Made by a program: the position numbers and the translations under genes. This document shows, piece by piece, positions 1 through 32,833 of a stretch of DNA of 32,833 nucleotides; within the stretch, counting starts at the first letter, position 1, and each line of letters opens with the position of its first letter. The notes beneath the pieces are model-generated. The model made no database searches. It was given only the letters and a program-made list of their open reading frames with translations, and had not been told where the DNA came from. The DNA is from Candidatus Poribacteria bacterium (GTDB lineage Bacteria; Poribacteria; WGA-4E; WGA-3G). Location of the stretch: NCBI GenBank assembly GCA_009839745.1, contig VXPE01000033.1, forward strand, positions 1 through 32,833, in the 5' to 3' direction.

Positions 1-267
1 TACGGACATGAGTTTGGGGCTTTGGGTCTCTTATGTGCTACGCCTACCCAATGGTTGCTTTTTCCGGTGTGGGTGAAACTCATTGTTCCGCAGACGGTTC
101 GCGATAAAGGCGATGCCGTTCTGACACGTATCGCTTCAAAACTCTCTCGGGGGCTTATCATCTTCGATAGTGCTTTCGCACGCCGAAAGGTCTTTGAAAT
201 GCTATTGGGTTTGGGACATCACCTCCTGTGTCGGGCGAAGTCGAATGCCGTGTTCTATCGACTTTGA
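1..267 (+). pseudogene. DDE transposase fragment, cut at both ends
   Basis: The frame is open from the first base of the window, so the 5' part lies outside. The readable 88 residues contain a stretch like the last part of IS4-type DDE transposases: a beta strand with an acidic residue (LIIFDSAFARRKVFEMLL) followed by GLGHHLLCRAKSNAVFY. The stop at 265-267 comes right after AVFYRL, where family members normally continue, and the next bases belong to a different gene on the other strand. I see no inverted repeat of an IS end at the junction. The element is therefore an internal IS fragment joined to foreign sequence, not an intact copy. The family name is an inference from motif memory. Confidence 0.6.
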
Positions 268-375
268 GGAACCAACATCTAAACCTAATGTCTCTACGAA
301 CTTAGCAACAGTTGTTATAGCTTGCTGGTCATGTCCATGGGCGATAAAAACGTTCCGCCGATTTTTCGCATTCAT
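202..375 (-). pseudogene. TIR-like nucleotide-binding protein, N-terminal fragment
   Basis: The start is ATG at 375-373 with GGAGG 7 nt upstream; an earlier in-frame ATG at 405 has no such site. The first 34 residues (MNAKNRRNVFIAHGHDQQAI, then TTVAKFVETLGLDV) match the N-terminus of the TIR-like predicted nucleotide-binding family (PF10137; used as the effector Cap12 in some CBASS defence systems), where a V-F-I-x-H-G-x-D strand and loop opens the domain. From about base 273 the frame enters the antisense of the transposase fragment, so the family resemblance stops and the remaining residues are meaningless. More than half of the domain, including the catalytic Glu region, is missing. It is a dead gene, probably a relic of a defence or toxin locus. 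Confidence 0.6.
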
Positions 376-441
376 GACTTTTCCTCCATTCTTATGCCGA
401 TACAATGCGGGGAAATCTCCACTCGTGTAAAGTCAGCCTGG

Positions 442-627
442 CTATGGAGGTGGGATCCGTAATTGTTTACAGATGTCCTTCGCTAGGCGATTCGTAATCT
501 CAGTGTGTCGAGGAATGGCAGTCTTGATCTCATCCTCTGAACGTCCCTATATCGAGTGGTTACCGCCTTCACGAATGAAATAACAGCCGTGCCTTTTGAG
601 GTGTTGAATTAACGCTCGTCGTTTCAT
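442..627 (-). pseudogene. hicA: HicA mRNA interferase toxin, nonsense mutant
   Basis: This lies too short and broken to be seen as one ORF. Reading from ATG at 627-625 gives MKRRALIQHLKRHGCYFIRE, then GGNHSI, then a TAG, then GRSEDEIKTAIPRHTEITNR, then LAKDICKQLRIPPP and a stop at 442-444. This is a complete 61-residue HicA, a double-stranded-RNA-binding-fold RNase of type II toxin-antitoxin systems. The catalytic His lies in the GGNHSI motif. The TAG at codon 27 falls where family members have Tyr (HSIY), so one base change (TAT or TAC to TAG) would explain it; the rest of the frame is undamaged. Its ATG overlaps the hicB stop as ATGA, the usual translational coupling. Sequencing error or suppression of the amber codon are alternatives to a dead toxin. 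Confidence 0.8.
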
Positions 628-839
628 ACTGCGATCGTAATTTCCTCAAAAGACTCACCCTCTGTCCGACGAATTGCCTCCTCTCGGTTAAGTTCCAAAA
701 TATCTTCAAGCCCGCTTTTAAGGCTAACCAACAACTCTTTCCGAGTCCGCTCTTGACAGTTAACCCCGTTGACTTCCTGTATCCAGCCGATCCACCAACC
801 TTCGCTTTTTTGGATAACAGCGGTATAGTTTCGTGTCAT
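624..839 (-). CDS. hicB: HicB-type antitoxin
   Basis: A 71-residue protein, MTRNYTAVIQKSEGWWIGWI then QEVNGVNCQERTRKELLVSL and a C-terminal helix, typical of the partial RNase-H fold of short HicB antitoxins: Y-x-A-V-I-x-x-E-x-x-W-x-G-x-V/I, then G-V-x-x-x-G/Q-x-T-x-x-E. It should bind and neutralise HicA and may repress its own promoter. An upstream ATG at 848 touches the Shine-Dalgarno AAGGAGG with no gap, so the ATG at 839-837, 9 nt from it, was chosen. It overlaps hicA by 4 nt. No C-terminal DNA-binding domain is visible, so any autorepression would need HicA or another protein. The antitoxin appears intact while its toxin carries a stop. Confidence 0.85.
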   Translation of the reverse strand: MTRNYTAVIQKSEGWWIGWIQEVNGVNCQERTRKELLVSLKSGLEDILELNREEAIRRTEGESFEEITIAV

Positions 840-872
840 CTCTTCCATCCTCCTTAAAAAAATGATATGAGA

Positions 873-901
873 AGTATAGCATGAATTTACAGCCCAGTCA
901 A
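873..901 (-). promoter_or_regulatory. sigma70-like promoter of hicBA
   Basis: On the minus strand a -35 TTGACT (896-901) and -10 TATACT (873-878) are separated by exactly 17 nt, and transcription would begin about 25 nt before the hicB start. A second overlapping TTGACT lies at 901-906. Confidence 0.7.
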
Positions 902-929
902 GTCAAATATGAACAATGCAAATCGCTCT

Positions 930-2628
930 CTACGCATCTGCAATGCGATGGATGTTATAGGGGAGTTGGCAGAAAGTGATGCCCATGTCTGTCAACTCTT
1001 TCTGACTGATGAATTTCTGCGGGGCATAGACGTAAGCCTTTTTGCCGGTCTCTTTGCAGGCTTTGGCAATCTGATCGGCACGTTCTCCATCTAATGCAGA
1101 CCTATTGCTTTCCAGAAATTGTAGTGTGGGTTCATAGATAAGATAGAATCGGAGGTCGTCGGTTTCGCCGAAGCAGTAATCTTCCTGTTCTGTGATTGTT
1201 GATGACGCGTCGGACGCGTTCAGCGGTGATGGTATCGGTGTAGTCTTCGCATTCCATGAGGATAAACTTTCGGTTACCGCTATCTTCTTTATTGAGTGCG
1301 AGGACAGCGTGGGCAGTGGTCCCGGTGCCAGCAAAAGAGTCAAGAATCAGTGAATCAGAAGTTGTTGACAGTAAAACGAGCCTTTTGATTAAATCAACTA
1401 AGCTTTGGACAATTTTTAGAGGATACACCTGTCGCCCCGCTGGGGCTTAGACCTTGCGGGGATACACGGTTTCTACACACAGGCCGCCCCGCTGGGGCTC
1501 ACCTTTGATGCCTCCGCGTTTATTTTCTGTGAGTTGCGTTTCAGTGAGGCACTTTGAGAAAAATCACAGGTGTGTTGAAAAAATGGGCGTAAACCTGACA
1601 AATAGTGTCCAAACTTTAGTTAAATCAAGAGGTTTGCTAGTATCCAAAACTTTTTCGCCGAAGATTGCTTTTTGTTCATTAGTAGCATCAGTCGTTGTTG
1701 CCAAGTCATAATAGATAGTCCGTTCCTTGACCACCTTACCTTTATTTTTCATTTCGTCAAAATAGATAACTTCGTAGGGAGTCCAAAGTTCCTTCCTCTT
1801 TTCCCAATGGATATGATCTTGATCTAAAGCCATTGGGCGTGTTCGCCAATTTCCATTTCTCCCATCTGGAGCTTTTGGGAAAAAATCAGTTCCGTCTGGT
1901 GCCTGGATTGAATAAAACATTGTTGGTCTGTCTTCTCGATAGGCATTAGATCCCCATTTTTCCAATTTTAGAAATTTACACTTCCGGCCGTTTTTGACTT
2001 TAGGAAATTCAGACTCAGTTCTTAGTGAGGTTCTGAATTTGATAGTGTAGGCATCACTTTTCCGATAACATAAAATATACTCATGTTCACGTGCATAGTA
2101 TTCAGTGTCCTGTCCACCGCCTGCTTTTTTTCGCCAGATAAGGTTCGCCACAAAATTATCTTCATCAAAAACCTCATCCATCAGCATCCGTAAGCGATGT
2201 TGTTCATTATCATCAATAGAGACGAAAATTACACCGTCGTCAGATAGCAATTCATGCAATAAATGGAGTCGGGGCCACATCATACACAACCATTTATCGT
2301 GACGTTCCAAGTCCTCATTATCAATCGGACTGTGTTTTTCCAACCAGGCTTGCATTAAGGGACTGTTGACGTTGTCGTTGTAGACCCAACCTTCGTTGCC
2401 GGTATTATAGGGAGGATCGATATAGATGCACTTGATTTTGCCAGCGTATTTTGGGAGGAGTGCCTTCAGGGCGTGCAGGTTGTCGCTGTGAATAATGAGG
2501 TTATCATTGAGGGATGGATCGTTTTCGCCAGTAGAGGATTTATCTGCATCTATCTCTATAGTGCTGATCGGAACGGTGAGGTGGTGTCCGTAAATGAACT
2601 GTTTACCTTTGAAATCAAGTGTGGGCAT
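930..2628 (-). pseudogene. Adenine-specific DNA methyltransferase (type III Mod-like), MITE-disrupted
   Basis: The N-terminal part (2628 to about 1620) has the beta-class order: a DNLHALKALLPKY region, then catalytic motif IV IDPPYNTG at residues 70-77, then target-recognition sequence ending KVLDTSKPLDL. The C-terminal part resumes at about 1397 with DLIKRLVLL, then the SAM-binding motif LDSFAGTGTTAHAV and NKEDSGNRKFILMECEDYTD. A 222-bp insertion plus a 9-bp duplication separates them; removing 231 bp (77 codons) restores KPLDLIKRLV exactly. A second lesion, a frameshift near 1190, separates VRRVINN from the tail in another frame (DDLRFYLIYEPTLQFLESNR to CQLPYNIHRIADA, stop at 930). It would have methylated adenines in a host-modification system; no restriction subunit is nearby. 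Start ATG at 2628 has a weak AAGGA site. Confidence 0.85.
1398..1619. mobile_element. 222-bp non-autonomous element (MITE) with 9-bp target duplication
   Basis: The ends are imperfect inverted repeats: CTAAGCTTTGGACA at 1398-1411, and on the other strand CTAAAGTTTGGACA from 1619 inward (12 of 14 identical). The element is flanked by identical 9-bp direct repeats TTAAATCAA at 1389-1397 and 1620-1628. Inside are two copies of a short hairpin, CCCCGCTGGGG, near 1435 and 1489. It carries no convincing gene; the small ORFs crossing it are shadows. It interrupts the methyltransferase at the codons for DLI, and exact removal restores that frame. The source transposase cannot be named from this window. 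Confidence 0.85.
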
Positions 2629-2665
2629 AAGGATTCCTTAAAAAAACCTCATAACATTCCAAATT

Positions 2666-2724
2666 ATAACATAATATACCAAAAATATGCAAATTATGCA
2701 TAAAATAACATAATATGCATAATT
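2666..2724. promoter_or_regulatory. AT-rich palindrome and direct repeats between divergent genes
   Basis: The intergenic stretch between the methyltransferase start and the DUF433 gene contains a perfect 11-bp inverted repeat, AATTATGCATA (2692-2702) and TATGCATAATT (2714-2724), and two direct copies of ATAACATAATAT at 2666-2677 and 2705-2716. Such arrays are typical binding sites for dimeric repressors or methylase controllers, but no regulator is encoded beside it, so the role is a guess. Confidence 0.4.
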
Positions 2725-2773
2725 ATGAAATAGAAATATCTTTGATAGCATTATACATCAAGGTTAAATTTGG

Positions 2774-2803
2774 TTGAAATTTTCTCAACAGATGCATTAT
2801 AAT
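2774..2803 (+). promoter_or_regulatory. Candidate promoter of the DUF433/DUF5615 pair
   Basis: TTGAAA (2774-2779) and TATAAT (2798-2803) are 18 nt apart and lie 25 nt before the antitoxin start. The region is AT-rich, which raises the chance of a coincidental match. Confidence 0.45.
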
Positions 2804-2827
2804 TATGGTAAAAAGGAGATACACGCC

Positions 2828-3040
2828 ATGAACAGAATAACTTTTAATCCGGAGCAATGCGGTGGACGTCCCTGTATCCGAGGGATGCGGATTCGGGTAA
2901 CAGATGTCTTAGATTTGCTGGCCGCTGGACTTTCTTTTCAAGAAATCCTTGATGAAATGCCACTGCTGGAATACGAAGACATTGTTGCGTGTCTCCAATT
3001 CGCCTCACGAAAAATTAATCATCCTGTAATTGCCGCATGA
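2828..3040 (+). CDS. DUF433 family antitoxin
   Basis: A 70-residue protein with the DUF433 signature: N-P-E-Q-C-G-G-R-P-C-I-R-G-M-R-I-R-V-T-D-V-L at residues 6-27, then a helical GLSFQEILDEMPLLEYEDIV region ending in a segment like the usual IRACLxYA. DUF433 proteins are small winged-helix-like antitoxins often paired with PIN-like toxins. ATG at 2828 was chosen over an in-frame upstream ATG at 2774 because AAGGAG lies about 8 nt before it. The gene overlaps the toxin start by 4 nt (ATGA), so the two are translationally coupled. It probably neutralises the downstream protein and may repress the promoter at 2774-2803. Confidence 0.85.
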   Translation: MNRITFNPEQCGGRPCIRGMRIRVTDVLDLLAAGLSFQEILDEMPLLEYEDIVACLQFASRKINHPVIAA

Positions 3041-3378
3041 AGTTTTGGATCGATGTGCAGCTTTCTCCGGCCCTCGCCCCTTGGCTCCATGAAACATTTG
3101 GGGTGCAAGTTTTTTCGCTTGAATGGCTCGGGCTCCAAGAGGCTAACGATAGAAGCATCTTTTTCGCAGCGCGCGAGGCAAACGCAGTTGTAATAACCAA
3201 AGATCAAGACTTTGTTCACTTGTTAAATCAATTAGGGCCCCCACCACAGGTCGTTTGGGTAACTTGTGGCAATACATCAAATGCTCAAATGCGTGAGATT
3301 CTGCAACAGAATTTCCAAAAAGTCTTTTCCCTTTTACAATCCGGTGAATCTTTGATAGAAATTACAGCTATTTCATAA
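3037..3378 (+). CDS. DUF5615 PIN-like toxin
   Basis: A 113-residue protein of the PIN-like DUF5615 (COG4634, Mut7-C-like) family. The first strand MKFWIDVQLSPALAPWL carries the conserved early Asp (D6), residue D38 sits in EANDRSIF, and the strand VVITKDQDF (51-59) supplies further acidic residues, the layout of the metal site of PIN-like nucleases. The partner DUF433 gene precedes it with an ATGA overlap. By analogy with VapC it would be an RNase, but the substrate is unknown and activity is an inference. Length and motifs look intact, so this is the one apparently functional toxin-antitoxin pair in the island. Confidence 0.85.
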   Translation: MKFWIDVQLSPALAPWLHETFGVQVFSLEWLGLQEANDRSIFFAAREANAVVITKDQDFVHLLNQLGPPPQVVWVTCGNTSNAQMREILQQNFQKVFSLLQSGESLIEITAIS

Positions 3379-3379
3379 A

Positions 3380-3466
3380 TCAGGTAAATTCCCAGATCTC
3401 AAAGCGATGCAGATTCGCGCCTATCTTGATTACGCCCGTGAATTGAATGAACAAGATCAACCCTAA
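3380..3466 (+). pseudogene. Possible DUF433 antitoxin tail (relic)
   Basis: Just after the toxin stop, the frame ending in TAA at 3464-3466 reads SGKFPDLKAMQIRAYLDYAR then ELNEQDQP. It resembles the C-terminal helix-turn of DUF433 proteins (FPxLTxEQIRACLxYAxEL). There is no start codon or N-terminal half, so I read it as the remnant of a second antitoxin, perhaps left by recombination between related pairs. The match is short and rests on memory of the family. Confidence 0.45.
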
Positions 3467-3493
3467 ACCAAATTGAATATATGGAGGTTTCTC

Positions 3494-4126
3494 ATGCCGA
3501 CAATCGAAACAGTTTTTAATACCCCGGGCCCACAACCCAACGGAATGCAAGCCACTGAAGACGGTCTCTGGATTCTCGATCAACAGACCAATGAAGTGCA
3601 TCTCGTCTCCTATGAGGGGGATGTGAAAAAGACGCTCGCTACCGGTTCCGATAGAGGGAGCGGTATCACGGATACGGGGGACACGCTCTGGTTGGCATCC
3701 ACCTACAGTTGCGAAATCCTTTCAACGGATCCAGAAAGTGGTAAAACACTCGCTTCTTATGACACGCCGGGTGCAGGTGAAACGGGTGCCCACGGCTTAG
3801 AGTGGCGGGACAATAAACTCTGGATAGCAGTGCCCCCCTCTGCGACTATCTATCAGGTGGATGTCGAAGACGGGTTCAAAGTGATTCACACGCTCCCTGC
3901 GCCCGGTGTTCGACCGCACGGTATCGCATGGATAGGCGACGATCTCTGGTGCGTTGAGACGAACCATCGCGCCATCTTCCATCTCAATCCCGAAGACGGC
4001 AGCCATCTGAACAAAATTGAGATACCGGAACCGCATCCTGAACCGCACGGAATGACTTACTGGGATGGGTATTTCTGGTATTGCGACGCACATACAACTG
4101 AGGTGTGCCGCGTATCAGTGTCCTAA
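3494..4126 (+). CDS. Small beta-propeller protein (SMP-30/NHL/Vgb-like)
   Basis: A 210-residue cytoplasmic-looking protein without a signal peptide. Repeats of about 45 residues each contain a DxLW motif: TEDGLWILDQQTNEV, TGDTLWLASTYSCEI, RDNKLWIAVPPSATI, IGDDLWCVETNHRAI and WDGYFWYCDAHTTEV. These are interleaved with GxHGLEW/RPHGIAW/EPHGMTY turns. That is the blade pattern of five- or six-bladed lactonase and virginiamycin-B-lyase-like propellers, so it may bind a small molecule or metal or serve as a scaffold; no catalytic assignment is possible. ATG at 3494 follows GGAGG by 6 nt. Its stop overlaps the next start (TAATG), so it is translationally coupled to the lipoate-ligase-family gene. 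Confidence 0.65.
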   Translation: MPTIETVFNTPGPQPNGMQATEDGLWILDQQTNEVHLVSYEGDVKKTLATGSDRGSGITDTGDTLWLASTYSCEILSTDPESGKTLASYDTPGAGETGAHGLEWRDNKLWIAVPPSATIYQVDVEDGFKVIHTLPAPGVRPHGIAWIGDDLWCVETNHRAIFHLNPEDGSHLNKIEIPEPHPEPHGMTYWDGYFWYCDAHTTEVCRVSVS

Positions 4127-4932
4127 TGGAAACAATCGGACGGCTCCTGAATATGGCGGCAAACCCCGCTGCGATGAATATGGCGATTGACGAGGCGATT
4201 CTGCTGGCGCAGCAGGCACGACCGAACCCGACGCTGAGGTTTTATGAATGGTCGTCCCCGGCTTTCAGTTTCGGCTATTTTCAGGATATTGCGTCAGAAG
4301 TTGACGTGGCGGCGTGCCACGCAGACGGCATCGAACTGGTGAAACGGATGACGGGCGGCGGGACAGTCGTGCATGGATGGGAATTGACGTATACGCTCAT
4401 TCTTCCACGAACCGCGGCAGAGATGGGTATTTCCGAGGCGTATGGAGGCATTGGGCAATCGCTCGTCAACGCATTTCAGACACTCGGTGTCCCCACGCAG
4501 TGTTATGCTGTAGGTAGCGATCCCTGTCGTGCGGTTAGAGACCGGACCTACGAGGCAGAGACGAATATCTGTTTGACGAATCCTGCTGAACACGATGTTA
4601 TGTCCGACGACAAGAAATTAGCAGGCGTTTCTGTGAGACGGAATCGGAACGGGATGATGTTTCAAGGGTATATCTCATTAGATATGCCGCCTCCGTTTAT
4701 CCTCACGCGTGTTTCAAAGGATCCGGAGGTTCAACAGAGCGTTCGCGAAAAATCGACAGCGATCAACATAGATGGACGCTCTATAACGAGAGACGCACTC
4801 ATCCAAGCCGTTTTTGAAACATTTGAAGTCGGAATTGCGTTTAATGTAGGAAAATTGTCTTCGATGGAATGGACACAGGCGGAAACCTTGGTTGAGACCA
4901 AGTATGCAACCGCGGCGTGGAATTTTAGATGA
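4126..4932 (+). CDS. Lipoate-protein ligase A / octanoyltransferase family protein
   Basis: A 268-residue BPL/LplA/LipB-fold protein. After NMAIDEAILLA (residues 16-26) come RFYEWSSPAFSFGYFQ, the ligand-binding loop KRMTGGGTVVHGWELTYTLI (family RRxTGGGAVxH), and DDKKLAGVSVRRNRNGMMFQ with the conserved Lys pair that activates or transfers the acyl group. It would attach lipoate or octanoate to the lipoyl domains of 2-oxoacid dehydrogenases or the glycine cleavage H protein. The separate C-terminal accessory domain of E. coli LplA is absent, so ligase (with a partner), LipM-like octanoyltransferase and amidotransferase roles remain open. The start ATG overlaps the stop of the propeller gene by one base; an earlier in-frame ATG at 4105 lies inside that gene and is less likely. 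Confidence 0.8.
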   Translation: METIGRLLNMAANPAAMNMAIDEAILLAQQARPNPTLRFYEWSSPAFSFGYFQDIASEVDVAACHADGIELVKRMTGGGTVVHGWELTYTLILPRTAAEMGISEAYGGIGQSLVNAFQTLGVPTQCYAVGSDPCRAVRDRTYEAETNICLTNPAEHDVMSDDKKLAGVSVRRNRNGMMFQGYISLDMPPPFILTRVSKDPEVQQSVREKSTAINIDGRSITRDALIQAVFETFEVGIAFNVGKLSSMEWTQAETLVETKYATAAWNFR

Positions 4933-4976
4933 AGAAAAATCAGAAATAGCAACGAAATCGTAGCCCGTAATGAAAT

Positions 4977-5046
4977 GGAGGGCGGATATACGGAAAGGCC
5001 CGCCAATATCTAAACCCGCCTTACCGAACCGCAAGGAAAATTAAAA
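4977..5046 (-). repeat. Repeat family A, copy before the FGE-like gene
   Basis: The minus strand reads TTTTAATTTTCCTTGCGG, TTCGGT and then, after a variable middle, CCTTTCCGTATATCCGCCCT, sharing both blocks with copies near 25490, 25600, 26660 and 32520. Relative to the downstream gene it is oriented as before der and aspS, giving AAGGAA at 5033-5038. Confidence 0.75.
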
Positions 5047-5087
5047 GAAAGGGAAATTTAAAACTTATTCCACAGGGGGCGTTCATC

Positions 5088-6092
5088 ATGGGCACTGATA
5101 TTGAACCCTTCTATGGGACTGCTTTAGCCAACTCAGAGCATGCCAAACTTGATGAAGCTCCGATGCATGTCCGTTTTCTCGGCGCATACCTCATTGAGCA
5201 GTATCCGGTGACCAACGCAGCGTATGCGGCTTTTGTAAAGGAAACAAGTCATCCCCCACCGCCACATTGGACAAATGGGAACTTCTCACCTGAAGCGGCA
5301 AATCTTCCGGTTGTCCACGTCAGCTGGCATGATAGCAAGGCGTATGCAGAATGGGCAGGCAAGCGGTTACCGACAGAAGCGGAATGGGAGAAAGCCTGTC
5401 GCGGTCCCGATGGACGGATTTATCCGTGGGGCAATATTTTCGTTGCTGATGAATCTGCATCTACAGAAACGCCAGCAGAAACTTTACAGATTCTGACAGC
5501 ACACCTCACGCCTGTAGGCGTTCGTCCTGCGACAGTCAGCCCTTACGGTGTCGGTGAGGTGGCAGGAAATGTCTGGGAATGGACTGCGGATTGGTATCAA
5601 CCTTATTCTGATTCAAAACCGCTTAAACAAGGGATGGACGATAAACACAAAGCCTTGCGTGGTGGGTCCTGGTTAGAAGTGCGTGATGGCACGGCGGAAC
5701 GCTATTTTCGGTGTGCCAATCGCTTGCATGCCCCACCAGACTATGCCGCCGGGAACATTGGTTTTCGGTGTGTGTCCGACGTGCCACCTGAACAGGTTAC
5801 CGAGTCGGTGCATATTCCTGTGGAACCCCTTGCGGACTATGTAAAGCAACGGAAGTTAAGCAACCTACGGCTCCTTCAAAAACGGGCTCAAAAGAACAGT
5901 CTGAAAGATGCCTTTATTGCCGTCCTGCTCATCGGAGGCGCGATCTACGGTATTGTGGCGAAGCCTGAGTTGGTAGTGGGTGCTGTGACAGCAGGTATTC
6001 TTGGGGTTGGATTTCTTTTTAGTGCCAGCGTGAATTTCTGGCGGAGATGGTGTGCAATCGCGCGAGCAAAACAAGTAGAGTCGGTTTTTTAA
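5088..6092 (+). CDS. FGE/SUMF1-domain membrane protein
   Basis: The FGE-sulfatase (C-type-lectin-like) domain fills residues 1-235: DEAPMHVRF, YPVTNAAYAAFVKE, LPVVHVSWHDSKAYAEWAGK, RLPTEAEWEKACRG, YPWGN, GEVAGNVWEWTADWY, LRGGSW, RYFRCANR and NIGFRC. True formylglycine-generating enzymes use two close Cys; here the second (RYFRC) is present but the first is replaced (TAERYFRC), so sulfatase activation is unlikely. After a basic linker, two hydrophobic segments (about 280-297 and 300-320) anchor the C-terminus in the membrane. The frame is open upstream, and KLIPQGAFIMGTD fits the family N-terminus, so the listed ATG (after GGGGG) is probably internal to the ancestral protein. The lost start may be the AAG codon at 5049. 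Confidence 0.75.
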   Translation: MGTDIEPFYGTALANSEHAKLDEAPMHVRFLGAYLIEQYPVTNAAYAAFVKETSHPPPPHWTNGNFSPEAANLPVVHVSWHDSKAYAEWAGKRLPTEAEWEKACRGPDGRIYPWGNIFVADESASTETPAETLQILTAHLTPVGVRPATVSPYGVGEVAGNVWEWTADWYQPYSDSKPLKQGMDDKHKALRGGSWLEVRDGTAERYFRCANRLHAPPDYAAGNIGFRCVSDVPPEQVTESVHIPVEPLADYVKQRKLSNLRLLQKRAQKNSLKDAFIAVLLIGGAIYGIVAKPELVVGAVTAGILGVGFLFSASVNFWRRWCAIARAKQVESVF

Positions 6093-6112
6093 TTTTACCT
6101 TGTGGATAAGTA

Positions 6113-6141
6113 TTGACCAAAATTTGAATTCAGTGTAAACT
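6113..6141 (+). promoter_or_regulatory. sigma70-like promoter of the PhyH gene
   Basis: TTGACC (6113-6118) and TAAACT (6136-6141) with a 17-nt spacer, about 50 nt before the ATG. A small dyad GCGAC-ctgaa-GTCGC (6160-6174) lies in the 5' leader. Confidence 0.55.
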
Positions 6142-6191
6142 TTTGCAAACTAAAGCATCGCGACCTGAAGTCGCTTCTATAAGGAGAGACA

Positions 6192-7040
6192 ATGAACCCG
6201 CTATGTTTGGAACACTGTTTGACCGAAACAGAAAAACAGCAATTTGAAGACAACGGTTTCTTTGCGGTTGAGGATGCCATCCCACAGGAGATGGTTGATA
6301 AGTTGGTCGCCGCTGTTGACCGAGTCGGGGCAGCGCATCTGGGGAAAAATGAGCTCCCGTCCGATGCGCGTTTCAACCTCCTCGATTTTGTCGGCAGAGA
6401 CGATAGTTTCATCGAGCTGCTTGATTGGCCCACGACCTTTCCGAAAGTCTGGGGAATTTTGGGGTGGAACATCAAACTCTACCATTCACATCTGATTGTG
6501 CTACCGCCGCTGCCAATAGAAGAGCGCGATAAATTCCAACGCCTCGGTTGGCACCAAGACAGCGGCAGGCTCAATTTTGAATTGGAGGGTGAGCCGCGAC
6601 CGCGGATATCGTTGAAGGTAGCATTTTTCCTCACCGATACATCCGTGCCGGGACGCGGCAATTTCTCTGTAGTACCGGGTAGTCAGAAATCGAATACATT
6701 AGAAATGCCCGATGATCCTACTGCGGATCCCGAAGGTGCGATATCTGTATTTGCCAAACCGGGAACAGCCGTCTTTTTCGATCGCAGGCTCTGGCATGCT
6801 GCAGGACGGAATAGTTCCGACATCACTCGGAAAGTCCTGTTTTACGGCTACAGTTACCGCTGGCTGCAGCCACGCGATGACATGACGGTGGAACACTATA
6901 TGGATCGTTCCGACCCAATTCGCCAACAGATTTTGGGTAAAAGCACAGGTGGGCACGGCTTTACATCTCCCAGTGAAAAGGATGTGCCGCTTCGCGCATG
7001 GATTCAGGAAAATCTCGGTTCTGACTCGGTTGCGCGCTAA
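6192..7040 (+). CDS. Phytanoyl-CoA dioxygenase (PhyH) family protein
   Basis: A 282-residue Fe(II)/2-oxoglutarate-dependent oxygenase. The double-stranded beta-helix ligands are visible: H121 and D123 in GWHQDSG, H202 in RRLWHAAG, and R213 in SSDITRKVLFYGYSYRW as the likely 2-oxoglutarate-binding Arg. The N-terminus (QQFEDNGFFAVEDAIPQEMV) is the standard PhyH opening, and GRGNFSVVPGSQKSN is the typical loop. It hydroxylates an unknown small substrate; the family includes phytanoyl-CoA hydroxylase, ectoine hydroxylase and natural-product enzymes. AAGGAG lies 7 nt before the ATG. It has its own promoter and ends in a hairpin pair, so it looks monocistronic. A second, distant paralogue is at 20604-21476. 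Confidence 0.9.
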   Translation: MNPLCLEHCLTETEKQQFEDNGFFAVEDAIPQEMVDKLVAAVDRVGAAHLGKNELPSDARFNLLDFVGRDDSFIELLDWPTTFPKVWGILGWNIKLYHSHLIVLPPLPIEERDKFQRLGWHQDSGRLNFELEGEPRPRISLKVAFFLTDTSVPGRGNFSVVPGSQKSNTLEMPDDPTADPEGAISVFAKPGTAVFFDRRLWHAAGRNSSDITRKVLFYGYSYRWLQPRDDMTVEHYMDRSDPIRQQILGKSTGGHGFTSPSEKDVPLRAWIQENLGSDSVAR

Positions 7041-7055
7041 CCTCAAAACACGAAA

Positions 7056-7104
7056 GGCGGGCACCGCTGCCCGCCCTTCACGAGCATTTAGGGTTAGATG
7101 CTCG
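7056..7104 (+). terminator. Two tandem hairpins after the PhyH gene
   Basis: Stem GGCGGGCA (7056-7063) pairs with TGCCCGCC (7068-7075) around a 4-nt loop. Stem CGAGCAT (7081-7087) pairs with ATGCTCG (7098-7104). The first starts 15 nt after the stop codon. There is no strong U tract, so it may be a transcript-end stabiliser rather than a canonical intrinsic terminator. Confidence 0.5.
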
Positions 7105-7209
7105 CCCTTCCAAATATCCATAGTAAAATCCAAAACTATATGAACATTTCAGAGGGTGACAGTCCGATCTTACCTCGCGCCGGAATGTCCAAATCATTGC
7201 AGATTTTAC

Positions 7210-7357
7210 AGGACTTACGCAAAGCGCATTGTCCCGCAAGTCCACACGCGACTTGCGCTGTTGCGCTACTACGAACCAGGCTCCTTTTGAAAAATGGTAT
7301 CCCTCAAAGTTTCTTCTGTTTGTAGTGATGTGATTTATCGCATCATGCGTAAGTCCT
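7210..7357. mobile_element. 148-bp MITE with perfect 12-bp inverted repeats and 7-bp target duplication
   Basis: AGGACTTACGCA at 7210-7221 is repeated inverted as TGCGTAAGTCCT at 7346-7357, and identical ATTTTAC repeats flank the element at 7203-7209 and 7358-7364. No plausible gene is inside. Ends of this type (GGACTTACGCA) are, from memory, common in IS and MITE families of cyanobacteria and other environmental bacteria, but the parent IS is not in the window. The remaining non-coding DNA around it (7105-7202 and 7365-7635) shows no gene; no confident promoter was found before the receptor gene. Confidence 0.85.
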
Positions 7358-7635
7358 ATTTTACTACAAAAATCCCACATTTCTTTGGCAATTCTGAAAA
7401 GAAAAATTGTATACTTTTATAGAACAACGTGAATTTCGCATAAGAACATCAAAAAACACTCAAGCACGGTGCAAGGGACGACCTACATAACGTTCGCACG
7501 TTCTGTTTTCTCCTTCTCTTTTTATCGAATAGAAGCAACTGATCTCCCTGCTCACATGCTGTAAACTCTTAAATTAGACTTACGTTAAATATATCATAGA
7601 CAATTTTCTCACACGGATAGGAGTTGCCAATTTTC

Positions 7636-9858
7636 ATGAAGACCCTTTTTTGCCTACTTATGGTATTTTGGATTCCCGCAGTCGCCTTTTCCGAAACAGG
7701 ATCAATTCAAGGCACTGTCTATAACAACAGCACGAAAGCGGCATTAGCAGGGGCAGAAGTTCTCATCGTTGAAATCGACACACGCCAGACAACTGATGAA
7801 AATGGGACGTTCGTTTTTAGTGATATCCCCACAGGAACCTATACTTTAATTACCACGGTGCCCGATACTGAGTTGTTGCAACGCACGCCCATTATTGTTA
7901 AGGCAGAAGAAACACTGTCACCTGAAATCTATGTCGAAACAACACAGTATCGTCTTGAAGGGGTCGAGGTAACCGGCGAAAGTGCCCCGAAGACCGTCAG
8001 TAAAAAAAGCATTCAGTCACAGGAAATTACACGTCTGCCTGGCACAGCCGGTGATGCCCTTCGCGCGCTTCCAGCGATTCCCGGCATTGGTGTCGCCAAC
8101 GATTTTAGCGGTGCCCTGTATATCCGCGGTGGTTCCGATGAGGATAACCTCTACTATTTCGACCGGGTACCCGTGGGTTACCCGTATCACTTTGGTGGGC
8201 TCGTTTCATCCTTGAGTTCCGAAATTATCGATCGGATTGATGTCTACGCTGGCGGCTACGGTGCGGAGTATGGTGTGGATTCTCAAGCCGTGATTGATAT
8301 CTATTCACAGGACAGCAGTCCAGCAGATTTACGCGGAAAATTTAATCTCAATCTTCTCTTTTCGGAGGGGTTGCTTCAAGGCAGGTTCGGCGAAAAAGGC
8401 TATTGGTATGCGGCGGGACGTAGGAGTTACATTGATCTTTTCATCGGATCCCTGTCATTTGAGACGGGAGCAATCACTGCCTTTCCGCGTTTCTGGGATT
8501 ATCAGTTGAAGACGGGTTACGACTTCAACGACAAGCATCAATTCTTTTTTAATCTTTTTGCTTCCGGCGACCGGTTCGCGCTGAAGTTGGACGGTGAAAA
8601 TGTAGACGAAGATTTTCAAGGAAACACGAGTTTTGAAAGCGGTTTTGAGGGAGGCGGGATCCATCTCCGTTCCTTCTTGACAGAGCGACTTACCTCTTAC
8701 TTATCATTGACCCGTTCAAAATTCCTATTTGACGTTAATTTCGGTGCATCACTGTCGCTTGAAATTGATGCGCCAGACTATGTACTTCGCGAAGATATTA
8801 TTTATGAATTAAATGCGAAACACCGCCTCGAGTCTGGGTTAATCCTTGGATTTGAACCCGGACAGGTCTCTGGCACGTTCACTCGGATCCCTGATGAAGG
8901 TGAAGCTGACTACGACATTCGGTTCGAAGAAAAAGTCGACTTAGACGAGTATGTGCGAGGGTATCGCGCTGAAGCCTATTTGCAAGACAGATATACAGTG
9001 CTGCCGTTTCTGTCAGTTGTGTTTGGAGTGCGATTTGACTATTTCAATCGCATTAATCAACTATCTATCCAACCGCGCGGCAGTGTGCTTGTGGAACTTC
9101 CCAACAGGTCGGAATTCCAATTTGCCTACGGAATTTACAATCAAACTCCGATACCGCCACAGCTCTCCTCTAGCATTGGTAACCCTGCCTTGAAGTCGAG
9201 TCAGGCAAGTCATTACATTCTTGAACTCAAACGGCAAATTTCACAAGATACAGAAATTAAAATGGCAGCCTATTACAAAAACCTTGCCGACTTAGTAACT
9301 GCGGACGAAGAAGCGGCTTATCTCAATCAAGGTGCCGGTTATGCGCAAGGCACAGAGATTTTCCTGCGCCATCGTCGCGGCGACCGATTTTTTGGATGGG
9401 TTTCCTACGCATACGCGCTCTCTAAACGGCGCGACCGTCCTGATGAACCGTATCGCCTCTATTCATTTGATCAGACGCACGTCGCTACGCTCGCTGCGAG
9501 TTACAACTTGACCTCTACGTGGGAGATTGGTGCGAAGTGGCAGTACCGGACCGGCAACCCCTATACCCCTGTTGAAGACGCAACCCTCCAATTTGATCCG
9601 AGAAACGGAGAACCTATTTATGTCCCCATTTATGCGGAAACCAACTCCGATCGATTGCCTCCGTATCACAGACTCGACCTGCGTGTCAGTAAAACCTACC
9701 AATTTGGAAATTGGAAACTCGGAGCCTTCTTGGAACTCCTAAATGCCTATAACCGAAAGAATTTGCTCGATTACAGCTATAGCGAGAACTACACAGAACG
9801 CGAAGATGTGAATCAATTGCCTATCATTCCTTATTTGGGGATCACAGCGGAATTTTAG
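7636..9858 (+). CDS. TonB-dependent receptor with N-terminal carboxypeptidase-regulatory-like domain
   Basis: A 740-residue outer-membrane receptor. Residues 1-18 are a signal peptide (MKTLFCLLMVFWIPAVAFSE). A CarboxypepD_reg-like beta-sandwich follows (GSIQGTVYNNSTKAALAGAE to about residue 95), then a compact plug with GDALRALPAIPGIG, LYIRGGSDEDNLYYFDRVPV and GYGAEYGVDSQAVIDIYSQ, then a beta-barrel ending in the aromatic terminal strand IPYLGITAEF. It should import a ligand across the outer membrane using TonB energy; the substrate is unknown. ATG at 7636 keeps the signal peptide tidy; a TTG four codons upstream abuts the AGGAG site and is less likely. Only 24 nt separate it from a paralogous receptor in the same frame, so the two form an operon and may arise by duplication. 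Confidence 0.85.
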   Translation: MKTLFCLLMVFWIPAVAFSETGSIQGTVYNNSTKAALAGAEVLIVEIDTRQTTDENGTFVFSDIPTGTYTLITTVPDTELLQRTPIIVKAEETLSPEIYVETTQYRLEGVEVTGESAPKTVSKKSIQSQEITRLPGTAGDALRALPAIPGIGVANDFSGALYIRGGSDEDNLYYFDRVPVGYPYHFGGLVSSLSSEIIDRIDVYAGGYGAEYGVDSQAVIDIYSQDSSPADLRGKFNLNLLFSEGLLQGRFGEKGYWYAAGRRSYIDLFIGSLSFETGAITAFPRFWDYQLKTGYDFNDKHQFFFNLFASGDRFALKLDGENVDEDFQGNTSFESGFEGGGIHLRSFLTERLTSYLSLTRSKFLFDVNFGASLSLEIDAPDYVLREDIIYELNAKHRLESGLILGFEPGQVSGTFTRIPDEGEADYDIRFEEKVDLDEYVRGYRAEAYLQDRYTVLPFLSVVFGVRFDYFNRINQLSIQPRGSVLVELPNRSEFQFAYGIYNQTPIPPQLSSSIGNPALKSSQASHYILELKRQISQDTEIKMAAYYKNLADLVTADEEAAYLNQGAGYAQGTEIFLRHRRGDRFFGWVSYAYALSKRRDRPDEPYRLYSFDQTHVATLAASYNLTSTWEIGAKWQYRTGNPYTPVEDATLQFDPRNGEPIYVPIYAETNSDRLPPYHRLDLRVSKTYQFGNWKLGAFLELLNAYNRKNLLDYSYSENYTEREDVNQLPIIPYLGITAEF

Positions 9859-9882
9859 GCGTTTGCCGAGGAGACCAAAAAC

Positions 9883-12165
9883 CTGAAACGGATATTAATC
9901 CTTCTAATTCTCATACTACCGTTGAGTGCCTTCGGTCAAACTAATGGAGGTGACGCGCCGGCGTCAGACGCGGAAAAGGATGAAGCCTCACAACCTGTTG
10001 TCACAATGGAAGCGATAACAGTCGAAACGGAGCGATTGAAAACAAGACCTCAATATACACTGCGTGGAGACCTGCTCAGACGCATGACAGGCAGTGGTGG
10101 CGATCCGATTCGCGGGATAGCCCGACTTCCGAGCGTCGGGACAGTTAACGATTTCATGGGAGTCCTTTCGATAAGAGGCGGTGCACCGGGGGATAACGTT
10201 TACTACTTCGATCGATTGCCGTTAGGATACCCTTATCATCTGCTCGGTATCGTTTCGGTCGTGAGTTCCGAGGTCATTGAAAAGGTTGATGTGCATCCGG
10301 GTGGGTTTGGTGCTGAATTTGGAGCGGACTCACAGGCAGTGATTGATATCCATTCCCACCCCCAAAAACTGGAGGCTTTAGGGTGGCTGGATGGCATGCT
10401 AAAACCGAGTTTTATCTATTCTGAAGGCTTTCTCAGCGGTGCTTTATCTTTTCAAGAGAAACCGGCAGCCAAGGCTCCGAAGGAAACGGACAAAAAATCT
10501 TTTTTTGATTTTTCCAAGAATATCCTGCTCGACGATGCTGAGGTATTCGGCAGAGATGCGGACGAAACAGGCGAAAAACCTGTGAGTACCGACCAGGAAT
10601 TCTTAGAAAATAGGGCGTTACCCGGGGAAGGTTATTGGTATGCTTTCGGTAGACTCAGTTATCTGGAACCCTTTTTTGAATTGGCATCGAGATTGGTGGC
10701 ACTTGAGGATCTGGTTCGAGAGGTGCCACGTTTTTGGAGTTATCAGTTAAAGGGTGTTTATAAACTCAACGAAACGCATGGAATGGTGCTGAATGCCGTC
10801 ACAGCGTATGACGCATCCGAATTCCGATTGGGATCAAATGAAGTCCACAATAGCGATCTCCGGGGCCCTTTAAGCTCCGAAAACCCTTTTGATGTCCAAG
10901 GGATCCACTTTTATTCCCGGTTATTGCCCCAATTTAGATCTATCCTGTCATTTACACGTTCGTTTACAGAAAATGAACTCGCTTTTGGTGAAGGATACTA
11001 CTACCGGACGGCTGCCTCTGTCTACGCACTTCGAAATGATTTCAGTTATACCACCTCCTCAGAGAATACCGATGAAGTTGTAGAATTCGGCTACTTGGTT
11101 TCAAATACTCCTTCAACGGTTATTAGTGAGGGTGCGCGTCGCCCTGAAGAAGGCGATCCTGACTATGAATTCCGAATTCGGCATAAACTGGAAACAGTTA
11201 ATGTCATCGAAACCCGAAACCTTCATCGTTTAGAGGGGTATCTCCAGGCTCGTCAGCACCTGTTCACCTCCGACGTTTTAGGCACCTTCGGCATGCGAGC
11301 GAGTTACTTCAATCTCACGGATAACCTATCCCTTCAGCCACGTGCCCAACTCCGTTATCGTCTGCCTTGGGAGGCATTCCTATACCTCAGCTATGGACGT
11401 TATGCGCAAAATCCACGATTTGATCAATTTGTGCTGGGTGTCCCCGCAAACACGTCTCTCGAACAGAGTCTTGCGACGCATTACATCCTTGAGTTGAGAC
11501 AGACGCTCCCCTTCGGTGCGCAAGTGAACATCGCTGGCTATTACAAAACACTGCGAGACCTGATTATTTACAATAAAGATGAAAAGCAGTATCAGAACGG
11601 TCAGGCAGGATTTGTGCGTGGGTTTGAAGTTTCTTTTGAACAGAAAATTTCCGACTCCTTTGATGGGTGGGTGGCGTATGCTTACACGGTTTCCAAACGC
11701 CGCGATTTTTCCGAAAAATTTCATCGGTTTTACACTTACAATAGTCCGCATGTGCTAACCGTCGCGATGCGTTACAGTGCCCCGCCAGACCTCCTTCTCT
11801 CAGTGCCCCTCATCGACGCATTTGATATAAGCGGGAAGTGGCAATACCAGAGCGGGGTCCTCTATGCCCCTTTAGTAGGCCGTGTCCCTTTTACGAACTT
11901 TCGGACGAAGGAAAAAAAATGGCGCCCGCTTTACGGAGAATGGACGCGCACCGCGCCGTATCACCGGTTAGACGTGAGTCTCCGATTTGGTTTGTTAGGC
12001 GGTTTAGAGGATAAAGGTTGGGAATTAGGGTTGGCACTTGAGATATGGAACATTTATAACCGCAGCAACATCCTTGAAGTTCGCTACAGTCCGAATTTTA
12101 CAAAAGAGGAACCTATTTCGCAATTGCCGATCATTCCATTCCTGGCAATAACGTTGGAATTCTGA
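9883..12165 (+). CDS. Second TonB-dependent receptor, no N-terminal sandwich domain, CTG start
   Basis: A 760-residue paralogue of the preceding receptor: plug motifs GGDPIRGIARLPSVGTVNDF, LSIRGGAPGDNVYYFDRLPL and GFGAEFGADSQAVIDIHSH, then a barrel ending in IPFLAITLEF. The domain preceding the plug is a short acidic linker (DAPASDAEKDEASQP) and ends in ITVE. The first available ATG/GTG/TTG is the TTG at 9922, which would delete the signal peptide. Reading from CTG at 9883-9885 instead gives KRILILLILILPLSAFG, a clear signal sequence, with GAGGAG 9 nt upstream. Between the previous stop (9856-9858) and this CTG there is no other usable codon in frame, so a CTG start is the simplest reading. 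A loop near residues 185-235 carries a charged low-complexity insertion (KPAAKAPKETDKKSFFDF). Confidence 0.8.
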   Translation: MKRILILLILILPLSAFGQTNGGDAPASDAEKDEASQPVVTMEAITVETERLKTRPQYTLRGDLLRRMTGSGGDPIRGIARLPSVGTVNDFMGVLSIRGGAPGDNVYYFDRLPLGYPYHLLGIVSVVSSEVIEKVDVHPGGFGAEFGADSQAVIDIHSHPQKLEALGWLDGMLKPSFIYSEGFLSGALSFQEKPAAKAPKETDKKSFFDFSKNILLDDAEVFGRDADETGEKPVSTDQEFLENRALPGEGYWYAFGRLSYLEPFFELASRLVALEDLVREVPRFWSYQLKGVYKLNETHGMVLNAVTAYDASEFRLGSNEVHNSDLRGPLSSENPFDVQGIHFYSRLLPQFRSILSFTRSFTENELAFGEGYYYRTAASVYALRNDFSYTTSSENTDEVVEFGYLVSNTPSTVISEGARRPEEGDPDYEFRIRHKLETVNVIETRNLHRLEGYLQARQHLFTSDVLGTFGMRASYFNLTDNLSLQPRAQLRYRLPWEAFLYLSYGRYAQNPRFDQFVLGVPANTSLEQSLATHYILELRQTLPFGAQVNIAGYYKTLRDLIIYNKDEKQYQNGQAGFVRGFEVSFEQKISDSFDGWVAYAYTVSKRRDFSEKFHRFYTYNSPHVLTVAMRYSAPPDLLLSVPLIDAFDISGKWQYQSGVLYAPLVGRVPFTNFRTKEKKWRPLYGEWTRTAPYHRLDVSLRFGLLGGLEDKGWELGLALEIWNIYNRSNILEVRYSPNFTKEEPISQLPIIPFLAITLEF

Positions 12166-12246
12166 TAAACCTGTCCAGTTGAAATTTATATATGCCAATT
12201 CGCCTTTTTATACGTCTTTAATAATTGACCCCTCTCTCAGCTAAAG

Positions 12247-12264
12247 CAGAGAGATTCCTCTCTG
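12247..12264 (+). terminator. Hairpin after the second receptor gene
   Basis: CAGAGAG (12247-12253) pairs with CTCTCTG (12258-12264) around ATTC, followed by TTGGTTCTTTT, about 80 nt past the stop. It is a weak intrinsic-terminator candidate. The whole gap 12166-12713 otherwise shows no convincing gene on the plus strand. Confidence 0.4.
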
Positions 12265-12351
12265 TTGGTTCTTTTGGCTGAGCTGGGTAACTGCCAGGTG
12301 CAATGATACCCAGTAAGCACCTCTTTCTTCCTCTTTGGGAAGATTCCCAAG

Positions 12352-12567
12352 TCAAGCTTGGGCAACACATGCTACAAACATGCGGAGCGGATCATCTGGC
12401 TCGCTACGGAAATATCCTTGAACCTCTCGGATACGACCGATACTTTTGGCTACCATGTGTAGCGTCAAAACTTGGATATATTTAGCTTGGACACCCTGTA
12501 TTTCAAGGTTTGTGTTGTGTCGTAAATGGCTTATATCCTTTTCGATTGCAGGGCCTGAGTCACCTAC
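12352..12567 (-). pseudogene. Possible coding relic of unknown family
   Basis: The minus strand is open for about 71 codons, reading GDSGPAIEKDISHLRHNTNL then EIQGVQAKYIQVLTLHMVAK then SIGRIREVQGYFRSEPDDPL then RMFVACVAQA before TGA. The composition is protein-like, and past the stop the same frame goes on as LGNLPKEEERGAYWVSLHL, so the TGA could be a mutated Trp codon. There is no start codon with a ribosome site, and I do not recognise the family. Plus-strand frames of similar length cross the same DNA, so chance openness is a real alternative. Confidence 0.25.
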
Positions 12568-12713
12568 AATCTACACCACCCGTTACAAAGGGCGGTTGAG
12601 ATCAATGGAAACCAGGTTGCCAAAGTTGTAACATCTCAACCTTGTAGATATGTATAGTATAGCACATACACACAAACAAATCAACAACTTTTTTTGCAAG
12701 GAGGCGACGTTTT

Positions 12714-14972
12714 TTGGACGACTATCTATCTTCTTCACTGAAATTCCAAAGAATTATGGTTCCGCTATTCCTTATTCTCCTATTGAACGCCGTTGGTGCA
12801 AACGGACACGCTGAATCACACGATTACCAGATCAAGGCACACCGGACTTACGAGAGTATTGAGATTGACGGTGATTTAACGGAAGATGATTGGCAACACG
12901 CCGAATCGATTGACGAGTTTGTACAGATTGAACCCTATGAAGGCGAAGTCAGCTCCCAACCTATGGAGGTTCGGATCCTCTATGACACCGAGAATATCTA
13001 CTTCGGTTTTACCTGTTTCGATTCAGAGATATCGAAACTTGTCGCCAATGAGATGCGCCGAGATTCCCGCGACCTGCACGAAAACGACACCGTGTTTTTG
13101 ATATTGGACACGTATGATGACAAACGGAGCGGTTTCTTTTTCCGTATGAACGCTCTCGGTGCGATACAGGACAGGGCTGTAACGAACAGTGGTGACACGC
13201 TCAACAGGGATTGGGACGCTGTTGTAGAATGTAAATCGAAAATCAACGACACGTATTGGACTTCCGAACTGAGTATCCCATTTAGTCAACTGCGTTTCAA
13301 GCAGAGCGATCAGATCGTATGGGGGATGAACACCGGTCGCGAACTCGCCCGAAATCAAGAAGAGGTGATATGGGTCCCTGTTCCAGCGTCCTATGGTGGC
13401 ATGGCGAAGTATCGAACTGCTAACCTTGGGAGACTTGTCGGTATCTCAGACGTTGCCCCCTCTCGGAACTTAGAGGTGCTTCCGTATATCCTTCCGGGTG
13501 TGACCCAAATTAATGAAAATGACGCGGGCCTTGAAACGGACGGAAAATTCAAGATGGGTGTCGATGTCAAATACGGCATCACATCAAATCTCACTGCCGA
13601 TGTCACCTATAACACCGACTTTGCGCAAGTTGAAGCCGACGAAGAACAGGTGAACTTGACCCGATTTAGTCTCTTTTTCCCTGAGAAGCGTCCGTTCTTT
13701 TTGGAGGGTGCAGGACTTTTCGATTTTGGGATACCGCGGAGTAGTTATCGGCGTCCGCCCCCGATGCTCCTTTTCTACAGCCGCCGTATTGGACTTGCTG
13801 AAGGCAACGCGATCCCGATTATCTTCGGTGGCAAAGCGAGTGGTAAAGTCGGTTCCTACGGCGTAGGGTTCCTTAACGTCCTAACAGATGAATTCCACGA
13901 TGCCAATACGGAAGATGATCCACTTGACGTTCCGCGGACCAATTACTCTGTGATGCGAATTACGAGGGACATTGCCTCGGGTTCGCGTATCGGTATGATC
14001 GCTGTCAATAAAGATGAAATTGGCGACTACAATCGCGCCGGTGGTTTTGACTTTGAATACCGTCCCAACGACAGTATGGATGTCCGAGGTATGTGGTCTC
14101 GCACGTTTGAACCGGGCCTCTCTGGACAAAATAATGCATGGTATCTCGGTTCCAACTGGCGGAGCAATCGGTTTCGTCTGGAAGGTTCATATACCGACAT
14201 TGCTGAGGGTTTCAATCCTGCAGTCGGATATGTGAGACGGACCGGCATTCGTCACTTTCGCGGTGAGGTGCGCTGGGTCCCTATGCCGCAAAGATTCGGA
14301 ATCCGACAAATTTGGACGGGTCCAGAGGTTAACTACATTCTCAATCACAACAACGAATTGGAAGAGTGGGACATTTCCTACACGAACTGGTTTGAATTTG
14401 ACTCCGGAGACTATATCCTTTTTAACGGGAAACGCACCTTTGAACGTCTGAACGATGTTTTCGATTTCAGGGATGGCGTGGAGATTCCAATAGGCGACTA
14501 CTCGTCTAATTCATATCACGTCCGGCTCTCCAGCAGTGATAGCCGTCCGATCAGTACAACGCTCGGCGGCGGTATTGAAGATTTCTATACCGGCGAAGTT
14601 CGTAGAGCGTATATACAAACGACCTTCAAGCCGAATGGGCACCTAAGCCTGAGCGCACAATATCAGTTCAATCAGGTAGTGGATCTCCCGGAAATGTATT
14701 TTACGGACGGGGAGCCCCGCCCGGTTTACGTCAATCTTTTCAGAGGGAGAGTAGACTATTCCTTCACGACGGGCCTCTTCGCGAAACTATTTGCCCAGTG
14801 GAATACCGATACGAATGTTATGTCTACCAATTTCCTCATCAACTACATTTATCGCTCAGGAAGTGATTTCTACTTCGTTTTCAATCAAACGTATGATACG
14901 AACGGCACTACGCGATCTCGTTTATTGGATTCGACAGTTGTGGCGAAGATGACCTATTGGTGGAATCCATAA
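12714..14972 (+). CDS. DUF5916 outer-membrane protein with N-terminal CBM9-like domain
   Basis: A 752-residue exported protein. A signal sequence (MVPLFLILLLNAVGANGHAE, residues 15-34) precedes a CBM9-like sandwich (about 40-235: IEIDGDLTEDDWQHAESIDE, VRILYDTENIYFGFTCFDSE, NDTVFLILDTYDD, WTSELSIPFSQLRF). The DUF5916 region that follows has the marker SLFFPEKRPFFLEGAGLFDF and then many alternating aromatic strands of a beta-barrel. The function of this family is unknown; polysaccharide or glycan binding at the outer membrane is a plausible inference from the CBM9 part. The start is TTG at 12714 with AGGAGG 9 nt upstream; the first ATG (12756) has no ribosome site. It lies between the two receptors and tonB, suggesting one outer-membrane programme. 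Confidence 0.85.
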   Translation: MDDYLSSSLKFQRIMVPLFLILLLNAVGANGHAESHDYQIKAHRTYESIEIDGDLTEDDWQHAESIDEFVQIEPYEGEVSSQPMEVRILYDTENIYFGFTCFDSEISKLVANEMRRDSRDLHENDTVFLILDTYDDKRSGFFFRMNALGAIQDRAVTNSGDTLNRDWDAVVECKSKINDTYWTSELSIPFSQLRFKQSDQIVWGMNTGRELARNQEEVIWVPVPASYGGMAKYRTANLGRLVGISDVAPSRNLEVLPYILPGVTQINENDAGLETDGKFKMGVDVKYGITSNLTADVTYNTDFAQVEADEEQVNLTRFSLFFPEKRPFFLEGAGLFDFGIPRSSYRRPPPMLLFYSRRIGLAEGNAIPIIFGGKASGKVGSYGVGFLNVLTDEFHDANTEDDPLDVPRTNYSVMRITRDIASGSRIGMIAVNKDEIGDYNRAGGFDFEYRPNDSMDVRGMWSRTFEPGLSGQNNAWYLGSNWRSNRFRLEGSYTDIAEGFNPAVGYVRRTGIRHFRGEVRWVPMPQRFGIRQIWTGPEVNYILNHNNELEEWDISYTNWFEFDSGDYILFNGKRTFERLNDVFDFRDGVEIPIGDYSSNSYHVRLSSSDSRPISTTLGGGIEDFYTGEVRRAYIQTTFKPNGHLSLSAQYQFNQVVDLPEMYFTDGEPRPVYVNLFRGRVDYSFTTGLFAKLFAQWNTDTNVMSTNFLINYIYRSGSDFYFVFNQTYDTNGTTRSRLLDSTVVAKMTYWWNP

Positions 14973-14991
14973 TCCGAGAAACGAGACTGCC

Positions 14992-15020
14992 TTGACACAA
15001 AATTGAAATTGTGTTAAAAT
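14992..15020 (+). promoter_or_regulatory. Near-consensus promoter of tonB
   Basis: TTGACA (14992-14997) and TAAAAT (15015-15020) with a 17-nt spacer. A dyad AGCAT-gttt-ATGCT (15025-15038) lies just after the -10 and could be an operator. A leader of about 150 nt precedes the gene; I recognise no riboswitch in it. Confidence 0.75.
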
Positions 15021-15177
15021 ATAAAGCATGTTTATGCTAAAATAGGACCCATGAGTTGTGAATAATTATTGGGTATTTTTTTAAACTCACTTTAGCCGAC
15101 CTCTTAACATAGGAAACACGAGCGAACAGTGTGCTGAGCCCGAGACAATTCACTCTTTCTTTATAGGAGGAAAACAG

Positions 15178-16131
15178 ATGAGTAACAGAAGTTCCGGTAT
15201 AATCACTCAGATGCAGGAGCGCCGCGCCGCGCGTAAAAAACCGAAACGTTTTGTTGCCTTAAAAAAAGTTTCGCTTGATGAAAGCCAGCAGCACGGCATT
15301 TCTACGGCACAAACGAACCTGCCAAAACATCCTATTACACAAATACACGTCGGACGCAGTTCCGCGGCGTTTGGCGTCGCGATGGTGTTTCATGCCCTCA
15401 TAGCGATCATCATTGGTGTCTTCTATATCGCGGATCGGATTGAATTTGAACAAGAGACGTTCGACATCAGTATCGTCACCGAAGACGTAAAAACCAAACG
15501 CCGGTTCATACGTAGGGAAGTCCCGAAGTTTAAGGAGGCAAGACAGGATCCGCAGCAAGTCCGTGTCCAACGCCCCGTGAAGACTTTCACTGACCAGCCT
15601 TTATCGAATGATGCATTTGCAATCCATCAGGGCCTTGAGACGACAGGGGACCTCACCACACCCACCGATGAGGGACCAAATTTTATAGAGGTCAATCGCG
15701 GTTTTGTAAAGCCCACAACGACTGTTGAACCCGATACAAAGGCACCGGCATTTGAGATACAGCGTGAGGCAACAACACTGATTGACAAGCTGAATACCAC
15801 GGCTCCGGATGCAGCCCTTGGATTGGATAGTGTGAATTTTAAGAGCGAGCCGGGTGTCATTAAACCGCAGGTCAAGTTCCTGGCAGAGAAGAAATATCCA
15901 GAGGCTGCATCAAAGGCAGGCAAAGAAGGCGAAGTGCTTTTACAGGTAACTATTGATGAGAATGGCGTTCCGACGGATATTGTAGCACTTACAGATATTG
16001 GATTTGGATTTGAGGAGGCGGCGATTGCGATGTTGCGGAAGAGCACTTTTCGCCCGGCTACGAAGGCTGGAAAACCCATCAGTCTGCAAGTTCAAATACC
16101 TGTGACTTTTACGCTTAAAGATAGAAAGTAG
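15178..16131 (+). CDS. tonB: TonB family energy-transducing protein
   Basis: A 317-residue inner-membrane protein. A long basic cytoplasmic N-terminus (residues 1-60, with MQERRAARKKPKRFVALKK) leads to one transmembrane helix (about 62-84), then a periplasmic linker without the usual long Pro-Glu/Pro-Lys tract, and a C-terminal TonB domain (about 225-315: AEKKYPEAASKAGKEGEVLL, QVTIDENGVPTDIVALTDIG, FRPATKAGKPISLQVQIPVTF). It couples the ExbB/ExbD proton-motive complex to outer-membrane receptors. E. coli TonB has only a few cytoplasmic residues, so the 60-residue N-terminus is unusual. AGGAGG lies 6 nt before the ATG. exbB and exbD are not in the window. The two upstream receptors are its natural partners. 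Confidence 0.85.
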   Translation: MSNRSSGIITQMQERRAARKKPKRFVALKKVSLDESQQHGISTAQTNLPKHPITQIHVGRSSAAFGVAMVFHALIAIIIGVFYIADRIEFEQETFDISIVTEDVKTKRRFIRREVPKFKEARQDPQQVRVQRPVKTFTDQPLSNDAFAIHQGLETTGDLTTPTDEGPNFIEVNRGFVKPTTTVEPDTKAPAFEIQREATTLIDKLNTTAPDAALGLDSVNFKSEPGVIKPQVKFLAEKKYPEAASKAGKEGEVLLQVTIDENGVPTDIVALTDIGFGFEEAAIAMLRKSTFRPATKAGKPISLQVQIPVTFTLKDRK

Positions 16132-16157
16132 TGGGGCGGCACCGAGAAGTCCGTAAA

Positions 16158-16922
16158 TTAAAAACTGATTTTTAGCAGACCTTTTGCTGCGAAGTTACGC
16201 ACTAAGTTGACCACAGAATGGCGTGCTGTATCGGCTATCTGCGTCTGCTCAAATGTGAGTTGCGCCGTTGCCGCTGCAATGGTGTCTGCTTGTGATGCTG
16301 ACATATTTTCAAAGAATCGGTCATGTATAGCAGTTGGGGCATTGTGTAGGGCAAGGGCTAAAGTGGGTTTGTCCAATACTTGTAAAATAGTTCTGATTGC
16401 TTCATTCTCCAAATTCCCCAAATCTTCAAACGTAAACAGCTGCTCAGAGACGCTCTCCACCACTTTAGGTTGCTTTTCGCCCAATGCTTCCAGTAACGCA
16501 TTCTGTTCTGTTACGTCCAGATACGATAACAATTTTGCGAGGTTCGTGGTCCCTTCCCCCAAGAAGGTGGTTTCTTGGATTGCCGCCTTAATCCTCTCAA
16601 TCTGTTCATTCCAAATTTGCCTGGCGTTTTCAGAGGCCACCGTCTCTGTCTGCGTTACCTTCTCGGCAATACTCACCTGCTTGTCAAAAGGGAGCTGCGC
16701 GAAAATTTTTCCGGCATGTGTGGCAAGAGCATTTCCTGCGGATTCAGTTTTTAGGTGTGTACACATCACAAAAAACACAGCCGCGTCCGTATCGTCCACA
16801 TCTTGGAATGCTGCCAAAGCCACTTGTGGATGCGTTTCGTCAAGGAGGTCGGTAAGTTCTTGCAGAGCTGCCTCATCCAAAAAGGTGGATGTGGTCTGTG
16901 CATCCGTGTTAGGAAGGGACAC
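16158..16922 (-). CDS. FliG-like protein in a purine operon
   Basis: A 254-residue protein with no signal peptide. The C-terminal 95 residues (LFTFEDLGNLENEAIRTILQ, VLDKPTLALALHNAPTAIHD, RFFENMSASQADTIAAATAQ, ending VRNFAAKGLL) follow the FliG C-terminal domain pattern (FEDL.L...AI...L......LA.AL......I....NMS). The part before it (IFAQLPFDKQVSIAEKVTQT and NLAKLLSYLDVTEQNALLEAL) matches the FliG N/M helical repeats. FliG is the rotor-switch protein of flagellar motors, but no other flagellar gene is present here. The start is GTG at 16922, inside the last codons of purM (14-nt overlap), with GAAGGGGG just upstream, so it is translationally coupled to purM. Similarity was judged by eye; a generic ARM-like helical repeat protein is the alternative. 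Confidence 0.6.
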   Translation of the reverse strand: MSLPNTDAQTTSTFLDEAALQELTDLLDETHPQVALAAFQDVDDTDAAVFFVMCTHLKTESAGNALATHAGKIFAQLPFDKQVSIAEKVTQTETVASENARQIWNEQIERIKAAIQETTFLGEGTTNLAKLLSYLDVTEQNALLEALGEKQPKVVESVSEQLFTFEDLGNLENEAIRTILQVLDKPTLALALHNAPTAIHDRFFENMSASQADTIAAATAQLTFEQTQIADTARHSVVNLVRNFAAKGLLKISF

Positions 16923-17949
16923 CTTGAACCCCCTTCTTCCCCGCGATTACTTCACCAATTCGGTAAGTAGATTCTCCAGAAGCGTTGAGAGATTCCAGCG
17001 CAGCCTCAACGGCATCGGGAGCAACGATCACTACCATCCCGATTCCCATATTGAAAACCCTGTACATTTCCGGTTCTTCAACGTCCCCTTTCTCTTGGAG
17101 AAACGGGAAAATGGGCGGAATTTCCCATGTCCCGTTCCGAATGTAGGCAATACATCCGTCTGGTAAAATCCGCTCTATATTTGCTGGTAAACCGCCTCCG
17201 GTGATATGGGCAATCCCTTTAATATCGCATCCCTTACGAAGTGACAAAATGGATCTGACGTAACTTTTGTGGCAAGCAAGGAGTGCTTCCCCGACCGTGG
17301 CAGAGAGTTCAGAAAAATAGGTGTCTACACCGTAATCGCATCTATCGAACAGGATACGCCGAGCGAGTGTAAAGCCGTTTGTATGTAAACCCGCGGATCC
17401 TAAACCGATGAGTTGATCTCCGGGTGTAATCCTCTGTCCGGTAATCACGTCTGCCTTTTCAACCGCACCGACAATCGTCCCCACCAGATCGTATTCACCG
17501 GGTGTATAAATATCTGACAACTCTGCGATTTCGCCCCCGATTAATGCGCACCCAATCTCTCTGCATCCCAATGCGAGACCGGCTATGATCTCTTCAATCA
17601 CGGCTGGTGCCACTTTGCTAATGCCGATATAATCTAAAAAGAAGAGCGGTTCTGCTCCCTGCACGACGATATCGTTGCCGCAATGTGCCACAATATCGAA
17701 ACCGACGGTGTCGTGCCGTCCGACTTTAAAGGCGACCTTTAGTTTTGTGCCAACGCTATCTGTACTGGAAACGAGAACGGGTTCTTGATAGGTTTTAAGT
17801 GCAAAAAGCCCGCCGAAACTCCCGACATCACTGAGTACTTCAGGTCGATAGGTAGTTTGGACCAGGCTTTTAAGCCGGGATATAGCCTCGGATTCTGCTT
17901 CAAACGAAACGCCAGCATCGGCGTATGTCAAAGGCTTCTTAGCTGCCAT
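16909..17949 (-). CDS. purM: Phosphoribosylformylglycinamidine cyclo-ligase (AIR synthetase)
   Basis: A 346-residue PurM, the usual length. It converts FGAM to AIR with ATP in step five of purine synthesis. The N-terminus has LTYADAGVSFEAESEAISRL, followed by the conserved SSTDSVGTKLKVAF (phosphate/ATP loop), IVAHCGNDIVVQGAEPLFFLDY, AGLALGCREIGCALIGGEIAEL, the VGTIVGAVEK strand and GLGSAGLHTNGFTLAR, then IAHITGGGLPANIERILP near the C-terminus. All are hallmark blocks of the ATP-grasp-unrelated PurM superfamily. It overlaps the 3' end of the small membrane-protein gene by 11 nt and the following FliG-like gene by 14 nt, so the three are one tightly coupled operon downstream of purF. No truncation or missing block is seen. 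Confidence 0.96.
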   Translation of the reverse strand: MAAKKPLTYADAGVSFEAESEAISRLKSLVQTTYRPEVLSDVGSFGGLFALKTYQEPVLVSSTDSVGTKLKVAFKVGRHDTVGFDIVAHCGNDIVVQGAEPLFFLDYIGISKVAPAVIEEIIAGLALGCREIGCALIGGEIAELSDIYTPGEYDLVGTIVGAVEKADVITGQRITPGDQLIGLGSAGLHTNGFTLARRILFDRCDYGVDTYFSELSATVGEALLACHKSYVRSILSLRKGCDIKGIAHITGGGLPANIERILPDGCIAYIRNGTWEIPPIFPFLQEKGDVEEPEMYRVFNMGIGMVVIVAPDAVEAALESLNASGESTYRIGEVIAGKKGVQGVPS

Positions 17950-18244
17950 CTGATTTTTCTTGTTCCTTTAATAATTGTTTACGAAGAGGTGAAGCTTCTT
18001 TCTTCGGTCTTAGAAGACTCACGACTAACACGATCCCGCTAATGCCCAAGGCTATGAGAACACCGATCTCTTCCGCCTCTGCTGCTGTCATATTCGGTCG
18101 CAGTTTCTGTATCAGAAACGGGAGAACCCTACTCAGAACCATACCAAGGATGGCACAACCGAGCAGGGAGATGAGCGTGTGCCGCCCTTGCGCTGTCCCT
18201 ATCGGATTCGGTTTTTTCTGTTTGCCACGTTGTCTATACTGCAT
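17939..18244 (-). CDS. Small two-helix membrane protein between purF and purM
   Basis: A 101-residue protein that I do not recognise. A basic N-terminus (MQYRQRGKQKKPNP) is followed by a hydrophobic helix at about 24-45 (LISLLGCAILGMVLSRVLPFL), a short loop with RPNMTAAEAEEIG, a second helix at about 58-78 (IGVLIALGISGIVLVVSLL) and a charged tail (RPKKEASPLRKQLLKEQEKS). Positive charges on both ends suggest that both termini are cytoplasmic. The start ATG follows GAGGG by about 8 nt. It lies 48 nt after purF and overlaps the start of purM by 11 nt, so it is co-transcribed with the purine genes. A membrane anchor or assembly factor for neighbouring enzymes is only a guess. Confidence 0.7.
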   Translation of the reverse strand: MQYRQRGKQKKPNPIGTAQGRHTLISLLGCAILGMVLSRVLPFLIQKLRPNMTAAEAEEIGVLIALGISGIVLVVSLLRPKKEASPLRKQLLKEQEKSDGS

Positions 18245-18292
18245 AAAATTTCCCTCGCAAGGCGCGCTTCCAAATCCATGTGAAGACTGGGT

Positions 18293-19702
18293 TTAATCTA
18301 CGATTAAGGGGAGTTGTTGTGAGGATTCTTCGACAAACGGAATGGGATATTTTCCATCAAAACAGGTGGTACAAAAATTCTGGGGTGTTTCCACGGATTG
18401 GAGCATTCCGTCAATACTCAGATACCCCAGACTGTCAGCACGGATGTATTTACGGATTTCGTCAATTGTATGTGAACTTGCGATTAACTCGCCACGTGTC
18501 GGTGTATCTACACCATAGAAGCATGCGAATTTATTTGGAGGGGATGCAATGCGGAGATGGACGGCTGTTGCCCCGCCTTGGCGAACCATTTTGATGAGTT
18601 TTCTGCTGTTCGTTCCCCGCATGATTGAGTCGTCTACCAAGACGACCCGTTTGCCGTGCAGCACATCGCGCACCGGATTCAATTTCACCTTCACCATTAG
18701 TTCTCGGATATCCTGCGCCGGGTTCATGAAGGAACGTCCGACAAAGGGGTTCCGAGACAACCCTAAATCGAAGGAAATGCCAGATTCCTCGGCGTATCCG
18801 AGGGCAGCAATCGTTGCAGAGTCAGGCACAGGAATAACAACATCTGCTTTGACGGGATGTTCGCGGGCGAGTTGTCTACCGAATTCGCGGCGCCTGTTGT
18901 TGACGCTCTGTCCGAACATCATGCTATCGGGTCGTGCCAAATAGATATATTCAAAGATGCATTGCGATAGTTGTGATTCTTTCTTATGAAAACGGAGTGA
19001 CTCTACACCGCGATACGTGGAGCGTGTGAATACTAACTCGCCCGGCTCCACCTCACGTATTGGTTTGGCTTCAATCACATCAAAAGCACACGTCTCGGAG
19101 GCTAACACATAAGCATCACCGAGTTTACCGAGCCAGAGCGGTCGAAATCCGTGGGAATCGCGTGCGCCTATGAGCGTGTTTTTATCCATGCATACGAACG
19201 AATACGCGCCCTCAATACTTCGCAGGGCATCAATAATTCTATATTCCAACGCCTGCTTCCGCGAATGGGCTATCAAGTGAAAAATGACTTCAGTATCCAA
19301 ACTGGTGCTAAAGATGGAACCGGCATTCTCTAAATGATTCCGAATTTGCATCGCATTGACGAGATTGCCATTGTGGCCGAGGGCGAGGGGACCTTGCTTA
19401 TAGTTTCGGACCAAAGGCTGCGCGTTTTCAAGCGTGCTTTCCCCAGCGGTTGAATATCGGTTATGTCCGATAGCGATATGCCCTTTCAATCCGGCTAAAG
19501 CTTCAGTGGTGAACACCGAATGAACGAGTCCCATACCGTGATGGTAGGTGAACTTCTCGCCGTCTGATGCGACAATACCGCTACTTTCTTGACCTCGATG
19601 CTGAAGGGCGCGCAACCCTAAATACGTCAATTCTACTGCTTTTGGATGGCCGAAAACGCCGAATACACCGCATTCGTCCTTTGGTTTATCATCGTATTGC
19701 AT
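18293..19702 (-). CDS. purF: Amidophosphoribosyltransferase (glutamine PRPP amidotransferase)
   Basis: Catalyses the committed step of purine synthesis, making phosphoribosylamine from PRPP and glutamine. The N-terminal Ntn-glutaminase begins DECGVFGVFGHPKAVELTYL with the catalytic Cys at residue 11 after a 10-residue propeptide; RALQHRGQESSGI and HNRYSTAG follow. The PRPP motif is VVLVDDSIMRGTNSRKLIKM. The Cys of VLASETC, KFACFYG and NFCTTCFDG match the four [4Fe-4S] ligands of the Bacillus-type enzyme. ATG at 19702 (469 residues) was chosen because it gives the normal propeptide; an in-frame ATG at 19771 would add 23 residues with no ribosome site, while GGAGG lies 14 nt before the chosen one. 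Regulation by nucleotide feedback is expected from the family. Confidence 0.95.
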   Translation of the reverse strand: MQYDDKPKDECGVFGVFGHPKAVELTYLGLRALQHRGQESSGIVASDGEKFTYHHGMGLVHSVFTTEALAGLKGHIAIGHNRYSTAGESTLENAQPLVRNYKQGPLALGHNGNLVNAMQIRNHLENAGSIFSTSLDTEVIFHLIAHSRKQALEYRIIDALRSIEGAYSFVCMDKNTLIGARDSHGFRPLWLGKLGDAYVLASETCAFDVIEAKPIREVEPGELVFTRSTYRGVESLRFHKKESQLSQCIFEYIYLARPDSMMFGQSVNNRRREFGRQLAREHPVKADVVIPVPDSATIAALGYAEESGISFDLGLSRNPFVGRSFMNPAQDIRELMVKVKLNPVRDVLHGKRVVLVDDSIMRGTNSRKLIKMVRQGGATAVHLRIASPPNKFACFYGVDTPTRGELIASSHTIDEIRKYIRADSLGYLSIDGMLQSVETPQNFCTTCFDGKYPIPFVEESSQQLPLIVD

Positions 19703-19837
19703 GTTGACGGGTGAAACCTCCAGCGCGGACCCCTGATTTAACCGATGGACTCTGATGATCAGAGATGTCATCAGTGTAAATCACAAGAATCAGCGATCGA
19801 TTTTCGCAACAGTTCATCAAAGAAGCCTCTCCTGAAT

Positions 19838-20383
19838 TTAAGCCTGTTCTGCAGTTATTTGCGTTTTTTCTACGGATGTTAATCTATATCCCAATATTGC
19901 CCCGATAGGAACAGCAAGAATGTACCAGATTTCGACTGGTAAACCGAGGTGTACCCACCCACGCATGGGTAACGAGATAATATACGCCAGCGTTTTAAGA
20001 ATGGGTAGGAGCAACGCCAAGATCAGATTCGGTCTGCCAAATATCTCCCATGGAACGTTCAGCAGTGCTAGCAAACCGACGACAGCAGGTGGTCCCAAAA
20101 ATGCCCCTGAACAGAGCGGTTTTAGTGGAATATCAGTGCCAAATTTTCGACTCACAAAGCGGATCCCTGTGCTTGCTCCTATAATCACAATTCCGTATGT
20201 GACGCTCAGCGAAATGAGGAGAAATAAGCCTACCCAGAAACCGTGATTGACTCGGTCCCCAAGTAGGGACTGCCAGATAAGATTCTCAAATATCAGCAGA
20301 CACATCCACCCACCTGCCAACCCAATGACGCTTCCCGCGGCGATTTGTCCAACCGTTAGTGTAATGTTATTTTTGGTTTTCAT
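19838..20383 (-). CDS. Polytopic membrane protein of unknown function
   Basis: A 181-residue protein with four to five hydrophobic helices: about 13-33 (AAGSVIGLAGGWMCLLIFENL), 48-70 (GFWVGLFLLISLSVTYGIVIIG), 90-110 (LCSGAFLGPPAVVGLLALLN), 120-140 (LILALLLPILKTLAYIISL) and 148-166 (LPVEIWYILAVPIGAILGY). The ends are short and polar. No family was recognised; Gly-Ala-rich helices and the lack of motifs allow only a membrane-protein call. It is transcribed from its own near-consensus promoter (20418-20446) and runs toward purF with a 135-nt gap to the purF start, so it may extend the transcript into the purine genes. A short GGGAG lies 3 nt before the ATG. Confidence 0.65.
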   Translation of the reverse strand: MKTKNNITLTVGQIAAGSVIGLAGGWMCLLIFENLIWQSLLGDRVNHGFWVGLFLLISLSVTYGIVIIGASTGIRFVSRKFGTDIPLKPLCSGAFLGPPAVVGLLALLNVPWEIFGRPNLILALLLPILKTLAYIISLPMRGWVHLGLPVEIWYILAVPIGAILGYRLTSVEKTQITAEQA

Positions 20384-20417
20384 GCGCTCCCGACTTTCTC
20401 TTCAAATTTTCAATTCT

Positions 20418-20446
20418 ATTGTAGCACAATGCCACATTATTGTCAA
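20418..20446 (-). promoter_or_regulatory. Near-consensus promoter of the membrane protein gene
   Basis: On the minus strand TTGACA (20441-20446) and TACAAT (20418-20423) lie 17 nt apart, about 35 nt before the start codon. It may also serve the downstream purine cluster, since no strong promoter was seen directly before purF. Confidence 0.75.
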
Positions 20447-20513
20447 AAAAATCTCATCTTTTTTCTGTGGGGTCATTTAGAAATGAAATGTCCATCCAGC
20501 ACAAAAATTGGGA

Positions 20514-20542
20514 TTGACGAAACAGCGAATATCTATTAGAAT
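20514..20542 (+). promoter_or_regulatory. Promoter of the second PhyH gene
   Basis: TTGACG (20514-20519) and TAGAAT (20537-20542) with a 17-nt spacer, about 60 nt before the ATG. It diverges from the promoter at 20418-20446. Confidence 0.6.
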
Positions 20543-20603
20543 GCCGACAACGCTCGGTATTTACAGCATAAACAACAGCCCCGCTTTAGACGGAGGAAAA
20601 GAA

Positions 20604-21476
20604 ATGAAGGAATATTTAGAAATTCAGAAACCTGAACTTGATTACACTTACGAGTTTGAAACGGATCAACTTTCCCTCGTGTCTGAATGTCTTGAGGCAC
20701 ACGGCTTCGCGATTATCAAAGATGTTCTGCCTCCTGATCTGGTCGACAGTTTAAAGCAGGCGGTCTTTGATGGGACAGATCCGAAAAGGGAATTAGAGCA
20801 TGGACAGAGTAGCACCCGACACGCGTGGATTGAGTCTGGACCGGGGGCTTGGCAGCTGCTGGGATACGATCCGTTTATAAAAATCCATCGGCACCTGATT
20901 GGTGCCAAGGAATTGACCCTCCACCGATCTGCCGCTATCATCCGGATGCCTGGATCCCAACCCGTTACATGGCATACGGACTGGTGTGGGTTTTCAACGG
21001 ATGCCCCTAAAAATTCCGGTGATGTGTTGAATCGTGGACTTTGGCCCTCGGGTAAATGGTTCTATCTGACGGGTTCTCGTCCGGAACACGGCGGGTTGTG
21101 CGTCATTGAGGGGTCCCACGTAGAGAACTGGGAGGGTCCCGAAGGCTTCAAACTGACAGCGGATAAACGCTCCTTCTATAAGGAAGGCGAAGAAGAAAAG
21201 CCTTATGCAAGTTTTGATATTCCGGGCTTAGTGCCACTTTTTACGAATCCGGGAGACATGATTGTGTTTGCGCATCGGACGTATCACGGTGCGTTCCCGA
21301 ACCAGATTAATGAAGTTCGGTTGTCGTGTGGGGTCGGTTTTCGGAGACGGGACCACCACATCGATATCCCGTGGGAGATCCCAGAAGAAGGCAGGCAATT
21401 TTTAGCGGATCTACCGTCTCACTTTCACCGATACACACACGGCTACACCAGCATCAATCTTAATTGGCGAGGGTAA
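20604..21476 (+). CDS. Phytanoyl-CoA dioxygenase (PhyH) family protein, second copy
   Basis: A 290-residue Fe(II)/2-oxoglutarate oxygenase. Ligands: H124 and D126 in TWHTDWCGF, H228 in HRTYHGAFPNQ, and R239 in EVRLSCGVGFRRR. The N-terminus (SECLEAHGFAIIKDVLPPDL) is PhyH-like. It differs from the first copy in having EHGGLCVIEGSHVENWEGPE, a signature of the clade with substrates bearing polar head groups, but the substrate is unknown. ATG at 20604 follows GGAGG by 7 nt; the frame stays open upstream to 20508 but has no ribosome site there. A strong hairpin follows the stop. The neighbour is a purine permease on the other strand, with no evident functional link. Confidence 0.88.
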   Translation: MKEYLEIQKPELDYTYEFETDQLSLVSECLEAHGFAIIKDVLPPDLVDSLKQAVFDGTDPKRELEHGQSSTRHAWIESGPGAWQLLGYDPFIKIHRHLIGAKELTLHRSAAIIRMPGSQPVTWHTDWCGFSTDAPKNSGDVLNRGLWPSGKWFYLTGSRPEHGGLCVIEGSHVENWEGPEGFKLTADKRSFYKEGEEEKPYASFDIPGLVPLFTNPGDMIVFAHRTYHGAFPNQINEVRLSCGVGFRRRDHHIDIPWEIPEEGRQFLADLPSHFHRYTHGYTSINLNWRG

Positions 21477-21483
21477 GAGCAGT

Positions 21484-21505
21484 CGGCGGGGTTAGAACCC
21501 CGCCG
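21484..21505. terminator. Bidirectional hairpin between convergent genes
   Basis: CGGCGGGG (21484-21491) pairs perfectly with CCCCGCCG (21498-21505) around TTAGAA. It sits 8 nt after the PhyH stop and 28 nt from the end of the convergent permease gene, with AT-rich sequence on the plus-strand 3' side. Confidence 0.65.
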
Positions 21506-21532
21506 GTAGAGAAAAGTAATTACACATCGCTC

Positions 21533-22861
21533 CTACAGATCACCGATGTAGCAGGCGATGAAGAAGAGTGCGAAGTAGTAAATGACGGGATGAATCTCTT
21601 TCCTGCGTCCCGTCACCAGTTTCAAAAACGCCAATGAGATCAATCCGAAGCCGATGCCGTCTGTAATACTGAAGGAGAGCGGCATCATTAGCATCGTAAG
21701 GAACGCGGGGATGGATTCCGTGATGTCTTCCCAGTCAATTTGATTGACGTTCCTGAGCATCAACCCACCGACAACGATGAGAGCGGGAGCAATAATCGGA
21801 TAAAGGAACGCAGAGGGCCCGATCTGAAACCCACCTCCCACAATCTTAACAAGCGGATATAAAAAGAGAGAGAGTAACATGCAAACCCCTGTAACGGCAG
21901 CGGTGAGACCTGTCCGTCCGCCTTCAGTAATCCCTGTCGCGCTTTCGATGTAACACGTCACTGTTGAGGTACCGAGTAAGGAACCGCCAACAGTACTTCC
22001 TGCATCTGTCAAAAGTGCCCCTCTGGCTTTTGTGAGTTTTCCCTCTTGGAGGAGTTCTGCCCGATAGCCGATAGCCGTGAGCGTCCCGATACTATCAAAC
22101 ATGTCAATCGCGAAGAACACAAAGATAATGGGAATGAGTTCCAGTTTAGCGAAGATATTAGGCAGCTGTAGTTTGAAGAACGTTGGTGCGATAGACGGCG
22201 GTGCTGCGGCGATTCCATCAAACGATGCAACTCCGAAAATGAGGTTGGCGATAGTTGAAATAAGGATACCGATCAGGATCGCGCCACGCACCTTGCGTGC
22301 AATGAGGGTGAGCGTTACAGCAATACCGAAGAGTGAGAGTAGGACGGGCGCGGCGTCGAGGGCACCCCGGGTTATAAACGTGGCGGGATCTTTTGTGATA
22401 ATTCCACTCATCTGGAGTCCGATGAAGGCAATGAACAAACCGATCCCGATAGCAATGGCATTTTGGAGTGAGTGTGGCAGGGCATTCATGATGGCTTCAC
22501 GGATCCCCACAAATGAGAGGATGAAGAATAGCATACCTGCGATGAAAACAATCCCTAATGCCTCCTGCCAGGGGATGCCTGAACCCCTGCAAAGGTCAAA
22601 AACGAAATAGGCGTTAAGTCCCATACCGGGTGCCAATACAACGGGATAGTTCGTTAGAAACGCCATGAAGAACGTTGCGAGTGCACTGGATAGGCAGGTC
22701 GCGACCATAACGGCACCATAATCCATACCCGACAACGAAAGCATTGCGGGTTGCACGAAAATTATATATGAAATTGTCATAAAATTCGTGAGCCCTGCAA
22801 CGAATTCGCGTCTTAACGAAGTGCCGTTTTCTTTTATCGCAAATAACTTTTCAAGCATCAT
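21533..22861 (-). CDS. NCS2-family purine permease (AzgA/PbuG type)
   Basis: A 442-residue permease of the AzgA subgroup of NCS2, which imports adenine, guanine or hypoxanthine by proton symport. Visible marks: the N-terminal LRREFVAGLTNFMTISYIIF with the first helix, NYPVVLAPGMGLNAYFVF (subgroup motif GMGLNAYF), IGIGLFIAFIGLQ, FFAIDMFDSIGTLTAIGYRA and the half-helix GTSTVTCYIESATGITEGGR with the Glu used for purine recognition, then about 12 to 14 hydrophobic segments in all. GGAGG lies 6 nt before the ATG. It fits the nearby purM and purF as salvage next to synthesis. No purine riboswitch is seen in its 62-nt upstream gap. Exact substrate (adenine or guanine/hypoxanthine) cannot be told. 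Confidence 0.9.
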   Translation of the reverse strand: MMLEKLFAIKENGTSLRREFVAGLTNFMTISYIIFVQPAMLSLSGMDYGAVMVATCLSSALATFFMAFLTNYPVVLAPGMGLNAYFVFDLCRGSGIPWQEALGIVFIAGMLFFILSFVGIREAIMNALPHSLQNAIAIGIGLFIAFIGLQMSGIITKDPATFITRGALDAAPVLLSLFGIAVTLTLIARKVRGAILIGILISTIANLIFGVASFDGIAAAPPSIAPTFFKLQLPNIFAKLELIPIIFVFFAIDMFDSIGTLTAIGYRAELLQEGKLTKARGALLTDAGSTVGGSLLGTSTVTCYIESATGITEGGRTGLTAAVTGVCMLLSLFLYPLVKIVGGGFQIGPSAFLYPIIAPALIVVGGLMLRNVNQIDWEDITESIPAFLTMLMMPLSFSITDGIGFGLISLAFLKLVTGRRKEIHPVIYYFALFFIACYIGDL

Positions 22862-22923
22862 TTTCCCTCCTTGTCTTAGTTAAGTGAATATAGGCAAGTG
22901 GTGTCGGGATTTGGAGATCCCTC

Positions 22924-23901
22924 CTACTGGGGAAAGTTTGGCTGAAGCACACCATAAGGCAATTGCTCTCCCTTTAAACCGGCAAGTAAATTCTCCATCG
23001 CCATTGTCATCATCTTCATCCGAGTCTGGATAGTGGCACTCCCAAGATGTGGGGCAATGATAACATTGTCCAAGTCGAGAAGCGGATGGTCGGTCTCAAT
23101 TGGTTCCGGCTCGGTTACATCGACGGCAGCCCCTGCGATCTGTCCCTGCTTGAGTGCCTCATATAAAGCGTAGTGATCAACGACAGGGCCTCTCGCGATA
23201 TTAACCAAAATAGCTGTCTTTTTCATTAAAGCGAGTTCAGCTTCGCCGATAAGGTGTGTTGTTTCCTCGGTCAACGGGACGTGAAGTGTCACGAAGTCAG
23301 AGGCTTCTAATAGATTTTCAAGTGTCACGTATTCTACGCCGAGTTCCTGTTCCCAGTCTGGGCGGCGTTCACGTTTGTAGTAGAGGACACGCATGTCAAA
23401 AGCTCTGGCACGTTTGGCAACGGCATGCCCGATTCGTCCCATTCCGACAATCCCTAAAGTAGAATGATGTACATCGGTTCCCCAGAGGATGTTTGGGTCA
23501 TAGTAATGCCACTGCTTATCAACTTGGACGTGGTTATGAGCAGGAACAATATTCCGAGCGGCAGCGAGCAGGAGTGCCATGGTCATATCGGCGGTGGTAT
23601 CACTGAGAACCCCTGGTGTATGTCCAACCGCGATCCCTCGTTCTCTACACGCTTCAACATGGACGTGGTCATACCCGACTCCGACGACAGAGATAGATTT
23701 GAGATTCGGTGCTGTCGCAATCATTTCTGGAGAGACAGGCTCATGCCCATACGTCATCAATCCATCAAGTGGCGGAATTCTTTCAGCGATGGGCGGCAAA
23801 ATGGCACTCGTGTGCCACATATCGACCTCGCATTCTTCTGCGATCTTCGTGAGTATCTCTTCCCGAACAGGACGCGTAATAAAGACTTTAAATTTTGACA
23901 A
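22924..23901 (-). CDS. 2-hydroxyacid dehydrogenase (glyoxylate/hydroxypyruvate reductase type)
   Basis: A 325-residue NAD(P)-dependent D-2-hydroxyacid dehydrogenase. The nucleotide-binding motif is GIVGMGRIGHAVAKRA (residues 150-165), and the catalytic Arg, Glu and His are in LVNIARGPVVDH, VTEPEPIETDHPLL and IAPHLGSAT. Other family blocks are SVVGVGYDHVHVEACRERGI, TPGVLSDTTADMTMALLLAA and LHVPLTEETTHLIGE. It should reduce glyoxylate or hydroxypyruvate with NAD(P)H, in C2 or serine metabolism; the Arg-rich loop YYKRERRPDWEQ after the Rossmann second strand hints at NADPH use. The start is TTG at 23901 with AGGAGG 6 nt upstream. Downstream of der across repeat B. Confidence 0.9.
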   Translation of the reverse strand: MSKFKVFITRPVREEILTKIAEECEVDMWHTSAILPPIAERIPPLDGLMTYGHEPVSPEMIATAPNLKSISVVGVGYDHVHVEACRERGIAVGHTPGVLSDTTADMTMALLLAAARNIVPAHNHVQVDKQWHYYDPNILWGTDVHHSTLGIVGMGRIGHAVAKRARAFDMRVLYYKRERRPDWEQELGVEYVTLENLLEASDFVTLHVPLTEETTHLIGEAELALMKKTAILVNIARGPVVDHYALYEALKQGQIAGAAVDVTEPEPIETDHPLLDLDNVIIAPHLGSATIQTRMKMMTMAMENLLAGLKGEQLPYGVLQPNFPQ

Positions 23902-23916
23902 AGCATTCCTCCTTTT

Positions 23917-24032
23917 ATAGTTTTCAGTACGCCTGCTGCGCAGGCTTTCAGTCGTCAGTCGTCAGTTAAGAGGTTTTCGTTTAAGAGCAGCCTCTTGTAA
24001 CTGATAATTGTTAACTATTAACTGATAACTAT
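23917..24032. repeat. Repeat family B (inverted-repeat element)
   Basis: ATAGTTTTCAGT (23917-23928) and ACTGATAACTAT (24021-24032) are inverted copies with one mismatch. Inside are a GCCTGC-tgc-GCAGGC hairpin (23931-23945), tandem GTCAGTC units and complementary TTAAGAGG / GCCTCTTGTAA segments. A similar element precedes the AI-2E gene (28012-28099), and a related one lies inside der. Confidence 0.6.
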
Positions 24033-25478
24033 TCATGATCTGCGATAAAAAATCCGTATCGGTGTGCCGTAAAATCCGAATTCCTCCCGAAGACTGTTGA
24101 TAAGGTAGGCTTGATATGGCTGCTGGACGCGATGGACATTCCGTCCGAAGATTAAAAAAGTGGGCGGTTTGGTTCCTACCTGCGTGATATATTTGAGTGC
24201 GGGTCGGACCCCTTTAACCCGCGGCGGTGGATGTGCATTTCGCCACTCTAAAAGCAATTCGTTGAGTGCGGGTGTAGGGATGTGTGTACAATACTCACGG
24301 TAGACCTCAAGTGCAGTCGTTAATACTTGGGTAACACGTTGTCCAGTGAGTGCCGAAATAAAGACGCGTGGCACATAACTGAGTTGCGGAAGTTGAACAT
24401 CTATGGCATCCATAAACGCTGGATGTGTTGTGTCATCTTTATCAATCAGGTCCCACTTGTTCATGACTAAAACGGAGGCCTTCCCTTGTCGTTCGATGAA
24501 ATTAGCGATAGTCTTATCCTGTTGTGCGACTTCTTGGGTTACATCGAGCACAAGAACAGCGATGTCGCTCTGGCGAATGCTGTGTATGGCACGTTGGACG
24601 GTTGCGGATTCAAGTTCATCCTTGATAGTGGATTTACGCCGCATTCCCGCTGTATCAACCACCTCAAACGGGATATTGTCGTGAACGAGTCGGATATTCA
24701 CAGCATCGCGCGTGGTGCCGGGTCGGTCATCAACAATCATCCGCTCCTCCCCTAACAAGCTATTGATAAACGAGGACTTCCCGACATTCGGTCTACCCAC
24801 AATGGCGATTTTCATTGTGGCAGGCGCGTCATGGACGATTTCGTCGGCCTCAGGAAGGGCTTCAACGATGTGGTCGAGGAGTTCCCGAATCCCATCGTTT
24901 TGGACACATGATGTCCACATCGGCTCTGACAATCCGAGTGCGTAAAATTCGGCGGCTTCATTGTGAAATCGGTCGCTATCTACCTTATTGACCACGAGGG
25001 AGATAGGTTTATCAGCGGCTCTGAGTTTATCAACGATAACCCTGTCATGGGGCATGATACCGGTCCGTGCGTCAACGACGAAAAGGACAAGGCTCGCTTC
25101 AGCTAAGGCAGTATCCACCTGCGCTTGAACATTATCGATGAGTCGGTCATCAGGATCAATATCCAAACCGCCGGTGTCAACGATGGTAAAAGCGCGGTCT
25201 ACCCATTGCACATCAGCGTAGTTTCTGTCGCGCGTCACACCGGGAGTGTCATGAACGACAGCGTATCTACGTGAGGAACGATTTTCAGTTCCCTGTTTTC
25301 GGTCATCCGTTAAAGAGGCCTCTGGTTCAACAGGCTCATTTTTTAACCGAGAATCGACACCCACTGTTTGAGAACCTCTCTGCTGCCGACGGCTATTTGC
25401 AGTGATTCGATTGAAAAGCGATGATTTCCCGACGTTCGGTCTGCCGACGATCGCTACAATGGGGCGTACGGTTTCCAT
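24033..25478 (-). CDS. der: GTPase Der (EngA), ribosome assembly, with in-frame insertion
   Basis: A 481-residue double-GTPase that acts in 50S subunit maturation; family members are about 440 long. Domain 1 has G1 GRPNVGKSSLF (12-22), G3 DTGG (101-104) and NKVD; domain 2 has GRPNVGKSSF, DTAGMRRK and NKWD; the KH-like C-terminal domain ends at GTPIRIFYR. In domain 1 the loop between G1 and the conserved AVVHDTPGVTRDRNY is enlarged by about 40 residues (about 31-71, QQRGSQTVGVDSRLKNEPVE to SLTDDRKQGTENRSS), and the DNA there is a palindromic repeat (25279-25356). The insertion falls in the switch I region. The ATG at 25478 is preceded by AAGGAA at a 10-nt spacing, supplied by repeat A. Confidence 0.93.
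   Translation of the reverse strand: METVRPIVAIVGRPNVGKSSLFNRITANSRRQQRGSQTVGVDSRLKNEPVEPEASLTDDRKQGTENRSSRRYAVVHDTPGVTRDRNYADVQWVDRAFTIVDTGGLDIDPDDRLIDNVQAQVDTALAEASLVLFVVDARTGIMPHDRVIVDKLRAADKPISLVVNKVDSDRFHNEAAEFYALGLSEPMWTSCVQNDGIRELLDHIVEALPEADEIVHDAPATMKIAIVGRPNVGKSSFINSLLGEERMIVDDRPGTTRDAVNIRLVHDNIPFEVVDTAGMRRKSTIKDELESATVQRAIHSIRQSDIAVLVLDVTQEVAQQDKTIANFIERQGKASVLVMNKWDLIDKDDTTHPAFMDAIDVQLPQLSYVPRVFISALTGQRVTQVLTTALEVYREYCTHIPTPALNELLLEWRNAHPPPRVKGVRPALKYITQVGTKPPTFLIFGRNVHRVQQPYQAYLINSLREEFGFYGTPIRIFYRRS
25279..25356. repeat. Palindromic repeat inside der
   Basis: CGATTTTCAGTT (25279-25290) and AACCGAGAATCG (25345-25356) are inverted copies with two mismatches, around a central palindrome AGAGGCCTCT (25314-25323). 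The layout (TTTTCAGT end, GTTAA-AGAGG, CCTCTGGTT) resembles repeat B at 23917-24032. It is translated in frame and encodes most of the extra residues of Der. Confidence 0.55.
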
Positions 25479-25480
25479 GT

Positions 25481-25672
25481 TTTTAATTTTCCTTGCGGTT
25501 CGGTGAGGTACGTTTCAAGCTTAGCGTGCCTTTCCGTATACCCGTCCTCCACTACGTTACGGACTATGCGATCTTAGACAACACAAAATGTTTAACGTTC
25601 CTTGCGGTTCGGTGAGGTACGTTTCAAGCTTAGCGTGCCTTTCCGTATATCCCACCCTCACTCTGTTACGGA
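25481..25672. repeat. Two direct copies of repeat A between der and the AI-2E gene
   Basis: The 50-bp block starting CCTTGCGGTTCGGTGAGG is identical at 25491-25540 and 25600-25649, 109 bp apart, each followed by a related CTCC/CTCA-TTACGG segment. The first copy supplies AAGGAA for der. The second runs into the 3' end of the AI-2E gene, whose stop (25666-25668) falls in the TTACGG segment. Confidence 0.85.
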
Positions 25673-28002
25673 TTTTCCGTAGTATCGTCGGCTGCGTTAA
25701 CTTCCAAGCGTCCATTTGTCGCTACAGATTGAGAAACGGCAATAACCGATTTTACCACAACAATGATAGGAATTGCAAGCAATACACCCCAAAATCCGAG
25801 TACAGCGGCCCCAACAATCACAGCGAACATAATAAGCAGGGGATCTACATCAACGGCGGTGCTCATGATTTTAGGTGAAATTAATGAGTTGTCAAGCGTC
25901 TGAATGCCAAGGATAGCAGCTAACAGAAAAGCACTGCGAATGAGGAAATCAATCATGCCGAAATCCCCAGCCGCCAGCCCCATTAGCATCGCTATGTATG
26001 CGAAACCGCCACCGATAAAGGGTCCAAAGGTCGGTATAGCATTACAGATCCCGGCGATTACACCAATAACCAATGCGAACGGCACACCGATAATGCTGTA
26101 CGCAATACAGGAAACGATCGACACAATTGCGATGACTGTGACTAATCCTTTTAGGAACTGCTGTAAATTTCTATCAATTTCGCGCAGATAGGTCTTGGCA
26201 GTTTCGCGATGGAGCTCAGGGACCAGCGTGATGAAACTGCGGAAATAATTGTCAAACGACTGGTTTGCATAGACAAACACAATGAATGCGAGTGATACTG
26301 TGGCTAAAAACCCACCAAATCCAAAGGCGATTGAACCCGCGAACTGAAATCCCTCTCTGATAGCCTCCCCCCCTGTCTGGGCAATCATTGGTATTCTCTC
26401 AGTCAAATATGCTTTCGCTTGCTGGACAATTGGTTCGTCCCGATACGTATAACTCAGTCCTTCCTTATATGTCGCAAAGGGTCGCCATCCGGCAGTAGTC
26501 GTCGCCCGGTGAAGGATAGCAGTTTCAGTACCGATGTATACACCAGAAGGTGCCGATGCTAACAACGAGACTGCAGCGGTCCCTTCCGTTTTACGCCATG
26601 TGCCAAAACGATGCCACTCATAGAGACCATCAGGCGTGCCAGCGTAAAGTTCAATTTTTCTAATTTTCCCTGCGGTTCGGTGAGGTGTGTTGGGATCTTC
26701 ACGCGTCTCTGCGTCGAGTCGCCTTCCACTACCTTTCAGGCTTGTGCTTTGGATCTCGGATCCCGATTTTACTGGAAAGGGTACGTCACTTGCAAGCGCA
26801 TAAACGGGATGTGCTATAGAAGGAAGCGGATTCCACTCAAGAGAGGAATCCTCCAGATACCAATGCACGGTTGTAGCCTTAGGCGTTATAGAAGGAGATA
26901 GCGAACTGACGCGTGCTCCTACAGGCATGGCCTCACTTATCGTTGTACTGGCGACATAAATTGTCCTATCACCATTCGTATCCACAAGTGAGACGATACT
27001 GACGATGGACCTATCACCATAAGTGTTAGGGGCAACCTCACGCCATGTTTGTCCCAAATCCTTAGTGCTGTAAAGTCCTTTTTGTGTCCCAACGTAAATC
27101 TGGGTATTATCCCAATTCGGCACACTGATAGTTTGAATGGAGAGGGTATCGAAAGGGGTTCCTTGCACCTTGTGCCATATTCTTGGGTTCTGGATGCGTG
27201 TTACGTTATCGTCAATCGCCTCAGTGCTATCGACGGGCAATGCTTTGTAATACCGATATAACCCACTCTGCGTACCGGCATAGATAACGTTTCCAACTGC
27301 TGCGAGTGCTTGTATCGATTTACCAAGGAGTCTATCATTCGTAATCCCAATACGGTCGAGCTCCCTTTCTGCTCCCTGTCGAATTTCATAGACACCGTGA
27401 TTCGTCCCGAGATAGAACGTCTCTGTTGGGGTCGCCTGCTCGTCTGTTGCTGCTACATCGCCTTCGTTAACACTAATAGCGACCGCTTCAAATGTTTCAC
27501 CGACGACATAAGGTAGGATCGTCTCGTAATAAAACTTCAGTAACCCACTTCCCATTTGGGTTGCTTGTTTGCTCACCTGTTTTCCGGTATAGAACAGCAG
27601 TGCACCGCAGACGCACACAATCAGCACTGTCGCGATCCCACGTTGGTATTGTGCTTTGAAGGGGAGAGCATTCCAGAGAAACCTAAAGATATAAGCGAAG
27701 CCAAATCCTAAAATGAAAGGGGTTAGCACGCCCAACAAACGGATAAAAATCCATACGGCTATCATCAGTATCTCAAGAATGACGATGCTTTTTAGGTCGA
27801 TCCAACGGTAAACGCGGACAAGCAGTACAATCAGCAGTATCGGCACGATTGGATGCAGCAAGAGTATTCGGCTGCTGTTGGCGCTGCCTTTGTAATAGGC
27901 AAAGGCTATCCATCCGGCAGCGAGCACGACGCTGATAATTGAGAGAATCGTTGTGACGCTGAGTACTGGCGGCTGTGGATTCGGCTCATTTTGCGTATTC
28001 AT
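25666..28002 (-). CDS. AI-2E-type transporter with a beta-propeller inserted in its external loop
   Basis: A 778-residue protein; AI-2E (PF01594; TqsA/PerM) proteins are usually about 350. Residues 1-160 hold the first helices, including LGVLTPFILGFGFAYIFRFL, and residues 540-755 hold the rest with the family blocks LKGLVTVIAIVSIVSCIAYS, GVPFALVIGVIAGICNAIPT, FGPFIGGG and ISPKIMSTAVDVDPLLIMFA. Between them, about 190-515 is a repeat region: FYLGTNHGVYEI, VIYAGTQSGLYRY, QIYVGTQKGLYSTKDLGQTW (an Asp-box), ELYAGTPDGLYEW and GVYIGTETAILHR. This is a sialidase/Ycf48-type propeller lying where these proteins have their extracytoplasmic loop. The carrier would export a small molecule or Na+; the propeller may sense or bind a ligand. 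Residues 422-448 come from a repeat A copy. The gene runs with no apparent error. Confidence 0.85.
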   Translation of the reverse strand: MNTQNEPNPQPPVLSVTTILSIISVVLAAGWIAFAYYKGSANSSRILLLHPIVPILLIVLLVRVYRWIDLKSIVILEILMIAVWIFIRLLGVLTPFILGFGFAYIFRFLWNALPFKAQYQRGIATVLIVCVCGALLFYTGKQVSKQATQMGSGLLKFYYETILPYVVGETFEAVAISVNEGDVAATDEQATPTETFYLGTNHGVYEIRQGAERELDRIGITNDRLLGKSIQALAAVGNVIYAGTQSGLYRYYKALPVDSTEAIDDNVTRIQNPRIWHKVQGTPFDTLSIQTISVPNWDNTQIYVGTQKGLYSTKDLGQTWREVAPNTYGDRSIVSIVSLVDTNGDRTIYVASTTISEAMPVGARVSSLSPSITPKATTVHWYLEDSSLEWNPLPSIAHPVYALASDVPFPVKSGSEIQSTSLKGSGRRLDAETREDPNTPHRTAGKIRKIELYAGTPDGLYEWHRFGTWRKTEGTAAVSLLASAPSGVYIGTETAILHRATTTAGWRPFATYKEGLSYTYRDEPIVQQAKAYLTERIPMIAQTGGEAIREGFQFAGSIAFGFGGFLATVSLAFIVFVYANQSFDNYFRSFITLVPELHRETAKTYLREIDRNLQQFLKGLVTVIAIVSIVSCIAYSIIGVPFALVIGVIAGICNAIPTFGPFIGGGFAYIAMLMGLAAGDFGMIDFLIRSAFLLAAILGIQTLDNSLISPKIMSTAVDVDPLLIMFAVIVGAAVLGFWGVLLAIPIIVVVKSVIAVSQSVATNGRLEVNAADDTTENP
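26648..26760. repeat. Repeat A copy inside the AI-2E/propeller coding sequence
   Basis: TTTTCTAATTTTCCCTGCGG and TTCGGTGAGGTGTGTT, then CACGCGTCTCTGCGT and an AGGCTTGTGCTTTGG end, follow the same order as the copies at 32540-32640. One base of the core differs (CCCTGCGG). On the minus strand it encodes GSGRRLDAETREDPNTPHRT then AGKIRKI in frame between two propeller blades. Confidence 0.7.
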
Positions 28003-28011
28003 ACTTTGATA

Positions 28012-28099
28012 GTTGTCAGTTGTCAGTCATCCATCGTCCGACAGTTAGAGTTCTGGCGAGGACGTTTGGTATTGACGCGGGTAACTGGTAACTGACAAC
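28012..28099. repeat. Repeat B-like inverted repeat before the AI-2E gene
   Basis: GTTGTCAGTT (28012-28021) and AACTGACAAC (28090-28099) are perfect 10-bp inverted repeats, with more GTCAGTC and TAACTGGTAAC units inside the ends. It occupies most of the gap between the symporter's end and the AI-2E start. Confidence 0.65.
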
Positions 28100-28131
28100 C
28101 ATTCCTCTGATAGTGCTTAACGATTCGGCAT

Positions 28132-29715
28132 TTACGCGGTTGCGGGGGCATCCGTTGAATCTCTGGATTCATACGTTTCAATCACGCCTGCCCCGATGCT
28201 GTCCCCCCAAACGTTAATTGTGGTTCGGAAGCGATCCAGCAGCCAATCAATAGAGAGAATAAGCGTTATTCCTTCAACGGGGAGGTCTACGGCTCTGAGC
28301 ACAATAACCATTGTGACGAGACCTGCCTCTGGAATCCCTGCTGCGCCGATTGCTGCCAAAGTCGCTGTAAGGACAACAACAATTTGTTGCGCTGGATCCA
28401 TGTTTATCGCATAGACCTGTGCGATGAACATGACAGCGACTGCCTCATAAAGTGCAGTGCCGTCCATATTAATGGTGGCGCCTAAGGGGAGGACGAAACT
28501 GGCGGTCCGGCTGGAAACCCCATTCTGATTCTCGACCCCTTCCATGGTTAGTGGCAGGGTTGCACTTGAACTCGCTGTTGAAAAGGCATTCAATAAAGCG
28601 GTCGCCATGCCCTTGAAGTAATTGACGGGGTTCCGACGTCCGAGGAATAACAGCAGTAGGGGTAAAACGACAACAGCGTGTAAACCGAGCCCTAACAATA
28701 CTGTGGCACTATATTTTCCGACTGCAACGAGTTCGGGCCAGAAACCTGCGAACCCCTTTGCTTCACCGATTCTGCCCGCGATTAAGCCGAAGATGCCGAC
28801 CGGTGCGACATACATTATCCAGTGAACGAGCTTCATCACGGCTTCGTTTAATCCGGCAATCACGGAGACAACGGGTTTGCCAATATCACCAAGCATAGAT
28901 AAGGCAGCCCCGATGAGGAGTGAGAAAAAGATTAAGGGCAGAATGTCGGTGTGCACCATCGCTTTGAAGACGTTTGAGGGGATCATCCCCTCTTTGCCGG
29001 TATCTTCGTTACCGAGAAACACCTCTTTGATGGTGTTGCCCATCGTCCGCTCAGTTTTGTCGGACATCCTTGTGGCGATCGGTAAACTGATGTCGATGCC
29101 TTTACCGGTAGCGTTAGGTTCTATCCTGACGAGCCGCCCCTCAGAGAATAACAAACGTTCCCCATCGTCGGTGGTGACATAACGGGCATCCTTGAAGGGT
29201 TGCCACGATTTTACTGTGACGGTCGTTCCCGAAATTGATTCGACTTCACCCCGGATGTCTTGGTCGATGAGGGTAATGACATATTTATTGTTATAGGTCC
29301 GATTGAATTCCCCGCTCAGCTCAGCAGTGAGCATCTCAGGACCAGAGAGCGTGTAACTTAGCTCGGGACGTTCTTCGCCTTGCGAGAGTCCTTTCCCCGG
29401 CAAAATGATGTTGACGAGAATTATTCCAATGAGAACAGAAATAGCGGTTGTCGCCATGTAGTAGAGGACAGTCCGTCCGCCGATGGAACCGATGTTGCGG
29501 ATATCGCCTAAATTCGTTATCCCGACTATCATGGACAAGACGACGAGGGGCACGACTATCATTTTGAGTAAGTTTAAGAATATCTCACCGAGTATTGTTG
29601 TGTGGACTGCAAAGCCTGGTGCGAACCCACCGATGATTGCTCCCGCGATAATCGCAATGATAATCCCGTAAAGCAGGCCGAGGCTGACCTTTGGTTTCTT
29701 TTCGTTTTCGTTCAT
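28132..29715 (-). CDS. Dicarboxylate/amino acid:cation symporter (DAACS) with enlarged loop
   Basis: A 527-residue transporter of the glutamate/C4-dicarboxylate symporter family, which imports acidic amino acids or dicarboxylates with Na+ or H+. Members are usually about 420. Key blocks: LNLLKMIVVPLVVLSMIVGI, the serine-rich hairpin STASSSATLPLTME, GATINMDGTALYEAV (the NMDGT cation motif) and AIGAAGIPEAGLVTMVIVL (HP2), then DRFRTTINVWGDS with the substrate-binding Arg and Asn/Asp. The extra residues, about 110-245, sit after the third helix and before IPSNVFKAM, and contain a beta-rich segment (VITLIDQDIRGEVESISGTT then SWQPFKDARYVTTDDGERLL), probably an extracytoplasmic domain. The ATG is 10 nt after the Uma2 stop, with TAAGGAG straddling that stop, so the two genes are co-transcribed. 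Confidence 0.9.
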   Translation of the reverse strand: MNENEKKPKVSLGLLYGIIIAIIAGAIIGGFAPGFAVHTTILGEIFLNLLKMIVVPLVVLSMIVGITNLGDIRNIGSIGGRTVLYYMATTAISVLIGIILVNIILPGKGLSQGEERPELSYTLSGPEMLTAELSGEFNRTYNNKYVITLIDQDIRGEVESISGTTVTVKSWQPFKDARYVTTDDGERLLFSEGRLVRIEPNATGKGIDISLPIATRMSDKTERTMGNTIKEVFLGNEDTGKEGMIPSNVFKAMVHTDILPLIFFSLLIGAALSMLGDIGKPVVSVIAGLNEAVMKLVHWIMYVAPVGIFGLIAGRIGEAKGFAGFWPELVAVGKYSATVLLGLGLHAVVVLPLLLLFLGRRNPVNYFKGMATALLNAFSTASSSATLPLTMEGVENQNGVSSRTASFVLPLGATINMDGTALYEAVAVMFIAQVYAINMDPAQQIVVVLTATLAAIGAAGIPEAGLVTMVIVLRAVDLPVEGITLILSIDWLLDRFRTTINVWGDSIGAGVIETYESRDSTDAPATA

Positions 29716-29725
29716 AGTTTTCTCC

Positions 29726-30442
29726 TTATTCGGATTGTTCGGAAGTTTGTAGTCGTTTCAGGGCTGCACGTGCTGCAGCGAGTTCGACCTCAAGAGTTTG
29801 ACGTGCGATAGATTCTTGTGCTGCGCGAGTTTCGGCTGCGTCAGCGCGGGTCTCCGCCGCATCTACGCGTTCTGGAGACGGGAGCAACCACTCGGATGTA
29901 ACGGGGTTATACAGCCTCAGTAATCCCTCATACTCGCCTAACTCTAAACCTAACACCCCAGAAGAGAGCCGTTCATCTATAAAGGGTATTTCTTGATAGA
30001 CTTCACCCACCAGCCGAAAACCGATAAAAAACGGATCACTCTCATGATATGGATCGTAAATGTAATACTCCTTGACGCGAAGAATCGTGGCGTAAATCTC
30101 CTTTTTTGTTGTCAGGTCGTTTTCAATCGTGCTCGGACTCGCAACCTCTAACACAAAATCAAGCGTCGACGGGTGTTCCCAGGTTTTATAGGTTCGGATA
30201 TCTTTTTCAGAGACACCCTGAACCATGAACACGTCCGGGGAGATACTCTTCCGGGGATTCCCTTCTTCGTAATACAGGAACATGTTGCCTGCAATAAACA
30301 CATCTGGGACCCCCCGGAAATGGGTTCGGAGGGTATCCATACAATCTATCATCACCTGTTGATGTTTCGGCGTTTCTGCCATCGGCTCACCGTCTGATTC
30401 GGGATAGACGAGTGTCGGGGCAGTCCCTATTATTTTCGCCAT
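29726..30442 (-). CDS. Uma2 family (DUF820) PD-(D/E)XK nuclease-like protein with coiled-coil tail
   Basis: A 238-residue protein. The Uma2 core spans about 20-165: ETPKHQQVMIDCMDTL, SISPDVFMVQG (the PD of the nuclease motif), TLDFVLEVASPST (the E-x-x-S strand) and KKEIYATILRVKEYYIYDPY. The C-terminus (about 195-235) is a predicted coiled coil with the seven-residue repeat AAETRAD/AAETRAA at the start. Uma2 proteins are abundant in cyanobacteria and some uncultured phyla; their nuclease function is inferred from the fold and their cellular role is not known. AAGGAG lies 8 nt before the ATG. It is followed directly by the symporter gene, an unexplained pairing. The gap to the aspS end is 48 nt. 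Confidence 0.85.
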   Translation of the reverse strand: MAKIIGTAPTLVYPESDGEPMAETPKHQQVMIDCMDTLRTHFRGVPDVFIAGNMFLYYEEGNPRKSISPDVFMVQGVSEKDIRTYKTWEHPSTLDFVLEVASPSTIENDLTTKKEIYATILRVKEYYIYDPYHESDPFFIGFRLVGEVYQEIPFIDERLSSGVLGLELGEYEGLLRLYNPVTSEWLLPSPERVDAAETRADAAETRAAQESIARQTLEVELAAARAALKRLQTSEQSE

Positions 30443-30490
30443 CGTGCTATCTCCTTATGAACTGCCAGTTCGTTGGCTCTGTAAATTATG

Positions 30491-32509
30491 TTAGACATCT
30501 CCGTCAACGCGAATTGAGAGCTCTTCCAGTTGTGCGTCTGTTACAAGGGACGGCGCGTGTGTGAGCGGACAAAGTCCCTGTTGCGATTTCGGGAAAGCGA
30601 TGACCTCTCGGATGTTCTCCTCGTTCCGCATCAACATGACAATCCGGTCTAAACCCGGTGCAATGCCTGCATGCGGCGGTGTGCCATACGCCAAGGCATC
30701 TATGAAATAGCCAAATCGGCTTTCGACCTCTTCCGGCGTGATGTCCAAGACATCGAAAACCTTTTGTTGGATATCCCACTGGTGGATTCTCACGCTTCCG
30801 CTACAGATCTCATATCCGTTGCACACGAGATCGTAGTGTTGGCTCTGCACCTTCCCGGGATCCGTGTCTAACAACGGTAAAGTCTCTTCTGTTCCTCCGG
30901 TGAATAGATGGTGGAAGGGTTCGTAGCGATTCTCATCCTCATTCCATTCAAACAAGGGATAATCAACGATCCACAGGAAATTGTACCGGGTTTCGTCAAT
31001 GAGGTTTAGTTTGCGTCCAAGATGGAGGCGGAGGTTGCCGAGGGCATCGGCGACGACCTTAGGTCTGTCAGCAACAAAGAACATGATGTCGCCCGGTTTC
31101 GCGCCCGTTCTCTCCTGTGCCGTTTCAAGTTGCTCTGTTGTGAAGAACTTGACAATACCAGACGAAAACCCACCGATCGTAACTTTAACCCATGCCAATC
31201 CTTTTGCTCGATAAGTGGCGACGAATTGGGTCAGGTCGTCGATGTCTTTGCGTGAAAAGTCCGCCCCCCCTGGGGCGGCAATGGCTTTGACCTGTCCACC
31301 TGCGGACAAGGCGCGTGTGAATACTTGAAACTCACAATCCGCCATGACATCCGAGAGATCGGTAAGCTCCATACCGAAGCGCGTATCGGGTTTGTCGTTC
31401 CCGAACCGTGCTATCGACTCGTGATACGGGAGCCGTAGGAAAGGCGTTTGGACGGGAATACCCCCCGCACCCTCAAATATACGTTTCATCAACCCCTCGG
31501 TCACCTCAAGCACATCGTCCACGTCGGCGAATGACATTTCAATATCAAGCTGGGTGAATTCCAGCTGTCTGTCAGAACGGGTATCCTCATCGCGGAAGCA
31601 CCGTGCTATTTGGAAATATCGATCAACGCCGCTCATCATTAAAATCTGTTTAAACTGCTGCGGTGATTGTGGAAGCGCATAGAACCTGCCGGGGTAATGA
31701 CGACTGGGAACGAGTACGTCCCGCGCCCCTTCGGGTGTGCTGTTCATTAAAATGGGAGTCTCAATCTCAAGGAAGCCCTGCTCGTTCATATAATTGCGCG
31801 CTGCGAGTGCCGCTTTATGCCGCATTGCTAAAGTTTTCTGCATCTCAGGGCGACGTAGATCAATAAATCGGTAGCGCATCCGAATGTCTTCCGCTACGTC
31901 GATGTCGTCTTCAACAGGGAACGGCGGCGTTTTGGCGGTATTCAGAATATTCAGAGAATCCACAGCGAGTTCAATCTCACCTGTGTCGAGTTCCGGGTTG
32001 ACTGTGCCTTGGTAAATGCTGAGACCGTTTTCCGTATTTTCGATGTGATATGTCCGATTATTTTCGACATCGGTGAGTAGCCACCGCGCGCCAGCGACGC
32101 GGGTCGCCACCTCAATCTCTTCGGCGAGGGTGTACTTCGCATCAACATCGGCAAACAGGGATCGGAATGCTGCGGAGAGGGTGCCATCGGCGAGTTCTGT
32201 TTGGTACGCAGCGTCTGCATGGAAGAGCAATTCGCCGGGATCCCGTTCGCGAACGGTGCCACTGACGTTCAGCACATATTCGCTTCTAATGCTATCTGCG
32301 AGGGCGTGTGCTTTTTCATCAATCTGTGGATCAAAAACAACTTGTGTGATGCCTGTTCTATCGCGTAAATCAACGAAGATGACGCCCCCATGGTCTCGAC
32401 GGCGGTTGACCCAACCGTTGAGTTGCACAGTGGTCCCTGCATCGGCTAAGCGCAGGTCCCCACAATAATGGGTTCGTTTTAAACAAGGTGATGTGGCTTC
32501 TTGAGACAT
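30491..32509 (-). CDS. aspS: Aspartyl-tRNA synthetase with an extra domain in the anticodon-binding region
   Basis: A 672-residue class IIb synthetase; bacterial AspRS is about 590. The OB-fold anticodon domain opens with VQLNGWVNRRRDHGGVIFVD, class II motif 2 is FRDEDTRSDRQLEFTQLDIE, the bacterial GAD insertion is at about 375-475 and motif 3 is GIAPGLDRIVMLM near the C-terminus. The extra 77 residues lie at about 91-167, between GTVRERD and GTVNPELDTGEIEL, where family members read directly on. They contain YQTELADGTLSAAFRSLFAD and GARWLLTDVENNRTYHIENT, a small alpha/beta-looking unit I do not recognise. ATG at 32509 is preceded by AAGGAA at 10 nt from repeat A. Confidence 0.95.
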   Translation of the reverse strand: MSQEATSPCLKRTHYCGDLRLADAGTTVQLNGWVNRRRDHGGVIFVDLRDRTGITQVVFDPQIDEKAHALADSIRSEYVLNVSGTVRERDPGELLFHADAAYQTELADGTLSAAFRSLFADVDAKYTLAEEIEVATRVAGARWLLTDVENNRTYHIENTENGLSIYQGTVNPELDTGEIELAVDSLNILNTAKTPPFPVEDDIDVAEDIRMRYRFIDLRRPEMQKTLAMRHKAALAARNYMNEQGFLEIETPILMNSTPEGARDVLVPSRHYPGRFYALPQSPQQFKQILMMSGVDRYFQIARCFRDEDTRSDRQLEFTQLDIEMSFADVDDVLEVTEGLMKRIFEGAGGIPVQTPFLRLPYHESIARFGNDKPDTRFGMELTDLSDVMADCEFQVFTRALSAGGQVKAIAAPGGADFSRKDIDDLTQFVATYRAKGLAWVKVTIGGFSSGIVKFFTTEQLETAQERTGAKPGDIMFFVADRPKVVADALGNLRLHLGRKLNLIDETRYNFLWIVDYPLFEWNEDENRYEPFHHLFTGGTEETLPLLDTDPGKVQSQHYDLVCNGYEICSGSVRIHQWDIQQKVFDVLDITPEEVESRFGYFIDALAYGTPPHAGIAPGLDRIVMLMRNEENIREVIAFPKSQQGLCPLTHAPSLVTDAQLEELSIRVDGDV

Positions 32510-32510
32510 A

Positions 32511-32833
32511 TTTTAATTATTCCTTGCGGTTCGGTTTTTAATTATTCCTTGCGGTTCGGTCAAGTGGGTTAGAGATTTCACGCACCTTTGCGTATATCCG
32601 CCTGCGCCGATGTTGCAGGCTATCGGTTTGGGTCTAACACAACCTTTTTACGCCTTGCGGTTCGGTCAAGTGGATTAATACCTTTTTTAATTATTCCTTG
32701 CGGTTCGGTCAAGTGGGTTAGAGATTTCACGCACCTTTGCGTATATCCGCCTGCGCCGATGTTGCAGGCTATCGGTTTGGGTCTAACACAACCTTTTTAC
32801 GCCTTGCGGTTCGGTCAAGTGGATTAATACCTT
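32511..32833. repeat. Repeat A array, with a perfect 149-bp tandem unit at the window end
   Basis: CCTTGCGGTTCGGT occurs at about 32522, 32547, 32653, 32696 and 32802. From about 32536 the sequence repeats with a 149-bp period (32536-32684 and 32685-32833) with no difference seen. Each unit has two copies of the core, one followed by CAAGTGGGTTAGAGATTTCA and one by CAAGTGGATTAATACC. The first copy gives the aspS ribosome site. The 323 bases hold no gene. Confidence 0.85.

Follow-up and report, generated by a model that had tools for sequence, protein, structure and literature searches.

A transporter of the AI-2E family in Candidatus Poribacteria with a predicted six-bladed beta-propeller between its membrane halves

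How does a transporter of the AI-2E family come to carry a beta-propeller between its two membrane halves, and what may this domain do there? The question is raised by one gene of a sponge-associated member of Candidatus Poribacteria, located in a stretch of 32,833 nucleotides that was analyzed as a whole (hereafter, the window). To our knowledge, the regulation of AI-2E proteins is poorly understood.

Domain organization of the protein

The gene and the parts of its product are as follows.

25666–28002, minus strand: AI-2E family transporter with an inserted beta-propeller, 778 amino acids (open reading frame, start codon ATG; Pfam PF01594)
27493–28002, minus strand: N-terminal membrane half, residues 1–170 (hydropathy, charge counts, AlphaFold2 helices, orthologue alignment)
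26467–27492, minus strand: predicted six-bladed Asp-box-type beta-propeller, residues ~171–512, with blade motifs at residues 197, 241, 303, ~349, 453, and 489 (repeats, blade HMM, AlphaFold2, Foldseek; boundaries from propeller-less orthologues)
26665–26934, minus strand: variable loop linking blades four and five, residues ~357–446 (AlphaFold2, homologue alignment)
25669–26466, minus strand: second stalk helix (residues 524–554) and C-terminal AI-2E membrane half (558–757) (Pfam, alignment, AlphaFold2)

According to the Pfam scan, the AI-2E_transport family (PF01594) matches residues 552–755 with E 2e-34, plus one weaker second stretch, at 119.7 bits against the curated cut-off of 34.3, and all NCBIfam models of the AI-2E family score far under their cut-offs on this protein. 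It is the one PF01594 gene found in its genome; AI-2E proteins are present in 13 out of 14 control genomes. The C-terminal half carries two conserved signatures, GVPFALVxGxxAGxxNAIPTFGPxIGG and DNSLISPKxMSxAVxVDPLLIM. The N-terminal half comprises hydrophobic segments at approximately 16–38, 46–65, 73–91, 95–112, and 121–141 and is closed by an amphipathic stalk helix reaching residue ~166; two extra N-terminal transmembrane helices are common to the window protein and its orthologues that have no propeller.

Between the membrane halves, the single-sequence scan yielded no match at the Pfam curated cut-off, and weak matches to the BNR, Sortilin or similar Pfam models are seen in a minority of the propeller-carrying homologues. 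Nevertheless, residues 166–524 contain five copies of a YxGTxxGLY-type motif (at 197, 241, 303, 453, and 489), compared with the mean of 0.009 and the maximum of one in 5000 shuffled sequences. A blade HMM whose training set came exclusively from other families and genera detects six stretches with 74.7 bits summed, at most 3.7 bits being reached in 500 shuffles; taken singly, blades four and six score weakly. These controls rule out chance repeats. The Asp-box motif S/T-x-D-x-G-x-T-W is present as STKDLGQTW in the third blade and is shared by most of the homologues shown.

Structure prediction points in the same direction. In the full-length AlphaFold2 model, built from 46 natural sequences, pLDDT is ~85–94 across most of the propeller and drops to ~55–75 in the greater part of the C-terminal membrane region; the propeller modeled alone from 48 sequences has pTM 0.80, and 191 of its 359 residues reach pLDDT 90 or more. 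The loop at residues ~357–446 is long, differs in length between species, and mostly has low confidence. Foldseek matches of the propeller model are beta-propellers, including YCF48, GH74, sensor ectodomains, and LRP2, the latter having the best query-normalized TM-score among the matches listed, 0.56; such modest scores are probably due to the long loops of the domain. For the full-length model, the best 50 matches are mainly propellers, and the low-confidence membrane part is presumably the reason why TqsA is not among them. By sequence profile, the nearest solved relative is the ectodomain of the Bacteroides sensor BT4673 (E 1.9e-8), further ones being a BNR protein and GH74 enzymes.

We therefore assign the domain to the Asp-box/BNR-type propellers, with six tandem blades that probably form a closed ring. 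The first-pass annotation had placed a propeller between the N- and C-terminal helices of an AI-2E protein, and the open reading frame, Pfam, repeats, and AlphaFold2 agree on this layout, while the structure prediction and Foldseek uphold the fold. Its bounds for the domain, 190–515, give way to ~170–512.

No hydrophobic segment is found between residues 166 and 524. The Lys/Arg load is ~1.8 in each of the loops 66–72 and 113–120, predicted to be cytoplasmic, and 0.9 in the loop 39–51, predicted to lie outside; given this twofold difference and the positive-inside rule, the propeller loop is probably outside the cytoplasm, in the periplasm, so that the extracytoplasmic placement proposed earlier has its support from the charge distribution. 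In the AlphaFold2 model, the propeller directly joins the stalk helices 142–166 and 524–554, both of which run straight into transmembrane segments, and hence a binding event at the propeller could affect the transporter.

Insertion site, distribution, and history

The comparison with orthologues also involves two neighboring genes.

24033–25478, minus strand: Der/EngA GTPase, a conserved neighbor (synteny in nearly all congeners and at loci L059, L060, L061, L062, L065, and L068)
28132–29715, minus strand: sodium:dicarboxylate symporter (PF00375), a conserved neighbor (synteny in nearly all congeners and at L059, L060, L062, and L064)

Orthologues without the propeller, of 443–498 amino acids, are found in f3, a family from the window's order (L059, L062, L063), and in outgroup families (L067, L068, L119, L120). 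In L059, L062, L063, L067, and L068, the propeller site holds 15–34 residues compared with ~350 in the window protein, and the flanking sequence can be aligned on either side. The junction reads FYRDTVVPFVVGT followed directly by NEEKGILDKIEDFG in L059, FYYETILPYVVGE–propeller–KEGLSYTYRDEP in the window protein, and VPTAIGE–propeller–EGLLVELERLG in L065, which places the insertion point, within the loop joining the membrane halves, between V-G-E/T and E/K-G-I/L. L059 covers positions 5–325 out of 327 of PF01594 unbroken, and its alignment with the window protein extends over both flanks of the insert; in the C-terminal half, the window protein is 48–54% identical to the propeller-less orthologues L059–L068. 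As orthologues lack the domain, it is foreign to the ordinary AI-2E loop, as had been supposed, and its identity with that loop is ruled out.

In L059 and L062, the AI-2E gene is flanked by the symporter and Der, as in the window, and in L068 it adjoins Der. These shared neighbors indicate that the genes are orthologous and that the difference in the propeller is not an assembly error. The window does come from a fragmented assembly of 141 contigs, but the same open frame and neighbors recur across many independent assemblies, including single-contig genomes, which rules out an assembly or binning chimera for practical purposes and bears out the earlier view of the gene as genuine.

The same domain order does occur elsewhere, as anticipated. 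The propeller form, read directly in 48 distinct sequences, is present in all four sampled genera of the window's family (f1) and in two sister families, f2 and (in three genera) f4; judged by the length of the open reading frame, it occurs in ~60 out of 85 genomes of the phylum, several of them single-contig. In genus g5 of f4, only another AI-2E paralogue was found, also in the single-contig genome G044. A scan of public genome contigs with six peptide patterns, sensitive to close relatives only, gave full-length matches confined to Poribacteria: all 25 close relatives are poribacterial, and the 26th, distant match is from a Woesearchaeote (30% identity over part of the C-terminal half). In the tree of the membrane parts, a single change is seen in 32% of bootstrap trees, consistent with one gain, or with a gain and a loss in f3. 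Since the outgroups L067, L068, L119, and L120 have no propeller, its absence is likely the ancestral state. The first-pass annotation knew of no such transporter, and in the open-access literature searched, no propeller-bearing AI-2E protein is described; the parts are of known kinds, and the combination, the insertion site, and its conservation are new to us.

Pairwise dN/dS ratios are 0.20–0.34 for the propeller and 0.03–0.14 for the membrane parts (0.21–0.26 in one very close pair, L022/L028). With the two closest relatives left out, identity within the genus is ~50–74% in the first part of the propeller compared with ~72–90% in the C-terminal half. Thus, as judged from sequence comparison, the propeller is under purifying selection yet changes more rapidly than the membrane part. 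At the positions invariant among 48 homologues, it has Gly, Trp, Tyr, or Thr, mostly from the blade scaffold, and never Asp, Glu, His, or Arg. A turn TxxxxxGK near residues 221–228 is conserved, and no strongly conserved polar patch is seen beyond it. Among the sequences read, no decaying form of the propeller was encountered.

Related propellers and other insertions in the genome

Other matches to the propeller profile occur at ten places of the window's genome, six of them in proteins of ~970–1070 amino acids with N-termini resembling ECF sigma factors; Pfam confirms sigma domains in three out of three scanned (L075/L131, L126, L130). At least six proteins leading from an ECF sigma factor to a propeller are encoded in this genome (G000:C132, C6, C58, C91, C5, C101; L126–L128, L130, L131, L133). 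Their Asp-box beta-propellers are C-terminal, with a hydrophobic segment in between (seen in L075); these sigma factors are probably tethered to the membrane, with the sensor on the outside. When one of them is aligned by BLASTP with the window propeller, identity is 28% across 190 amino acids (E 6e-8); this value may arise from shared repeats alone, and descent from the sigma-factor propellers could be the case. As the relatives reside mostly on ECF sigma factors, a sensing role is favored.

In-frame additions of another kind were also observed. Many unrelated poribacterial proteins, one of them encoded in the window, carry an in-frame insertion of a ~75-residue domain with the approximate consensus L..G.IP..LR..F...GI.LS....V......W.ITD.....Y.I.....L.VY.

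30491–32509, minus strand: AspRS gene, with the ~75-residue domain at ~31994–32233 (residues ~90–168)

No Pfam model covers this domain in AspRS. It is found at differing positions in AI-2E relatives (L058/L061, L065, L072–L074), and in proteins with Pfam matches to the families heme A synthase, YibE/F, VWA, histidine kinase, cyclase-TPR, and HEAT repeat; its loci also include L086, L088, L091, L092, L093, L105, and L106. The seven poribacterial genomes searched have 5–22 matches each, and that of the window has 11. It is possibly a dispersed protein-coding insertion element, alike only in behavior to the in-frame palindromic elements that occur in Rickettsia.

The Der/EngA protein of this genus has a variable insert of ~25–45 residues at positions ~27–70, between the first P-loop and HDTPGVTRDR (the switch I region), which is absent from the related families (L059–L062, L065, L068). 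The symporter has an apparent polar stretch of ~100 residues, approximately from EMLTAELSGEFNRTYNNKYVI to SDKTERTMGN, in agreement with its Pfam match being broken into two stretches. Class-level relatives in f5 (L066, L069, L070, L071) have non-propeller additions in the same AI-2E loop, that of L066 including a near-tandem repeat. Extra loops may be a general habit of the lineage, and the loop between the AI-2E halves seems to accept added domains in general.

Possible role of the propeller and comparison with known systems

The explanation that we prefer, at a probability of roughly 0.5, is that an AI-2E transporter gained a six-bladed propeller whose binding to a ligand, or to a partner in the envelope, influences via the stalk helices how the transporter opens. 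A standard AI-2E transporter would have acquired the domain at a single site between its membrane halves, probably from the pool of modules found on poribacterial ECF sigma factors; the periplasmic propeller would then bind its ligand or partner, and the signal would pass via helices 142–166 and 524–554 to the transporter. Against this, the membrane model is of moderate confidence, the arrangement of the propeller relative to the pore is predicted loosely, and the topology is read from charge counts only; moreover, a fast-varying propeller without a strongly conserved polar patch is unusual for a fixed small ligand. The first-pass annotation had proposed that the domain may be a gate on a small-molecule exporter. 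We are more tentative about such a narrower form, a ligand-gated transporter whose propeller was recruited from the ECF-sigma receptors and senses an environmental or sponge-derived molecule, exerting control via the stalk helices. As for the substrate, luxS has no match in this 96%-complete genome, where positive controls were detected; because LuxS is absent, AI-2 is unlikely to be exported, and a TqsA-like function as an AI-2 exporter was rejected.

The propeller might instead serve for docking, binding an envelope protein, peptidoglycan, or polysaccharide and holding the transporter in position while leaving its gating unaffected. Propellers are common platforms for protein–protein interactions, the fold matches include peptide-binding ones such as YCF48 bound to the D1 peptide, and sequence drift around a constrained core would suit a species-specific partner surface. 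On the other hand, no obvious co-conserved partner gene is adjacent, the conserved neighbors being housekeeping der and the symporter, and many relatives of the propeller in the genome sit on signaling proteins, which leaves docking a possible but doubtful explanation.

It is improbable that the propeller is a tolerated passenger of a permissive periplasmic loop, structurally maintained and contributing little. The same loop does accommodate the ~75-residue domain in L058, L061, and L065 and ~200 residues of other sequence in L066, and the neighboring housekeeping genes for AspRS and Der have in-frame additions as well, but the propeller is retained in ~60 species from three families, its fold is under purifying selection, and decaying forms were not seen. 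Still less credible is a fused sialidase- or GH74-like glycoside hydrolase processing a substrate beside the transporter, given that, despite the GH74 and BNR hydrolases among the top sequence and fold matches, the 48 homologues lack conserved catalytic acidic residues, and GH74 enzymes are double seven-bladed propellers, unlike the single propeller of the window protein.

Orthologues with and without the propeller, in the same gene order and close to each other on the tree, constitute a natural swap experiment on the control of AI-2E transporters. The data also suggest that, in this sponge-associated phylum of uncultured bacteria, both signaling proteins and transporters reuse propeller modules.

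The closest systems for comparison each share one part of this architecture. The propeller-less poribacterial orthologues represent the same gene with 15–34 residues at the propeller site. TqsA from E. coli (PF01594, PDB:7nb6) has a similar C-terminal half with its signatures, the two-halves layout, and a helical loop between the halves, whereas the window protein differs from it and from the AI-2E family in having two extra N-terminal helices and the ~340-residue propeller in the loop. The Bacteroides periplasmic sensors BT4673 (PDB:3va6/3ott) and BT4663 (PDB:4a2l/4a2m) are among the best folds for the propeller, but their multi-blade ectodomains are far larger and belong to histidine kinases of hybrid two-component systems. 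Finally, the poribacterial proteins composed of an ECF sigma factor, a membrane segment, and a propeller have related Asp-box/Sortilin-like repeats, and differ in being signaling proteins rather than transporters and in the longer propeller part.
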